In this document: in pieces, positions 1 through 64,000 of the stretch
Layout of the letters: each line of letters begins with the position of its first letter
Position numbering within the stretch: position 1 is the first letter of the stretch
Origin: Chloracidobacterium thermophilum B
GTDB taxonomy: Bacteria; Acidobacteriota; Blastocatellia; Chloracidobacteriales; Chloracidobacteriaceae
NCBI RefSeq assembly: GCF_000226295.1
Contig: NC_016024.1
Span: 603,501-667,500, forward strand
DNA length: 64,000 bases
Reading direction: 5' to 3'
Position numbers and translations under genes: made by a program
The notes under the pieces: model-generated
The model's database searches: none
Told to the model about the DNA's origin: nothing
The model's input: the letters and a program-made list of their open reading frames with translations, nothing else

Positions 1-468
1 AGCGAACTGTCGCCGGAGGAACTGGCCGCGGCTGAGTTTGCCTCGTCCAATACCGGTACGCCGGAACTCAGCATGACGGCACTTGACGGAGCCTGCGTCG
101 AGCCGGGAGAACGGGGCGTCCGCATCACAAGTATCCCGGATGCCCTCGAAAACACCGTGGATGGCCAGCTCGAACCCGGTGATACCATTGTCTCCGGCAA
201 CCTGGAAGGCATGGGGCTGGGCGACGTGAAGATGATGCTGTTTGTCGGGGCGTTTCTGGGCGGAGGGCTGACCTTTTTCGTACTGCTCATGGCCTCGCTG
301 CTGGGGGTTTTGGTATCCCTGCCACGTCTGCTGCTGCGCGGGTCATCCGCCCTTCAGCATGCGCTGCCGTTTGGCGTCATGCTGGGGTTGGCGGCGCTGG
401 TGGCGCTCTTTTGCGGAGAAAAGGGGCTGACAACCTATCTTGACTTCCTTTCCAGCTTCATATCCTGA
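1..468 (+). CDS. Prepilin peptidase (type IV leader peptidase), 3' part only
   Basis: The open frame runs in from the left edge without a start, so the gene is cut; 155 residues remain. Visible is the GLGDVKMM motif (about residues 72-79 of the fragment), the second aspartate motif (GxGDxK) of family A24 aspartyl prepilin peptidases, followed by two hydrophobic membrane segments. Enzymes of this family cleave the leader of type IV pilins and pseudopilins at the inner membrane. The residues before the motif look like a poorly conserved cytoplasmic insert. The first catalytic aspartate and any N-methyltransferase Cys motif would lie upstream of the window. The stop is 7 bases before the pheS start. 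Confidence 0.82.
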
Positions 469-475
469 ATGCTTT

Positions 476-1576
476 ATGCCTGACGCATCCACCCTCAATG
501 CTTCCACCCTTCAGTCCGTCATGGCCGATGCCCACCGGCGACTGGCTGCCACCTTTGGCGAACGCTTCCCGGAATGGACGCTGCCGGACTTTGAACTTCC
601 GACATCCATACCACCCCGCCGGCAGTGGCAGGCGGTCAATGATTACTGGCTGGCCCGCAGGCAGGGTGTGCTGGCGCTCAAACTCAAGGAACTGGGCGCG
701 TTGCCGGCTGACCAGCGGCCGGTGCAGGGAGCCGCACTCAACCGCTTCAAGGCCGAAGTCGAAGCCGTCCTGTCCGACCTTGAAGCTCAAGTACGGGCTT
801 TCGAGGAAGCTGAAACCATCCGGCGCGAAGCCGTGGATGTCACCCTGCCGGGGCTGGTACGCCGGCGCGGGCGCGCCCATCCGCTGACGCAAATCCGGGA
901 ACGCATTGAGGACATCTTTGTGGCCATGGGCTACGCCGTCGAAGACGGCCCGGAAGTGGACACGGTGTTTTACAACTTCGACGCCCTCAACATTCCACCA
1001 GACCACCCGGCGCGCGATCTGACCGATACGTTTTACCTTGACGACGAACTGGCGCTGCGGTCACAGACCTCAAACGTACAAATCCACGCCATGCAGCGGC
1101 GCAAGCCCCCTTTACGGATCATCGCACCGGGGCGCGTCTTTCGTCGCGATGAGCCGGACGCCACCCACAACCCGATGTTTTTTCAGGTGGAAGGTCTCAA
1201 CGTCGCGCCCGGCATCACCATGGGCGACCTCAAGGGCACGCTTCAGGTGTTTCTCACCCGGCTGTTTGAACGTCCGGTGACACTGCGTTTCCGGCCGAGC
1301 TACTTCCCCTTCGTCGAACCGGGCGCGGAGACCGACTTTCAGTGTCCGTTCTGCGGCGGCTCCGGCTGCCGCATCTGCAAGCATACCGGCTGGATTGAAC
1401 TCGGCGGCTCCGGGATGGTGCATCCCAACGTCCTGCGCGCCTGTGGGATTGACCCGACGGAATTCTCCGGCTTTGCCTTCGGCTTCGGCATTGACCGCAT
1501 GGCTGCGCTGCTCTACGGCATTGATGACATCCGGCTGTACTTTGAAAACGACCTGCGGTTTTTGAGCCAGTTCTGA
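476..1576 (+). CDS. pheS: Phenylalanine--tRNA ligase alpha subunit
   Basis: 366 residues. The core matches class II PheRS alpha: an N-terminal helical arm (about 60-120), [14 protein letters not shown], motif 2 around [14 protein letters not shown] with the following FFQVEGL, and the motif 3 region [18 protein letters not shown] near the C-terminus. It charges tRNA-Phe together with PheT, which is not beside it here. A four-cysteine loop ([17 protein letters not shown]) lies between motifs 2 and 3; I recall such loops in PheS of many bacteria, so it is probably a normal variant that binds metal or lost it. I chose ATG 476 over an earlier in-frame codon at 440 because 440 lies inside the upstream gene; no strong ribosome binding site decides it. 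Confidence 0.96.
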
Positions 1577-1608
1577 CCGCACCCCTTCCCGCGCCGTACC
1601 GTGAACCC

Positions 1609-2151
1609 ATGAAATGCCTGCTGTTCCTGCTGCTCACTGGAAGTCTGGGCCTCTTCGGCGGCCCGGCGCAAACATCGGCACAAACATCGGCACAGGCCCC
1701 GGCGTCGGCGCCAACGCCTGACCGCCAGCAGCTTCGGGTCTGGCAGGGGCGCTATCCGCACCACGATGTCAGGGGGCCGCGCGGCCGGGTGCAGAAAATC
1801 AGCTTTTTCAAGCTGCCGGCGTTACGCAAGCCGCTCGCCGAGATGCTGGGGGAGGACTTTCTCGATGGCGTCGAACAGGGGAATTACCTTGAAGAACCCA
1901 TTGAGCTGTTCGGGGATTATCTCCTCGTCCGGCTGTATCCCAACCTGCGCCGGATAGAGGACGAACACCGGCTCATCATCGTCGTGCCACTGGAAGGAAC
2001 GGCGCTCCATGCCGTGTATTACCAGGAAGTCGTCGGTGCGGATGGCCAGCGGGACATCCAGACCGATTGGCGGCATAGCTTCGGTACATCACTGGACGAC
2101 CTGCCGGAATCGCTCAAGACAAGGTTGGCGACGATAATGGGCCTTCCGTGA
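1609..2151 (+). CDS. Secreted protein of unknown function
   Basis: 180 residues with a typical Sec signal peptide (MKCLLFLLLTGSLGLFGG), then a low-complexity Ala/Gln/Ser/Pro stretch to about residue 45. The mature part (about 50-180) is mixed alpha/beta with many charged residues and no cysteine or motif that I recognise. It lies between pheS and the Sua5-type gene, 3 bases before the latter, so it is probably co-transcribed with them. No function is assigned. Export to the periplasm or beyond is the only supported inference. Confidence 0.75.
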   Translation: MKCLLFLLLTGSLGLFGGPAQTSAQTSAQAPASAPTPDRQQLRVWQGRYPHHDVRGPRGRVQKISFFKLPALRKPLAEMLGEDFLDGVEQGNYLEEPIELFGDYLLVRLYPNLRRIEDEHRLIIVVPLEGTALHAVYYQEVVGADGQRDIQTDWRHSFGTSLDDLPESLKTRLATIMGLP

Positions 2152-2154
2152 ACG

Positions 2155-3186
2155 ATGCGTATGAAGGCAACCCGGACGCCTGTGCTGACAGAACGTATCC
2201 TGTGCCATCCAGAGTCCCCGGAACCGGAGGCCATTGCCCGCGCCGCCGCCCTCCTGCGTCAGGGCGAACTGGTGGCCTTTCCGACGGAGACCGTCTATGG
2301 CCTTGGTGCACTGGCTTTTGATGCCGATGCCGTGGCCAAAGTCTTTGCGGCCAAGGGACGGCCGTCAAACAACCCCCTCATCGTCCACATCGCCGGGCGC
2401 GACTGGCTGGAGTGGGTCGCCGTTGCCATTCCACCGGTGGCCCACCGGCTGGTGGAGACGTTCTTCCCCGGACCGCTGACGCTCATCCTGCACAAACACG
2501 AACGCATCCCACCAGTGGTCACGGCCGGCGGGGCGACAGTCGGCGTCCGCTGGCCGGCACATCCTGTGGCCCAGGCGCTCATTCGCGCCGTCGGCGCACC
2601 GCTGGCCGCGCCGAGCGCCAACCGTTTCACGGAAGTTTCTCCGACCACAGCCGACCACGTGCTCAAAAGCCTGGACGGCCGCATTGCCGCCGTGCTCGAT
2701 GGCGGCCCCTGCCCGGTCGGCATTGAGTCGGCCGTACTCGATGTCACCACCACACCTCCCACGCTCTGGCGGGCAGGCATTCTGTCCCAGGCAGAGCTGG
2801 AAGCGGTTGCCGGACAGCCCTTCCAGCGGCCCCAACCGGGGGCCGTCGTGGCGAGTCCGGGCCAGTTTCCGCGTCACTACGCCCCACGGGCGCACGTTGA
2901 GCTTGTCCTGCCAGGTGACGTGCCGAACATCGAACACCGCCTTGCCCGGTGGCTGGCGCAGGGGCAGCGTCCAGCGGCACTGGTCATCTCAGAGGTCACA
3001 CCACCGGCGGGCGCCCGACTGCTCCGCCTGCCGGCGCAGCCGGAAGCCTATGCCCACCGGCTCTACGCGGCGCTGCACGAACTGGATGCCCAGGGGGTGG
3101 AGGTCATCGTCATCGAGCAGGTTCCGGCTGACCCGGCCTGGGATGGGCTGCGTGACCGCCTGCACCGGGCTGCCGGCAAGCCGTAG
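2155..3186 (+). CDS. L-threonylcarbamoyladenylate synthase, Sua5 type
   Basis: 343 residues. It makes threonylcarbamoyl-AMP from threonine, bicarbonate and ATP, the first step of the t6A37 modification of ANN-decoding tRNAs. The YrdC/Sua5 domain covers about residues 15-215, with LVAFPTETVYGLG, KVFAAKGRPSNNPLIVHI, FFPGPLTLIL and APSANRFTEVSPT all visible. A C-terminal Sua5 domain follows (about 235-340), after the linker motif PGQFPRHYAPRA. The two-domain length matches Sua5 rather than single-domain TsaC. It starts 3 bases after the upstream stop, so it is probably in the same operon. A second in-frame ATG two codons on cannot be excluded as the start. Confidence 0.95.
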   Translation: MRMKATRTPVLTERILCHPESPEPEAIARAAALLRQGELVAFPTETVYGLGALAFDADAVAKVFAAKGRPSNNPLIVHIAGRDWLEWVAVAIPPVAHRLVETFFPGPLTLILHKHERIPPVVTAGGATVGVRWPAHPVAQALIRAVGAPLAAPSANRFTEVSPTTADHVLKSLDGRIAAVLDGGPCPVGIESAVLDVTTTPPTLWRAGILSQAELEAVAGQPFQRPQPGAVVASPGQFPRHYAPRAHVELVLPGDVPNIEHRLARWLAQGQRPAALVISEVTPPAGARLLRLPAQPEAYAHRLYAALHELDAQGVEVIVIEQVPADPAWDGLRDRLHRAAGKP

Positions 3187-3292
3187 CCCCCTTTGTGCCT
3201 GTGGGCCTCCCGTAACTTCACCACACAGAACGGTTCGGACGGTGGTATCATCCGCCCTGAACACATCCTTTGGCGCCGGCTGCACTGCCTGC

Positions 3293-4246
3293 ATGGACAT
3301 CTTTCACGATTGGCAATCGCCTGCCCTGCGTACACCGACGGTACTCACCATGGGCGTTTTCGACGGGCTTCACCTGGGCCATCAGACCATCATCCGCCGG
3401 GTGGTCGAGCGCGCGGCGGCCCTTGACTGCATTCCGACCGTCGTCACCTTCGATCCTCATCCGCGCGCCGTTCTGCATCCTGACGCTGCGCCGCCGCTGC
3501 TTCAGACGCTTGGCCAACGACTCGAAGCCCTTCGCATTCTGGGTATCCGGCAAACCCTTGTCCTGCGCTTCGACCCGGCGCTGGCAGCCCTGACCGCCGC
3601 CGAGTTTGCGCAGCGCATTCTGTTTGGGGCGCTGGGCGCACGGGAAATCTATCTTGGCGAAGATTTTGCCTTCGGGCGCGGCCGGCAGGGCAACATCGCC
3701 ACGCTCCGTTGCCTGGGTGCGGACTACGGCTGCGCTGCGTATGAAGTCGAAGCCGTGCTGCTGCGGGGCAAGCGGGTCAGCTCCACGCGCCTGCGCGAAG
3801 CCATCCAGTCGGGGCGCATCAACCTGGCGCGGCGGATGCTGCTGCGGCCCTACGGCGTCGAAGGAGAAGTTGTGACCGGCCGACGGCTGGGGCGGACGCT
3901 GGATTTCCCCACCGCCAACATCGCGGTCATCAACCGCGTGCTCCCGGCCGATGGCGTCTATGTGACGGCCACTCTCATTGGCGGCGTCTGGCGGCGCAGC
4001 GTGACCAACATCGGCTACCGCCCGACAGTCAGCGATGACCGTCTGCGCGTCGTCGAAACGCACATCCTGGATTTTGGCGGTGACCTCTATGGCACATCCC
4101 TCCGCACCCGGTTTCTGCATCGGCTGCGTGCGGAACGGAAGTTCGCCAGTCTGGAAGAGCTGCGCGCTCAGATTGCGTACGACGTGGCCCGCAGCCGGCG
4201 CTACTTCCGGCATTCGGGCGTCCGCCGCTCGCTGGCCGTCGAATGA
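3293..4246 (+). CDS. ribF: Bifunctional riboflavin kinase / FAD synthetase
   Basis: 317 residues. It phosphorylates riboflavin to FMN and adenylates FMN to FAD. The N-terminal FAD synthetase domain (about 15-185) has the nucleotidyltransferase motif GVFDGLHLGHQ, then TFDPHPRAVL and the GEDFAFGRGRQGN region, and a KRVSSTRLREAI segment. The C-terminal riboflavin kinase domain (about 190-310) has GRRLGRTLDFPTANI, DGVYVT, NIGYRPT and VETHILDF. The frame is open for about 600 bases upstream, but the homologous part begins at ATG 3293 and the upstream part overlaps the Sua5-type gene. No clear ribosome binding site precedes this ATG, so the exact start is moderately sure. Confidence 0.95.
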   Translation: MDIFHDWQSPALRTPTVLTMGVFDGLHLGHQTIIRRVVERAAALDCIPTVVTFDPHPRAVLHPDAAPPLLQTLGQRLEALRILGIRQTLVLRFDPALAALTAAEFAQRILFGALGAREIYLGEDFAFGRGRQGNIATLRCLGADYGCAAYEVEAVLLRGKRVSSTRLREAIQSGRINLARRMLLRPYGVEGEVVTGRRLGRTLDFPTANIAVINRVLPADGVYVTATLIGGVWRRSVTNIGYRPTVSDDRLRVVETHILDFGGDLYGTSLRTRFLHRLRAERKFASLEELRAQIAYDVARSRRYFRHSGVRRSLAVE

Positions 4247-4265
4247 CCGGCCTCACCGGCCGGTC
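4245..4265. terminator. Hairpin between convergent genes, terminator candidate
   Basis: A perfect 8-base inverted repeat (GACCGGCC / GGCCGGTC, 5-base loop) overlaps the ribF stop codon and lies just past the end of the M1-like gene on the other strand. There is no good T-run on either side, so it may only protect a 3' end. Confidence 0.4.
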
Positions 4266-4269
4266 TGGC

Positions 4270-4302
4270 GTTTGGCTAGCGTTTGGCTAGCGCTTGGCCA
4301 GC
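4270..4302. repeat. Three tandem 11-base units across the stop of the M1-like gene
   Basis: GTTTGGCTAGC occurs twice exactly (4270-4280 and 4281-4291) and a third copy, GCTTGGCCAGC, follows with two changes. The units span the TAG stop (4287-4289, minus strand) and its last codons. This looks like a local slippage duplication. Confidence 0.75.
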
Positions 4303-6785
4303 ACGAACTGATCGAGCCGTTCAACCATCCAGCTCTGTCCCACCCGCCGCAGAAAGATCAGTCCCGTCCCGGTTTGTTCTTCCTTCGTGGCGGAGACGAC
4401 CACCACCCGTACGTCGAGCAGGACGCGGCGGGCGTCGAGACGTTCCATGCGCAGGCCCTGGGTCGTCCAGGCGTCAGGCTTGGAAACCACGATGCCCAGC
4501 ACGAACCTGGACGTGTCGGGGCGGATGAAACAGGCTTCGAGCGCCTTGGACGTACCCGTACGGATGGCTTTGTCCATCGTGGCCAGGAAGGCCCGGAGTT
4601 CCTCGTCGGGCGGGGAGGCCTGTCCGGCGGCCGTTTCACTGGCCAGCAGTCCCCGCCGGGCCTGCTCATCCAGCGCCGGGCCGGATTCCATCTCAAACGC
4701 GGCTTTGTAGGCGGCGCGCGCCTGCTCGTAGGCCTGGCGGGCCATGGCCAGATCGGCTTCGGTCAGCAGCGCCAGCGCCAGCGGATACCGGGAAGGAAGC
4801 GCCGCGCGGCGAATGGCGGCCACCTGCTCCGCTGCCGCATCGGGCTTACCCTGGGCGATGAGTGTCCGGGCCAGGTAGGCGCGGGCCAGGGCCAAGTCCG
4901 GCTCGCGGGCCAGGGCCTCGCGCAGCAGTCCTTCCGCTTCGGCCTGACGCTGCGCTTCGGTTTCACCGGCCTTCAGACGACGGGTGAGTGTGGCTTCGGC
5001 ATCGAGCAGCAGCCCGAAGGCGTAGCGTCGTTCCGGGCGGGCGTCGTTGTCGAACTGCCTGGAGTTGCGGTCGTAGCCAAAGCGCACCTGGGGATAGAGC
5101 TTTTCGGGGTCGAGTTCGACGCTGGTGATGGTGGCCGGGGTCTCAAACACGGCCGTGGCATAGCCTTTGGAAGGCAGTTCCACCGTTGTGGTCAGCCGTT
5201 CTCCCTTGTCAGTGATGGCCACGACAGGCAGGCTGGCATCGCCCGTGCCCAGATTGCGCAGGGCGCAAGTCCAGCCCGGGCCGTCCTCGCGCCTGACCGG
5301 AACACCGATGACGAAATCCGGCTCGCTGAGTTCCTCGAACCACTGCCGGAAGAAGTTGGCGCGGCGCTCATCGGGCGGCGTTCCGACAAGGCGGTTGCGG
5401 AACGCTTCGTAGGTGGCAGTGCCCCCCGGATCGGCGACGGTCTCCCGGATGGCCGTCAACAGCGTGTCACGCCCGACGAGGCGTTCCAGCAGGCGGAAAA
5501 CGAGCGCACCCCTGTTTGGCATGCTGGCGTAGTAATCCGGGAAAGCCGGATGCTGGAGCACCGGAATCAGATCAATGCCCCGCTCGAAACCCTGCTGGGA
5601 GACCCGGATGGCAGCCAGGCGGCCGTAGGCAAAGCTCCGACGCAACCAGAAATCCCGCCCGGCGGCCGGCCCGTAGTGCTGTTCGATGTAGCGTCCTGTC
5701 AGATATGCCGGCAGCGCGTCCGCCAGGATGCCCCACCCACGCCCCCGCAGCCGGACTTTGCCGCCGAGCCAGGTCTGGGCCAGGCTCGCCGTCAGCCATT
5801 CCACCATTTCGGCATCCAGTGTCGGACGGCGCAGGGCCGCCGCTTCGATGAGCACCGCACCCGGTGCGGCATACCGGATGGCGCGGTCGGTGTCGAAATC
5901 CCGTCCACGCAGTTCCGGGCTGCGCCGGTCAGCAACCACGCGGCGGGGCGTTGTCAGCAGGTGGAACTCACGCACCGGGGCCGCACCCCACAACTTCTGG
6001 TAAAAGGCCAGAATCCGCTCGACTTCCTCGGCCAGCCGCTGCGCCTGGCGCTGGGTTTCGGCCGGTAGTCCCTGGGCGCTGCGGACGTGAATCGTCACAG
6101 ATTCACCGTTATCTGCGGCAACACGGCGGCTGACCGGCGGGCCGAGGGGTTGCACGACCAGCCAGGGTTCACCCGCCAAATCTGAAGTGAAGACGATGGC
6201 ATCATCAGTTTCCCGGCGCGTCCCACTGGACCAGACTTCGCCATCGGGCGGCCGGGCGACGGTCAGGACGTAGGGGGCAGTATCCGGGCCGTGGCTGCTC
6301 TGGGGCAGGTGAATGAAGGGCGTCCAGCCGGACTCCGGCAGAAGCAGCGTATCGCCGGGAGTGATGGCAGCATAGCTGGTGCTTTCGCGGTAGGTCAGCG
6401 TGTAGGCCAGCCGGGCGGTGACTTTCCCTCCCGGCGCCAGGGGCGGGGAGAGTTCCGCCACGTACGTGGCAATGGCCGCATCGCCGCCGGGCTGTTTTTT
6501 TTCGTCCGTGGAAAAAGCCCGTTCGTTGACCGTGAACGCCGTCACTTTGGCCGCTTTCGTCAGCCGCAGGGTGAGCGTCCGCGCTTCGGCCTGCCGGGCA
6601 ATGTTGGTCAGTTCAAGCGTGGCCGTGACATCGGCGCTGTATTCGGCCGGGCGAAGCGTTACGCTAATGGTTGAGCGAACGAGGCCGAAGTCAGCAAACT
6701 CCTGGGCCGGTACGTCCACGGGTGTCAGCCACAGGCACATGGTCCACAGAAGCCAGTGCCGGAAAAAACGTTGAACTTGGTGCAT
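4287..6785 (-). CDS. Secreted M1-peptidase-like protein, catalytic site lost
   Basis: 832 residues with a signal peptide ending near a Pro-Ala-Gln cleavage site (about residue 28). The first 200 residues resemble the beta-rich N-terminal domain of M1 aminopeptidases. About 240-540 resemble the gluzincin domain, and about 640-790 is helical with TPR-like spacing. At about 330-342, where M1 enzymes have HExxHQWFG, the sequence is ASLAQTWLGG, so both zinc histidines and the catalytic glutamate are absent. The downstream zinc-ligand glutamate (WLNEGFA) is an aspartate in ILADALPAYL. No HExxH occurs anywhere in the protein. I infer a non-enzymatic binding or scaffold protein. ATG 6785 is preferred over a TTG at 6812 because the signal peptide follows it. 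It stands alone and is convergent with ribF. Confidence 0.72.
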   Translation of the reverse strand: MHQVQRFFRHWLLWTMCLWLTPVDVPAQEFADFGLVRSTISVTLRPAEYSADVTATLELTNIARQAEARTLTLRLTKAAKVTAFTVNERAFSTDEKKQPGGDAAIATYVAELSPPLAPGGKVTARLAYTLTYRESTSYAAITPGDTLLLPESGWTPFIHLPQSSHGPDTAPYVLTVARPPDGEVWSSGTRRETDDAIVFTSDLAGEPWLVVQPLGPPVSRRVAADNGESVTIHVRSAQGLPAETQRQAQRLAEEVERILAFYQKLWGAAPVREFHLLTTPRRVVADRRSPELRGRDFDTDRAIRYAAPGAVLIEAAALRRPTLDAEMVEWLTASLAQTWLGGKVRLRGRGWGILADALPAYLTGRYIEQHYGPAAGRDFWLRRSFAYGRLAAIRVSQQGFERGIDLIPVLQHPAFPDYYASMPNRGALVFRLLERLVGRDTLLTAIRETVADPGGTATYEAFRNRLVGTPPDERRANFFRQWFEELSEPDFVIGVPVRREDGPGWTCALRNLGTGDASLPVVAITDKGERLTTTVELPSKGYATAVFETPATITSVELDPEKLYPQVRFGYDRNSRQFDNDARPERRYAFGLLLDAEATLTRRLKAGETEAQRQAEAEGLLREALAREPDLALARAYLARTLIAQGKPDAAAEQVAAIRRAALPSRYPLALALLTEADLAMARQAYEQARAAYKAAFEMESGPALDEQARRGLLASETAAGQASPPDEELRAFLATMDKAIRTGTSKALEACFIRPDTSRFVLGIVVSKPDAWTTQGLRMERLDARRVLLDVRVVVVSATKEEQTGTGLIFLRRVGQSWMVERLDQFVLAKR

Positions 6786-6969
6786 GGTCGGGATGGATTC
6801 TGTCAGGAACAACGGGAAGTTTCAGTCGCTGCGCGACTTGCAGGCTGGACGCCCAAGGCTGAACCGACTATGGTTGCCGGGCCAGGGAAGCCTTTTCTAA
6901 CACTGAATGCTGAACGCTGCACAGCCTTGTTCGGCTCAAAATGATTTCACTGTCCAGGATGTACTGCGT

Positions 6970-7818
6970 ATGGCCTGGTTTCGACGCAAGCGCAATATCA
7001 CCGAAGAAACACTGCCTTCCGACCGCAAGGTGCGAACCGAAGGTTTGTTTGTCAAATGTCCGGCCTGTGGGACGACGCTGTTCAAGAAGGACCTTGAAGC
7101 CAGCCTGTACGTCTGCACCAACTGTCGGCATCACATGAAATGGCCGACCCGGTTGCGCCTGGCGCATCTGTTTGATGAAGGCCGGTACGAAACCTTCGAC
7201 GACAACATCGTTTCCACTGACATCCTGGGGTTCTTCGATACCAAGTCCTATGCCGAGCGAATTGAACAGGCCCGCAAGAGTACCGGCTTCAACGATGCCA
7301 TCGTCTGCGCCGAGGGTACGCTTGGTGGGCGTCCCATCATCGGCTGCGTCATGGTGATGGAGTTCATCGGCGGCAGCATGGGGTCAGTTGTCGGTGAAAA
7401 GGTGACACGCGCCATCGAGCGGGCCATTGCCCGGAAAAAGCCGCTCATCATCGTTTCGGCTTCCGGCGGGGCGCGCATGATGGAAGGCACCTACAGCCTG
7501 ATGCAGCTTGCCAAGATTTGCGGCGCGCTGGCCCGTCTGGATGCGGCGCGTGTGCCGTATATTTCCGTCCTGACCGACCCGACAACCGGCGGCGTCACGG
7601 CCAGTTTTGCCATGCTGGGCGACATCAACGTGGCTGAACCGGGCGCGCTCATCGGGTTTGCCGGACCACGGGTGATCGAGCAAACCATTCGTCAAAAGCT
7701 GCCCCCCGGATTCCAGCAGGCGGAATTCCTGCTGACCCACGGCATGCTTGATGCCGTTGTGGACCGGCGTGAGATGCGGAAGTTTCTGATGGATGCCCTG
7801 GCTTTTATGGCCGGCTGA
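6970..7818 (+). CDS. accD: Acetyl-CoA carboxylase carboxyltransferase subunit beta
   Basis: 282 residues. With AccA it transfers the carboxyl group from biotin to acetyl-CoA to give malonyl-CoA, the entry to fatty-acid synthesis. The family's N-terminal zinc ribbon is complete: CPAC at about 30-33 and CTNC at about 49-52. The crotonase-like carboxyltransferase core follows, with GGSMGSVVGEK, SASGGARMMEGTYSLMQ, PTTGGVTASFAMLGD and GFAGPRVIEQTIRQKLP. The frame opens at 6907, but MAWFRRK at 6970 is the usual AccD start. accA is not in the window. folC follows after about 55 bases, as accD-folC pairs often do. Confidence 0.97.
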   Translation: MAWFRRKRNITEETLPSDRKVRTEGLFVKCPACGTTLFKKDLEASLYVCTNCRHHMKWPTRLRLAHLFDEGRYETFDDNIVSTDILGFFDTKSYAERIEQARKSTGFNDAIVCAEGTLGGRPIIGCVMVMEFIGGSMGSVVGEKVTRAIERAIARKKPLIIVSASGGARMMEGTYSLMQLAKICGALARLDAARVPYISVLTDPTTGGVTASFAMLGDINVAEPGALIGFAGPRVIEQTIRQKLPPGFQQAEFLLTHGMLDAVVDRREMRKFLMDALAFMAG

Positions 7819-7833
7819 GTCTTTCCCGTTCTG

Positions 7834-7850
7834 AAAACGGCTGCCGTTTT
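7834..7850 (+). terminator. Small hairpin ending in TTTT between accD and folC
   Basis: AAAACGG / CCGTTTT with a 3-base loop lies 15 bases after the accD stop. The T-run is part of the stem and folC starts 25 bases later, so it is at most a weak terminator or a processing site. Confidence 0.3.
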
Positions 7851-7874
7851 GCTGGAAGTCGAGACCCCTTGTCC

Positions 7875-9206
7875 ATGGACTTTGAGGCTGCTACCCGATA
7901 CCTGCAGGCTTTGGGCAATGAAGTCACCACGATGAAGCTTGGCCTTGAAGCCATGCGCGTGCTTTTGGCCGAGCTGGGGCAGCCTGAGCGGAAATTCTGC
8001 GCCGTTCACGTTGCCGGCACGAACGGCAAAGGTTCGACCTGCGCGTTTCTGGCCAGCATCTTCCAGCAGGCGGGTTTGCGTACCGGGCTGTACACCTCGC
8101 CCCACCTGATAAGTCCCGTGGAGCGCATCAAACTCAATGGGCAGAGTATCCCGGAAGCCGCTTTTGCAGAGGTCATGACGCAGGTTCATGACGCGGTTGA
8201 GTCATTGTTGGAACAGGGGCGTCTGGCTGCGCGTCCGACGTTTTTTGAGCATCTCACAGCCGCGGCCTTTACCTACCTGGCCGCCCGGCAGGCCGAGGTC
8301 GTCGTGGCCGAAGTCGGCCTGGGCGGCCGGCTGGATGCCACCAACGTCCTGCACCCAGCGGCGGCAGTCATCACCAACATCGGCGAAGACCACCGGGAAT
8401 GGCTGGGGCCCACGCTGTCCCACATCGCCCGTGAAAAGGCCGGGATCATCAAGCCCGGCGTGCCGGTGTACCTGGCGGACACCCAGCCAGAGGAAGCGCG
8501 CCGGGTGTTGGCGCACTCTGCCCTGGCGCAGCAGGTTGAACCGCAGTGGGTGGCTCCCTTCGAGACCGTACATCTGGATGCCACGGGCTGCCCTTCTGTC
8601 CGCTTTGACCAGCGCTTTCCCAGCCTGGAAGGCGGAGTGTGCCGGTTGTCGCTGCGCGGCAGGCATCAGACGCAAAACGCGGCTCTGGCGGCCGTGGTTG
8701 CCCAGGCTGAACTGCGCCGCCGGGGTGTAGCCGAAAGCGACATCGGCCGGGCGATTGTGGCCGGACTGGAAACCACCCACTGGCCCGGACGTTTACAGTG
8801 GCTGGAGACAACTCCGCCGGTACTGCTTGACGGCGCGCACAACCCACAGGGAGCGCAGGCGCTGGCGCACTTTCTGGAAAGCATTGGCGGGCGGCGTCCC
8901 CGAACCGCCATCTTTGCCACCATGCGCGACAAACCGGCCGCCGATCTGCTGTCGGCACTGGCGTCGGGTGTGGATCGTCTGATTCTGACGGGGGTCAAAA
9001 ACCAGCCCCGGACGATGCCGCGTGAGAGTCTCGAAGTCATTGCCCTGGGCTACTGGCTGCCGTCGGGTATCATCCAGGCGCCGGATGTCGCCATGGCGCT
9101 GGCCCGGGCCCGCGAACTGACGCCACCTGAAGGGCTGATTCTCGTCTGCGGCTCCATTTACCTCATCGGCGAGGCACTCCAGGCGCTGCAAGTGCCGGTT
9201 TTGTGA
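7875..9206 (+). CDS. folC: Dihydrofolate synthase / folylpolyglutamate synthase
   Basis: 443 residues, a Mur-ligase-type enzyme that adds glutamate to dihydropteroate and to folates using ATP. Seen are the P-loop GTNGKGST (about 49-56), TSPHLISPVERI, the EVGLGGRLDATNV motif with TNIGEDHREWLG and its metal-binding histidine, REKAGIIKPGVPV, and the C-terminal LLDGAHNPQGAQAL. Length and motif order are standard. A TTG two codons upstream (7869) is an alternative start; ATG 7875 is chosen. bioD follows after 21 bases, so accD-folC-bioD may form one operon. Confidence 0.96.
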   Translation: MDFEAATRYLQALGNEVTTMKLGLEAMRVLLAELGQPERKFCAVHVAGTNGKGSTCAFLASIFQQAGLRTGLYTSPHLISPVERIKLNGQSIPEAAFAEVMTQVHDAVESLLEQGRLAARPTFFEHLTAAAFTYLAARQAEVVVAEVGLGGRLDATNVLHPAAAVITNIGEDHREWLGPTLSHIAREKAGIIKPGVPVYLADTQPEEARRVLAHSALAQQVEPQWVAPFETVHLDATGCPSVRFDQRFPSLEGGVCRLSLRGRHQTQNAALAAVVAQAELRRRGVAESDIGRAIVAGLETTHWPGRLQWLETTPPVLLDGAHNPQGAQALAHFLESIGGRRPRTAIFATMRDKPAADLLSALASGVDRLILTGVKNQPRTMPRESLEVIALGYWLPSGIIQAPDVAMALARARELTPPEGLILVCGSIYLIGEALQALQVPVL

Positions 9207-9227
9207 CGCAGCCACTGTGACGCACCC

Positions 9228-9950
9228 ATGACGCCAATCTTTTTCGTAACCGGAACTGACACGGGTGTGGGCAAAACCGCTGTCACCTGTGCCCTGGTGC
9301 GGACATTGATCCAGTCCGGCTGTCGCGCGCGCGCCGTCAAGCCGATTGAGTCCGGCTGCGCCATGGACGCTGCTGGTGAACTCCAGCCGGCGGATGCGCT
9401 GGCCCATCGCCGGGCGGCCGGACTGGAGCACCTGCCTCTGGAACGCTTCATCCGCTATCGGTTGGCGGAACCGCTTGCCCCGGCCGTGGCGGCAGAACGG
9501 GCTGGCGTCACCATTGAACTGGAAGCCTGTCTTGAACTTGTGCAGTCCGCCGCCGCTGAAACGGATGTGTTGCTCGTGGAAGGGGCGGGCGGACTGCTCG
9601 TGCCACTGGCGGGAACAGCCGGCACAGGCTACCAGACCGTCGCCGATTTCATCGCCCGGCTGGGTTGTCCGACGCTGGTGGTGGCGCGGGCGCGGCTGGG
9701 CACGCTCAACCACGTCCTGCTCACCTGGAACGAACTGCACCGCCGTGGACTTCCATGTGTGGGCGTCATTCTCAACGACACGGACGCCGAAGCCGGTCTG
9801 GAGCGGGAAGACAACGCGCGCGTGCTGCGAGCATTTGGCGTCCCGGTACTGGCCGAACTACCATACGGCATGACGCACCTTGAACCGTACCAGCTTGAAC
9901 CCTACCTGTCGGACGCCCGGCGTTACCTCACCGGCAACCCACCGCCCTGA
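9228..9950 (+). CDS. bioD: Dethiobiotin synthetase
   Basis: 240 residues. It closes the ureido ring of 7,8-diaminopelargonic acid with CO2 and ATP to give dethiobiotin, the penultimate biotin intermediate. The P-loop GTDTGVGKT is at residues 8-16, followed by KPIESGC, the EGAGGLLVPL motif and VVARARLGTLNHVLLT, all typical of BioD. No other bio gene is in the window. Biotin is the cofactor of acetyl-CoA carboxylase, and accD lies two genes upstream, so the grouping is functionally sensible. The prolyl aminopeptidase starts 13 bases after its stop. Confidence 0.95.
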   Translation: MTPIFFVTGTDTGVGKTAVTCALVRTLIQSGCRARAVKPIESGCAMDAAGELQPADALAHRRAAGLEHLPLERFIRYRLAEPLAPAVAAERAGVTIELEACLELVQSAAAETDVLLVEGAGGLLVPLAGTAGTGYQTVADFIARLGCPTLVVARARLGTLNHVLLTWNELHRRGLPCVGVILNDTDAEAGLEREDNARVLRAFGVPVLAELPYGMTHLEPYQLEPYLSDARRYLTGNPPP

Positions 9951-9963
9951 TTGGAGTCTTGCC

Positions 9964-10920
9964 ATGACCGACGCGCGCACGCTCTATCCGCCCATCGAAC
10001 CCTATGAAACCGGGATGCTGCCGGTTTCCGAACGGCACACGCTGTACTACGAAGTCAGCGGCAATCCCCAGGGGAAGCCGGTGGTCTTTCTCCACGGCGG
10101 GCCCGGCGGCGGCACCTCCCCTGACCACCGGCGGTACTTCGACCCGGAGCGTTACCGCATCGTCCTGTTTGACCAGCGCGGTGCCGGGAAAAGCACGCCC
10201 TACGCCTGTCTGGAAGAGAACACGACGTGGGATTTGGTTGCCGACATCGAGCGTTTGCGCCAACACCTGGACATCCGAAAGTGGGTCGTGTTTGGCGGCT
10301 CCTGGGGCAGTACCCTGGCGCTGGCTTACGCAGAAACCCATCCCGACCGCGTCCGGGCGCTGGTGCTGCGGGGAATTTTTCTGTGCCGCAAAAAGGAGAT
10401 TGACTGGTTTTACCAGGAAGGGGCGAATGCCATTTTCCCGGACGCCTGGGAGCCGTACCGCGATCTCATTCCCCCGGATGAACGCCACGACATGGTGGCC
10501 GCTTACTACCGCCGGTTGACGAGCGACGATGAGCAAGTGCGGCTGGCGGCTGCCCGCGCCTGGAGTGTCTGGGAAGGCAGTACCTCAAAACTGCTCCCGG
10601 ACCCGGAACTCATCAAGGATTTCGACGAGCGTGCGCTGGCCATTGCCCGCATTGAGTGCCACTACTTCATCAACCGGATTTTCATGGAGTCCGAGCATTA
10701 CCTGCTCGAACACGTCCATCGCATTCGCCACATTCCGACGGTCATCGTGCAGGGGCGTTACGATGTGGTGTGTCCGGTGATGACCGCCTGGGAGCTGCAC
10801 AAGGCGTTTCCCGAAGCCGATTTTCAAATCATTCCGAACGCCGGGCATTCCGCCTCGGAGCCGGGGACGACGGCGGCGCTGGTTGCGGCGACGGACCGTT
10901 TCGCCCTGCTGCCCGACTAG
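9964..10920 (+). CDS. pip: Proline iminopeptidase (prolyl aminopeptidase)
   Basis: 318 residues, alpha/beta hydrolase family S33. It removes N-terminal proline from peptides, probably in the cytoplasm because no signal peptide is present. The oxyanion motif HGGPGGGTS, DQRGAGKS and the nucleophile elbow GGSWGSTLALAYA (Ser) are clear. The acid and histidine are expected in GRYDVVCP and NAGHSASEPG near the C-terminus. The length is normal for bacterial Pip. The ATG at 9964 directly precedes the conserved start MTDARTLYPPIEPYETG; an upstream in-frame opening from 9880 overlaps bioD and is ignored. The SpoIID-like gene begins 23 bases downstream. Confidence 0.94.
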   Translation: MTDARTLYPPIEPYETGMLPVSERHTLYYEVSGNPQGKPVVFLHGGPGGGTSPDHRRYFDPERYRIVLFDQRGAGKSTPYACLEENTTWDLVADIERLRQHLDIRKWVVFGGSWGSTLALAYAETHPDRVRALVLRGIFLCRKKEIDWFYQEGANAIFPDAWEPYRDLIPPDERHDMVAAYYRRLTSDDEQVRLAAARAWSVWEGSTSKLLPDPELIKDFDERALAIARIECHYFINRIFMESEHYLLEHVHRIRHIPTVIVQGRYDVVCPVMTAWELHKAFPEADFQIIPNAGHSASEPGTTAALVAATDRFALLPD

Positions 10921-10943
10921 GAAAACCATAGCCCTGAAGGCGT

Positions 10944-12215
10944 ATGACCGCCCATATTCTGAAGTGCGGTCCGGCAGTCTTGTGTCTGTTGGTGTTTCCG
11001 TTCTGGATAACCGGCGGCGGCAGGTCGTCGGCTGCTCACACCAGACCGTCGTCCAGAGTGCGACTGCCGGAAACCCTGCGCATCGGCATCCTGACGCTGT
11101 TTCAGCCGCAGGAAGTCACTCTGGCGGCAGGTTCCCGGCCTGCCACTCTGCATCTCGATGAACGTCCCGTGGCGCTCCCGCCCGGCCGCCTCTGCCGGGT
11201 AGCAAAGGATGCCGGCGGCCTCGCTCTCTGGCAGGGTGAGCGACGGTTGGCCATCGGGACACATCTGGCCGTGGCCGCGGAGGATGTGACCGTGGAAGTG
11301 ACAGGACGCAGAACCCGCCTGCGCCGGCATTTTTGTGGAACGCTCACGGTGACGCCCGGCGAAAAACATCTCCAACTCGTCGTGACCCAGCCGCCGGAAG
11401 CCGTTGTTGCGGCAGTGGTGAGCGCCGAGCTTTCGCCGGAAGCGCCGTCGGAAGCGGCCAAGGCGCTGGCAGTCGTCGTCCGCAGCTATCTGGTCAACCA
11501 CGTTGGACGGCATGCCGGTCAGGGGTTCGATTTCTGTGACTCGACGCACTGCCAGTTGTTTTTCGGCGAGCAGTGGGCGCGGTGGGAAGCCGGACGCGAA
11601 ACCGGCGGCGCCCTTTCGGGACTGGGAAAGCAGGCAGCCGCCGACACCCAGGGAGAAGTCCTGTGGGAAGCCGACGGCGGGCTGAGCGACGCCTACTATA
11701 CGGCCTGCTGTGGCGGGCGCACGACGACGCCGGCCGTGGCTTTTGGTATGGGCCAGGACTCCACAACCGCCACGGGCGTCCGTTGCCGGTGGTGCCGGGA
11801 GGCACGTTTTTTCGCCTGGATGCGCCGGGTTGACCGGCGGACGCTGGCCCGCGCCCTCCTGCCGGAGCTGGCGGCAACGGAAAGCTGGAACATCGCTGTT
11901 GCCGGGCGTACACCGGACGGCTTTGTGACCAGCCTTGTCGTCCAGGCCGGTTCACGGCAAATCACCCTGCCCAACTATCGGTTCCGGCACCTGGTGGGGC
12001 AACGGCTGGGGTGGAACCTTGTCCTTTCCAACCGGTACGCCATTGAGCCGCATGGGGAATGGCTGGTGCTGCGCGGTCAGGGATTCGGCCATCAGGTCGG
12101 GTTGTGTCTGGCCGGGGCCATTGCCCAGGCACAGGCCGGACGGCACTACCGGGACATTCTCCGCCACTACTTCCCGAAATCCGCCTGCCACAACGCACTG
12201 CAAACTGACTTCTGA
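10944..12215 (+). CDS. SpoIID/LytB-domain protein, exported
   Basis: 423 residues with an N-terminal hydrophobic segment (about 8-30) that looks like a signal peptide or anchor. The SpoIID domain covers about 140-410. It has the conserved glutamate context SAELSPEAPSEAAKALAVVV followed by RSY, then DFCDSTHCQLFFG and AYYTACCGGRTTT, then HLVGQRLGWN and the final GQGFGHQVGLCLAGA, all landmarks of the family. SpoIID is a lytic transglycosylase of denuded glycan strands in endospore formers; in Gram-negatives the same fold is linked to peptidoglycan remodelling and glycan binding. No sporulation genes are visible nearby. Peptidoglycan remodelling in the periplasm is the likely role, by family. Confidence 0.87.
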   Translation: MTAHILKCGPAVLCLLVFPFWITGGGRSSAAHTRPSSRVRLPETLRIGILTLFQPQEVTLAAGSRPATLHLDERPVALPPGRLCRVAKDAGGLALWQGERRLAIGTHLAVAAEDVTVEVTGRRTRLRRHFCGTLTVTPGEKHLQLVVTQPPEAVVAAVVSAELSPEAPSEAAKALAVVVRSYLVNHVGRHAGQGFDFCDSTHCQLFFGEQWARWEAGRETGGALSGLGKQAAADTQGEVLWEADGGLSDAYYTACCGGRTTTPAVAFGMGQDSTTATGVRCRWCREARFFAWMRRVDRRTLARALLPELAATESWNIAVAGRTPDGFVTSLVVQAGSRQITLPNYRFRHLVGQRLGWNLVLSNRYAIEPHGEWLVLRGQGFGHQVGLCLAGAIAQAQAGRHYRDILRHYFPKSACHNALQTDF

Positions 12216-12264
12216 CGGCATCGGTTCCAATGAGGATTGCCCGCGCCGGCCCGGCAGGCTGTTT

Positions 12265-12729
12265 TCAGGCGGCTATCTGGCGTAGGGCTGCGAGCAGTTC
12301 GGTGCGGCTGCGCTTGAAAATGGGCAGCATTTCGACGTGGCGGTAGCGGATGATGCCCTGCTTGTCAATGATGAACACAGCCCGGTTGGCGACTGGGAGC
12401 AGACCGCCCAGCATCAGGACACCATACGCCTTGCACAGTTGGTTTCCGGGGTCTTCGAGCAGCGGGAAGGGGAAGGAATACTTTTCGGCGAACTTTTTGT
12501 GCGCCGTCAGGTCGTTGGTGCTGACGCCAAGAATCACCGCATCGAGTTGCCGGAAGTCTTCCCAGCCGTCGCGGTAGTCGCACAGTTGCGCCGTGCAGGT
12601 CGGGGTGTCGTCGCCGGGATAGAACACGAGCACGACGTGGTTTTTGCCCCGGAACTGGGACAGGGAATAGGTTTGGCCGTCATTGGCGACCAGGGAAAAA
12701 TCCGGCGCCGGGTCTCCTACGTTGGGCAT
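12265..12729 (-). CDS. Thioredoxin-dependent peroxiredoxin, BCP type
   Basis: 154 residues, the length of BCP/PrxQ enzymes, which reduce hydroperoxides using thioredoxin. The active-site region [18 protein letters not shown] holds the peroxidatic Cys after TPT and a second Cys five residues on, the pattern of PrxQ enzymes with an intramolecular disulfide in one helix. [17 protein letters not shown] and [17 protein letters not shown] follow as expected. It lies 67 bases downstream of nuoG on the same strand and may be read from the same transcript. A second BCP-type gene is at 42373-42873. Confidence 0.94.
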
Positions 12730-12796
12730 GGTTGTTTCCTGAAGTACCTGTTCTCAAACCGGTGAAACATTCAAGGGACAAACCGGGGGCAAGCGA

Positions 12797-15037
12797 TCAG
12801 TCCGCTGCCACAGGCCACCCGGTTTCGACATTCATGGCTTCCCACTCACCCCGGTGCGCTTCCCAGAAGGGCTGGGCGTCGTCGAAGACTTTGACGTGGC
12901 GAAGCAGCGTCCCACGCGCAAACAGCCCCTCGCCCATTTCGACGATCCGCTGGTCGTGAGGAGCCGCAGGGTCAATGAGTGCCGTTTGTTCCCCCAGGGA
13001 AGCCTGAAGGCGCTCCCGGTCGGCCGGTTCGGCCAGCGGCCGCGCCAACCGGAAAGCGCCTTTGGGCGCCTGCTTGAGGCTGGCGAAACTCACCCCGGCG
13101 TAGCCTGGCACTTCCAGGGCGATGTCATTGAGCAGGGCGCTGGCGGAACCTTTGGAAGGCATCGGGCAGCCCATGGCTTTGGCCAGCGCCTGGACAATCA
13201 GCCAGTCCGGGCGGCGGTTGCCGTCGCCTTCAAGCAGACGTGCCACCCGCTGCACCTGTCCGGCATGATTCGTAAACGTGCCATCCTGTTCGGCATAGCT
13301 CATGGCCGGGAACACAACGTGCGCCAGTTTGGCCGTTTCCGTCAGGAACAGTTCACTCACGATGAGGCATTCCAGCCGGGCAAGCGCGGCGCGCCAGTGG
13401 TCGCCAAGGTTCGAGATGGGATCGGCTCCGGCGAGATAGGCCGCGCGAATGCTCTGTCCAAAGTCGGCTTCCAGATGCGCCGCGTTGACCGACAGCCCCA
13501 TGTCGAACGTGCCTGCCGAGTTGTTGTCCTCCGCCAGCGCCAGCAGATGAACCGTCGCGTCAGGTTTCGTGAGAAGACGAACCTGCGCCAGGGCGCGAAG
13601 CGCCGCACCGCGCACTTCCGGCCCGACGATGACCACGAGCCGGTCGGCCGTTGTGATGGCCTCGCGGAGCGTGCGCAGGTCATCCACCGCAACGCCCGCC
13701 AGCAGAGCCATCGCTTCCAGGCTGGCTTCCTCGAAGAGCGCGCGCACGATGGCGCTTTCACCGTCGGGACGCACATGCAGGAAGACCTCGGCCTGCCGCC
13801 GCGCGATGCGTGTTGCCCGCTGGTTGATCACCAGAAGGCGCGCGCCGTGCTTCCGCTGGGCATAGCGCATGGCAAAGCCGGTCAGTGGGCTGTATTCCGT
13901 CGGGTCGCCGCCGATTTGGACAATGGTCGTGGCCTGCTTGATGTCCTCGTGCGTGGCCAGCGGGGCCGAGAGATGGGCATAAAAATCGCCGAGTTCGACG
14001 TTGCGGAAGTGAGCCAGGTGCGGCGTGTCGAGCGTCCGGCCGAAGCGGGCCAGGGCAAAGTTGGCTTCATTCGTCAGCCGGGAGGAACCCACTATGGCTA
14101 CAGCATTTCCGCCGTGCTGTTTGTGGATGCCGGAAAGAAGCCGGGCCGCCGTCGCCAGAGCCTCGTCCCAGGTGGCCGGCTTGAGGTCGTTGCCCTGCCG
14201 AATCAGGGGCGTCGTCAGCCGTGCCGGATTGGAGATGTAGGCGCTGCCGTACCGGCCCCGGATGCACAGAAACTCGCCGTTGATGCCGGTCAGGTCTTTG
14301 GAAGCCGCGCGGACGTACTGTTTGCCCCGGACGCCCAGTTCAAGCTGGCAGCCATCGGCACAAAACGAGCAGGTTGTCTGTTGTTCGCGCATATCCCACG
14401 GACGGGCTTTGAAGCGCGAGTCCACGGAAAGCAGCGCGCCAACCGGGCAGACTTCAACGCAGTTGCCGCACTGTTCGCAGTGCAGGTCCTGCCCGTAAAA
14501 ACCGATGACTTCATTGGTGCCGCGAAAGATTTTGGTCAGGGCGTGCACGTCCATCCAGTCTTCGCACACGCGCACGCAGCGGTAGCACTTCACGCACCGC
14601 TGTTCGTCATAGGCAATGAAGGGCGAGAGCCGGCGTTCTTCCTTGTTGTTTTTGGGAACTTCATAGTGGGCATAAACGGCCCCGTACTGAAAGGCCATAT
14701 CCTGCAACTCGCACTGTCCGCCTTTGTCACACACCGGGCAGTCGAGCGGGTGGTTGCCCAAGATGAAGTCCAGCATGCCTTTGCGGGCTTCAACGATTTC
14801 ATCGGAACTCGCCGTGACCACCATGCCGTCGGTAATCGTGACGGTACAGGCGGTAGCCAGCTTGGGCACCTTTTCGATGCGCACCAGACACATCCGGCAG
14901 GCCGCCTGGGAGGTCAGATCGGGGTAGTAGCAGAAGTTGGGAATGGCAATGCCCTGTGCCGTGCAGAACTCCAGAAGGAGCATGCCCTTCGGGGCCTGGT
15001 AGGTCTTGCCGTCTATCGTAAGCGTGACGAGTTCCAT
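12797..15037 (-). CDS. nuoG: NADH-quinone oxidoreductase subunit G (complex I)
   Basis: 746 residues, the large iron-sulfur subunit of the peripheral arm of complex I. In order: an N-terminal 2Fe-2S ferredoxin domain (NFCYYPDLTSQAACRMCLVR), the His-Cys3 4Fe-4S region (HPLDCPVCDKGGQCELQD), two 4Fe-4S motifs (CVKCYRCVRVC and CEQCGNCVEVCPVGAL), then CSFCADGC plus a later Cys (LCIRGR), the extra N7-cluster ligands found in only some bacteria. A molybdopterin-oxidoreductase-like domain fills the rest (about 270-700). No other nuo gene is adjacent, which is unusual for this subunit. A promoter sits just upstream at 15097-15126. Confidence 0.95.
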   Translation of the reverse strand: MELVTLTIDGKTYQAPKGMLLLEFCTAQGIAIPNFCYYPDLTSQAACRMCLVRIEKVPKLATACTVTITDGMVVTASSDEIVEARKGMLDFILGNHPLDCPVCDKGGQCELQDMAFQYGAVYAHYEVPKNNKEERRLSPFIAYDEQRCVKCYRCVRVCEDWMDVHALTKIFRGTNEVIGFYGQDLHCEQCGNCVEVCPVGALLSVDSRFKARPWDMREQQTTCSFCADGCQLELGVRGKQYVRAASKDLTGINGEFLCIRGRYGSAYISNPARLTTPLIRQGNDLKPATWDEALATAARLLSGIHKQHGGNAVAIVGSSRLTNEANFALARFGRTLDTPHLAHFRNVELGDFYAHLSAPLATHEDIKQATTIVQIGGDPTEYSPLTGFAMRYAQRKHGARLLVINQRATRIARRQAEVFLHVRPDGESAIVRALFEEASLEAMALLAGVAVDDLRTLREAITTADRLVVIVGPEVRGAALRALAQVRLLTKPDATVHLLALAEDNNSAGTFDMGLSVNAAHLEADFGQSIRAAYLAGADPISNLGDHWRAALARLECLIVSELFLTETAKLAHVVFPAMSYAEQDGTFTNHAGQVQRVARLLEGDGNRRPDWLIVQALAKAMGCPMPSKGSASALLNDIALEVPGYAGVSFASLKQAPKGAFRLARPLAEPADRERLQASLGEQTALIDPAAPHDQRIVEMGEGLFARGTLLRHVKVFDDAQPFWEAHRGEWEAMNVETGWPVAAD

Positions 15038-15096
15038 GGGTGGCGTGGCTTGGGAAGGCTGGTCAGGTTGGGTTTCACGGGCGCAAAGTGTTGGTT

Positions 15097-15126
15097 ATAG
15101 TACCGTCGTGTTTTCAACACTGACAA
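15097..15126 (-). promoter_or_regulatory. Sigma-70-like promoter for nuoG
   Basis: Reading the minus strand, TTGTCA (15126-15121), an 18-base spacer and TACTAT (15102-15097) lie about 60 bases upstream of the nuoG ATG. The match is good by eye, with no experimental support. Confidence 0.55.
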
Positions 15127-15304
15127 GCCAGCCTGCCCATCCCGTGGTGAATCCATCAATGTCATATCCATCACCGAACTGCGCCCCTGCCCGAAGGTCA
15201 TCCGCAGACCAACGTGGGGCCGGGCTGGCGCATCTTGGGTGATGCTGTGATGCCCGCTGCGGCATCGTTGACACGAATCGGCTTACACGAAAGGAAATCC
15301 TGCC

Positions 15305-16534
15305 ATGAAACGTCACTTGACCCGAAGCCTGGTCACACATCTTGGCCTCGTCGCCCTCTGTGGTGCGATGTGGCCCGCGCTCCCTTCCCAGCAACCCTCC
15401 GTTGCCGGGATCGTTTTTGCCCAGCGTTTTCAGGACATCACCCTGCCCCCTGGAACCATCATCCGGGTGCAGATGGACCGGACGATTTCCTCCCGTACGG
15501 CGCGGGTGGGAGACACCTTCACGGCCACCGTGTTTGAACCTGTAATTGTCGGGGGGCAGTTGGCCATTCCGCAGGGCACACAGGTGCAGGGACGGGTCAC
15601 GGCGGTCCAGCCGGCTGAGCGGCGGAGCCGTTCTGGAACGATTGCCGTCGAGTTTGACCGCATTATTTTTGCCAACGGCGTATCGCGTGACATGCGCGCT
15701 TCGCTGACCAGTCTGGATGCCAGAGAGCGTGAGCAGATTGACAGCGAAGGAAGGGCCCGGGGCGGCAGCTCCACCAAGCGCAATGTCATTTTCGTGGGCG
15801 GTGGCGCGGGGGCTGGCGCGGCTATCGGCGCGATTGCGGGCGGTGGCAAGGGAGCCGCCATTGGCGCTGGTATCGGGGCCGCGGCCGGTGTCCTTGGCGC
15901 TTTGCTTTCCAAAGGGCAGGAAGCCCAGGTGCAGAGTGGATACCGTTTCGGCGTCGAACTTGAACAACCGCTGCGGGTGCCCAGCGACATGAGCACCGGC
16001 GGCAACACGGGCAGCGGCGGCAACTGGGATGACTACGGTTACGATGCGGCCCGGGGTGAATACACGGCCCCGGACATCGTGCGCCGGGCACAGACCGAAC
16101 TGCGCCGGCAGGGCTTCTACGATGGCGACATTACCGGCAACCTGGGACAGCTCACCCGGCAGGCCATCGGCAATTTTCAACGCCAGCAGGGCCTGACGGT
16201 GAACCGTCGCCTGGACCGCGAGACGGCGCGCGCACTGGGTGTCGTTTCCGGTGGCGGCGGCTTCTCCACCGGGAGCGACCCGTCTGGCGGGAGTGACCCG
16301 AACGAAGACTTCGGCTATGGCTATGACCCGAATGCCGGAGAGTACACCGCCAGCGACATTGTGCGCCGGGCGCAGACCGAACTGCGCCGGGAACGGCTCT
16401 ACAACGGACGCATTACCGGTCGCCTCGATGCCGAGACGCGCGACGCCATCCAGCGTTTTCAGGAAGAGCGCGGACTGCCGACAACCGGCCGTCTGGACCG
16501 GGAAACCGCTCTGGCGATGGGGATTGTCTATTAG
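15305..16534 (+). CDS. Envelope protein with glycine zipper and two peptidoglycan-binding domains
   Basis: 409 residues with a long N-terminal hydrophobic signal region. Residues about 40-150 form a beta-rich domain beginning LPPGTIIRVQMDRTISSR. Residues about 161-203 are a glycine zipper (GGGAGAGAAIGAIAGGGKG and following), typical of membrane-inserting or oligomerising envelope proteins. Two peptidoglycan-binding type 1 domains follow at about 252-313 and 346-408. They are closely similar (DIVRRAQTELRR in both, then LDRETA), so they arose by internal duplication. A ribosome binding site AAAGGAAA precedes the ATG. It is monocistronic, with a strong terminator after it. A role linking peptidoglycan to a membrane is inferred; substrate and partners are unknown. 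Confidence 0.85.
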   Translation: MKRHLTRSLVTHLGLVALCGAMWPALPSQQPSVAGIVFAQRFQDITLPPGTIIRVQMDRTISSRTARVGDTFTATVFEPVIVGGQLAIPQGTQVQGRVTAVQPAERRSRSGTIAVEFDRIIFANGVSRDMRASLTSLDAREREQIDSEGRARGGSSTKRNVIFVGGGAGAGAAIGAIAGGGKGAAIGAGIGAAAGVLGALLSKGQEAQVQSGYRFGVELEQPLRVPSDMSTGGNTGSGGNWDDYGYDAARGEYTAPDIVRRAQTELRRQGFYDGDITGNLGQLTRQAIGNFQRQQGLTVNRRLDRETARALGVVSGGGGFSTGSDPSGGSDPNEDFGYGYDPNAGEYTASDIVRRAQTELRRERLYNGRITGRLDAETRDAIQRFQEERGLPTTGRLDRETALAMGIVY

Positions 16535-16597
16535 TCCGGTACTGGATTGGATGCGTTCGTCCGCCGGGCGGGCGATGAACCGGTGAGAGTGACAGCG

Positions 16598-16640
16598 GCG
16601 CAGCCGGGAAGCCAACCGTGCTTTCCGGCTGTGCTTTTTT
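16598..16640 (+). terminator. Intrinsic terminator after the peptidoglycan-binding protein
   Basis: A 15-base stem with two G-U pairs (16598-16612 with 16620-16634), a 7-base loop and six T (16635-16640). It is a textbook Rho-independent terminator for the plus strand and touches the stop codon of the convergent UbiB gene. Confidence 0.9.
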
Positions 16641-18057
16641 ATGTGAACCGGCGGACCGTACGGTGACCCAGAAAGCGCCGAATCTCATCCACAGCCGTGT
16701 TGAGCAGACCCTCCCGGCTGAGCAACGACTTGACGTACTGCGGCGCCAGCGCTTCCTGCATCGGCTCAAAGCCATGTTCGATGAGGCTCCAACCGGGACG
16801 CAGTTTCGCCGCCATGCCTTCGAGCAGGGAAAGGCTCCGAAAGACATAGACCAGTTCGGCCGGGAGGTTGAGTCCCAGTTCACGGGCTGTCCGCTCGATG
16901 GCCAGACCCACGCCCAGCATGCGGTTTTGGGCATCGAGTCCGCGGCGGTGAAGCTGGATGATTTCCTCAATGAAGGCATGAATGCGCCGGCGGTTGGTGC
17001 CCGGCGCAACGATGCCGGTTTCATACAGGCCATCCACAAGGCGTTCCCGGTCGCCGTGCAAGCCGGCCGCCACGGCATCCAGAATGGCCGCACGCATCTC
17101 GCGCGAGAGGCGGCACACCATGCCGTAGTCGAGAAGAATCAACTGCCCGCCATCGCCGACAAGAATGTTTCCGGGATGGGGGTCGGCGTGATAGACGCCG
17201 GCCACGAAGATCATTTCGGCGTAGAGCCTGACCAGCCGGGCAATGAGATCGTCAAAGTCGAAACCAGCCGCCTGAAGCCGCTCCACGTCGGTGAACTTCA
17301 CGCCGGGGCAGTATTCCATGACGATGACCTGCGGACCCGACACTTCCGGGTACACGAGCGGAACGGTGACATCTTCCCGGCGGGCAAGAATGCGCGCCAT
17401 GGTTTCGATGTTCTCCATCTCGGTCGTCAGGTCGAGTTCCTGCGCCATGCCCTTTGAGCCTTCAGCAATGGCTGTGGAGAGCATGCGGGTCAGTGAGTTG
17501 GAAAAATGCCGGTCGAGCTGCCGGATGACATAGCCGGCGATTTTGAGGTCAACGGCCATCTGCGCCGGGATGTCCGGGCGAACAAACTTGACGGCCACAT
17601 CCTGTCCCTGCCAGACCGCGTAGTGAACCTGCGCCAGCGACGCAGCGGCCAGGGCTTCGTCGTCAAAGCGGTCAAACACGGCTTCCAGCCGGGTGCCGTA
17701 GATGGCTTCGAGCGTCCGCCGGGCGGCTTTGCCCGACAGGGGGGTAATGCCGTCCTGGAGCTTGGAAATTTCTTCGATATACACTGCCGGAACGAGGTCC
17801 GGGCGGGTACTGACAAGCTGCCCCAGTTTGATGAAGGCCGTGCCCAGCGTTTCAATGTGTTGCTTGATGGTCTGCGCCCGCTGGCGATGGGTTTCCTCCG
17901 AGACCTGCCGGGGCGGCCCAAAAGCAATGTACCGCCGCCGGTCACGTACAAAGGCCAAGGTGGTCGGCAGGGTAAGCCGCAGCATGGTGGTCGCCCGCCG
18001 GGCAAGCCGCGCCTGCTGCGCAAGCGAGGAAAAACGCGATGAAGGACGATGTGACAT
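16639..18057 (-). CDS. UbiB/ABC1 family atypical kinase
   Basis: 472 residues. UbiB/ABC1 (ADCK) proteins are protein-kinase-like ATPases tied to biosynthesis or handling of isoprenoid quinones. The family landmarks are present: the KxGQ motif (FIKLGQLVSTRPDL), the Ala-rich nucleotide loop (AAASLAQVHYAV), VAVKFVRPDI, VMEYCPGVKF, HADPHPGNILV and LLDYGMVC. The usual C-terminal membrane segments are not obvious; the last 25 residues are basic. The start is ATG 18057; a TTG at 18066 is less likely. It is convergent with the gene before it and 52 bases downstream of the CYTH gene on the same strand. The substrate is not known. Confidence 0.92.
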   Translation of the reverse strand: MSHRPSSRFSSLAQQARLARRATTMLRLTLPTTLAFVRDRRRYIAFGPPRQVSEETHRQRAQTIKQHIETLGTAFIKLGQLVSTRPDLVPAVYIEEISKLQDGITPLSGKAARRTLEAIYGTRLEAVFDRFDDEALAAASLAQVHYAVWQGQDVAVKFVRPDIPAQMAVDLKIAGYVIRQLDRHFSNSLTRMLSTAIAEGSKGMAQELDLTTEMENIETMARILARREDVTVPLVYPEVSGPQVIVMEYCPGVKFTDVERLQAAGFDFDDLIARLVRLYAEMIFVAGVYHADPHPGNILVGDGGQLILLDYGMVCRLSREMRAAILDAVAAGLHGDRERLVDGLYETGIVAPGTNRRRIHAFIEEIIQLHRRGLDAQNRMLGVGLAIERTARELGLNLPAELVYVFRSLSLLEGMAAKLRPGWSLIEHGFEPMQEALAPQYVKSLLSREGLLNTAVDEIRRFLGHRTVRRFT

Positions 18058-18109
18058 AGACGACAAACCAAGGCGACGAAACCGGCGTCAACGGTGAAGC
18101 CAACTATTC

Positions 18110-18745
18110 CTATCGTCCATTACCCGTCAGCAAAGTGAAAGTCATATCTTCAAGCGGGCGCCCGGCCGCCCGGCAGCGTTCCGCCTGAAGCCGGGGATAG
18201 GCGTCCGTGAGATAATCGCCGGGACCCAGACCAAGCTGCGCCACCAGCCGCTCCAGTGTGGTTTCGTCGCCTTCGAGTTCCAGAAACCACCCGATGGGGG
18301 TTTCGTCGAACATCGCCCACAGGGTCAGTCCAGTGGGGTGCGTAAGGCGGTAGGTCGTGCGGAACTTCTGGTAGCGAAAGACTTTTTCAAAACCGAGGCG
18401 TTCGAGCAGCCGCATGAGCGCGCGGCCATCGGATACCGTGAGTTCGATTTCCTCCCGTACCTTTGCCTGCCGGCCCTGTTCCTGCTGGCCCTTTGCCTCG
18501 TTGCCAGCAGTCCTGGCCGGCGGCCCCTTGTGCGTCAGGGTCGCTTGGGGCAGGTCATCCCGCAGCCGTACCCGAAGTGCCTGGCGGCTGGCCAGCAGCG
18601 ACCGCGTCGGGGTGTCGAACAGCCAGTTGTCTTCAAAATGGCGTGGTGTGACAAGTTCAAGCGTACATCCGGCGGCGATCAGACGTTGGTACAGCTCATC
18701 GAACGTTTCTCCGGCCAACTTGATCTCAGCTTCGACGTGGGACAT
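18110..18745 (-). CDS. CYTH-domain protein (class IV adenylate cyclase / triphosphatase fold)
   Basis: 211 residues. The N-terminus has the CYTH signature EAEIKL (ExExK), followed by alternating charged strands (FEDNWLFDTP, ALRVRLRD, ATLTHKGPP, REEIELTV, YRLTHPTGLTLWAMFDETPIGWFLELEG) that build the triphosphate-binding tunnel. Proteins of this fold hydrolyse inorganic triphosphate or thiamine triphosphate, or make cAMP (CyaB). The sequence cannot say which activity applies. An insert of about 20 residues rich in Gln, Lys and Gly (about 80-100) interrupts the barrel between strands. It is followed by the UbiB gene, possibly as an operon. Confidence 0.87.
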   Translation of the reverse strand: MSHVEAEIKLAGETFDELYQRLIAAGCTLELVTPRHFEDNWLFDTPTRSLLASRQALRVRLRDDLPQATLTHKGPPARTAGNEAKGQQEQGRQAKVREEIELTVSDGRALMRLLERLGFEKVFRYQKFRTTYRLTHPTGLTLWAMFDETPIGWFLELEGDETTLERLVAQLGLGPGDYLTDAYPRLQAERCRAAGRPLEDMTFTLLTGNGR

Positions 18746-19018
18746 GGCAGCCGTGAGCGCACAAAGCTTGGGGAAAGGTTCAGGGAAACTCTTGAAGGCG
18801 TGTCGCGGAGCGCCAGAGGGGAACAGAGTTGCTGCGACCGGCGACTATTGGTTGTCGGTGGCTCATTTTGGGCAATTATGTTGCTGAAACCCGTCCTGAC
18901 GTTAGAAAGTATGGGTTGCAGCCAAAAAACTCAATCCATCCGCTCGCTTTTGCGTCTTTGCCGGTCATTGTCTGCCCTATCGGGTTTCCAGAGTCATTCG
19001 TCGAGGTGAAAACCAGTG

Positions 19019-22000
19019 ATGTCGGAATCCAGCTATAACCAGCTTGAAGCCACGCCCAACAGCCCTCCGATGGGGGGCGTTGTCAAATTTGAAAGTGAAG
19101 GTTTTTCCTTCGTTCATCCGGCATCCTGGCAGGCAACGCAGGTTCGAGGGTTTCAGTACAGTGTTGGCGATCCCAACGGCACCACTGGCCTGTTCCGGCT
19201 CACAACTGTGCACTTCCCCGATGTGCCTGAGGAGGAGGGGACTTTAGCCGCGGCCCTCAATGATCTGCTGGAGGAACTGCCGGACGTTATTCAGGGGGAC
19301 AAATTCACGACCGGCTTTTACACCGGGCTGACCGCCCAACTGGAAGTCGTCTGGCGCGGGACGCCTTATCTGTTCTGGGCCGTGGTCATCAGCCAGACGG
19401 ACGCTGCCCGGCAGGCTGTGAAGCGGGGCGTGCTCATCATGGCTGTTCCAGTCGCCGAGGTCGAGGCCGGGGAACGCGATGCGCGTCTCATTCTGGACAG
19501 CTTTGCCGTGGGTGGGCAGGCGGTCACCGACATGCGGATTTCCATGAGCCGGGTCGAGTCGGTGACATTTGAACCGAGCGCCCTGATTGAAACCCGGCGT
19601 TTGCCCGCTGAGCCGGATGCTACGCCGGATGCGACGACCCCAGACGTGGTGACCCTGGAAGACCTGCCTTCCCACCCGGTTGAGCCGGCCGGGCGGCCGG
19701 ATTGGCACGTCAGTGTCAGTACCCTGACGGCCAGTGAAGGTGGTTATGCCGATGGGCCGCTGACCGTGGCCAAGTTTCTGCGTCCCAATGGAATTGCCTG
19801 TGATCCCCAAGGAAACCTGTATGTGGCTGACTTCGGTGGGCACCGCATCCGCCAGATTTCTGTTGATGGCCTGGTGCGGACGCTGGCCGGGAGTGGCCAG
19901 CCCGGCAACCGGGACGATCTGGGGCTGCTGGCCGAATTCAACGGCCCACGCGGCATTGCCTACGCGGCCGGGTATCTCTATGTCGCCGACCTCAACAATG
20001 CTTCGGTGCGCCGTCTGACCCTGGACGGAGCTGTGACCACGTTGGCCGGGGACGGTGTGGAAGGCACCCGGGATGGCGTCGGCAAACAGGCCCGTTTCAA
20101 GGCTCCCCGCGCCGTCGCCGTGGACGCTTCAGGGACGGTGTATGTGGCTGACGATGCGCGGGTGCGTCGCATCAGCCCAGGCGGCATGGTGGTTACGATT
20201 GCCGGTGGCGAGCCGGGGTGCGTGGACGGTCCGGCGGAAGCGGCCCGTTTCGATACCCTCAGCGGTCTGGCGCTTGACCGGGTGGGCAACCTGTATCTGG
20301 CCGATGCCGGTAATCGCCGGTTGCGCAAACTGAGTCGGGATGGGCAGGTCAGCACCCTGCCGGTAGGGCCGGATGACAAGGTCGAGGTGCCGATTCTGCA
20401 TCCGGTGGCCGTGACGGTCGGGCCCGACGGCACGCTGTACGTTCTCGACGTGGCTGATTTTTCGCTCAAGGCCGTGCTGCCGGGCGGGCAGGTCATCCGC
20501 CTTGCCGGTGGGCAGCAGGGGATTGCCGATGGCGACGGCACCACGGCCCGCTTCTGGATGCCCACAGCGCTGACGTTTCTTGACTACCGGCTGTACGTCA
20601 CCGACCGCGAGCAGCATGCCATCTGTCTTGTCCGTCTCCAGAACCGGGAAGAAACCAGCGTCATCGAGCCATCGGCTTCTGCAGGCAGTCCACCGCCATC
20701 CGTCCTGCCGCCAGCGCTGGAAGACCAGAAGCTCACCAAACCTTCCCCAGCAGTGAGCGCTACCCCGCCCCAGCCGGCTCCCCCGGCATCTGGTGTGGTG
20801 TCTGGTTCTCGCGGCGTGGCTCCCTTCGGCAGGCAAACCGGGTTGGGAACGACGGACATGACTGAGTTGGTCGTGACGGTGACAGCCGGTGACAGCACAC
20901 CCGGTTTCCTTGACGGAGTTGGAACCTCCGCCCGACTCAACCATCCGGTAGGTCTTGCTCTGGATGCCCAAGGGGTTCTCTACATTGCTGACCATTTCAA
21001 CCATGCCATCCGCAAGCTGCTGCCGGATGGCCGTCTGGTGACGCTGGCCGGTGGCGGCCAACGTGGTTTTCAGGATGGATATGGACCGGAGGCCCAGTTC
21101 AACGGGCCGCTTGGCCTGGCCGTCGGGCGGGACGGAGAACTCTATGTGGCCGACCACCTGAACATGCGCATTCGGAAAGTGACCCCCGATGGCTATGTTT
21201 CCACCCTGGCCGGAACGGGAATCTCCAAGATCGAAGACGGTTCCGTAGCAACCGCCAGCTTTGAGGGGCCCAAAGGTGTCGCCGTGGACATGCACGGTGT
21301 CGTCTATGTCACTGATGGCGTGACCGTCCGCACAATTACGCCCGACGGAGAGGTGCGGACCCTGGCCGGGCAGGTGCGCGGCTTCCGGGATGGTATCGGG
21401 ACCCGGGCCATGTTCGGCTGGGCCTATGCCATTGCCGTGGATGTCTCCGGTCTCTGTTTCGTGACGGATGCTGCCAATCATGCCGTCCGCTGTATCTTCC
21501 CGGATGGCACGGTCAAGACGGTATTTGGCGGCGGGGAAGCCCGGCAGTTGAACTTTCCCAACGGTCTTGCCGTGGACGTGTTTGGCCATCTCTATGTGGC
21601 GGATACCAACAACCACCGCATTCTGCGGCTGACGCCCAACGGCAACGGCTACACGGCTTCCCTGGTCTGTGGGGTGCGGCGCGGCCGCCAGACCGGTTCC
21701 GCGCTGGAAGCCGAACTTGACTCGCCACGCGGGATTGTCGTCGGTTTTCACAACAATCTCTACGTTGCAGATTCCAACGCCAATCGCATCCTGTGGGTGG
21801 GCCCGGCGCATTCGCTGGCTTCTGCGACGCCAACAGCAGACAACCCACTCGCGCCTGTCGTCCTGCCGGCTGCGGAAGGCGCACTGGAAAACAGCGAGAC
21901 GGTCAGCGACAACCTGCCGCCCCTTGATGCCCTGCATGCTTCCAGTTCGCTTCCGTCCGAGGTCACAGACCTGGCGGAACAGATGGAGCGCCACGAACAG

Positions 22001-22687
22001 GACACCCCGGCCAACCGCGAGAACCTGTCCGGCCAGGTCGCGGTGACACCAGCACCGGCCCCAGCACCGGCCCTGGTTCAGCCAGAGGCGGTGCCCGCCG
22101 TCCCGCCGCCTGGACGCCCACGGCACGTCGCCGCCACAGTTCTGGGATGGGGCGTCGAGCTTTCCGGCAACAACCTGATCCGAACCGAACCAGACGGTTC
22201 ACTGCTGCTGGATACAACCTACAGTGCGGAAAACAGCGCCTTCTTTTACCTGCCCTGGGAAGTCACGTCCGAACAGAAGGTCGTCATCGAAGTACGCATG
22301 CAGCTTGTGGCTTACATCGGCGAGCGCGATGCCACCGGATGTGCCGTCTGGTTCGAGAATGACCGCTACGCCGATGCCCTCCTCATCCAACCGGATGGCA
22401 TCCGGCTGCTGCGGGTGCCTGAACTGGCCTATGCTTGCAACCCCAGTGCAGGCATCAACACCTACACCATTGTTCTGCACGGTTCGGATGTGCGGATTGG
22501 CGTCAACGGTGTCGCCCGCATTCACGGGGAAGGCCGGTTCTGGAGGCGTCCGGCGGCGCAGTCCGGTCGTGCCCCGCGCCGCTGGTTAGCCTTTGGGGAT
22601 GGCTCCTCGACCGCCGGCAGCATCTCCCGGTGGCAGTGTGTGACCTACCAGGTCCTGCCGCCCGACACAGACACCCTGCCGCTCTAG
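19019..22687 (+). CDS. Giant NHL-repeat protein: PsbP/DcrB-like head, two propellers, jelly-roll tail
   Basis: 1222 residues and no signal peptide or membrane segment. Residues about 20-170 (FESEGFSFVHPASWQ onward) resemble DcrB/PsbP-like domains. About 255-540 hold five or six NHL repeats of the form NGIACDPQGNLYVADFGGHR. After a Pro/Ser/Ala linker (about 545-615) a second block of about six follows to about 930, with the cleanest units NGLAVDVFGHLYVADTNNHR. Another Pro-rich linker leads to about 1040-1220, a beta-rich domain that looks concanavalin/LamG-like (WFENDRYADALLIQPDG). NHL propellers usually bind protein, RNA or glycan ligands. A GAGGTG ribosome binding site suits ATG 19019. The lack of an export signal is odd for this architecture. 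Confidence 0.83.
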   Translation: MSESSYNQLEATPNSPPMGGVVKFESEGFSFVHPASWQATQVRGFQYSVGDPNGTTGLFRLTTVHFPDVPEEEGTLAAALNDLLEELPDVIQGDKFTTGFYTGLTAQLEVVWRGTPYLFWAVVISQTDAARQAVKRGVLIMAVPVAEVEAGERDARLILDSFAVGGQAVTDMRISMSRVESVTFEPSALIETRRLPAEPDATPDATTPDVVTLEDLPSHPVEPAGRPDWHVSVSTLTASEGGYADGPLTVAKFLRPNGIACDPQGNLYVADFGGHRIRQISVDGLVRTLAGSGQPGNRDDLGLLAEFNGPRGIAYAAGYLYVADLNNASVRRLTLDGAVTTLAGDGVEGTRDGVGKQARFKAPRAVAVDASGTVYVADDARVRRISPGGMVVTIAGGEPGCVDGPAEAARFDTLSGLALDRVGNLYLADAGNRRLRKLSRDGQVSTLPVGPDDKVEVPILHPVAVTVGPDGTLYVLDVADFSLKAVLPGGQVIRLAGGQQGIADGDGTTARFWMPTALTFLDYRLYVTDREQHAICLVRLQNREETSVIEPSASAGSPPPSVLPPALEDQKLTKPSPAVSATPPQPAPPASGVVSGSRGVAPFGRQTGLGTTDMTELVVTVTAGDSTPGFLDGVGTSARLNHPVGLALDAQGVLYIADHFNHAIRKLLPDGRLVTLAGGGQRGFQDGYGPEAQFNGPLGLAVGRDGELYVADHLNMRIRKVTPDGYVSTLAGTGISKIEDGSVATASFEGPKGVAVDMHGVVYVTDGVTVRTITPDGEVRTLAGQVRGFRDGIGTRAMFGWAYAIAVDVSGLCFVTDAANHAVRCIFPDGTVKTVFGGGEARQLNFPNGLAVDVFGHLYVADTNNHRILRLTPNGNGYTASLVCGVRRGRQTGSALEAELDSPRGIVVGFHNNLYVADSNANRILWVGPAHSLASATPTADNPLAPVVLPAAEGALENSETVSDNLPPLDALHASSSLPSEVTDLAEQMERHEQDTPANRENLSGQVAVTPAPAPAPALVQPEAVPAVPPPGRPRHVAATVLGWGVELSGNNLIRTEPDGSLLLDTTYSAENSAFFYLPWEVTSEQKVVIEVRMQLVAYIGERDATGCAVWFENDRYADALLIQPDGIRLLRVPELAYACNPSAGINTYTIVLHGSDVRIGVNGVARIHGEGRFWRRPAAQSGRAPRRWLAFGDGSSTAGSISRWQCVTYQVLPPDTDTLPL

Positions 22688-22697
22688 TGCAAGGGAT

Positions 22698-22727
22698 TTG
22701 AAAACCATTTTCGATTTGGGATAGACT
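22698..22727 (+). promoter_or_regulatory. Sigma-70-like promoter of the Cys/Lys-rich miniprotein
   Basis: TTGAAA (22698-22703), an 18-base spacer and TAGACT (22722-22727) lie 31 bases before the GTG start and 10 bases after the NHL gene stop. This gives the small gene its own transcription start. Confidence 0.55.
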
Positions 22728-22758
22728 GGTGACAGCTTTCACCCAAGGAGCTGTGGCC

Positions 22759-22848
22759 GTGGTCATCTGCCGCCGTAAACGCAAGGACAAGTGCTGTAAA
22801 AAGTTCAAAAAGTGTGGCAAGCACTGCAAGGGCTGCCCGCGTCTGTAG
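22759..22848 (+). CDS. 29-residue Cys/Lys-rich miniprotein
   Basis: A GTG start with an excellent ribosome binding site (AAGGAG, 22745-22750, 8-base spacing) opens 29 codons ending in TAG. Of 29 residues, six are Cys (4, 12, 13, 19, 23, 26), one is His (22) and thirteen are Lys or Arg. The core CCKKFKKCGKHCKGCP has the density of a metal-binding knuckle. It may bind zinc, iron or copper, or use its charge to bind nucleic acid. A promoter lies directly upstream. An in-frame GTG at 22753 is too close to the ribosome binding site. I do not recognise the family with certainty and the gene is shorter than most annotation cut-offs. Confidence 0.62.
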   Translation: MVICRRKRKDKCCKKFKKCGKHCKGCPRL

Positions 22849-22937
22849 GCGGCTTTGTCTGGCTGCCAGCTTTGTCTGCTGCCAGCGCAGCTTCCCGCTA
22901 ACGCCCTACGTCGCGCCCCGCGCCGGAAAATCGGGAT

Positions 22938-22972
22938 AAAAAAACCGGGTACAGGAAAGCCTGTACCCGGTT
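22938..22972 (-). terminator. Intrinsic terminator of the TonB-dependent receptor gene
   Basis: A perfect 13-base stem (22943-22955 with 22960-22972, loop AAAG). On the minus strand it is followed by a T-run (A7 at 22938-22944 on the plus strand). It lies about 30 bases past the receptor stop codon. Confidence 0.92.
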
Positions 22973-23001
22973 GGCATGCGAGACGTGCTTGGGTCGGCTG
23001 A

Positions 23002-26000
23002 CTAGAACCGCACCTTCAGGCTGAACTGCATGATGCGGGGTCCGCCCACCGTATTGGTGATCTTGCCAAAATCGCCCGAATCCTGGAGGTCGTTACCCGG
23101 CAAGGCGAAGTTCACGTTGTTGAAGACATTGAAAATGTCCCAGCGGAACTCAATCCCGACGCGCTCCGTGACCAAGGTGTTCTTCGCCAGACTGAAGTCC
23201 ACCCGTTTCTGGAACGCTCCCCGCAGGACATTGCGCCCCAGGTTGCCATATCCGCCAAGGGGCGAAGCCAGGGCGGCCAGGTTGAAGAACTGCTCGGTTG
23301 GCTCAGGCCCACGCCGCCGCAGGTCGCTGATGGTTGCACCGGGCGCGAGGTTGGGACGCCCAAAACCCGGACGGAACAAGCCCCCGGAACCAAGCCGCAG
23401 ACTCGTGAAGTTGGCGCCGTTGGTACCAACAGAGGTGATTTCCGGTTCGGAGGAAAAGATGCTGAAGGGGGCGCCGGACTGCACCTGGACGAAGGTCGAA
23501 AAGGCCCAGCCCTTGACGAACCGGTTGTTTGAGCCAAAGGTCGGGAAGTCATAGACGACGGTCGCGCTGAAGCGGTGCGTCCGGTCGAAGTCAGACGGCC
23601 CGCGATTGGCGCGCAGATTGCGCGGGTCGCCCTGTGCGACGAAACCGACGTTGGGGGCATCCGGCCGCGCGTTCCCGGCCGTGCTGCCAGGGTCAGCCGA
23701 CATGTCGTCAATGGATTTCGACCACGTGTAGGCCGCAAAGTAGTTCAGTCCGCCGTACGACTCGTTGAAGCCCAGCCGCTGCTGCGTGGTCAACTGCAAC
23801 GAGTGGTAGATCGAGCTGGCCGATGAGGTCAGCAAAATGGCTTCGGGGATGTTCAGCCCCAGGTAAAAGCCACGGGCCTCGAACGGCAGCACCGAGCCGG
23901 CAGCATTGGCCACGTTGAGGTCCATGGTGCGCCGTGGATCGCCCACGGGGAACGCCGGGTTGGGAAAACCAAAGGCGCGTCCCATACCACGCTCCCGCGC
24001 CGTCGCCCCCGGATTGAGGGGGCCATTGGGGCTGCCAGCGGCAACGTAAGCCCGGTTGAAACGCTCATAAATCAGGTCCGGCGTGCTCGGGTCATTCATA
24101 TCGAACACCGTGTTGAGAATGAGCGCCTGCAACAGCTTCGTACCTTTGGTGCCGATGTAGCGGGCTTCCACGATCCAGTTCTTGCGCAGTTCATACTGCA
24201 CACCGAGATTCCACTGCTGGATGTAGGGCGTGCGCAGCCGGCGGTCAACAGCGCGGAATTCAAAGGTCTCGGCGACGTTGCCGAAGAAGGGCTGGCCCGT
24301 CGCCGGGTCAATCGGGTTGAGCGAGCCGTCCGCCTGGCGCGTGACACCCGTGCCATCCCGAATCTGGTACGTGCCGGTAGCCCCGGCTGTGCGCACCACG
24401 CGCAGACCGGGAATGCCCTGTGCCGGGATACCGGTCAGGAACTGGAAGAAGGGACGATTGGGGTCCTGCTGTGAAAAGGCCGTGGTGAACGGCACGTTGC
24501 CGGGCGGCGCCGTGACCTCGATCTCCCGCAGGTAGGGATAGTTGCTGAACACCGTGTTGATGAAGGCCGCCGACGGACGGTCATAGAAGAACCCGTAGCC
24601 GCCGCGCACCACGAAGCGCCCGCTGTCAAAGGGCGTCCAGGCAAAACCGATGCGTGGGGCGAAGTTGTTGCGGTCATCGTTGATGGTGCTGCGGCTGTTG
24701 GCGCGCACCGAGCGGTCAATGGATGTGTCAATGGCCGCAAAGCCGGTTGGCTTGGCATTCGAGGGAACGACAAAGCCAGTGATGATGTTGTTCGGGTCGG
24801 TCACCAGGTCGGGGTAGAAGTTGCCAAAGCGCCCCCGCTTTTCACTCGGTGTTCCGAAGTATTCGTACCGCACGCCGTAGTTGAGGGTGAAGTTGTTGGT
24901 AAGGCGCCAGTCGGCAGCGGCAAACAGGCTCACGTCGAAGAAGCGGAAGTTCTTCTGGGTAAACCCGTACTGCGTGTCGGCTTCCGTGACGCGCCCAGCC
25001 AGAAACTGGGTGAAGTTTTCGAGTTTCTCGAATTCGATTCCCTGTTCTTCGGGCAGGTCGGTGTCAAAGAAGTGGCGCTTGAACTCAGCGCCGAAGCGGA
25101 AGGTCTGGTCGCCTTTGACCCAGGTCAGGGTATTGAAAAGCGAATAGGTGTTCTGGAGCCGCTTGTTGAAGGCATCGTTCGGCCCGTTGATGGAGAAGTT
25201 GGAAGCGCGTGTCACGATGCGGGGCAGCCGGAAGCTGTTCGTCCCGGAGTCGAAGATGGAAGCCGGGTTGAAGACCTGAAGGCTTGGTGCATTGAAGGTG
25301 CGCGCAATTTCATCGGGCTGCACCAGCAGGGGGGTGTCCAGGGCGCGGGAGTTGCGCAGCCGGAAGTAGCCAAAACGGAACTCGTTGATGAGGGTGGGCG
25401 AAAACGTGTGGACATCCGAGATGGCCACGGAGTAGTTCTGGTCGGCCCGGCGGATGGTTGCCGGCGAAGCAAGGTTCGTGGGGGCCGTAAACGGATCGAA
25501 GCCGGGGAAGTCCGCAAAGAAAAACACCCCGCTCAACCGGTTGTTGTTGGCAATCTGCCAGTCTATGCGGGAGTTGACCTGATCCTGGGTAAAGTTTGCC
25601 GGCTGGACGATCCGTTCCTGAAGCATGGGGTTGCCACGGGTGCCGCCAGCAGGCCCGGTATTGACGTTGCGCGTCGTGCCCGTGGCGCTGTTCGTGAACG
25701 TTACCGTGACATTGTTGCCCGTGACGTTGGTCGGCAATCCGGGCAGTCCACTGCCGCTGTCCGTTCCTATGAGACGGGCATTGGGCCCGGGGGTCGGAAT
25801 GAGAAAGCCCCCCGTGATCGGATTACGCCGGTTGAGCAGGTTAAGCGCCACCGGGCTGATTTCCGACGGCAGGAGATTCAAGCCCGGATTGAGCTGGTTG
25901 ACAGCGGCGGCAATCCGGGCAGCCGACCGGTCACTGCCCACCAGCGCCAGAAACTGCGGCAGGACGGTAATGCTGCTGGCCGTCGGGACGAAAGCCGTGC

Positions 26001-26970
26001 TGGCCTGCGTCCGCTGGTAACCTCCAAAAAAGAAAAGCCGATCCTTGCGAATCGGTCCGCCAATGGCAAAACCACCTTCATTGCGCCGCGCGCGGGGGCG
26101 CTCAATGCCATCCCGGTTGAAGAAGAAGTCGTTGGCGTTGAAGATTTCGTTCTGGATGTAATGATAGCCGACACCGTGAAACTCATTCGTGCCACTCTTG
26201 GTGACGAGCTGGAAGTTGCCGCCCCCGGAACGTCCGGTCGAAGCGTCATAGAGGCTGGTTTGCAGCTTGACTTCCGAGAGGGTTTCCGGCGCCGGCGAGA
26301 TGTTGCCATCCAGCGAGCCTTCATTGCTGGTGATGTTCGTGGCATCAATGCCATTGAACTGCAAGCTGGTGCTTGTCGTGCGCGTGCCGTTGACGGCCGG
26401 TGAGACGTTGCCGTTGCCGTTGATGGAAACGGGCGGAAGATCGGCCGCGACGCCTGCTTCCGTCGAGAGCAGGTGGGTGAAGCTGCGCGTCGAGGTGGGC
26501 ACTTTCGTCAGTTGCTCGGCGTTGATCTGGCGAAAGGTCGCGGCGGTGGTCGTCACCACCTGCAACGGGACATCCTCAGTGATGGTAATGGTTTCGCTGA
26601 TGGCGCCGGTTTCGAGTTTGACATCAATCGTCCGCGGCACAGCCGCTTCGACTTCCACGCCCCGGCGGTCAAGTTCCCGGAATCCATCCCGGCGGTAACT
26701 GACCTGATAGATGCCGGTCGGAAGCACGGGGATAAGCCACCGGCCGTTGTTGTCGGTCTGTACGGTGCGCTCCACACCGGCGTCTGATTTGACCGTGACG
26801 GTGACACCCGGTAGCGCCGCGCCACTGGCATCCTGGACGACACCACCCAGACTGCCGGTGGCGCCCACCTGGGCCGGTGCCATATCCCATGCGCCCAGCG
26901 CCATGACCACCATGCCAATGGTGAGACACAGCACGCGCGATAGCCTGCGAGGCAGGTACTGCCTGAACAT
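23002..26970 (-). CDS. TonB-dependent receptor, Oar-like, with carboxypeptidase-regulatory domain
   Basis: 1322 residues. A signal peptide ends near PAQV (about 34). A carboxypeptidase-regulatory-like beta sandwich (about 38-120, GSLGGVVQDASGAALPGVTV) is followed by a plug-like region (about 125-280, with INAEQLTKVPTSTRSF and the long NGTRTTSTSLQFNGID stretch). A very long beta barrel ends in the outer-membrane signature of a C-terminal Phe (MQFSLKVRF). This architecture is greatly expanded in Acidobacteriota and also seen in Myxococcus Oar; substrates are often oligosaccharides, peptides or siderophores and cannot be read here. A GAGGAGG ribosome binding site lies 7-13 bases before the ATG. 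The leader has a terminator-like hairpin at 27008-27029. It is monocistronic by its 3' terminator. Confidence 0.92.
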   Translation of the reverse strand: MFRQYLPRRLSRVLCLTIGMVVMALGAWDMAPAQVGATGSLGGVVQDASGAALPGVTVTVKSDAGVERTVQTDNNGRWLIPVLPTGIYQVSYRRDGFRELDRRGVEVEAAVPRTIDVKLETGAISETITITEDVPLQVVTTTAATFRQINAEQLTKVPTSTRSFTHLLSTEAGVAADLPPVSINGNGNVSPAVNGTRTTSTSLQFNGIDATNITSNEGSLDGNISPAPETLSEVKLQTSLYDASTGRSGGGNFQLVTKSGTNEFHGVGYHYIQNEIFNANDFFFNRDGIERPRARRNEGGFAIGGPIRKDRLFFFGGYQRTQASTAFVPTASSITVLPQFLALVGSDRSAARIAAAVNQLNPGLNLLPSEISPVALNLLNRRNPITGGFLIPTPGPNARLIGTDSGSGLPGLPTNVTGNNVTVTFTNSATGTTRNVNTGPAGGTRGNPMLQERIVQPANFTQDQVNSRIDWQIANNNRLSGVFFFADFPGFDPFTAPTNLASPATIRRADQNYSVAISDVHTFSPTLINEFRFGYFRLRNSRALDTPLLVQPDEIARTFNAPSLQVFNPASIFDSGTNSFRLPRIVTRASNFSINGPNDAFNKRLQNTYSLFNTLTWVKGDQTFRFGAEFKRHFFDTDLPEEQGIEFEKLENFTQFLAGRVTEADTQYGFTQKNFRFFDVSLFAAADWRLTNNFTLNYGVRYEYFGTPSEKRGRFGNFYPDLVTDPNNIITGFVVPSNAKPTGFAAIDTSIDRSVRANSRSTINDDRNNFAPRIGFAWTPFDSGRFVVRGGYGFFYDRPSAAFINTVFSNYPYLREIEVTAPPGNVPFTTAFSQQDPNRPFFQFLTGIPAQGIPGLRVVRTAGATGTYQIRDGTGVTRQADGSLNPIDPATGQPFFGNVAETFEFRAVDRRLRTPYIQQWNLGVQYELRKNWIVEARYIGTKGTKLLQALILNTVFDMNDPSTPDLIYERFNRAYVAAGSPNGPLNPGATARERGMGRAFGFPNPAFPVGDPRRTMDLNVANAAGSVLPFEARGFYLGLNIPEAILLTSSASSIYHSLQLTTQQRLGFNESYGGLNYFAAYTWSKSIDDMSADPGSTAGNARPDAPNVGFVAQGDPRNLRANRGPSDFDRTHRFSATVVYDFPTFGSNNRFVKGWAFSTFVQVQSGAPFSIFSSEPEITSVGTNGANFTSLRLGSGGLFRPGFGRPNLAPGATISDLRRRGPEPTEQFFNLAALASPLGGYGNLGRNVLRGAFQKRVDFSLAKNTLVTERVGIEFRWDIFNVFNNVNFALPGNDLQDSGDFGKITNTVGGPRIMQFSLKVRF

Positions 26971-26980
26971 AGTCCATCCT

Positions 26981-27000
26981 CCTCAAAAGCCTTGTTGAGG
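26981..27000 (-). promoter_or_regulatory. Hairpin that can cover the ribosome binding site of the TonB receptor
   Basis: On the minus strand CCTCAA (27000-26995) can pair with TTGAGG (26986-26981) across an 8-base loop. The second arm overlaps the GAGGAGG ribosome binding site at 26978-26984, so folding would hide part of it. Six pairs only, so this is a candidate. Confidence 0.35.
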
Positions 27001-27007
27001 CCGTTAG

Positions 27008-27029
27008 AAAAAAGCCACGTCAGCGTGGC
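27008..27029 (-). terminator. Terminator-like hairpin inside the TonB-receptor leader
   Basis: On the minus strand GCCACG-CTGA-CGTGGC is followed at once by six T. It sits about 38 bases upstream of the receptor ATG, so there is no room for the receptor promoter after it. Either it ends the upstream TPR transcript with partial read-through, or it attenuates the receptor mRNA. Confidence 0.5.
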
Positions 27030-27066
27030 CCATCATTGTGCGTGGGATGGACGCTAGAGAGCCGAA

Positions 27067-27102
27067 GTAACATTCCTTTGAACAACAGTGTTACGTGTTG
27101 TT
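27067..27102. promoter_or_regulatory. Nested inverted repeats upstream of the TonB receptor
   Basis: GTAACA (27067-27072) mirrors TGTTAC (27089-27094), and AACAACA (27081-27087) mirrors TGTTGTT (27096-27102). The stretch is AT-rich against its surroundings and lies about 100-130 bases before the receptor start, a plausible operator or promoter zone. No clear -10/-35 pair is seen. Confidence 0.3.
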
Positions 27103-27247
27103 TCAAGCCGGTTACGTTCCTGTAAATTACGGGAAGTCCTCCGCGAGGGCAGACCCTCCGTGGTCGCTGCCTTGTGCCAGCACAGCTATCAGACGGCAAG
27201 GAAGGTTTCAGACGCGAGGATTTGGCGCTGCCGAAGTCCGTAGAGGT

Positions 27248-28972
27248 TTAGCGGGGCGGGGCCAGCAGCAGGCGCTGCGCGGCCTGGGCGTCGGGATCGT
27301 CCGGGTTGAGGTCGAGCGCCTGGCGAATATGCACGGCGGCCCGGGTGCGATCGCCCTGGGTGAGCAGAATCCGGCCGAGCAACACGTGGGCGGCCGTGAG
27401 TTTGGGATTCCAGAACACGGCGGCCTTGAGCGCCTGGACCGCGGCCGGCAGATCGCCGCGCCGCTCATGGACGCGCCCCAGCAGCAGATGGGCTTCGCTG
27501 TGGTCGGGCGCGAGCTGAATGACCTGCGCCAGTTTTTCAAGCGCGGTGTCAGACCGGTTTTCAAGGAAGGCCGCCTGGGCATCACGCATGAGTTCTGCGG
27601 TTCGCTGCAGGACGGAAGTGCCCAGAAAAGCCTGCTGACGGCTCTGCTCCTCGCCCCGCGCGTAACGGTGGAAGGCTTCGCGGTTGAACCGGGTTTTGAC
27701 AAAGGGCAGCCACGGCGGCTTGCCGGCGGTTTCCCACCTGGCGAAATCCGGCGCATGGCGCTTGGCGGCGTCAAGGGCGGCCGTGGCCTCCGCCGTACGT
27801 CCCAGTTTGGCATAGACCTTGGAGAGCACGTACCAGGCCCGGCCGTCGGTTGCCGTACGCCTGGTGAGCGTCTCCAGCGGCGTCACCGCTTCGGCCGGAC
27901 GCCCATCCCGCCACAGGGCATAGCCGTAGTTGAACAGGGCTTCGTCATCGAGCGGCACGGTGTCGGCCGCCAGCTTCGTCAGACGGGCCGCTTCGGCAAA
28001 ATCGCCCTTCTGCATGTAGGCCACGCCGGCGTTGACGTAGGTTTCAAACAGCGGCATCGGGGTCAGCAGCGCCGTATGTGTTTTGATGGCGGCATCGGTC
28101 TGGTTGGTCAGCAGTTGACAGACGCCCAAGTAAAACCCGGCTTCCAGCCCACGTGGGTCAGTCGCCCGGACGCGCTCGAACCACGTTGCGGCTTCACCGT
28201 AGCGCCCGTCCCGGTAGTGCAGCAGGCCCAGCTCAAAGTAGGCCTGCGGGAAAGTAAGCTGCGCATTGCGGGTTGCCTCTTCAATGGCCCGGATGAGCAG
28301 ACGGGCCCGGTCCGCCGGGTCTTCGGTGACGAGCGCCTTGATGTAGATTTCATACGCGGTCGGAGCGATGCGCGTTGCCCTGGCAATGAGCCGGTCACGT
28401 GAAAACGGCAGTGCCGGATTGCGCTGATAAAGCAGTTCCCAGGCGAGTTTGCCCTGAATGACCTGCAAATCCGCCACCGGCGCACTCAACACATGTTCGC
28501 TGCCGACAAGCTTGCCTTCGCGCAGGGAAATCATCTGCGCCCGTACCGTCAGGGTGCTGTCTTTGCCCTCGCCCGTCACGGTGTAGGTGCCGCGCACAAG
28601 CAAATCGGCACCCACCGCTTCACCGAGCTTGATTTCCGTGGCGCGGGTCAGCAGCGCCGTCCGCGACAGTCCCAGCTTTTCGTAAGCCAGGTGACATTCA
28701 TCGAGCGGAACGGCAATCAACCCCGGCGAATCCAGCAGCTCAGCCATGGCGACCGTAAAGCTTTCCCGAATCCAGTTGTACTCCGGGCGCGCCGTTGTAT
28801 GCTCGAAGGGAAGCGTGAGAACGACCTCTGTCGCCGTGACCATCTGACCGGGAAGGCTCAAACCAGACCAGAGCCAAAACCAGATCAGCCCTGCCCACGA
28901 CCATTGGAACAGCCGGCGTCGCTTTGTCGGCGTCCTTGGCCCTGTATCCCGTTTCCGTTGTCCAACTCCCAT
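27248..28972 (-). CDS. TPR-repeat envelope protein with FlgO-like N-terminal domain
   Basis: 574 residues. A basic N-terminus and one hydrophobic segment (about 24-45) suggest export or membrane anchoring. Residues about 48-200 (VVLTLPFEHTTARPEYNWIRESFTVAMAELL, then LLVRGTYTVTGEGKDSTLTVRAQMI) resemble the FlgO/CsgG-like domain that precedes TPR arrays in many envelope proteins. About 205-570 hold several TPR units, for example AYFELGLLHYRDGRYGEAAT, AWYVLSKVYAKLGRTAEATA and AHLLLGRILLTQGDRTRAAV. The fold suggests protein-protein contacts in the periplasm. It lies directly upstream of the TonB receptor on the same strand (277-base gap). Start codon uncertain because the only GGAG is too close to the ATG. 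Confidence 0.82.
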   Translation of the reverse strand: MGVGQRKRDTGPRTPTKRRRLFQWSWAGLIWFWLWSGLSLPGQMVTATEVVLTLPFEHTTARPEYNWIRESFTVAMAELLDSPGLIAVPLDECHLAYEKLGLSRTALLTRATEIKLGEAVGADLLVRGTYTVTGEGKDSTLTVRAQMISLREGKLVGSEHVLSAPVADLQVIQGKLAWELLYQRNPALPFSRDRLIARATRIAPTAYEIYIKALVTEDPADRARLLIRAIEEATRNAQLTFPQAYFELGLLHYRDGRYGEAATWFERVRATDPRGLEAGFYLGVCQLLTNQTDAAIKTHTALLTPMPLFETYVNAGVAYMQKGDFAEAARLTKLAADTVPLDDEALFNYGYALWRDGRPAEAVTPLETLTRRTATDGRAWYVLSKVYAKLGRTAEATAALDAAKRHAPDFARWETAGKPPWLPFVKTRFNREAFHRYARGEEQSRQQAFLGTSVLQRTAELMRDAQAAFLENRSDTALEKLAQVIQLAPDHSEAHLLLGRVHERRGDLPAAVQALKAAVFWNPKLTAAHVLLGRILLTQGDRTRAAVHIRQALDLNPDDPDAQAAQRLLLAPPR

Positions 28973-29130
28973 AGCTCCATCAAGGTTGAATGGCTTGTTT
29001 CCACTGCCGCATTCTGTCCCCTGACACTTTCCCTGCCGGCCTGTGGCGTGTCCGGTGGGTGTGGCTGGCCGCCATCGTCAAGCGTAACACGTTCACGCCG
29101 GTCTCCCCGAAGTTGATGCGAAAATTTTTC

Positions 29131-29160
29131 TTGACAACAAGTGACTAAGATTTTTATATT
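29131..29160 (+). promoter_or_regulatory. Strong promoter of the clpB-hsp20-grpE locus
   Basis: TTGACA (29131-29136), an 18-base spacer and TATATT (29155-29160) sit in an AT-rich island about 65 bases before clpB. I see no CIRCE (TTAGCACTC) or HAIR element beside it. Stress control by another factor cannot be excluded. Confidence 0.75.
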
Positions 29161-29224
29161 ACCGACAGGCTAAGAAATCAGCCGGTTCGCCGTCAGGCGA
29201 CACCCAAAGAGTTGAGGTTCAGTT

Positions 29225-31864
<2,640 letters not shown>

Positions 31865-31908
31865 CCCAACTCAGGTCAACGCAATGATGCTTTGGAGGTT
31901 ATAAAGCC

Positions 31909-32364
31909 ATGACACTGCAACGTTTTGATCCTTTCCGTGACATCATGAACCTGCGCAATCAGATGGATGCCCTCTTCAACGAAATCGGGATGGGGCTGTT
32001 GCCACGGACGGCCGGACAGACGGAAGCTGCCGCCACCTGGTCTCCAGCGGTGGACATCTATGAGACGGACAAGGAAATCGTCCTCAAGGCTGAACTGCCC
32101 GACATCAAGCAGGAAGACATCCGCGTCAGTGTGGACAACAACCGGCTGTCCATCACAGGCGAGCGGAAGTTTGAGTCGGAGGTCAAGCGTGAAAACTACC
32201 ACCGCATTGAGCGGTCGTATGGCACGTTTGCCCGTACCTTCACCTTGCCGCCGACGGTGGATCAGGACAACATCCGGGCGGAGTACAAACAGGGTGTGCT
32301 GACCGTTTCCCTGCCGAAACGGGAAGTGGCCCAGGGGAGGAACATCGCCATTCAGGTCAACTGA
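31909..32364 (+). CDS. Small heat-shock protein, Hsp20/alpha-crystallin family
   Basis: 151 residues, the usual size. The N-terminus (MTLQRFDPFRDIMNLRNQMD) is the typical variable helix. The alpha-crystallin domain spans about 40-135 with PAVDIYETDKEIVLKAELPD, NNRLSITGERKF and YGTFARTFTLPPTVD. GVLTVSLPK is at the C-terminal end, and an I-x-I-like tail motif (IAIQV) ends the protein and would cap the oligomer. It holds unfolding proteins in a form that ClpB and DnaK can rescue, so its place 44 bases after clpB fits. A GGAGGT ribosome binding site precedes the ATG. Confidence 0.97.
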   Translation: MTLQRFDPFRDIMNLRNQMDALFNEIGMGLLPRTAGQTEAAATWSPAVDIYETDKEIVLKAELPDIKQEDIRVSVDNNRLSITGERKFESEVKRENYHRIERSYGTFARTFTLPPTVDQDNIRAEYKQGVLTVSLPKREVAQGRNIAIQVN

Positions 32365-32501
32365 CGGCTGGCTTGCCGCCGTTGGATTGAAACCGGTGGC
32401 GTGGTAGCGTCTTGTGCTACGGTGAGCCGCTGCTGCGGCTCACCGTTTGTAGGATAGGAGAAGGGGAAGAAGATTCCACACCAAGGAGCGAAGAGTCAGG
32501 C

Positions 32502-33239
32502 ATGAGTGACGAACCACGCGAAACCGCTGGTGCAGAGACGCCGGTTGTGAACGTGACGGACAAGCGCCGTCTGTACAAGGACACAATGGAGACTGCCGCC
32601 GACGTGGCTTCATCCGTGGAATCCTCGCTGGACGCTGCATCCAAGGAAACCGCCAGGGAGGTGCCGGGCGAGCCGTCCGGGGTAGAAGTGCCGACCGTGG
32701 AGCAGCTTCAGACGCAGCTCCAGGAACGTGAGATGCAACTCCGGGAACGTGATGCCCAACTGGCGCGTTTGCGGGAGCAAGTCATTGAATTTGAAGCGAA
32801 GACTCAGGAAGAATTGCGTGAGACCCGCCGCCGTCTGGAACGGACCGTCGAGCAGCGGGTGCTGCGCGCGCGACAAGCCCTGCTGGAAGACTGGCTGGTG
32901 GTTTTTGACAACCTTGACCTGATGGTGGCTGGGGCAGAGAAAGCCACCAAAGAGGATTTGCTGACCGGGATTGTGGCCATGCAGCGGCTGCTTAGCCAGG
33001 CCTTGCAGCGGCACGACATCGAGCGGATTGACGCCGTGGGGCAGCCATTCGACCCCCAGCTTCACGAGGCGGTTGAAACCCTGACTGTCGCGCCCGAACA
33101 GGACGGGCGGGTTGTCGCCCAAACCCGTCCGGGCTACCGTTTGGGAACGCATCTGATTCGTCCGGCGCTGGTTTCGGTTGGGCGCGCTGAAGTCTCCGCG
33201 GCTGTCCTTTCGGAAACGGACATTCCGGCGAACATTTAG
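32502..33239 (+). CDS. grpE: Nucleotide exchange factor GrpE
   Basis: 245 residues; longer than the usual 190-200 because of an acidic, low-complexity N-terminal tail (about 1-70). A long coiled coil follows (about 75-145, QLQEREMQLRERDAQLARLR). The beta-wing domain has LLEDWLVVFDNLDLMV, GQPFDPQLHEAVETL and the hallmark GYRLGTHLIRPALVSV. GrpE releases ADP from DnaK. dnaK and dnaJ are not in the window. The frame opens at 32412, but ATG 32502 follows a purine-rich site (AAGGAGCGAAGAG) and starts MSDEPRE. The gap to hsp20 (137 bases) could hold a second promoter, though none is clear. Confidence 0.93.
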   Translation: MSDEPRETAGAETPVVNVTDKRRLYKDTMETAADVASSVESSLDAASKETAREVPGEPSGVEVPTVEQLQTQLQEREMQLRERDAQLARLREQVIEFEAKTQEELRETRRRLERTVEQRVLRARQALLEDWLVVFDNLDLMVAGAEKATKEDLLTGIVAMQRLLSQALQRHDIERIDAVGQPFDPQLHEAVETLTVAPEQDGRVVAQTRPGYRLGTHLIRPALVSVGRAEVSAAVLSETDIPANI

Positions 33240-33321
33240 GAAAAGAACCGTTCGCTACAGCGGCTGCCTATGGTATTCTTGGCGAGGTAGTTCACCTGCT
33301 CCCCGGATGGCATCTTCCAGT

Positions 33322-33351
33322 GTCTCCAACCGGGTGTTCTCGACTGGAGAC
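33322..33351. promoter_or_regulatory. Inverted repeat upstream of the ClpA/C-like gene
   Basis: GTCTCCA (33322-33328) mirrors TGGAGAC (33345-33351), 45 bases before the ATG, in the 156-base gap after grpE. It could be an operator or an mRNA hairpin. A TATTCT at 33273 could be a -10 element but has a poor -35. Confidence 0.3.
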
Positions 33352-33395
33352 GCACCTCACAATCACGACTCACATCATCCTCACCGAGGCACGCT

Positions 33396-35693
33396 ATGAT
33401 TGACTTTGGCGATTTTGCAGACCGGTTTTCAGAAAGCGGACAGCGCGTCATGCGCCGCGCCTATGAGGAATCGAAGAACCGCGAGCACAATTTTCTGGCG
33501 CCAGAACACATTTTTCTGGCCCTGACGGAGGTTGAGCGTCCCCTGATTAACGAAATCATGCAGAGCCTCAACCTCGACCCGCAGGCCATTCGCAATGCCT
33601 TGGATGGGCGGCTCTCCATTCAGCGGCAGTTTGTGGGCAAGCGGATGAAGCTCCACGATGCCACGCGCGACATCCTCAACAAGGCCATGCGTCGGGCGCG
33701 GCAGAATGGGCGGCAAACAATTGACTCAACCGACCTGCTCATTTCGCTGTTCCAGGATGAAGATGGTGTGACGGCATCTGTGCTCCGGCAGTTTGGGGCC
33801 GACCCACAGGAGGTTGTCGAACGAGTTGGCATGCGGCTCAAGTTCCGTGAGGAGCGTGAAGCCCGCATCAACCGCAAGTTTGAACTGCCACCCTACATCA
33901 AGCACTTTGGGACGAGCCTCAACAAGCTGGCCCGCGAAGGCAAGTTGCCGCCGGTCATCGGCCGGGAGCGGGAAATCCAGCAGATGATCGAAATTCTCTG
34001 CCATCGGGAGCGTGCCAACTCACCCATTCTGATCGGTGAGCCGGGGGTCGGGAAAACGGCGGTCGTCGAAGGCTTGGCCCAGATGATCGAGCTTGAACCG
34101 GAACGTGTGCCGCGCCGTCTGCGCAACGCCCATATCGTCTCGATGCAAATTTCAAACGTTGTCGCCGGCACCATGCTGCGCGGCATGTTTGAAGAGCGCA
34201 TCCAGGGCGTCATCAATGAAGTCAAGGAGCGGGAAAACCTCATCCTGTTCATTGATGAAGTCCACACCATCATCGGAGCTGGCTCGGCGATGGGGGCGGC
34301 TGCTGATGCGGCTAACATGTTCAAGTCGGCGCTGGGGCGCGGTGAACTGCGCATCATCGGCGCAACAACGACAACCGAATACAAGGAGTACATCGCCGAG
34401 GATGAAGCTCTAGCGCGCCGTTTCCGAACGGTGTTCATTGCCGAACCGAGCATCGAGGACACGCGCAAGATTCTGCAGGGCATACGTCCGCGGCTGGAGC
34501 AGAACTACTCAGTACAGATTTCGGACGAAGCGCTTGAAACCGCCCTTGAAATGGCTCCGCGCTACATCCGCAGCCTCCACATGCCGGACAAGGTCATTGG
34601 CTGGCTGGATACCGCCTCAGTCAAGGTGGAAATCAACCAGCCGGAAGACCCGGTGGTGCTCAAGCAGCACGTCATTGATGTCATTGCGCAGGAATCGCGC
34701 ATTCCGCACGACATGATCTTCCGCGAAACGACCGAACGCTTTGCCAACATGGAAGCTGAGTTGGCCAAGCGCGTCATCGGTCAACGCGAAGCCGTGGAGA
34801 GCGTCGCGCGCCGGCTCCGCCTCAACAAGGGGCCGCTCAAGGAAAACTTCTACAAGCCGGATGGCGTGCTGTTGTTCCTCGGCCCGACGGGTGTCGGTAA
34901 GACGGAACTGGCCAAAGCTGTTGCCGAGTTTATGTTCGGCGACGAGCACAAGATGATTCGGATTGACATGTCGGAGTACCAGGATGGCGTTGTGGCCGTC
35001 GAGAAACTCATCGGCATGCCGCGCGGGATCGTCGGCTCGGAGCGGGGCGGTATCCTGACCGAACGCCTGCGCGACAACCCCTACACCGTCCTGCTGCTTG
35101 ACGAAATCGAAAAGGCCTCGCCTTACCTGCTCAACCTGTTCCTCCAGGCTTTTGATGAAGGCTGGCTGACGGATGGCCGCGGCAAGAAGGTCTATCTGTC
35201 CGATGCCATCATCATCATGACGTCGAACCTGGGCAGCGAAAACTTCAAGAAGTATATGAAGCCGCTCGGGTTTGGCACAAAGTCGCTCGGCGACCTGAAG
35301 GAAATCAAAAACGAAGTGCTCAAAGCCGCCGAAACCCGTTTCTCGCCGGAGTTTCGGAACCGCATTGACGAAATCGTGGTCTTCTCGCCGCTGACGCAGG
35401 ACGAGGTGCGGCAGATTGCCGTCCTCTACCTCAACAAGATTGAGCGGCAGATGGCGAAGTTTGGCAAGTCGCTGCGTATCACCGACGCCGCCATTGACCA
35501 ACTCGTGCAGCAGGGCTTCAGCCCAGCATACGGGGCGCGTTTCCTCAAGCGGACCATTGACGAGAAGGTCAAGCTGCCCATCACCCTCCAGTGGAACGCT
35601 GTCAATGCTTTCACCGTGGATGCACGCGATGGGCAGGTCGTCGTGACGGAAGAGCGTACGGAAACCAGCCCGGCGCCTTTTTCAGTCAACTAG
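33396..35693 (+). CDS. ClpA/ClpC-like AAA+ unfoldase without a coiled-coil middle domain
   Basis: 765 residues with two AAA modules. A double Clp N-domain (1-145) is followed by D1 with Walker A GEPGVGKT (about 213) and ILFIDEVHT, and D2 with GPTGVGKT (about 497) and [14 protein letters not shown]1 runs straight into D2 at about 450, with no ClpB-type or ClpC-type middle insert, as in ClpA. After TSNLGSENFKKYMKP comes LGFGTKS, the position and form of the loop that docks ClpP (IGL/IGF/VGF in ClpA, ClpX and ClpC), so a proteolytic partner is likely. clpP and clpS are not present. It ends the heat-shock-like cluster. ClpA or a shortened ClpC are both reasonable names. Confidence 0.9.
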   Translation: MIDFGDFADRFSESGQRVMRRAYEESKNREHNFLAPEHIFLALTEVERPLINEIMQSLNLDPQAIRNALDGRLSIQRQFVGKRMKLHDATRDILNKAMRRARQNGRQTIDSTDLLISLFQDEDGVTASVLRQFGADPQEVVERVGMRLKFREEREARINRKFELPPYIKHFGTSLNKLAREGKLPPVIGREREIQQMIEILCHRERANSPILIGEPGVGKTAVVEGLAQMIELEPERVPRRLRNAHIVSMQISNVVAGTMLRGMFEERIQGVINEVKERENLILFIDEVHTIIGAGSAMGAAADAANMFKSALGRGELRIIGATTTTEYKEYIAEDEALARRFRTVFIAEPSIEDTRKILQGIRPRLEQNYSVQISDEALETALEMAPRYIRSLHMPDKVIGWLDTASVKVEINQPEDPVVLKQHVIDVIAQESRIPHDMIFRETTERFANMEAELAKRVIGQREAVESVARRLRLNKGPLKENFYKPDGVLLFLGPTGVGKTELAKAVAEFMFGDEHKMIRIDMSEYQDGVVAVEKLIGMPRGIVGSERGGILTERLRDNPYTVLLLDEIEKASPYLLNLFLQAFDEGWLTDGRGKKVYLSDAIIIMTSNLGSENFKKYMKPLGFGTKSLGDLKEIKNEVLKAAETRFSPEFRNRIDEIVVFSPLTQDEVRQIAVLYLNKIERQMAKFGKSLRITDAAIDQLVQQGFSPAYGARFLKRTIDEKVKLPITLQWNAVNAFTVDARDGQVVVTEERTETSPAPFSVN

Positions 35694-35741
35694 CCATTCT
35701 GGAACGACCGGGGGATATGAACCAAACCCGGAAGAACCAAA

Positions 35742-35765
35742 AGGGGATGCCATCCGGCATCCCCT
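35742..35765. terminator. Terminator hairpin between convergent clpA-like and argD genes
   Basis: A perfect 10-base stem (AGGGGATGCC / GGCATCCCCT) with loop ATCC. On the minus strand four T follow; on the plus strand the tail is CTCCTG. It probably serves argD best and may work in both directions. Confidence 0.65.
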
Positions 35766-35821
35766 CTCCTGTGCCCGGGAGCCGTCTTCGCTGCCGGTTC
35801 CTGGTCGGGCCGGCGCAGCGG

Positions 35822-37030
35822 CTAACGAAGGATTTCCTTCAGTATCATCGTGGCCAGGGTAATGTCCTCTTCGGTCAGGACAAGGGGCGGCAGCAGGCGG
35901 ATGACATTGACGCCCGCATTGAGAACAAGCAGCCCCCGCTCCTGGGCGGCTGCGATGTAGGGAGCGGCTGGCTCTGTCAACTCGATGCCAATCATATAGC
36001 CGCGTCCACGCACTTCCCGGATGCGGTGGCTGGGAATGGCGCGCAGCCGCTCAAAGAATAGCCCACTGAGCCGTTCAACCTGAGCTGGCAGGTTCGTTTC
36101 CTTCAGAACGCGCACTGTGGCACGGGCAGCGGCACAGGCCAGCGGCCCGCCGCCAAAGGTCGTGCCGTGCTGTCCCGGAGACAGTTTGGCGACGCGCTCG
36201 CCAAGAGCAACGGCACCCATCGGAAAGCCGCTGGCGATGCCCTTGGCCATGGTGAGGATGTCCGGCTCGATTCCGACGGCCTCGCAGGCAAAAAACGTCC
36301 CGGTGCGTCCAAAGCCGGATTGGACTTCATCCAGAATGAGCAGCGCGCCACGTTCGCGGCAAAGCTGCTGCGCCCGGTGCAGAAACGCGGTCGTTCCCGG
36401 ACGGACGCCGCCTTCACCCTGAACGACTTCCAGGATGACCGCGCCGATCTCATCCGTGATGGCGGCATCGAGGGCGGCTTCATCGTTGTAGGGGATATAG
36501 GTGAAACCGGGGAGCAGCGGCTCGAACGGCTCACGGTACTTTGGCTCCCACGTGGCCGTCAGGGCCCCGGCCGTCCGTCCGTGAAAGCCCCGCTGGGCGG
36601 CAACCACGCCGTGGCGGCCCGTGGTCAGCCGGGCAAACTTGAGGGCGGCTTCATTGGCTTCCGCCCCGGAGTTGCAGAAAAACACGCGCGTCAGGCCATA
36701 CGGCAGGACGGTCATCAGGTCGGCATAGAGTTGGGCGCGCTGGTCATTGCCGAATGAGCCGGAACAGGCAATGAGGGTTGCCGCCTGCTGGCTGATGGCT
36801 TCCACTACCGCCGGATGACAGTGTCCAAGGCTGGCGACGCCATACGCAGCCGTGCAGTCCAGGTAGCGCCGTCCGTCGCTATCCCAGACGTAAGCCCCTG
36901 CCCCACGGACGAGCGTGATGCCGCGCGAGACATACAACCCCAACCCATACCGGGCTTCGAGCACCGCCGGTGTGATTGGAGTCGTCTCGGCTGTATCTGT
37001 GGAGAGTCGAAGTGCCGTGGGGTTAGCCAT
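35822..37030 (-). CDS. argD: Acetylornithine aminotransferase-type enzyme (class III, PLP)
   Basis: 402 residues, usual for ArgD. It converts N-acetylglutamate semialdehyde to N-acetylornithine in arginine synthesis; related class III enzymes act on succinylornithine, diaminopimelate or GABA. Clear motifs: YLDCTAAYGVASLGHCHPAVV, FFCNSGAEANEAALKFAR, RGFHGRTAGALTATW, LLILDEVQSGFGRTG and the PLP-lysine region MAKGIASGFPMGAV, then TTFGGGPLACAAA. The start at 37030 overlaps the stop of the response regulator by 8 bases, so translation is probably coupled. No other arg gene is adjacent. A longer upstream reading frame runs inside the regulator gene and is rejected. Confidence 0.93.
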   Translation of the reverse strand: MANPTALRLSTDTAETTPITPAVLEARYGLGLYVSRGITLVRGAGAYVWDSDGRRYLDCTAAYGVASLGHCHPAVVEAISQQAATLIACSGSFGNDQRAQLYADLMTVLPYGLTRVFFCNSGAEANEAALKFARLTTGRHGVVAAQRGFHGRTAGALTATWEPKYREPFEPLLPGFTYIPYNDEAALDAAITDEIGAVILEVVQGEGGVRPGTTAFLHRAQQLCRERGALLILDEVQSGFGRTGTFFACEAVGIEPDILTMAKGIASGFPMGAVALGERVAKLSPGQHGTTFGGGPLACAAARATVRVLKETNLPAQVERLSGLFFERLRAIPSHRIREVRGRGYMIGIELTEPAAPYIAAAQERGLLVLNAGVNVIRLLPPLVLTEEDITLATMILKEILR

Positions 37031-39425
37031 CAGTGTTCCGGCGCCCATTGTTGTTGGCAAGGTGTTTTTTGATGAGCAGTTCTGCCAGGTCGGGCACCAC
37101 TTCCCAGGCAATTTCGCGCACAACGTGGTCGGAAATTTCAGCCACCACACGCCGAACGATCTCATCCACAACCGCCGGGGGCAGGGTGAATGTTGACCAG
37201 TCCACAGTTTGTGCCGCCGTCGGCGTGGCAGGTGTTGGTTCAGCAACCAAGGCAGCCGCCGGGGCCGTGGCAGGTGCGGTCTCAACCGGAGGTTCAGGCT
37301 GCACTTCGCCGGAGTAGGCCGCGGCTGGTGGCGCTTCTGCTGATGGCGCTTCTTCGGATACTTCAATGGGAGCTGCTACCACAGCCGGCGATGGGGCCAT
37401 CGTGTCCGTCAGGGTACCAGGCGGGAGGGTTGGCAGGGCGGCTGCCTCGGCCACGGCCGGTTCGTCCACTGGCGTTGCGATGCCGGGTCCGACGGCTTCT
37501 GTCTCGACAGGTGGTGTGACAGAAAAGGCGGACTCTTGGAGTGAGGCGGCCTCCGGTGGTGTTGGCACAAAGGCCGGTAGGTCAGAAGCCTCCGGGGTTA
37601 CTTCGTCTGTTGCCGGAGGAGCCGTTGCTTCCAGGGCTGGAGCCTCCGTCCGGCTGGTGGCCACCACTTCTGTTGTCACTCCGGCTGCCGGCATGTCCGC
37701 TTCCGTTGGAGCGGATGTTATTTCCTCTGCGACGGGAAGTGCCTCGCTGACTGCCGGCGATGGCTGGCGCATGGCCACCAGTTCATCAGGGAGCAAGTCC
37801 GTCCCGTGAACAGGAGGTTCTTCTTCCACAGCGACTTCAAACACCGGGGACTGTGGCGGCGCGGTTGTCGGCAGCGTGGAGAATGAGACCAGGTTGCTCT
37901 CCGGCGGAACATCCAGCCGTTCTGCTGAAGGCGGTGGCGGCACTGGAGCACCAAGCAGCGTCGGAGAAGGCTCTCCCTCACCCACGACTGGGGCTGATTC
38001 CACTGCTGTCGGAGACGAAACCAGTCCGGTCAGAAAGTCTGGTGGTGGCACCGGCTCATTCAACAGGTTGCTCGTGGGCTGGGTCGTCAGTGAGTCCGTC
38101 GGCGAAGGCAGGGACGAGGTTTCCGTCTGTGGCTGGAAGGCTGTGGTGATAGGCGGCTCTGCCGGTGTCGGTTGCTCCCACGGTTGGGCGACTTGTGTCG
38201 GTGGCGTGATGACCGGTTCAAAGGATGGCAGCGGTGGCTCATCCGGCAAAGCTGCGGCCGCCGGTGTCTCCGCAGGAACGGTAACGGACGGTGTAGGCTC
38301 TGGAGCAACAACTGCTGCTGGCTCTGCAGGTGGAGCCGCAGCCGTCAGTACGTCCGCAGGGGGCACCGGCGATGGAGTGAATGGGGCAACAGCAAATGGG
38401 GTTGCGGCTTCATCCGGCGCTGAAGGCGCAGCGGATGTTGTCACCTGCGGTTCCGGCACAGCCGCCGGAGCGACAACAGGCGGCACGGCGTCGTCCAGCT
38501 CCAGAGGGGAATCCAACTCTGCCGCTGGGGGAGCTGGGGTCACGACCGGCGGAGACGGGACCGCTGGCGTGAACAGCTCAGGCAGTTCGGTTGGATCGAG
38601 TTTGGCCGTTGTCGTGCCGATGTTTGGCGGCGGCAGTGAAGAAAAGGTCGGACGGGGAATCGGCGTCGAAAGCGTCTTGGGCGGTTCCGGGTAGGTCAGT
38701 ACAGGTGGCGCCTGTTCGGGCGGCGGCAGGTCAAGGATGAAATCCGTCGCGTCTGTGGGTGACGGAGCCGAAGGTGGCGGCGCATCGAGCGGCAGGAGCG
38801 GCTCAAGATCAGGCAGCCGCCCGTCGTCCATCTTTGGAGGTGGGGTGATTGAAGCCAGCATCGAAGGCGTGACTTTGATGGTCGGCGGTACTTCGGCAGA
38901 CGGATCCAGACTGCCCGGATGAAACTTGGGGGGCGCAGCAGCACCCACCCCGGAAGGTTCTTTTGCCGTGGCCGGCGGAGGCACAGAGCCGAGCACCTGG
39001 GTCTGTCCGACCGGCTGGGTGGCGGTTGGCGGCGGCGTGGCCGCCGGTTTCGGCGGGAATCGCTCCAGTGTCGTCCGAATCAGCGAAACAAACTCCTGCT
39101 CTGCAATCGGCTTGACGATATGCCCATCGGCTCTGACGCGCTTGGCTTCTTTCTCGTCATAGGGTTCAAACTTGCCAGTCAGGAGCAGTACCGGGATGTG
39201 CTTGAAATCTGGATGCTGCTTGACGTATTCGCAGACTTCATAGCCGGTGCGGCCGGGCATGAACACATCCGCCAGAATGAGATCGGGACGTATCGTGGAA
39301 AGTCTTGAAACGGCTAACTCGCCGTTACTCATCGCAACGACGTCAATGTTGCATTTTTCAAGGTACAGCCCGAACATCTTCTGAATGCTCAGGCTGTCAT
39401 CCGCAAGCAAGACCTTACGACGCAT
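37023..39425 (-). CDS. Response regulator with 600-residue Pro/Ala-rich linker and C-terminal helical tail
   Basis: 800 residues. The receiver domain (1-125) is complete: acidic pair DD at 9-10, phospho-acceptor Asp53 in LILADVFMPG, Thr83 region VLLLTGK and Lys105 in HIVKPI. About 125-735 is low-complexity, dominated by Pro, Ala, Glu, Thr and Val, so probably disordered. A compact helical end (about 738-800) contains FTLPPAVVDEIVRRVV and VVREIAWEVVPDLAELLIKK; I recall similar tails on receivers in Acidobacteriota and Myxococcota but cannot name the domain. There is no DNA-binding or enzyme domain. The partner kinase is not adjacent. It is co-transcribed with argD, overlapping by 8 bases. The frame opens further upstream, but the family start MRRKVLLADD fixes ATG 39425. 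Confidence 0.87.
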   Translation of the reverse strand: MRRKVLLADDSLSIQKMFGLYLEKCNIDVVAMSNGELAVSRLSTIRPDLILADVFMPGRTGYEVCEYVKQHPDFKHIPVLLLTGKFEPYDEKEAKRVRADGHIVKPIAEQEFVSLIRTTLERFPPKPAATPPPTATQPVGQTQVLGSVPPPATAKEPSGVGAAAPPKFHPGSLDPSAEVPPTIKVTPSMLASITPPPKMDDGRLPDLEPLLPLDAPPPSAPSPTDATDFILDLPPPEQAPPVLTYPEPPKTLSTPIPRPTFSSLPPPNIGTTTAKLDPTELPELFTPAVPSPPVVTPAPPAAELDSPLELDDAVPPVVAPAAVPEPQVTTSAAPSAPDEAATPFAVAPFTPSPVPPADVLTAAAPPAEPAAVVAPEPTPSVTVPAETPAAAALPDEPPLPSFEPVITPPTQVAQPWEQPTPAEPPITTAFQPQTETSSLPSPTDSLTTQPTSNLLNEPVPPPDFLTGLVSSPTAVESAPVVGEGEPSPTLLGAPVPPPPSAERLDVPPESNLVSFSTLPTTAPPQSPVFEVAVEEEPPVHGTDLLPDELVAMRQPSPAVSEALPVAEEITSAPTEADMPAAGVTTEVVATSRTEAPALEATAPPATDEVTPEASDLPAFVPTPPEAASLQESAFSVTPPVETEAVGPGIATPVDEPAVAEAAALPTLPPGTLTDTMAPSPAVVAAPIEVSEEAPSAEAPPAAAYSGEVQPEPPVETAPATAPAAALVAEPTPATPTAAQTVDWSTFTLPPAVVDEIVRRVVAEISDHVVREIAWEVVPDLAELLIKKHLANNNGRRNTDG

Positions 39426-39504
39426 TGGCCGTTTTCTCCCCTCTGACGGCGAGACTGGTATCCGCTTTGAATACGAAGCAGAAAGCAAAGGAAAGCTAAC
39501 ACCC

Positions 39505-40959
39505 TTGTCGAAGCCTGTCAAAACCTTCACCACGCTGCCACAGCCGTCCAGACAGTTACCGAAAAGGTCATCCAGCCGCCTTCCGCTGCGGGCCAGAACC
39601 GTTCGGGCCAAAACCATTCGGGACGCCATCCACGGCGACATGACCTTTTCGGCCGATGAAGTACGTCTGCTCGATACCCAAGCCATGCAGCGCCTGCGGG
39701 GTATCAAACAGCTTGGACTAAGCCATCTGGTCTATCCGTCGGCGGTGCATACCCGCTTCGAGCACTCCCTGGGTGCCTGTCACCTGGCTGGAAAAATCAT
39801 TGAAAATCTCGAACAAAAGGGCGTTTACCGTTTCACCGAAGATGAGCGGCGGCGCATTCGGACAGTGGCTTTGCTGCACGACATCACACATGTGCCCTTT
39901 GGCCATACCTTTGAGGATGAGCGACGGATTGCGCCCCGCCATGACGCTGACATCCAGCGCCTCAACACCATGCTGTCCGGCGATCTGGGCGAGGAGCTGG
40001 AGCGGCAGGGACTGCTGACCGCAGTCCGGTCCCAGCTTCTGGGCGAAATGCCCCCGGTGCGGGACGACTACTTCATCCGCGACATCTTTGCCGGCACAAT
40101 CTGCGCCGACCTGCTGGATTATCTCCGCCGGGATGCACGCTTCTGTGGGCTGACCGTGGACTACGACGACCGCCTGCTGGCGCTGTTCACCCGGTTGGGC
40201 GGGCGCCTGGCCCTTGACCTGCAACGCCACGGCCTGTTTCGGCACGACGCCCTTTCAGAAGTCGTCCACGTGCTGCGCATGCGCTACCTGCTGACCGAAC
40301 GGGTGTACTTTCACCACGCAAAAATTGCGGCCGGCGCCATGCTTTCCAAGGCTCTGGAAATGGCCATCGCCGCCGGGCAGTTTGCGTACACCGAACTGTT
40401 CGGGTTACGTGATGACGCTTTCCTGTATGTGCTGCGGGAACGCACCGTCGGCCTGCCGGAAGTCCAGCGGCTGCTGTCAGGCCTGGCAACGCGCCAGCTT
40501 TACAAACCTGTTTTCTGGACAAACCGGGACGGACTGACGGAAAGCGAACTCGACCGGCTCAAGCGCCAGTTCTATGACAACGCCGAGGGCGCCCGGGAGC
40601 AGATGGAAGCCGCCCTGTGCGACGACCTGGGCCTGCCCGCCGGCAGCGTGATTGTCTATTGCCCCTCGCCCGACATGGCGCTCAAGGAGGCCCACGTCAC
40701 GGTGCAGTTGTCGGAACACGAATCCGCCCAGCTTTCATCGCTGGCGCATCCTGAGATTGAAACCCTGCTGCTGCGCCATCGGCAGCTCTGGCGACTGGTG
40801 GTGCTGGCGCCCCCGGATTTGGGACGCCATGCCGCCAAACGGCGCCGCGCCCTGACACGCCACTGCGAAGCCCGCCTTGGCTTGCCAGACCGAAGCGGCG
40901 ACACCCTCTGGAGCCGGCTGTTTTTTCAGCCAATGCCGGGAAATAGCTGCCTGCCGTAA
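39505..40959 (+). CDS. HD-domain phosphohydrolase (dGTPase-like HD superfamily)
   Basis: 484 residues from the TTG at 39505. The conserved core opens IRDAIHGDMTFSADE, then MQRLRGIKQLGLSHLVYPS and AVHTRFEHSLG (first His), LLHDITHVPFGH (the HD motif) and DYFIRDIFAGTICADLLDY (final Asp), giving the H-HD-D metal site. Such proteins often hydrolyse nucleotides or nucleotide second messengers; the substrate here is unknown. The C-terminal 180 residues are not recognised. The start is uncertain: a purine-rich stretch (AAAGGAAAG) precedes TTG 39505, while the ATG at 39385 overlaps the divergent regulator gene. A 79-base divergent gap separates the two genes. Confidence 0.87.
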   Translation: MSKPVKTFTTLPQPSRQLPKRSSSRLPLRARTVRAKTIRDAIHGDMTFSADEVRLLDTQAMQRLRGIKQLGLSHLVYPSAVHTRFEHSLGACHLAGKIIENLEQKGVYRFTEDERRRIRTVALLHDITHVPFGHTFEDERRIAPRHDADIQRLNTMLSGDLGEELERQGLLTAVRSQLLGEMPPVRDDYFIRDIFAGTICADLLDYLRRDARFCGLTVDYDDRLLALFTRLGGRLALDLQRHGLFRHDALSEVVHVLRMRYLLTERVYFHHAKIAAGAMLSKALEMAIAAGQFAYTELFGLRDDAFLYVLRERTVGLPEVQRLLSGLATRQLYKPVFWTNRDGLTESELDRLKRQFYDNAEGAREQMEAALCDDLGLPAGSVIVYCPSPDMALKEAHVTVQLSEHESAQLSSLAHPEIETLLLRHRQLWRLVVLAPPDLGRHAAKRRRALTRHCEARLGLPDRSGDTLWSRLFFQPMPGNSCLP

Positions 40960-40983
40960 CCTTGTTCAGGGCCGATGGCTGCG

Positions 40984-41011
40984 TTGACAATCCGCCGGGC
41001 TGTCCTATAAT
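40984..41011 (+). promoter_or_regulatory. Near-consensus sigma-70 promoter of rpmF-plsX
   Basis: TTGACA (40984-40989), a 16-base spacer and TATAAT (41006-41011), both perfect hexamers, about 64 bases before rpmF. It is the best promoter match in the window, fitting a ribosomal protein gene. Confidence 0.9.
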
Positions 41012-41074
41012 CCTGTGCTTTTGCGTTTCCCTGCGAAAGCTTCTGAACGTGCTTCCGAAAGGCGGTTTGAACCT

Positions 41075-41269
41075 ATGCCGAATCCGAAACGACGCCACTC
41101 CTCGTCGCGGCGTGGTAAGCGCCGTGCGCATGATGCCCTGCCGCAACTGACCATTGTACGCTGCCCGAACTGTGGCGCACCCCGCCTGCCGCACCGGGTG
41201 TGCGGCGAGTGCGGCTACTACCGCGGCCGTCAGGTCATCACGATTCGTCAAAAAGGTACTGAAGAATAA
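41075..41269 (+). CDS. rpmF: 50S ribosomal protein L32
   Basis: 64 residues. The N-terminus MPNPKRRHSSSRRGKRRAHD is the typical basic start of bacterial L32. The C-terminal half carries a complete four-Cys zinc site (CPNC and CGEC, about 27-30 and 43-46), so this is the zinc-binding form. A longer opening from 41015 is ignored because the family start is at ATG 41075. It lies 51 bases before plsX, the common rpmF-plsX arrangement that ties ribosome and membrane-lipid synthesis, and is driven by the consensus promoter just upstream. Confidence 0.97.
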   Translation: MPNPKRRHSSSRRGKRRAHDALPQLTIVRCPNCGAPRLPHRVCGECGYYRGRQVITIRQKGTEE

Positions 41270-41320
41270 CTGAACCGGCGGTTGCCTGCTGCAACCGGCC
41301 TTAGTTGCGACGGGACAGCG

Positions 41321-42376
41321 ATGCTGCAAATTGCTCTCGATGCCATGGGGGGCGACCATGCCCCGGCACCGGAAATCGAAGGGGCGCTGCTGGCAGCCCG
41401 CCAGCTCGGCGTCAAGGTGCTGCTGGTTGGCCAGCCGGACCGGCTGTATCCGGCCCTTCGGGGAGCTGGCTGGACAACCGAACCCATTGAAATTCTGCCG
41501 GCCCGTGAGGTCGTCGCCATGGATGAAACCGCCCGGCAGTCCATCCGTACCAAGCGTGACTCGTCCCTGCGCGTCGGGATTGAGGCGCTCCGGCAGGGAT
41601 TGGCGGTCGGTTTCGTCAGTGCCGGAAACACCGGCGCCATCGTGGCGGCGGCCACCCTGTGGCTGGGCACCATACCCGGTATTGCGCGTCCGGCGCTGGC
41701 CACGGTGCTGCCGACCTTATCCGGGCGCGGCACGCTGTTGCTCGACATCGGCGCCAACGCGGATTGCAAACCCGCCATGCTCGACCAGTTTGCTGTCATG
41801 GGCGCGGCCTACGTCGAGCAGATTCTCGGTGTTGAACGACCACGGGTGGGACTGCTTTCCATTGGAGAGGAAAGCGTCAAGGGCAATGCGCTGACGCGCG
41901 AAGCCCACGCCCTGCTGTGCCAGCATGCGCCCCAGCGTAACTTCACCTTCGTGGGGAATGTTGAAGGGAGGGACATTTACACGGGGGCAGTGGATGTCAT
42001 TGTCTGTGACGGTTTTACGGGGAATATCGTCCTCAAGACGAGCGAGGGGCTGGCAACGGCCCTGCTGACCATGCTTCAGGAAGCGTGGCGTCAATCAACG
42101 CCCCCTTCGCGGGATACCGTGGCCGGCCTGCAGCAGGTGCGCACCCGGTTCGACTATGCAGAGTACGGCGGAGCACTTCTGCTGGGCGTGCCGCAGCCGG
42201 TCATCGTGGCCCACGGCCGCTCCACCGGGCGCGCCATCTACAATGCCATCCGGGTGGCACAGGAAGCGCACCTGCGTCGCCTGAGCCACCAGATTGCTGC
42301 TGACCCGGCAGTGGTGGCGATGTTGCACCATCCACACCGCAACGGTGTGGTCCAAGACCTCTCTGGACTGGCATGA
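41321..42376 (+). CDS. plsX: Phosphate acyltransferase
   Basis: 351 residues. It makes acyl-phosphate from acyl-ACP, feeding PlsY in phosphatidic acid synthesis. The start is fixed by the near-invariant family opening MLQIALDAMGGDHAP. Further landmarks are [76 protein letters not shown] and YGGALLLGV. The length is normal. In many genomes plsX is followed by fabH; here a BCP-type peroxiredoxin follows, overlapping by four bases (ATGA), so translation is coupled. Confidence 0.97.
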   Translation: MLQIALDAMGGDHAPAPEIEGALLAARQLGVKVLLVGQPDRLYPALRGAGWTTEPIEILPAREVVAMDETARQSIRTKRDSSLRVGIEALRQGLAVGFVSAGNTGAIVAAATLWLGTIPGIARPALATVLPTLSGRGTLLLDIGANADCKPAMLDQFAVMGAAYVEQILGVERPRVGLLSIGEESVKGNALTREAHALLCQHAPQRNFTFVGNVEGRDIYTGAVDVIVCDGFTGNIVLKTSEGLATALLTMLQEAWRQSTPPSRDTVAGLQQVRTRFDYAEYGGALLLGVPQPVIVAHGRSTGRAIYNAIRVAQEAHLRRLSHQIAADPAVVAMLHHPHRNGVVQDLSGLA

Positions 42377-42873
42377 CTTCTTCCACAGCACGCTTGACAG
42401 TTGGTGATCCGGCACCCCCGTTTGCCTTGCCCGACGCCACGGGGCAGACGGTCAGACTCGCGGATTTCGCCGGGCAGCGGGTAGTGCTGTACTTCTACCC
42501 GCGTGACAACACCCCCGGCTGCACCAAGGAAGCCTGCGCCTTCAACGCCGTCCGCGACGAGCTTTCCACGCACAAAGCCCAGGTCATTGGCATCAGCCCG
42601 GACAGCGTCACTTCGCACGAAAAGTTTGCGGCGAAGTTTGGTCTGACGTTTCCCTTGCTGTCTGATCCCGAACACGTCGTGGCTGAACAGTATGGCGTCT
42701 GGCAGGAAAAGAAAAACTACGGCAGGACGTACTTTGGCATTGTCCGCACCACGTTCATCATTGACGAGCAGGGACGGATTGCCCGTATCTTCCCCAACGT
42801 CAAGGTTGAAGGCCACGCGGCACAGGTGTTACAGGCGCTGGCCGAAATGGATCAGAAGGCAAAGCAGGAGTGA
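42373..42873 (+). CDS. bcp: Thioredoxin-dependent peroxiredoxin, BCP type (second copy)
   Basis: 166 residues. It reduces peroxides with thioredoxin. The active-site segment YFYPRDNTPGCTKEACAFNA has the peroxidatic Cys in TPGCT and the second Cys five residues on, the classic BCP pattern. GISPDSVTSHEKFAAKFGL, FPLLSDPEHVVAEQYGVW and TYFGIVRTTFIIDEQG follow. It differs clearly from the copy at 12265-12729, so the two are not a recent duplication. It overlaps plsX by four bases, and the next gene starts 5 bases after its stop. Confidence 0.96.
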   Translation: MTSSTARLTVGDPAPPFALPDATGQTVRLADFAGQRVVLYFYPRDNTPGCTKEACAFNAVRDELSTHKAQVIGISPDSVTSHEKFAAKFGLTFPLLSDPEHVVAEQYGVWQEKKNYGRTYFGIVRTTFIIDEQGRIARIFPNVKVEGHAAQVLQALAEMDQKAKQE

Positions 42874-42878
42874 ACAGG

Positions 42879-43481
42879 ATGCGGCACCGGAGCGACATCG
42901 GGCTGGCCTGCCTGGTTTGGGTTCTGGTTTGCGGCTGCGTTTGGGACTGGCCGACGATACCCGTCAGAGCGCAGGGCATTCCGCTTCCCACGACTGCGCC
43001 GGCTGGTGAACCGACGGCCGCCACGCGCCGGTTTGCCGACCCGGAAGCCGGTTTTGAACTCGAACTCCTGCCCGGCTGGCGTTCCGAACATACCGTTGAG
43101 AACGACGGGCGACGGGTTCTGGAAATCATTTACCGCGACCGCAGCCAGTCGCTGCTCCGGGTCCGACGCGAAGCCGTACCGCCGGACTGCGCCGATGAGC
43201 CGCATCGCTGTCTGGCCGAGCGCGAGGCAACGGATTCACTTCAGTTCCGGCCCGACTTCCAGTTGAAAAAGCGCGAGCGATTCTCCACAGCCATTGCCCG
43301 TGGGACGCTCCTGACCTTCACGTTTCGTCGGGTGGGAAAGCCCATGACCGGCCGCTACTACTACCTTCAGACGGACGACCAGACGGTATGGGTGCTGCGT
43401 TTTGAGGGGGAGACCCGCTTTCATGACACGCTGCGTTACCAGACCGACCGTCTGGCCTACTCGTTTCGTCCCCTGCCGTGA
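42879..43481 (+). CDS. Exported protein of unknown function, PsbP/DcrB-like
   Basis: 200 residues. The N-terminal hydrophobic segment ends in a Cys-containing stretch (LVCGC, about 15-19) that could be a lipobox, followed by a signal-like region ending near RAQG. From about 50 the layout FADPEAGFELELLPGWRSE, then RGTLLTFTFRR and VWVLRFEGE, resembles the DcrB/PsbP-like fold: a short beta domain that starts with an F-x-D-x-x-x-G-F motif and a Pro-Gly-Trp. The ligand is unknown. ATG 42879 is preferred to GTG 42870, which overlaps the bcp stop. It may be the last gene of the rpmF-plsX-bcp transcript. Confidence 0.7.
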   Translation: MRHRSDIGLACLVWVLVCGCVWDWPTIPVRAQGIPLPTTAPAGEPTAATRRFADPEAGFELELLPGWRSEHTVENDGRRVLEIIYRDRSQSLLRVRREAVPPDCADEPHRCLAEREATDSLQFRPDFQLKKRERFSTAIARGTLLTFTFRRVGKPMTGRYYYLQTDDQTVWVLRFEGETRFHDTLRYQTDRLAYSFRPLP

Positions 43482-43523
43482 GGCGGCGGCCGGCTGAAAG
43501 GTTCTGGTTTTTTGCCGAAGCTG

Positions 43524-44390
43524 ATGCCTGACGTTCCGCCCGGCCCTTCGTTTCTGCTGAGAACCCTGCGCGCCCGGTTGTCGGCAGCCCGTGGGGTGGT
43601 GTCGCTGACTGAGCTGGGGCGCGAGTTGCTCCGGGCACCACGGGCCGCACCGGAACTCGTGCGGCGGGTGCTGTTGCCGGTGCTGGCCCAGTTGCCGGAG
43701 GCTGTGCTGGAAGGGGACGACGGTCTGCGCTGGCAACCGCTGCCGACCGCGGCCCTGGAAGCGACGGCCTCGCTGCCGGAATGTCGGTTTGCCGTCGTGG
43801 ATGTGGAGACGACCGGACGCCGCGCCGAGCAGGAGCGCATCACCGAAGTGGCCTGTGTCACCATCGAGCGCGGCCGGATCACCGAAACCTTTGCGAGTCT
43901 GGTCAATCCCGGTGTGCCCATTCCGCCGCTGATTACGGCCCTGACCGGTATCAGCGACGAACTCGTGGCCACAGCGCCACCCTTTGCGGCCATTGCCGCT
44001 GAAATGCGGCAGCGGCTGAGCCAGACGGTTTTCGTTGCGCACCATGCCAGCTTCGACCGTAAATTTCTGACGGCTGAACTCAGGCGCGCCGATGAAACCT
44101 TTGTGTGGACGGCGCCCACGTTGTGTACGGTACAACTGGCGCGCTATCTCGTTCCCGGTCTGGACAACTACCGGCTCGATACCGTCACCGCTCATTTTCG
44201 GATTTCCAATCCGGCCCGGCACCGCGCATCGGGAGACGCCCTTGCGACGGCCCAGCTTTTCCTGCGATTGTTGGAACGGCTGATTGAACAGGACATCGTA
44301 GCGGTTGACGCTGTGACTGCCCTTCTGGCAAAGCAAAAGCGAACAACCAGACGGCGGCCATTGCCCGGCGAGGACAGACACCATGAATGA
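43524..44390 (+). CDS. DnaQ-family 3'-5' exonuclease
   Basis: 288 residues from ATG 43524 (a TTG at 43512 is possible). A short helical N-terminal region (about 1-85) resembles none of the known DNA polymerase III parts. The DEDDh exonuclease domain follows at about 88-270: Exo I VVDVETTGRR, Exo II region VAHHASFDRKFL and Exo III HRASGDALATAQLF, with all four acids and the histidine in place. It is close to the proofreading epsilon subunit and to the exonuclease half of UvrC-like DnaQ fusions. Because it lacks a recognisable polymerase-binding tail it may act in repair or in RNA processing. It overlaps the downstream TPR gene by 8 bases. Confidence 0.85.
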   Translation: MPDVPPGPSFLLRTLRARLSAARGVVSLTELGRELLRAPRAAPELVRRVLLPVLAQLPEAVLEGDDGLRWQPLPTAALEATASLPECRFAVVDVETTGRRAEQERITEVACVTIERGRITETFASLVNPGVPIPPLITALTGISDELVATAPPFAAIAAEMRQRLSQTVFVAHHASFDRKFLTAELRRADETFVWTAPTLCTVQLARYLVPGLDNYRLDTVTAHFRISNPARHRASGDALATAQLFLRLLERLIEQDIVAVDAVTALLAKQKRTTRRRPLPGEDRHHE

Positions 44391-44904
44391 CACGCGCGAC
44401 AACTGTGAGCATCTGGAAATGACCGATGACCTGGCCGTACGTGAGGCGGCCCGCTACTTTCAGGCGGCTTATCAGCGCCAGATGGAAGGCAACCTCGACG
44501 AGGCCATCCGGCTCTACGAACGTTCGATTGCGCTGCATCCGACGGCCGAAGCCCATACGTTTCTGGGCTGGACGTACAGTTTTCTGGGCGATCTGGATCG
44601 CGCCATCGCCGAGTGTTTGCGGGCCATTGAACTCGACCCGGATTTTGGTAATCCCTACAACGACATCGGGGCCTATCTCATTGAGCGCGGCGATCCGCTG
44701 TCATCTGCGCTGTGGCTCAAACGGGCTATGAAGGCCAAGCGGTATGAGTGCTACTTCTATCCGCACTTCAACTACGGGCGGGTGCTCGAATGGCAGGGGC
44801 GCTGGCTTGACGCCATGCGGGAATACACAACGGCGCTGTCCTACAACCCGGATTACACGCCGGCCAGGAAAGCCATTCGCCAGCTTCAGAGTCGGCTCAA
44901 CTGA
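44383..44904 (+). CDS. Small TPR-repeat protein
   Basis: 173 residues, no signal peptide, so cytoplasmic. About three to four TPR units span 20-165: AAYQRQMEGNLDEAIRLYER, AHTFLGWTYSFLGDLDRAIA, then a unit with NDIGAYLIERGDPLSSALW and the final GRVLEWQGRWLDAMREYTTA. TPR arrays mediate protein contacts. The gene overlaps the upstream exonuclease by 8 bases, which suggests that the two products are made in step. A physical partnership is possible, but only the arrangement supports it. Confidence 0.82.
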   Translation: MNDTRDNCEHLEMTDDLAVREAARYFQAAYQRQMEGNLDEAIRLYERSIALHPTAEAHTFLGWTYSFLGDLDRAIAECLRAIELDPDFGNPYNDIGAYLIERGDPLSSALWLKRAMKAKRYECYFYPHFNYGRVLEWQGRWLDAMREYTTALSYNPDYTPARKAIRQLQSRLN

Positions 44905-45043
44905 CCACCGCACGGGATAGCCGTTGCACGTGGGTTGTACACTTTTTTGACGCGCCACCCTGCCGCGTTTTCTGCTTTGTCGCACGCCGCGCGTCAATCT
45001 GGCGGGCAAGGTTTGCAGAGGTAAGCTCCGGGTCGCTTGCCTG

Positions 45044-46018
45044 ATGACCATGCTGGTTTCGTTTTTCCTCTCGTTTCTCAAGCGCATGGCGGTTGTCCTG
45101 CCGGTAATGTGGGCCGTGGTGACGCTGGTGTTTCTGCTCATCCACCTCGTGCCGGGCGATCCCGTGGTGATGTACCTTGGGGACAGCGCCCGGCCTGAAG
45201 ACATCCAGGCGCTGCGTCACAAGCACGGTCTCGACCTGCCGCTGTGGCAACAGTACGTCCGGCTCTGGCTCGGCGCGCCGACCAAGGATGGACTGGACAA
45301 GCACCGGGGCCTGCTGCGTGGCGACCTGGGGGAGACCTTCGGCGGCAAAAACGTCGTGAAGGAACTGCTGAACCGCTATCCGACAACGCTCAAACTGGCA
45401 GGAGCCGCCATGCTGGTGGCCGTTGTTGTTGCCATTCCGCTGGGGATTGCGGCCGCTGTCGCGCGAGGGCGTTGGCTGGATACGGTCATCTCCGTGGTGT
45501 CGCTGGCGGGGATTGCGCTGCCCAACTTCGTGATCGGGCCGCTGGCCATTCTCATTTTCGCAGTGTATCTGGACTGGCTGCCGGTTTCCGGGAGCGAACG
45601 GTTGGAACATTTCATCCTGCCGGCGACGACGTTGGGCCTCGCCATGGCAGCGATTCTGACGCGCCTGGTGCGTTCCAGCGTCCTTGAGGAACTGGGCGAA
45701 GATTATGTCCGCACGGCGCGCGCCAAGGGGCTGCCCGAACGGGTCGTGTTGTTCAAACACGTCCTCAAAAACAGTCTTATTCCGGTTGTCACCATCATCG
45801 GATTGCAGTTCGGTATCATTCTGACAGGGGCAATTGTCACCGAAACCATCTTTGCGATGCCGGGTGTCGGTGATCTTACGGTACGGGCCATCAACGAACG
45901 CGAATACAACCAGGTGCAGGCCAATCTGCTGGCCATTGCGCTGACGTATGTGGCGGTCAATACGCTGACGGACCTGCTGTACCGGCTCCTTGACCCGCGC
46001 ATTGCTCTGGATCGCTGA
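45044..46018 (+). CDS. ABC transporter permease, DppB/OppB type
   Basis: 324 residues with six membrane segments and the N-terminal TM plus PGDPV motif that marks DppB/OppB-type permeases of dipeptide, oligopeptide or nickel importers. The EAA loop is clear (EELGEDYVRTARAKGLPERV, about 210-229), the docking site for the ATPase. The usual partners, a DppC-type permease, ATPases and a solute-binding protein, are not next to it. A 139-base gap precedes it. It would have to pair with components coded elsewhere. A 101-residue protein follows after 24 bases. Confidence 0.92.
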   Translation: MTMLVSFFLSFLKRMAVVLPVMWAVVTLVFLLIHLVPGDPVVMYLGDSARPEDIQALRHKHGLDLPLWQQYVRLWLGAPTKDGLDKHRGLLRGDLGETFGGKNVVKELLNRYPTTLKLAGAAMLVAVVVAIPLGIAAAVARGRWLDTVISVVSLAGIALPNFVIGPLAILIFAVYLDWLPVSGSERLEHFILPATTLGLAMAAILTRLVRSSVLEELGEDYVRTARAKGLPERVVLFKHVLKNSLIPVVTIIGLQFGIILTGAIVTETIFAMPGVGDLTVRAINEREYNQVQANLLAIALTYVAVNTLTDLLYRLLDPRIALDR

Positions 46019-46042
46019 TTTTTTGAAAGGAGCCAGTCCACC

Positions 46043-46348
46043 GTGGAAGATGAAACCCCATCCCGTCTGCGTAGCGGCCAGGCACGGCGTCCGGCTTCGG
46101 GCGACACCCGCCCGGCGAATCGTCCCAGTCCAATGCCAACTCCTCCGCGTCCTGACCCAGGTGAGGAAATGTCTGCCCCGCCGCCCGAGTTGGAGACGCC
46201 CATGGCGAGCCGTCTGCGCAGCCTGCGGGAGTCCCGTCCCCCGGAGTCATTCCAGGAACCAGCGCCGATCCCGGAGTTCAACCAACCTTTCGATGTTCCC
46301 AAGCCGACGCTGTGGGAACGCATCAAACGTTTTTTTGGTGGTCAGTAG
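46043..46348 (+). CDS. 101-residue basic Pro-rich protein, unknown
   Basis: A GTG start with a good ribosome binding site (AAAGGAG). The protein is about 18 percent proline and rich in Arg, Glu and Ser, so mostly disordered. The short motif SRLRS occurs twice (about 7-11 and 55-59), and the C-terminus ends in a compact amphipathic segment, PTLWERIKRFFGGQ, that could touch a membrane. No family is recognised. It sits between the orphan DppB-type permease and the SDR on the same strand with short gaps (24 and 31 bases), which supports that it is a real gene, perhaps linked to the permease. Confidence 0.6.
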   Translation: MEDETPSRLRSGQARRPASGDTRPANRPSPMPTPPRPDPGEEMSAPPPELETPMASRLRSLRESRPPESFQEPAPIPEFNQPFDVPKPTLWERIKRFFGGQ

Positions 46349-46379
46349 TCAGCATTTCAAGTCCGATGGGAGTCACAGC

Positions 46380-47231
46380 ATGGGTAAACTCGATGGAAAA
46401 GTGGCGGTTGTCACCGGCGCCGCCAGTGGAATTGGCGAGGCCACAGCGCGTCTGTTTTACGCCGAAGGGGCTTCGGTCGTCCTGAGCGACATCCAGGATG
46501 AACGTGGTGCCGCCATTGCGGCCGAACTCGGTGAACGGGCCGCCTACTGCCGGGCGGATGTCACCCAGGAATCGGACATCGCGGCACTGGTGGATTTTGC
46601 CGTTGCCCGGTTTGGCGCGCTCGACGTGATGTACAACAACGCCGGGGCGCAGGGCGTTTCAGCGCCTATTGCCGAAACGCCGGCTGAGGGGTTTGACGCG
46701 ACGGTTGCCCTGCTGCTGCGCAGCGTCTTTCTGGGAATGAAGCATGCGGCGCAGGTGATGCTTCCCCGGCACACCGGAAACATCATCAGCACGGCCAGCA
46801 TTGCCGGGCTGCGCACCGGAAATGCACCGCATATTTACAGTGCCTGCAAAGCGGCGGTTATTCACCTGACACGCTCCGTAGCCATGGAACTGGGCGAGCA
46901 GGGGATTCGGGTCAACTGTGTCTGTCCGGGTTTTATTGCAACTGGCATTTTTGGCAGCGCCTTTGGTCTTCCGCCGGATGCAGCGCGCGCGCTGGCGCCG
47001 CTGATGGCACCGATGCAGGTTCAGGCGCAGCCACTGCGCCATGCGGGACAGCCGGTGGATGTGGCGCAGGCGGTCCTGTGGCTGGCCAGCGACGATGCCC
47101 GCTTTGTCAACGGGCATGCGCTCGTTGTGGATGGCGGTCTCATCGCCGGCCGGTCGTGGACGGAATACCAGCACATGCGTGAATCGCTGACGAAGGGCAT
47201 TCAGGCCGCCCTGGGGCAGGGCGGTTCGTGA
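46380..47231 (+). CDS. Short-chain dehydrogenase/reductase
   Basis: 283 residues of the classical SDR family, NAD(P)-dependent. Rossmann motif VVTGAASGIGEATARLF, then NNAGAQG, the catalytic Ser (ISTASIAG), Tyr (YSACKAAV with Y-x-x-x-K) and VNCVCPGFIATGIF. The acidic residue after the second strand (LSDIQDE) favours NAD over NADP. There is a C-terminal extension of about 20 residues past the usual end (VDGGLIAGRSW, then TEYQHMRES). The substrate cannot be inferred. ATG 46380 follows GGGAG at a normal distance; the longer frame from 45990 overlaps the upstream genes. Confidence 0.92.
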   Translation: MGKLDGKVAVVTGAASGIGEATARLFYAEGASVVLSDIQDERGAAIAAELGERAAYCRADVTQESDIAALVDFAVARFGALDVMYNNAGAQGVSAPIAETPAEGFDATVALLLRSVFLGMKHAAQVMLPRHTGNIISTASIAGLRTGNAPHIYSACKAAVIHLTRSVAMELGEQGIRVNCVCPGFIATGIFGSAFGLPPDAARALAPLMAPMQVQAQPLRHAGQPVDVAQAVLWLASDDARFVNGHALVVDGGLIAGRSWTEYQHMRESLTKGIQAALGQGGS

Positions 47232-47238
47232 ACCGCCC
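47219..47238. terminator. Perfect 9-base hairpin overlapping the SDR stop codon
   Basis: GGGCGGTTC / GAACCGCCC with two bases between (effective loop of about four) spans the stop of the SDR. There is no T-run. It may stabilise the 3' end between this gene and the convergent rhodanese. Confidence 0.45.
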
Positions 47239-47296
47239 CTGCACAATCAACAGCCACCCATTTGTTCCGCGTAATCGTATTGCCGGGATTCAGTCC

Positions 47297-47623
47297 TCAG
47301 TAGAGCGGCACCGTCGGGTCAACCTCGTGCGACCAGGCATCAATGCCGCCGATGAGGTTGACCAGACGGGTGAAGCCCTTGCTGCGCAGGTAGGCGCAGG
47401 CGTGCAGGCTGCGGATGCCGTGATGACAATAGATGACGTATTCCTGGGCGGGATCAAGCTCCGCAGCCCACACCGGCAGTTGGCTCATCGGGCACAGGCG
47501 GCTGCCCGGAATGCGGTTGAACGCATATTCCCAGTCCTCGCGCACGTCAAGAAGCTGTATGGGGTCGCCTGCCGCAAGACGCCGGGCCAGTTCAGGCGCC
47601 GTGATCTGCTGGATGTCTGTCAT
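47297..47623 (-). CDS. Single-domain rhodanese-like protein
   Basis: 108 residues, one rhodanese domain. LLDVREDWEYAFNRIPGSRL gives the family N-terminal motif, and the active Cys lies in YCHHGIRS, a six-residue loop as in GlpE-type and similar single-domain enzymes. Rhodaneses move sulfane sulfur from thiosulfate or persulfide to a thiol acceptor, and some serve Fe-S or tRNA sulfur trafficking. It begins 22 bases after sdhB and appears to be the last gene of the sdh operon, so a role in sulfur supply to that Fe-S enzyme is a tempting but unproven idea. Confidence 0.92.
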   Translation of the reverse strand: MTDIQQITAPELARRLAAGDPIQLLDVREDWEYAFNRIPGSRLCPMSQLPVWAAELDPAQEYVIYCHHGIRSLHACAYLRSKGFTRLVNLIGGIDAWSHEVDPTVPLY

Positions 47624-47645
47624 TCCCTATCCGTCCGTGCGTGGG

Positions 47646-48398
47646 TCAGGGCATCAGCCAGCCCAGAAGGCCATGAATCGTCGTTTGCCGTCCCAAATCA
47701 GCAATGGACTCCGTGAGCGGAATGTTTTTGGGGCAGGCTTTGACACAGTTCTGCGCGTTGCCGCAGTCGGTAATGCCGCCATCGCCCATGATGGCTTCCA
47801 GCCGCTCATCCCGGTTGAGCTTTCCAGTGGGATGCAGGTTCATCAGTCGAACCTGATTGAGCACCGAAGGCCCGACGAAAGAAGACCGTTCGTTGTACTG
47901 CGGACACACTTCCATGCACACCGCACACGACATGCACGTGGAGAGCTTGTAGCGAATCTCCGTGGTTTTCTGGTCGAGCCGGGGGCCGGGACCCATCGGG
48001 TACGTGCCGTCAATGGGAATCCATGCCTTGACCTTCTTGAGGTCCTCGAAAAGCCGTGAGCGGTCAACCTGAAGGTCCCGAATAACCGGAAACTTGGTCA
48101 GCGGTTCGAGCGTGATGGGGCCGTCTTCGAGCTTGTCCACCAACGTGCTGCACGACTGACGTGCCTTGCCGTTGATGACCATCGAGCACGAACCACAAAC
48201 GTGTTCAAGACAGGAACACTCCCACACCACCGGCGTGGTCGCCTGGCCGGAAGCCGTGACGGGATTTTTCTGGATTTCCATCAGGCAACTGATGATGTTC
48301 ATGTTCGGGCGGTAGGGAAGCGCAAACTCCTCCCACCGGGCGGGCTTGCCGGGTGCATCCTGGCGTTTGATTTTGAGAACAATCTTTTCACGGGTCAT
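47646..48398 (-). CDS. sdhB: Succinate dehydrogenase / fumarate reductase iron-sulfur subunit
   Basis: 250 residues. The plant-type 2Fe-2S ligands lie in CSCLEHVCGSCSMVINGKAR (C-x-x-x-x-C-x-x-C) with a downstream Cys (about 90). The 4Fe-4S and 3Fe-4S ligands are in LSTCMSCAVCMEVCPQY and CGNAQNCVKACPKNIPLTES. It links FAD in SdhA to the membrane quinone site. The N-terminus KIVLKIKRQDAPGKPARWEEFALPY is standard. It lies 113 bases downstream of a gene of unknown function, separated from sdhA by that gene, which is not the usual order. Confidence 0.96.
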   Translation of the reverse strand: MTREKIVLKIKRQDAPGKPARWEEFALPYRPNMNIISCLMEIQKNPVTASGQATTPVVWECSCLEHVCGSCSMVINGKARQSCSTLVDKLEDGPITLEPLTKFPVIRDLQVDRSRLFEDLKKVKAWIPIDGTYPMGPGPRLDQKTTEIRYKLSTCMSCAVCMEVCPQYNERSSFVGPSVLNQVRLMNLHPTGKLNRDERLEAIMGDGGITDCGNAQNCVKACPKNIPLTESIADLGRQTTIHGLLGWLMP

Positions 48399-48468
48399 CG
48401 AGCCATCTCCATTCCGGGGGGCGGCATCAGGTTATCTCTTTGGACGTGCCAGCGGCACAGCCTTGAAT

Positions 48469-48508
48469 GTCACGGCCCTTCGGCTCTCTTCAGGCTCCGG
48501 GCCGTGAC
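48469..48508. repeat. Inverted repeat between the unknown gene and sdhB
   Basis: GTCACGGCCC (48469-48478) and GGGCCGTGAC (48499-48508), perfect 10-base arms with a 20-base loop, just past the stop at 48512. No T-run follows, so it is more likely an RNA stability element than a terminator, which would cut off sdhB. Confidence 0.5.
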
Positions 48509-48511
48509 TCG

Positions 48512-49279
48512 TTACTGAAAGATTTCCACGTAAAACTGCTTCCATTTGCGTTCGGCATGCCGCAGAAACGCGCGGTTGGCACGCAGCCTGGCATCCGGTG
48601 TCTTTTCTCCGCCGACTGAACCCTCCGGCAGCGCGATGCGGGTCGTGCCGCGCATGGCATATTTCTGGTTGACCTCGTACATGATGAGCTTGAGCGTCGC
48701 CGGACTGACATCACTGCGGCAGGCGGTTTTGTACATCACCCAGGCTTCCGCAAAGCCATCGTTGTCGAGGTCCGTCACTTCGGTTGCCGCCGTGAGGAAT
48801 TCCGCCGTGATGTCGAGCGGACAGTTACGGACGAAATCCCTCACCTGCCAGACCAGTGAGAACTGACCGTTGACGTTGACGAAGCGGTGGGCATACAGCT
48901 CGGCGTCCTGACCGGCATCGAAGTCCTGACGCCGTCTTTGGCCCGGGGTCTCAAACGGGCCGGTCTCCGTCAGAATCAGATAGTTTTCGCCATCGAGGTC
49001 ATTCCAGCGGAAGCCCTGTTTGAAGCGGCCTTTGACCAGTCCACGGGCGGCCGCCGGCAGGCTGTCCAGCGGAAACGCCTGAAGCGGCTCACGTGGGACC
49101 ATTCCCGACGCAGCCTTGAACGGGGAAGTCACGCCCACCGGAAGCAGCAGAAGCCAACTGCCCATCGTGCCCGTGACCAGCAGCCGGCCAAGCCACGGGC
49201 GCGGACGGGCGCTAAGCCGCTTTCTTCTTTGAGTAGTCACGCTTGCGCGGCTTGATGAGACTGATGTCAACATCTTCAT
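48512..49279 (-). CDS. Exported protein of unknown function inside the sdh operon
   Basis: 255 residues. After a basic N-terminus, a hydrophobic segment (LLVTGTMGSWLLLLPVGV, about 34-51) suggests export. The mature part contains WNDLDGENYLILTETGPF, NVNGQFSLVWQVRDFVRNC and VTDLDNDGFAEAWVMYKTAC, a DxDxDG-like calcium-binding pattern typical of FG-GAP-type loops. It resembles my memory of M949_RS01915-type proteins annotated as surface-polysaccharide related, but I cannot confirm that. It overlaps the end of sdhA by up to 68 bases; a GTG at 49240 may be the real start, because its first codons lie inside sdhA. Its location between sdhA and sdhB is unusual. Confidence 0.68.
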   Translation of the reverse strand: MKMLTSVSSSRASVTTQRRKRLSARPRPWLGRLLVTGTMGSWLLLLPVGVTSPFKAASGMVPREPLQAFPLDSLPAAARGLVKGRFKQGFRWNDLDGENYLILTETGPFETPGQRRRQDFDAGQDAELYAHRFVNVNGQFSLVWQVRDFVRNCPLDITAEFLTAATEVTDLDNDGFAEAWVMYKTACRSDVSPATLKLIMYEVNQKYAMRGTTRIALPEGSVGGEKTPDARLRANRAFLRHAERKWKQFYVEIFQ

Positions 49280-50990
49280 AGGTCAGTTGCGGTCCTTCCG
49301 GGGTCCAGGTGGCAATCGTCGTTTTCAGAAACCGCTCGTCATCCCGTTCGGGGAAGTCGGGTTTGTAGTGTGCGCCACGGGATTCATCCCGGTTGAGCGC
49401 GCCCAGTGTGATAACACGCGCCAGGTGAAGCATGTTTTCCAACTGGCGGGCGTGTGGAATAGCCTGCGTTGCCCAGTAGTTTTGCTCGTTGAGGTTGATG
49501 CGCTCGTAGCGTTCGAGCAGTTCCTGGATTTTTTCGTCCGTGTACCGCAGGCGGTCGTTGTACCGGATGACGGTGACGTTCTCGGTCATCAGGCGTCCCA
49601 GTTCTTCGTGCAGCACCCGTGGGTTTTCCGTGCCCCGCTTCGTTTTGAGCGCTTCATTGATTGCCGCCTGCCGGGCGCGCTCACGCTCGAAAATGGGGTC
49701 TTGCAGGTCTTTGGTGGAGTTGTTCTTGGCAAAGTTGACGGCGGCCGGCCCGGCGATGATGCCGGCATAGACGCAGGACAGCAGGCTGTTGGCCCCAAGC
49801 CGGTTGGCCCCGTGAATGGAGTAGTCGCACTCCCCGACGGCAAAGAGACCGGCAATGTTGGTTTGCTGCTCATAGTCCACCCACAAACCGCCCATGGTGT
49901 AGTGCATGCCGGGGAAGACGCGCATGGGGGTTTCACGCGGGTCCTCGCCGACAAACATCTCGTAGATTTCCAGAATGCCACCCAGCCTGCGGTCGAGCTG
50001 TTCGCGTGGAATGTGCGTCAGATCGAGATAGACCTGAAACTTGCCGCCGACACCATAGCCGTCGAGACAGACCTGGAAAATTTCACGGGTGGCAATGTCG
50101 CGCGGAACAAGGTTGCCGTATTCGGGGTATTTTTCTTCGAGGAAGTACCACCGCTCCGAAGGCGGAATGTCTTTCGGCGCACGCTGGTCCTTCGGCGTAC
50201 GTGGCACCCAGACCCGCCCGCCTTCACCGCGCGCGCTTTCTGACATCAGGCGGAGTTTGTCTTCGCCCGGAATGGCCGTGGGGTGAACCTGGATGAACTC
50301 GCCGTTGGCATATTTGACGCCCTGCCGGTAGAGTGCCCCCTGCGCGCTCCCGGTGCAGATGACGGAGTTGGTGGACTTGCCAAAAATGGCTCCAATCCCG
50401 CCCGTCGCCATGACGACAGCCGCGCCGGCAAATGCCTTCACTTCCAGCGATTGCAGGTTCATGGCCGTAATGCCATAGCAGCGCCCGTTTTCGATGACAC
50501 CTGAGAGAAACTCCCAGCCTTCGTATTTGCGGACCTTGCCGGCGGCTTCGTAGCGCCGTACCTGTTCGTCGAGCGCATAGAGAAGCTGCTGACCTGTGGT
50601 TGCGCCAGCGAACGCCGTACGGTGGTATTTCGTGCCGCCGAAGCGCCGGAAGTCAATCAGCCCTTCGGGCGTCCGGGAGAAGGGAACGCCCATGCGGTCA
50701 AACATGTAGATGATGTCCGGCGCCATGTCGCACATCGCCTTGACCGGCGGTTGGTCGGCAAGGAAATCGCCACCGTAAATCGTGTCGTCGAAGTGCTCGT
50801 AGGTTGAATCCCCCTCCCCTTTCGTGTTGACCGCGCCGTTGATGCCACCCTGGGCGCACACCGAATGGGACCGTTTGACGGGGACGAGAGAAAAAAGATC
50901 AACGGTGTAACCGAGTTCGCAGGCTTTGATGGTTGTCATCAGCCCGGCCAGTCCACCGCCCACGACAATGATGCTTGGTTTGTTGCTCAT
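49212..50990 (-). CDS. sdhA: Succinate dehydrogenase / fumarate reductase flavoprotein subunit
   Basis: 592 residues. An FAD-binding GGGLAGLM motif opens the protein. The covalently flavinylated His is His42 in KRSHSVCAQGGINGAV. The active-site regions are GEDKLRLMSESARGEGGRVW, FPGMHYTMGGLWVDYEQQTN and FAVGECDYSIHGANRLGANSL, where the dicarboxylate binds. The C-terminal helical domain ends in a lysine-rich tail. The pattern (no SdhD, one long cytochrome subunit) matches type B enzymes in Bacteroidota, Deltaproteobacteria and Acidobacteriota. It lies 30 bases after sdhC. Confidence 0.97.
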   Translation of the reverse strand: MSNKPSIIVVGGGLAGLMTTIKACELGYTVDLFSLVPVKRSHSVCAQGGINGAVNTKGEGDSTYEHFDDTIYGGDFLADQPPVKAMCDMAPDIIYMFDRMGVPFSRTPEGLIDFRRFGGTKYHRTAFAGATTGQQLLYALDEQVRRYEAAGKVRKYEGWEFLSGVIENGRCYGITAMNLQSLEVKAFAGAAVVMATGGIGAIFGKSTNSVICTGSAQGALYRQGVKYANGEFIQVHPTAIPGEDKLRLMSESARGEGGRVWVPRTPKDQRAPKDIPPSERWYFLEEKYPEYGNLVPRDIATREIFQVCLDGYGVGGKFQVYLDLTHIPREQLDRRLGGILEIYEMFVGEDPRETPMRVFPGMHYTMGGLWVDYEQQTNIAGLFAVGECDYSIHGANRLGANSLLSCVYAGIIAGPAAVNFAKNNSTKDLQDPIFERERARQAAINEALKTKRGTENPRVLHEELGRLMTENVTVIRYNDRLRYTDEKIQELLERYERINLNEQNYWATQAIPHARQLENMLHLARVITLGALNRDESRGAHYKPDFPERDDERFLKTTIATWTPEGPQLTYEDVDISLIKPRKRDYSKKKAA

Positions 50991-51020
50991 GAGTGCTCTG
51001 ATTTCGTGAAAAGTCGGGTC

Positions 51021-51668
51021 TTATGGAACAAAGGCAAACGCCGCCCGAACGCCAATGGCGAACACAGCTACGCCGAAAACGGCACAGGCATAGGAAAACG
51101 CCTGCTGTGACCGCGTGCTGACGGTGATGCCCCACACGATGGCAAACGTCCACAAACCATTGGCCAGATGAAACGCCGCCGAGAAGATGCCCAGCACGTA
51201 AAAGGCCATGATCAGCGGCTGCGCCAACCAGTACTGCACAATGGTGAATGCCTGGTCGGGATGGTGCGCTACGGCCAGCCCCAGACCGCCGACGCCAAAG
51301 CGCATCGTCAGAACGTGCGCCGTGATGAACAGCAGCAGAATGATGCCAGTGACACGCTGCAGGAGATAGTTCCAGTTGCGCGCATAGCCGTAGCTCAGCA
51401 CGTTGCTCTTCGCCGTGTAGGCAATATAGACGCCGTAAATCGCATGAAAGGCAATCGGCAGCCCAATCAGAAACAGTTCGGCGAGGGGCAACAACGGTCC
51501 GGGCAGCATGTCCTGAATCCCTTTAACCGCTTCATTGAAAGCTGCCGGACCGGCAACAGCGTGAAAGTTGGTGTAGAGATGTTCCAGCAGGAAAGCCCCA
51601 ATCGGAATCACACCACTCAGCGAGTGCAGCCGACGGGCAAGAAAGTGATGACTCAGGGTGACGCTCAT
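51021..51668 (-). CDS. sdhC: Succinate dehydrogenase cytochrome b558 subunit (type B)
   Basis: 215 residues with five membrane segments, the form that binds two b hemes in one chain and replaces SdhC plus SdhD. Likely heme ligands are the conserved His in RRLHSLSGVIPIGAFLLEHL, FHAIYG, ITAHVLTMRF and AAFHLANGLW. It passes electrons from SdhB to menaquinone or another quinone. The gene opens the operon, with a GAGGT ribosome binding site and a promoter about 180 bases upstream. Confidence 0.94.
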   Translation of the reverse strand: MSVTLSHHFLARRLHSLSGVIPIGAFLLEHLYTNFHAVAGPAAFNEAVKGIQDMLPGPLLPLAELFLIGLPIAFHAIYGVYIAYTAKSNVLSYGYARNWNYLLQRVTGIILLLFITAHVLTMRFGVGGLGLAVAHHPDQAFTIVQYWLAQPLIMAFYVLGIFSAAFHLANGLWTFAIVWGITVSTRSQQAFSYACAVFGVAVFAIGVRAAFAFVP

Positions 51669-52027
51669 GAGACCTCAGAAAACCGGGTGACGTACGTGTT
51701 TCCCAAACGCTCCCACCTGACGGACACACAACGGGAATCAGGACGACTTGGGGCATCGGGCGACGACGAATCTCGGCCGCGCATGATGCTGAGGGGAATC
51801 CGTTTCTGAATCCGACATGCGCCAGCCGGCGGAGGAAGACTACCAAGGATTATAGGCCGGGCCCCGCCGATTGCAATGTGCTTTTGTGTGTGAGCGTACG
51901 TTTTGCCGGGCAGCTTTTCCGCCTTCCTGCCGGATGCAGCGCCGGAAACAGGCTGCCCGTGTGACCTGCCCGCCGAGTCTGCAACCGGACCTGCGCCGGA
52001 TTGTTTGCCACAGCAGCCGGCGGTATT
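51669..52027. other. Intergenic: long sdh leader and 3' region of a receiver gene
   Basis: 359 bases without a convincing gene. The minus strand has the sdh promoter (51849-51876) and a leader of about 175 bases containing a 26-codon reading frame (51738-51818) with no ribosome binding site. 51907-51914 (CGGGCAGC) and 51952-51959 (GCTGCCCG) form 8-base arms after the receiver gene, without a T-run. I see no riboswitch motif that I recognise. Confidence 0.5.
51849..51876 (-). promoter_or_regulatory. Sigma-70-like promoter of the sdhCAB operon
   Basis: On the minus strand TTGCAA (51876-51871), a 16-base spacer and a perfect TATAAT (51854-51849). It predicts a 5' leader of about 175 bases before sdhC. 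Confidence 0.7.
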
Positions 52028-52477
52028 TCAGACACCTGCTGTCTGGGCCGCGTCGGGCTGGGAAGGCGTCTCAGTGCGTGGCTGTGCCAGCTTTTGTCGA
52101 ATCAACTGGTGCAGCCGGTCAAAGTCTATCGGCTTGATCAGGTAATCCGACTCACCCAGCGGGAGTCCTTCTTCCCGGACATACTCGATGTTGGACTGGG
52201 CCGAGATGATAATCATCGGTACGTCGCGCAGCTCGCGGTAGTGTTCCTTCTCGCCGATGAGCGTCATCACAGCCGGGCCGCTGATGTGCGGCATCATGAT
52301 GTCAATAATGACCAGATCGGGTTTGGAGCGTTTGAGGGCGCGCAGGCCGGCCAGACCGTCGGCGGCCGTTTCGACTTCGTACCCTTCAGCCGTAAGCTCG
52401 TCGCGTAGCAGGTCGAGAACATCCTGATTGTCATCTATGACAAGGATGCGCGGTGGGGTGTTCGGCAATCGTCCCAT
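52028..52477 (-). CDS. Single-domain response regulator
   Basis: 149 residues, receiver only. Acidic pair at DD 15-16, phospho-acceptor Asp59 (LVIIDIMMPH), the Ser in ISAQSN and Lys in YLIKPID. There is no output domain; the C-terminal Pro/Thr/Gln-rich tail is about 20 residues. Such CheY/DivK-like proteins act by docking to another protein. It is the third of three phosphorelay genes in a row on this strand, after the hybrid kinase and another receiver, and is likely to receive phosphate from them. The longer frame to 52780 includes upstream non-coding sequence. Confidence 0.92.
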   Translation of the reverse strand: MGRLPNTPPRILVIDDNQDVLDLLRDELTAEGYEVETAADGLAGLRALKRSKPDLVIIDIMMPHISGPAVMTLIGEKEHYRELRDVPMIIISAQSNIEYVREEGLPLGESDYLIKPIDFDRLHQLIRQKLAQPRTETPSQPDAAQTAGV

Positions 52478-52577
52478 GTGCAACCGGCGGGGACGGGAAA
52501 GTAGGCCGGCCTGAAACCGGCAGATGCAGACTTGCAACTCCACTTTCCACGATCTGACAGCAATTGTCCACCTTGAG

Positions 52578-52605
52578 CTGTCAGCCGGCTCGCGGCGGCT
52601 GACAG
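52578..52605. repeat. 10-base perfect hairpin between the two receiver genes
   Basis: CTGTCAGCCG (52578-52587) and CGGCTGACAG (52596-52605) around an 8-base loop, 50 bases past the stop of the upstream receiver (minus strand). There is no T-run. It is a possible 3'-end or partial-termination element. Confidence 0.45.
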
Positions 52606-52655
52606 GCAGTGGGCGTCTGTCGGCGGCAGGGCACAGGTGCGGTGGACGGAGGGCG

Positions 52656-53045
52656 TTACGGCGTCGGGGAGGAACGGTCGGGGTGCGCCAGGAGCTGCTG
52701 TACGATGCGCTGCACAGCCTCCGGGCTGGCCGGTTTGGCCAGGTAGGCGTCGCAGCCTGCCGCCCGGAAACGGGCTTCATCTTCTGTCATGGCATGTGCG
52801 GTCAAGGCAATAACCGGGACGCGCGCCAACGCCGGTTGCGCCTTGATGCGGCGCGTGGCTTCCAGCCCGTCCAGGTTGGGCAGGGAAATGTCCATGACAA
52901 TGACATCGGGTTGAAACTGCGCCGCCGCTTCCACCGCACTGAGACCATCGCCTACAGCACAGACCTCGTAACCTTCAGCTTCCAGCTCCAGGGTGAGGAT
53001 TTCCCGGCTGTCGGCGTTGTCTTCCACTACGAGAATGCGCGTCAT
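52656..53045 (-). CDS. Single-domain response regulator, DivK/CheY-like
   Basis: 129 residues, receiver only: ED 8-9, phospho-acceptor Asp52 in VIVMDISLPNLDG, Thr in ALTAHAMT and Lys in AYLAKPAS. The ALTAHAM segment is typical of receivers that get phosphate from hybrid kinases. It overlaps the stop of the hybrid kinase by four bases (ATGA), so translation is coupled and the kinase is the obvious donor. There is no output domain; the target is unknown. Confidence 0.94.
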   Translation of the reverse strand: MTRILVVEDNADSREILTLELEAEGYEVCAVGDGLSAVEAAAQFQPDVIVMDISLPNLDGLEATRRIKAQPALARVPVIALTAHAMTEDEARFRAAGCDAYLAKPASPEAVQRIVQQLLAHPDRSSPTP

Positions 53046-55210
53046 GACAGCACGTTTTCCACGGAGTTGGCGACACCCTGACCCGTCTGGCGGCGAAGCT
53101 GTGTCTCCTGTTCGATTTTCTGAAGGTTGTTGAGCAGCCACGTCCGGTCGAGCGGCTTGGGATGGTAGCCGATGACCATCGGAAACTCGAAGGCGGTCTG
53201 GGCCATTCGCCGGTCGGCCTGGCTGACAACAATGACCGGGATGTGCTTGAGCAGAGGGTCCTCAGCCAGCCGTTCGAGGTAGGTCAGCCCGCTGATTCCG
53301 GGCAAAATCAGGTCAAGGACAACGACACGTGGACGTAGCACGGCTGTGAGTTCGAGACCTTCGGTGACGTTGCGTGCGCTGATGACCGTGTAACTGGTCA
53401 GGTCAAGCATGGTTTTCAACTGTTGCGCCAGGTCTGGCTCGTCATCAATGCATAGAATGATGCGGTTGTCCGGGGCAGGACAGGGCAGGGCAATCGGTTT
53501 TTCGCTGGCCTCCATCTTCTCGTGCTCACGCAGACGAAGGGGAAGCCGCACGCGAAACACCGAACCCTTGCCCACTTCGCTTTCGACTTCAATCGTGCCG
53601 TCCAGCAGCAGCACATTTTTCCTGGCAATGGAGAGGCCGAGTCCGGTGCCGCCGTACTTGCGCGTGGCCGAGCCATCCACCTGGCGGAATTCCTCAAAGA
53701 TGTGCGGCAGGTCCTTCTCGGCAATGCCAATTCCCGTGTCCCGCACCTCAATGGTGAAGGTTTCCGCTGCCGGGTCCACGTCGAGAACCACAGTGACGCT
53801 GCCCTGTTCGGTGAATTTGAGCGCATTGGAGACCAGATTCGTGACGATCTGGCGCAGCCGGGCTGGGTCCGTCAGGGCTGAGGGCACCTGGGGCGGCGAC
53901 ATGAAGCTCAGGGTCAGGCTTTTGGCCCGGGCCAACGCTTCGAGCGGCGTAATGGTTTCGGACAAAAACTTCACGAGGTCCACTTCACTGACCTGGATTT
54001 CCATCTTGCCGGCGGCAATTTTCGAGAAATCCAGGAAGGTGTTGATGAGTTCGAGCAGGTTCGTCGAATTCTCGGCAATGCGGGTCAACGCCCGCATCTG
54101 GGCCTCGGAAAGCGGGCCGTAGCGGCCGCGCTGGAGCAGCGAGGTGTAGCCAATGATGGCGTTGAGTGGCGTCCGCAGTTCGTGCGACATGTTTGCCACA
54201 AACTCGGACTTGAGCCGGTTGCTCTCCATTACGGCCAGATTGGCGCGGCGCAGGTCTTCGTTGATTTTGCGCAACTGGCGCTGGTTTTCATACAGCTCGG
54301 AGTTGGCCAGCAGGAGTTCCTGGTTGGCGCTCATCAGGTCAATGGAGCGTTCCTCGACCTTTTCTTCGAGCGTTTGGGCGAAGGATTCCAGCTCAGCGAC
54401 GTAGTGCTGAAGGGTTTCGCGGGTCCGCACAAAGGCCCGGGCCAGCGCGCCAAGTTCGTCGTTGGCCGTGGTCGGGATGGGATAGGTGTAGTCGCGCCGC
54501 GCCATGGCGCGTACGCCCTCCAGAAGCTGACCGAGCGGCTGCGTGACGAAGTACCGGAGAATGAGCGAGAAAAAGGCAATGATGAACAGACCCGTCAGCG
54601 TCACTTCCAGAAACAGCAGCTTGAAGTGGTCAATGATGAGCATGTTCATCCGGTCGGCGCGGGTGTGGACGGCCACCAACCCCACCACTGGGCTTTCCGG
54701 CCCGGCGCGCAGTGGAGCATAGGCGGAAATCCAGGTGCCATGCTGGTCGGTGTAAACATCCGTTGCCAGTGGTTCCTGGCGCCGGATGACCTGCCAGGCT
54801 TCCGGGCGCAGTTCGTGGGCCGGCGGGCGGTCTGTAAAAACCGGCATCCACGTCTCGTTCCAGCGATAAAACAGGTCAATCGGCTGTTCCAGTTCGTTGG
54901 CGCGCTGAAGATCGCGCAGCCGTGACCGTAAGGCTTCCGGGACCGGAGGAGCGGCGTCCTGCTCCCACGGGATGAGGGACACATCAAGCACTACCGCAAC
55001 TGTGGCAGCGATGTGTTGTAGTTGGCGGCTTTGCTCCGCAATCTTGTCGCGCCGCAGGTTGCGGTAAAACAGATAGTCCACGCCAAAGATGAGCGGCGCG
55101 GCGCACAGCAGCGTGGTGAGCAGGATTTTGTAGTGCAGGCGTCCGTGCAGGGGCGGCTCTTCGCCTGCCTGCCCGGCCGTTGATTCCGTCGTCACTGGAA
55201 CTTCGCTCAT
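53042..55210 (-). CDS. Hybrid sensor histidine kinase with HAMP and C-terminal receiver
   Basis: 722 residues. TM1 (about 30-50), a periplasmic sensor region (about 55-205, cache-like but unassigned), TM2 (about 208-235), HAMP (about 236-290) and a coiled coil (about 290-340). The HisKA domain has the phospho-His in MSHELRTPLNAIIGY (about 345). The HATPase_c domain (about 450-560) shows TNLVSNALKFTEQG, IEVRDTGIGI and GGTGLGLSIARK. A receiver domain (about 585-700) has Asp at about 626 (VVVLDLILPG). The two single receivers after it make a compact phosphorelay set. The start MSEVPVTT at 55210 follows GGGGAG. Confidence 0.94.
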   Translation of the reverse strand: MSEVPVTTESTAGQAGEEPPLHGRLHYKILLTTLLCAAPLIFGVDYLFYRNLRRDKIAEQSRQLQHIAATVAVVLDVSLIPWEQDAAPPVPEALRSRLRDLQRANELEQPIDLFYRWNETWMPVFTDRPPAHELRPEAWQVIRRQEPLATDVYTDQHGTWISAYAPLRAGPESPVVGLVAVHTRADRMNMLIIDHFKLLFLEVTLTGLFIIAFFSLILRYFVTQPLGQLLEGVRAMARRDYTYPIPTTANDELGALARAFVRTRETLQHYVAELESFAQTLEEKVEERSIDLMSANQELLLANSELYENQRQLRKINEDLRRANLAVMESNRLKSEFVANMSHELRTPLNAIIGYTSLLQRGRYGPLSEAQMRALTRIAENSTNLLELINTFLDFSKIAAGKMEIQVSEVDLVKFLSETITPLEALARAKSLTLSFMSPPQVPSALTDPARLRQIVTNLVSNALKFTEQGSVTVVLDVDPAAETFTIEVRDTGIGIAEKDLPHIFEEFRQVDGSATRKYGGTGLGLSIARKNVLLLDGTIEVESEVGKGSVFRVRLPLRLREHEKMEASEKPIALPCPAPDNRIILCIDDEPDLAQQLKTMLDLTSYTVISARNVTEGLELTAVLRPRVVVLDLILPGISGLTYLERLAEDPLLKHIPVIVVSQADRRMAQTAFEFPMVIGYHPKPLDRTWLLNNLQKIEQETQLRRQTGQGVANSVENVLS

Positions 55211-55242
55211 GTGCGCTCCCCGGAGCGGTTTTGTGCCAAGGC

Positions 55243-56520
55243 TCAAGTCAGTCGTTCACGTCCATCGAGATATGGACGCAGCGCCGGCGGAATGATCACC
55301 GAGCCGTCAGCCTGCTGGTGGTTTTCGAGCAGCGCCAGCCACGTCCGCCCAACGGCCAGCCCGGAGCCATTGAGCGTGTGGACAAACTCCGGCTTCACGC
55401 CGGGTTCGCGCCGGAAGCGGATGTCGGCGCGGCGTGCCTGAAACGCTTCAAAGTTGCTACACGAAGAAATTTCCCGGTAGGTCTGCTGGCTGGGCAGCCA
55501 GACTTCCAGATCGTAGGTTTTGGCCGCCGCAAAGCCCAGATCGCCGGTGGCCAGCACGACCTTGCGGTAGGGCAGTTCCAAACGCTGCAACACCGCTTCT
55601 GCGTTGGCCGTCAGGCGTTCGAGTTCCGCGTAGCTGTCCTCGGGCTTGACAAAGGCCACGAGTTCGACCTTGTCAAACTGGTGCTGGCGGATAAGCCCAC
55701 GGGTGTCGCGGCCATAACTGCCGGCTTCGCTGCGAAAGCAGGGCGTGTAGGCAACATACCGGATGGGCAGTTGCGCGCCGTCGAGCACTTCACCCCGGTG
55801 CAGATTGGTGACCGGGACTTCAGCCGTGGGAATCAGGTACAGACCACGCTCATCGGTCAGCTTGAACAGGTCCGGCTCGAATTTGGGAAGCTGTCCCGTG
55901 CCAAACAGGGCCTCGCCATTGACGATGAACGGTGGGAGCACTTCCGTGTAGCCGTGCTCGGTCAGGTGCAGGTCGAGCATGAAGCTGATGAGCGCCCGTT
56001 CCAGTTTGGCTCCCAGCCCCTTGAGGACGGCAAAGCGCGCGCCTGACACCTTGGCAGCGCGTTCCAGGTCCAGAATACCGAGCGCCGTGCCAAGTTCGAC
56101 GTGGTCTTTGGGCGGGAAATCGAAGTGGCGCGGTTCACCCCAGCGCGCGACTTCCTGGTTGGCCGATTCATCGCCGACCGGGACGGACTCGTGGGGCACG
56201 TTCGGAATGATGCGCACGAGTTCCTGCAGGCGCTGTTCAACACTTTCCCGTTCGGCTTCGAGGGCTTCAATGCTGGCCTTGAGTTCCCGCATTTCAGCAC
56301 GTTTGGCTTCCGCTTCGTCCTGCTGCCCGGCCTTGAGCAGCGCGCCAATCTGGGGACTGACCCGGTTGAGCGCAGCTCTGCGCTGTTCGACTTCCGCAAT
56401 CAGCCGCCGGCGCGTGGCGTCAAGTTCGGTGAAGCTGTCAAGCGTGAGATCGGTGCGGCGGTTGAGCAGGGCGCGACGAACGAGGTCGAGGTGCTGGCGG
56501 ATGAAATCAAGGGCAAGCAT
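55243..56520 (-). CDS. serS: Serine--tRNA ligase
   Basis: 425 residues. The N-terminal antiparallel coiled coil (about 30-105) that reads the long variable arm of tRNA-Ser is clear. The class II core has motif 2 ([28 protein letters not shown]) and motif 3 ([19 protein letters not shown]), with [13 protein letters not shown] before them and [20 protein letters not shown] in the acceptor region. The start [18 protein letters not shown] is the family start at 56520. It lies 94 bases after the methylmalonyl-CoA mutase gene and 32 bases before the hybrid kinase. Confidence 0.97.
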
Positions 56521-56614
56521 GGCTGTGAAATGGGTTGCGGAAAGAAAACCGGGTTCACCGGCCGGAAATACGGTTTCAGACCGTCGGGACACCGCCCGGA
56601 ACAGAGGGCCCTGC

Positions 56615-58204
56615 CTAGAAGACAACCGTTTCCTGGTATTCGCCGAAGACGCGGCGCAGGCGGTCGGAAATTTCGCCTACGGTGGCGTACCGTTCAACAG
56701 CATCGAGAATGTAGGGCATCAGGTTGTCCGTCCCACGGGCGGCGGCTTCAAGGGCGTCGAGGGCAGCCGTGCAGGCGGCTGTGTCGCGCCGTGCCCGCAG
56801 ACTGCGTACCCGTTCAACCTGCGCGCGTTCGATTTCGGGATCAATGCGCTGAATGGGAATGGGGTGCTCTTCAGCGACCTGAAAGCGGTTGACGCCGACG
56901 ACAATGGCTTCGTTCCGCTCCACGGCGCGCTGGTACTCGAAGGCCACCTGCTGGATTTCGCGTTGCGGGAAGCCCTGCTCAATGGCTGCGAGCATGCCGC
57001 CCAGCGTGTCAATCTTTTCGATGTAGGCCGTCGCCTGTCGTTCGAGTTCATCGGTCAGGGCTTCGATGAAGTAGGACCCGCCGAGTGGGTCAGCTACGTC
57101 GGCGACGCCGGACTCGTAGGCGAGCACCTGCTGGGTACGCAGAGCAATCCGGGCGGATTCTTCCGTCGGCAGTCCCAAGGCCTCGTCTTTGCCGTTCGTG
57201 TGCAGCGACTGCGTGCCGCCCATCACTGCCGCCAGCGCCTGCACCGTCGTGCGAATGACGTTGACTTCAGGCTGCTGGGCCGTGAGCGTGCTGCCGGCCG
57301 TTTGCGTGTGGAAGCGCAACTGCCACGCCTTGGGCTGGGTGGCTTTGAACCGCTCACGCATGATCCGGGCCCACATGCGCCGGGCGGCGCGGAACTTGGC
57401 GACTTCTTCAAACAGGTTGTTGTGCGCGTTGAAGAAAAACGACAGGCGCGGGCCAAAGGTATCCACGTCGAGACCAGCGGCAATGGCGGCTTCGACGTAG
57501 GCAATGCCGTCGGCCAGCGTGAAGGCAATTTCCTGGGCGGCCGTCGCCCCGGCTTCCCGGATGTGGTAGCCCGAAATCGAAATGGTGTTCCAGTTGGGCA
57601 CCTCGCGGGCGCAGTAGGCAAACAGGTCGGTGATGAGCCGCAGGGAGGGGCGGGGCGGATAGATGTACGTCCCGCGCGCAATGTATTCCTTGAGAATGTC
57701 GTTCTGGACCGTGCCGTTGAGTTTGTCGGGTGTGACGCCCTGGCGCTTGGCGACAGCAATGTAGAGGGCAAGCAGGATGGGGGCCGTGGCGTTGATCGTC
57801 ATTGAGGTCGAGACCTGATCGAGCGGAATGCCGTCAAACAGCACGGCCATGTCTTCGAGAGAATCAATGGCGACGCCGACCTTGCCCACTTCTCCCAGGG
57901 CGAGGGGGGAGTCGGAGTCCAGCCCAATCTGGGTCGGCAGGTCAAAGGCCACGCTGAGACCAGTCGTGCCCTGCGACAGCAGGTAGCGGTAGCGGGCGTT
58001 GGATTCCGCTGCGGTGGCAAAGCCGGCGTACTGCCGCATCGTCCACAGCTTGGCGCGGTACATCGTTGCGTGAATGCCGCGCGTGAAGGGATACTCGCCG
58101 GGCTTTTCGTCGGTGGGGGGCGGGGCGTCGGCAGGCAGGTAGTAGGGCTTCAGCTCGATACCCGAGGAGGTCCGCCGCTTGGTCTCAGCTTTTTTGGATG
58201 ACAT
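56615..58204 (-). CDS. Methylmalonyl-CoA mutase-type large subunit, catalytic domain only
   Basis: 529 residues, the acyl-CoA-binding TIM barrel of B12-dependent acyl-CoA mutases. Motifs seen: [79 protein letters not shown] and [19 protein letters not shown]. The protein stops before a cobalamin-binding domain (no DxHxxG), so a separate small subunit must supply B12, as in two-gene mutases. Methylmalonyl-CoA is the likeliest substrate, but isobutyryl- or ethylmalonyl-type relatives share this layout. A leaderless start is possible: a TACATA -10-like element ends only 5 bases before the ATG. Confidence 0.93.
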
Positions 58205-58390
58205 AGGGCTATGTATTCACAGGGCGTATGCAGAACAACGTCCGTCGGGGGTTGCACCGGCCACACACGACGGCGCGTGACAAGATGATAGTGTGTTGTC
58301 GGCGTGTTTGCTACATTGTCATCCCACACTGCCACCCTTGATTTCCCTGATCAGGTCGTACTTCCGGGGCTGACACTGTGAGCTTTGCGT

Positions 58391-60307
58391 ATGCCGTCGC
58401 GCTTTGCCCGAACGCCCTTTGGGCTGCCCTACAAACTGCTGATATGGGGACTCGGCCTGGCTTTCTGGTCGCTGGTCATCGTCGTCGAACTGAAAGTGCT
58501 GGGGGCCTTATGGGTTGATCTGTTCGGACTCTTTCGCCAGCGCGAGGGGCTGGCCGCAGCCGTATTTCTGCTGCTTCTGATGGTGTGTACCTTCCTGCGC
58601 CGCCGGTCGGATGCCTACGCCCACCTGCTGGCTGAAGACGGATTGGTCGTGTTGTTTGTGCTGGTTTTTCCAACGGAACTGACCATCACGCTGCTCGGCC
58701 TTGCCGGTGTACTGGAATCCATCAGTCAGCACGCCGAACGCTTGCAGCGACGACTCCCGATGGGCGACTGGTCGATCGTTTTGGGCGAGATCATCTTTCA
58801 GGGAGGTGTCGCCGCCTTCGTCGGGCTGACCGGAAGCACGGTCGAGCAGGCCGGCCATTTCACCGAATGGCACCTGGCACCCCGGTTTGGGCTGCGGGAA
58901 CTGGTGGTGATTCCGCTTATCTACCTTTCCATCTTCACCATGCGGGTGAGCGTTTCGTTCCTGACCATGTGGACGCGGGGCATCTCGCTGGCACTGTTTC
59001 TCCAGGACGTGCGCGCGACCCAGTCGGTCATCACGTTTCTCGCTGAATTCGCCACCGTGGTGCTGTCCATCATGATTGCCGTGGTCTATGCCCGGCTGGA
59101 CTTTCTGCCCGTGGTGGCGCTGGGCACGGTGCTGGTGGCGTTGGTGGCACTGTTGAGCAAACAGGCCGAAGCAGCGGCGCGCCAGCAGCGGACGATTGCC
59201 GAGATGAAGATTCTTGTCGGGGTCGGGCGCGCCCTGAGCAACCCGGCGCAAACCCGCCGGGAACTGCTCAAAGCGTTGTATCAGGAAGGGCGCGACCTGT
59301 TCCGCGCCGACTCGCTGGCGGTGTATCTGTTTCCCGAAGATGGCCACCAGCCACAGATACTCGAATGGCAGGCAGTGACAACGGCCCGCCCAAAGTCGGA
59401 GCGCCGGGGAACCATGCTGGATTTTCAGCAGAGCGGCAACTGGACGGCGAACAGTTCCACCGGGGAACAGGTGGCGCTCGTGCCCGAAAGGGACGCCTTG
59501 GGGTTGGCCGAATGGTGCGTGCAGCACAAGCAGGCGCTACGGCTTCAGGACATCGAGCGCGAGGCAGCGCTGTACAACTACCGGTGGCTGACCGAACGCC
59601 TGCCCTATCGCTCCTGGATGGGCGTGCCACTGGAGGCCGAAAAAAAAGTGCTGGGTGTCATCAGCGTGGCCAGTCAACAGCCGCAGGCTTTTTCCGAACA
59701 GGACGAAGAAATGCTCCGCGCCCTGGGACAGCAACTCGTCGGGGCGCTCGAAAAGGCCCGGCTCTATGAACTGGCCACCATAGACGGGCTGACCGGGTTG
59801 CTCAATGCCCGTGCTGTCCGGGCCAGACTGGCTGAGGTCTTTGCCAAAACCCTGGCTGATAATGGTCAGATGGGTGTCCTGATGTTTGACATTGACTTTT
59901 TCAAAAAGGTCAACGACACCTACGGCCACGAAGTCGGCAACGAGGTGTTGCAATACCTGTCCAAGCTGGTCAGAAGCAAACTGCGGGATACCGACATTGC
60001 CGGACGCTACGGCGGTGAGGAATTCATCGTGATTTTGCCACAGACGCCGGTCAAAGGAGCGCTCGATGTCGCCGAACGCCTCCGCCGGCATATTGCCGCC
60101 CGTCCCGTTCCGACGACCGCCGGAGAACTGCCCATCACGGCCAGCTTTGGGGTGGCCTACCTTCCCATGCCGGGAGTGACAACGCCCGACAAACTCGTGG
60201 AGGTGGCCGACCAGGCACTCTATGCCTCGAAGCGCAATGGGCGCAACCAGGTCACGCTGGCATCAGCGCCGGGGGTGTCGGAGTCTGAAACTTCTGCCCC
60301 GGCGTAG
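58391..60307 (+). CDS. Membrane GAF-GGDEF diguanylate cyclase
   Basis: 638 residues. Residues about 10-255 hold five or six hydrophobic segments that look like a membrane sensor module, type not assigned. A GAF domain follows (about 275-450) with typical strand-turn pattern RSWMGVPLEAEKKVLGVISV. The GGDEF domain (about 460-625) has the active site RYGGEEFIVILPQ (GGEEF, about 540) and an intact inhibitory site RDTD five residues before it. Enzymes of this class make c-di-GMP from two GTP. There is no EAL or HD-GYP domain. ATG 58391 is chosen over TTG 58385. It is divergent from the mutase gene. Confidence 0.92.
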   Translation: MPSRFARTPFGLPYKLLIWGLGLAFWSLVIVVELKVLGALWVDLFGLFRQREGLAAAVFLLLLMVCTFLRRRSDAYAHLLAEDGLVVLFVLVFPTELTITLLGLAGVLESISQHAERLQRRLPMGDWSIVLGEIIFQGGVAAFVGLTGSTVEQAGHFTEWHLAPRFGLRELVVIPLIYLSIFTMRVSVSFLTMWTRGISLALFLQDVRATQSVITFLAEFATVVLSIMIAVVYARLDFLPVVALGTVLVALVALLSKQAEAAARQQRTIAEMKILVGVGRALSNPAQTRRELLKALYQEGRDLFRADSLAVYLFPEDGHQPQILEWQAVTTARPKSERRGTMLDFQQSGNWTANSSTGEQVALVPERDALGLAEWCVQHKQALRLQDIEREAALYNYRWLTERLPYRSWMGVPLEAEKKVLGVISVASQQPQAFSEQDEEMLRALGQQLVGALEKARLYELATIDGLTGLLNARAVRARLAEVFAKTLADNGQMGVLMFDIDFFKKVNDTYGHEVGNEVLQYLSKLVRSKLRDTDIAGRYGGEEFIVILPQTPVKGALDVAERLRRHIAARPVPTTAGELPITASFGVAYLPMPGVTTPDKLVEVADQALYASKRNGRNQVTLASAPGVSESETSAPA

Positions 60308-60363
60308 CTCCGGCGTCACCCGGGCCGTTGCTGTAAGCCCAACTTTTTATTCGGGAGAAATCT

Positions 60364-60915
60364 ATGTCGGAGTTCAGCCAGCCGCAGTTGACCGTGCTGT
60401 TTGATACCGGGCAGATACAGGCGCGGATTCGGGAACTGGGCGCGGCCATCACCCGCGACTACGCCGGGCAGTCGCCGCTGCTCGTGGTGGTGCTCAAGGG
60501 GGCCGTGCCGTTTGGGGCCGATTTGGTACGCGCCATTGACCTGCCCGTCACGCTCGATTTCATTGCTGTGTCCAGCTACGGCATGGCGACCAAGTCATCG
60601 GGCGAAGTGCGCCTGCTCAAGGACCTCGACACCAGCCTGCGGGGGCAGCCGGTCATCATCGTGGAAGACATCGTGGATACGGGGCTGACCCTGTCCTACC
60701 TGCTCGACATGTTCCGCCGCCGCGAAGCGGCCTCGGTGCGGGTGGCGGCCCTGCTCGACAAACCCGAACGTCGCCAGCGGGAAGTGGAAGTATCCTATGT
60801 TGGGTTCACCATCCCCAACGAGTTTGTCGTTGGCTTTGGACTGGATTACGCCGAACGGTACCGCAACCTGCCGTACGTGGCCATTCTCGATCCAGCGGCT
60901 GTAACCGAAGGCTGA
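60364..60915 (+). CDS. hpt: Hypoxanthine phosphoribosyltransferase
   Basis: 183 residues. Purine salvage: it converts hypoxanthine (and often guanine) with PRPP to IMP or GMP. Seen are VVVLKGAVPFGADLVRAID, SSYGMATKSSGEV and the PRPP loop VIIVEDIVDTGLTLSYLLD, with VASLLDKPERR-like and FVVGFGLDYAERYRNLPYV segments that close the base pocket. Length and motifs are standard. A GGGAG ribosome binding site is 8 bases before the ATG. It is convergent with recJ, which ends 24 bases further on. Confidence 0.96.
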   Translation: MSEFSQPQLTVLFDTGQIQARIRELGAAITRDYAGQSPLLVVVLKGAVPFGADLVRAIDLPVTLDFIAVSSYGMATKSSGEVRLLKDLDTSLRGQPVIIVEDIVDTGLTLSYLLDMFRRREAASVRVAALLDKPERRQREVEVSYVGFTIPNEFVVGFGLDYAERYRNLPYVAILDPAAVTEG

Positions 60916-60939
60916 AAGGGCGGGCGGTGTTGCCGGTGA

Positions 60940-62697
60940 TCAGGTGGCCAGGCGGATGTCGGTGGCGATGAACTGGACGCTGGCTCGGCCCTGCCACACG
61001 TTGATGTCCGGCCGGCCGAGCACTTCGACTTTTGCCTGCCGGGGGAGTTGTTCGGCATATTCCCGCCGCTGCCACCACAGCACTTCGGCCCGGTGCGGCC
61101 CGTCGCCAAGGATGAGCTTGAGGTGCTGGTCCTTGAGGATGCGCTGTTCCAGGATTTGACCGCGCAGGATAAGCCGTGGGTGTGGGTTGCCGATGCCGTG
61201 GGGTTCGAGTTTGGCAAGGCTTTCGACCAGCGGAAGGGTCAGTTCGCCCAGCGGCAGTTCGCCATCGGCGACGTACACGCGGGTCAGGGCGTCCGGCGGC
61301 AGCACCTGTCGGGCATAGGCATTGATGCGCTGCTGCAACTCCGGCAGCCGTTCTACCGGAAGGCAGAAACCGGCGGCGGCGGGGTGTCCTCCGTAGCGGA
61401 GAAAAAGCCCATCCTGGCCAATGGCCTGAAGCGCCTCGATGAGATTGAACTGGGGGATGCTGCGCCCGGAGCCGTGGGCGATACCGTCCCGGATGCTACA
61501 GACCAGCGCTGGATGGTGATGGGTTTCCACGACCTTCGAGGCTGCAATCCCGACCACGCCCTGATGCCAGCCGTCGGTATGGTTGCCGGCCAGGACATAA
61601 ACCGGATCATCCTGCGGTTGACTGGCAATCCGGGCTTCGAGCTGTTCCACCAATTGCCGTTGAATGGTCTGGCGTTCGGTATTCCAGGCGTCAATCTGTT
61701 GCGCCCGCTGCCGGGCCTCATCCACTGTGAGACTGTCAAACAACTGGATGACACCCACGGTCGTGCCTTCGATGCGCCCGGCGGCATTGATGCGCGGCCC
61801 CAGGCGGAAGCCAAGGTCGCCAGCCCCGATGGGACGTTCCTTGAGACCTGCCACTTCGATGAGCGCCGACAGTCCAGGATTTTTCGAGCCGCTGTTGAGA
61901 CCGCGCAGCCCTTCCGCCACGATGGCCCGGTTGGCCGGGCTGGAGAGAGGAACGAGATCGGCATAGGTACCGATGGCGACGAGCTTGGTCAGGGAGCGGA
62001 GAAAAGCTTTTCCATTAGGGCGCTCACCGAGCAGGGCACGGGCCATCTGCCAGGCCAGCCCGCAGGCGGCAAAGTCTTTTTCCGGGTAGGCGTCGCCGAC
62101 CTGTTTCGGACACACGACGACGGCATCTGCCGGAACCTGGCTGCCCAGCGCCGTATGGTGGTCAATGCACACGCCGACGATGCCGTGTGCGCGTGCCATT
62201 TCCCATTCGCGGTGGGCAGTAATGCCAATATCCACGGACACAAGCACCTGAATGCCATCAGCCGCCGCCTGCTCAATAATGCCGGGGTTGAGTCCGTAGC
62301 CTTCCTGTTCCCGGTCGGGAACGTAATAGGAAACGAAATCATCGGTCTGGACGCCGAGTTGCTGCAGCACGCTGCGGAGGGTGACCAGCCCGGTCGTGCC
62401 GTCGCAGTCATAGTCTCCCACAATGCGGATGCGCTCCCGGCGTTCCACGGCCCGCCCGATGATGTGCAGGGCTTCTGTGAGGTTGCGCATCGGGCGCGGG
62501 TCGGGCACGTGGGTCAAATCCGGCGCGAGAAAGGCCGCTGCCTGTTCGGGAGTCGTCAGTCCACGGTTGATGAGACAGGTGGCGACGAGCGGATGAACGT
62601 CCAGCGCCTGCGTCAGGCACTTCACGGCGTCAACCGGTGGGGTGGCTTGTTTCCAGAGGGCGCCGCTAAGGGAGCGGCGAGGCGCATGAACGGACAT
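60940..62697 (-). CDS. recJ: Single-stranded-DNA-specific exonuclease RecJ
   Basis: 585 residues, the usual length. RecJ degrades single-stranded DNA 5' to 3' in recombination and mismatch repair. The DHH-phosphoesterase motifs are intact: RIVGDYDCDGTTG, SVDIGITAHREWE, VCIDHHTALG with the DHH triad, and AACGLAWQMAR. The DHHA1 domain follows, with GSGRSIPQFNLIEAL and RYGGHPAAAGFCL, and the C-terminal OB domain ends the protein. It is convergent with hpt. A 452-base non-coding stretch separates it from divergent metK. Confidence 0.96.
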   Translation of the reverse strand: MSVHAPRRSLSGALWKQATPPVDAVKCLTQALDVHPLVATCLINRGLTTPEQAAAFLAPDLTHVPDPRPMRNLTEALHIIGRAVERRERIRIVGDYDCDGTTGLVTLRSVLQQLGVQTDDFVSYYVPDREQEGYGLNPGIIEQAAADGIQVLVSVDIGITAHREWEMARAHGIVGVCIDHHTALGSQVPADAVVVCPKQVGDAYPEKDFAACGLAWQMARALLGERPNGKAFLRSLTKLVAIGTYADLVPLSSPANRAIVAEGLRGLNSGSKNPGLSALIEVAGLKERPIGAGDLGFRLGPRINAAGRIEGTTVGVIQLFDSLTVDEARQRAQQIDAWNTERQTIQRQLVEQLEARIASQPQDDPVYVLAGNHTDGWHQGVVGIAASKVVETHHHPALVCSIRDGIAHGSGRSIPQFNLIEALQAIGQDGLFLRYGGHPAAAGFCLPVERLPELQQRINAYARQVLPPDALTRVYVADGELPLGELTLPLVESLAKLEPHGIGNPHPRLILRGQILEQRILKDQHLKLILGDGPHRAEVLWWQRREYAEQLPRQAKVEVLGRPDINVWQGRASVQFIATDIRLAT

Positions 62698-62789
62698 GGG
62701 GGACCAGTACCGGGATGGAATGGGGCACCGTTACGCGGAGACGCGGCGGCGCAAAGATGACAGGCGTAGCTTACCACGTGACGCGCGCC

Positions 62790-62803
62790 CGATATCAATA
62801 TCG
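62790..62803. promoter_or_regulatory. 14-base palindrome upstream of recJ
   Basis: CGATAT and ATATCG with two bases between, 93-106 bases before the recJ start on the minus strand. It could be a dimeric repressor site. It is AT-rich against the surroundings. Confidence 0.3.
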
Positions 62804-62826
62804 CCAGGACCAGTCGGCAGGTCAAA

Positions 62827-62926
62827 GGTGGACATTCGTTGGCACCTGGCTGGCTGCGTGTCTGCGCACGCGATTGCCGAACGGGCAAATACCGGCGGGA
62901 GGCATGGCTGGGGGGCTTCTCCAGCC
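62827..62926 (+). ncRNA. Candidate structured leader of metK (series of hairpins)
   Basis: In order: GGTG/CACC (62827-62830, 62843-62846), GCGTG/CACGC (62856-62860, 62867-62871), TTGCC/GGCAA (62874-62878, 62884-62888) and GGCTGG/CCAGCC (62906-62911, 62921-62926). Four hairpins in 100 bases is suggestive but could be chance in GC-rich DNA. There is no match to a known metabolite-sensing RNA. Confidence 0.22.
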
Positions 62927-63149
62927 CGGTTTCCATTCAGTAAGGTGGAGGTGTCGTCAGGCGGGCGGCGGGTTGGCCGTTTTTGTTTCACATGTTACGC
63001 TTGCCGACTTTGGACAACACTCAGCCCGATTTTCAACGATGGTTTTTGGCTGCATGCATCTGGACGGTTGGCGATTGGCTTCGGGCATCGGCCTGGCGCT
63101 GGATGGTGTGGCGCGTATCCAAAACCGCGCATTTGTGGAGGGGTAGGCT

Positions 63150-64000
<851 letters not shown>

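Follow-up and report, generated by a model that had tools for sequence, protein, structure and literature searches.

The ferric-siderophore reductase FhuF holds a [2Fe-2S] cluster through an unusual set of ligands, C-C-x10-C-x2-C (Cys 244, 245, 256, and 259), and its gene is derepressed by low iron via Fur (PMC8068687). The Escherichia coli protein, as read from the MG1655 genome, has the C terminus RRTCCQRYRLPDVQQCGDCTLK (in a longer stretch, ...VRRTCCQRYRLPDVQQCGDCTLK), and the C termini of other FhuF proteins follow the form RR.CC[LIV]R...C..CP. Two further systems bear comparison: bacterioferritin-associated ferredoxin (Bfd), a small [2Fe-2S] protein involved in iron release, and HemP/HmuP, encoded by small, Fur-regulated genes within heme-uptake operons. 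The gene described here, which encodes a 29-residue protein in Chloracidobacterium, recalls each of them in part.

The genome of this hot-spring phototroph comprises two contigs and 3.70 Mb; the window, that is, the whole 64-kb stretch of DNA analyzed, corresponds to its interval C1:603501-667500. The features of the locus are as follows.

22698..22703, + strand: −35-like hexamer TTGAAA (direct reading and promoter scan)
22698..22714, + strand: Fur-type operator TTGAAAACCATTTTCGA, a 17-bp inverted repeat that overlaps the −35 (conservation; same palindrome at iron genes)
22722..22727, + strand: −10-like hexamer TAGACT (promoter scan; TA..CT kept in six of the six congeners compared)
22745..22750, + strand: ribosome-binding site AAGGAG, 8 nt 5' of the start
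22759..22848, + strand: 29-aa Cys/Lys-rich protein with GTG start and TAG stop (orthologues, purifying selection, FhuF_C-like motif)
22848..22867, + strand: weak terminator-like hairpin directly 3' of the stop (mechanical match only)

The promoter, AAGGAG site, GTG, ORF, and composition are all as the initial annotation had described them. By direct reading, the spacer between TTGAAA and TAGACT is 18 nt; the product, MVICRRKRKDKCCKKFKKCGKHCKGCPRL, contains 6 Cys, 1 His, and 13 basic residues (9 Lys and 4 Arg) in 29 aa. The TTGAAA-18-TAGACT site was the sole match in a promoter scan of 601 bp, against 0.2 expected from shuffles. A mechanical ORF caller began the gene at a GTG at 22729, yielding 39 aa, but four congeners have an in-frame stop two codons 5' of the GTG equivalent to 22759, so 22759 is the true start. 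The window contains a single short ORF with the pattern CC-x8..10-C-x2-CP, and 60 block shuffles contained none. In Chloracidobacterium the gene stands alone and is not in an operon with any iron gene: an NHL-repeat-like gene lies on one side, and on the other a convergent gene for an outer-membrane beta-barrel protein with a CarboxypepD_reg domain (PF25183). A strong hairpin with a T-run on the − strand (window 22943-22972) is the likely terminator of this convergent gene (23002-26970).

Comparison with relatives strongly supports the 29-residue ORF as a genuine, separately promoted gene, as had been proposed. Orthologues are present in all six congeners (the G001 copy is cut by a contig end inside the gene), in two members of the same family (G008 and G007), and in further Blastocatellia; none was found in G009, also of this family, and the spread across Acidobacteriota is patchy, with matches in 14 of 396 genomes at E 0.001. 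Weak homology matches without the four-Cys motif were dropped as chance. The dN/dS of the ORF is about 0-0.2, with synonymous change near saturation and a core hardly altered: we counted 5 synonymous and 0 nonsynonymous changes between G000 and G004, and 12 and 4, respectively, between G000 and G005. The GTG start and the reading frame are fixed within the genus, and the ribosome-binding site reads AAGGAG in five of six cases and AGGGAG in G004. Whether relatives share a conserved frame had been named as a point on which the gene would stand or fall; they do, and the gene stands. A gene this short, below gene-calling limits, is easily missed.

Seven residues are invariant in the alignments (K11, C12, C13, G20, C23, C26, and P27), giving a conserved core, KCCKKFKKCGKHCKGCP, with the pattern K-CC-K-x-[FY]-...-C-x2-C-P; the high Lys content is likewise conserved. 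Because C4, C19, and H22 vary among orthologues, the conserved site is a Cys4 rather than a Cys6-His arrangement.

The −35 hexamer recognized by the initial annotation sits within a conserved 17-bp inverted repeat, whose form in the genus is TTGAAAAC(C/T)(A/G)TTTTCG(A/G), and whose core hardly varies across six Chloracidobacterium genomes; the G008 operator is near-identical (TTGAAAACGAATTTCAA). A whole-genome search of G000 for TTGAAAAYNNTTTTCRA returned four places at ≤1 mismatch. The site at the miniprotein gene has 0 mismatches; the others lie upstream of a TonB receptor-HemS-HmuT-like heme operon (C1:1615821), 90 bp before feoA-feoA-feoB (C2:656192), and 41 bp before a 65-aa ORF (C1:691600). 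Another TonB receptor in G000 is preceded by a palindrome with 2 mismatches, ATGATAATCATTTTCAA. Two-mismatch sites inside coding genes (such as L084 and L085) were discarded, and only palindromic sites 5' of genes were used. The heme-uptake operon (L098:1-5338) combines the Fur box with genes for the TonB receptor, HemS (PF05171), and an HmuT-like binding protein. The 65-aa ORF (L097:2142-2336; C1, about 691641-691835), MTFSPAVDIRIYVTEWGDVRIETPHWRHTLPPADF..., appears from its sequence to be under Fur-box control and belongs to no Pfam family; it is homologous (16 of 26 residues identical) to a 72-aa ORF located two genes after the miniprotein gene in the heme cluster of G697.

In five congeners the operator pattern gave 42 matches, compared to 2 for a reversed-pattern control, and it precedes the miniprotein gene in each. 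Among the other sites examined, it precedes feo (G002, G003, G005, and G006) or TonB receptors (G002 and G005). In G004, the C2 site is identical in sequence to the G000 feo site, and about 420 bp separate the C1:1247117 site from a PepSY gene. Since the same palindrome stands before feo, the heme-uptake operon, and TonB receptors, we regard it as a Fur-type box, and Fur control of the miniprotein gene is well supported by these sequence comparisons. Fur itself is presumably the protein that binds the palindrome; the source genome has three Fur-family genes (PF01475). Fur-like boxes also precede the miniprotein gene in other genera (G008, G034, G007, G018, and G791 and, further up, G011); for the nine non-operonic members with their own upstream region, the Fisher combined p was ~7e-5, with a consensus of our own choosing.

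Gene neighborhoods in relatives also point to iron. TonB receptors adjoin the miniprotein gene in G008, G014, G034, G697, G718, G791, and G872. The gene lies 110 bp before the receptor in G008; 119 bp after it in G014, with fur nearby; and 172 bp before it in G034, where the cluster also contains a PKHD-type hydroxylase and a second TonB-receptor-like gene. In G697 it lies 18 bp after the receptor, in the order heme oxygenase-receptor-miniprotein-two small ORFs-ChaN; in G718 it lies 12 bp after the receptor and directly before HemS; and in G791 it precedes the receptor, which is followed by a PepSY protein. At least 6 TonB-adjacent cases in 13 would arise by chance with a probability of ~5e-6, given an assumed rate of 2% per random gene. 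A gene for an Fe/Mn superoxide dismutase is divergent from the miniprotein gene in G007. G018, G717, G659, and most members of a longer form (below) lack a clear iron neighbor. Directly 3' of the miniprotein in the heme oxygenase/TonB receptor/ChaN cluster lies a 69-aa protein (L092:4009-4218) with a sub-threshold match to DUF6686.

Other Acidobacteriota classes encode a longer form, of 47-79 aa and more, in which a basic C-terminal tail accompanies the same motif (loci L152, L158, L153, L155, L156, L157, L052, and L054). G872 has two such copies, one of which follows the TonB receptor; the remaining longer-form copies have no clear iron context, which cautions against extending an iron-uptake role to all of the wider family. 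A pattern scan of GTDB contigs gave at least 584 matches, of which one, in Halochromatium, was confirmed by tblastn; the spread beyond Acidobacteriota is therefore under-sampled. A class-level survey around Halochromatium gave matches in 3 of 369 genomes. In Halochromatium, 24 bp separate a ferritin gene from the start of the miniprotein that follows it; the miniprotein frame has no stop and continues as a longer ORF that includes a hydrophobic stretch (L037:3995-4819).

The window protein alone matched no family in Pfam or NCBIfam, and its orthologues none in PHROGs; a PDB profile search and a literature search for the peptide string were likewise negative, as was tblastn of the consensus against plasmids, although BLAST masks low-complexity (Lys-rich) queries. 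AlphaFold, run on a 32-residue version together with 18 relatives, gave no informative structure (pLDDT 63.6). The resemblance that emerged was to the C terminus of FhuF. TIGR03950 ("siderophore ferric iron reductase") matched 3 of 10 members at E ≤1, the best orthologue at E 0.013, and PF11575 (FhuF_C) matched one orthologue at E 0.087; no member passed the curated cutoff of either model, the window protein itself gave no match, and no protein in the genus matched FhuF_C above its cutoff. When 18 miniproteins and 7 FhuF tails were compared profile to profile, the score was 18.19. The Lys-rich, low-complexity sequence may inflate the similarity to FhuF overall. When the Cys columns were held and the other FhuF columns shuffled, the mean score was 9.31 (s.d. 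1.91; maximum 18.05) and none of 200 permutations reached 18.19, so the likeness includes the aromatic residue at CC+3, the basic flanks, and the CP.

The miniprotein thus shares with the FhuF C terminus the vicinal CC, an aromatic residue at +3, basic flanks, and C-x2-C(-P) near the C terminus, and FhuF, too, is iron regulated and often encoded near TonB receptors. However, FhuF has ~262 aa, whereas the miniprotein has 23-29, is Lys-rich, and lacks the N-terminal helical reductase/siderophore-binding domain. The miniprotein spacing, CC-x8..9-C-x2-CP, keeps the order and position of the ligands, but its loop is shorter than the x10 of FhuF; the miniprotein is therefore not an FhuF, but it may work like the FhuF tail. 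Absent from Pfam, NCBIfam, PHROGs, and solved structures, the family is best filed as a putative free-standing, shortened FhuF_C-like module. The earlier suggestion of metal binding or a redox switch gains support and can be sharpened to an FhuF_C-like Cys4 motif in an iron-regulated gene; two residues of the stretch on which it laid stress, C19 and H22, proved not to be conserved. Its other element, proximity to a polyanion such as a nucleic acid, is conjectural, although the high Lys content is conserved. With Bfd the likeness is one of function, one gammaproteobacterial miniprotein homologue following ferritin; Bfd is about twice as long and has a different Cys pattern, and no search that we made identified it as a homologue.

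These data lead us to favor, with some reserve, a free-standing FhuF_C-like Cys module induced by iron starvation: a Fur-regulon gene for what is most likely a [2Fe-2S] or single-iron peptide that aids iron assimilation after uptake. A role in iron is very probable and much better supported than the type of cluster, on which we judge the chances even. The best-placed competitor, which we consider rather unlikely, is a cytosolic metal-binding peptide without redox activity, in which a Cys4 Zn or Fe(II) knuckle would serve iron-starved cells as a metallochaperone or small iron buffer. CC...CxxC would also suit Zn or mononuclear Fe, and an iron chaperone would suit the iron regulon and neighbors no less well than a redox carrier; yet the likeness to FhuF_C extends beyond the Cys residues to the aromatic at CC+3, the basic flanks, and the CP, and the FhuF motif holds [2Fe-2S] (PMC8068687).

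We think it improbable that the protein works in heme/iron uptake as a small basic regulator or adaptor that binds an acidic protein or nucleic acid, with Cys residues that are merely structural. This HemP/HmuP-like way of working would accord with the very high, conserved Lys/Arg content, with a gene that adjoins TonB receptors, hemS, and chaN, and with the homologue of the second small Fur-box ORF two genes after the miniprotein in G697. But the four Cys and the Pro never vary, in contrast to the drift at most other positions, as expected of a metal site; HemP lacks the Cys4 motif, and neither the miniprotein nor its orthologues matched HemP/HmuP in Pfam or NCBIfam. A secreted, defensin- or bacteriocin-like cationic Cys peptide, which would also be small, basic, and Cys-rich, is very improbable and was rejected: the protein lacks a leader or signal peptide, its gene is not flanked by genes for export or immunity, its four conserved Cys follow an FhuF-like pattern, and its gene has a Fur-type operator. 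A chance ORF, conceivable for a GTG-started frame of 29 aa under the usual gene-caller length limits, was rejected as scarcely credible, since conservation of frame, start, ribosome-binding site, and Cys across genera, with dN/dS about 0-0.2, effectively refutes it.

For the FhuF_C-like iron module, the following mechanism can be proposed. Iron-loaded Fur on the −35 palindrome would block RNA polymerase; iron shortage would lift Fur and allow the gene to be expressed. In the resulting cytosolic, basic peptide of 23-29 residues, Cys12, Cys13, Cys23, and Cys26 would hold either a [2Fe-2S] cluster or an iron ion, and the Lys/Arg surface could dock to an acidic protein, for instance a reductase, ferritin, or one that handles heme. 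Electrons might then be passed to, or iron taken from, Fe(III) compounds, heme, or ferritin, and the iron passed on; the step served would be iron release from heme, siderophores, or stores. Electron transfer and the partner are conjectural. The most specific version, an FhuF_C-type [2Fe-2S] protein of 23-29 residues, among the smallest natural Fe-S proteins, that carries electrons or transfers iron in heme/siderophore assimilation during iron starvation, we advance only tentatively.

The operator offers a sequence-based Fur regulon for Chloracidobacterium, and its miniprotein may rank among the smallest iron-handling proteins in nature. If our reading is correct, the vicinal-Cys cluster of FhuF would exist as an independent module of ~25 residues, a minimal, synthesizable system for the study of FhuF-type clusters. 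The family would also be a further case of conserved microproteins below annotation limits, and would supply a component hitherto missing from heme/siderophore iron release in those Acidobacteriota without FhuF.
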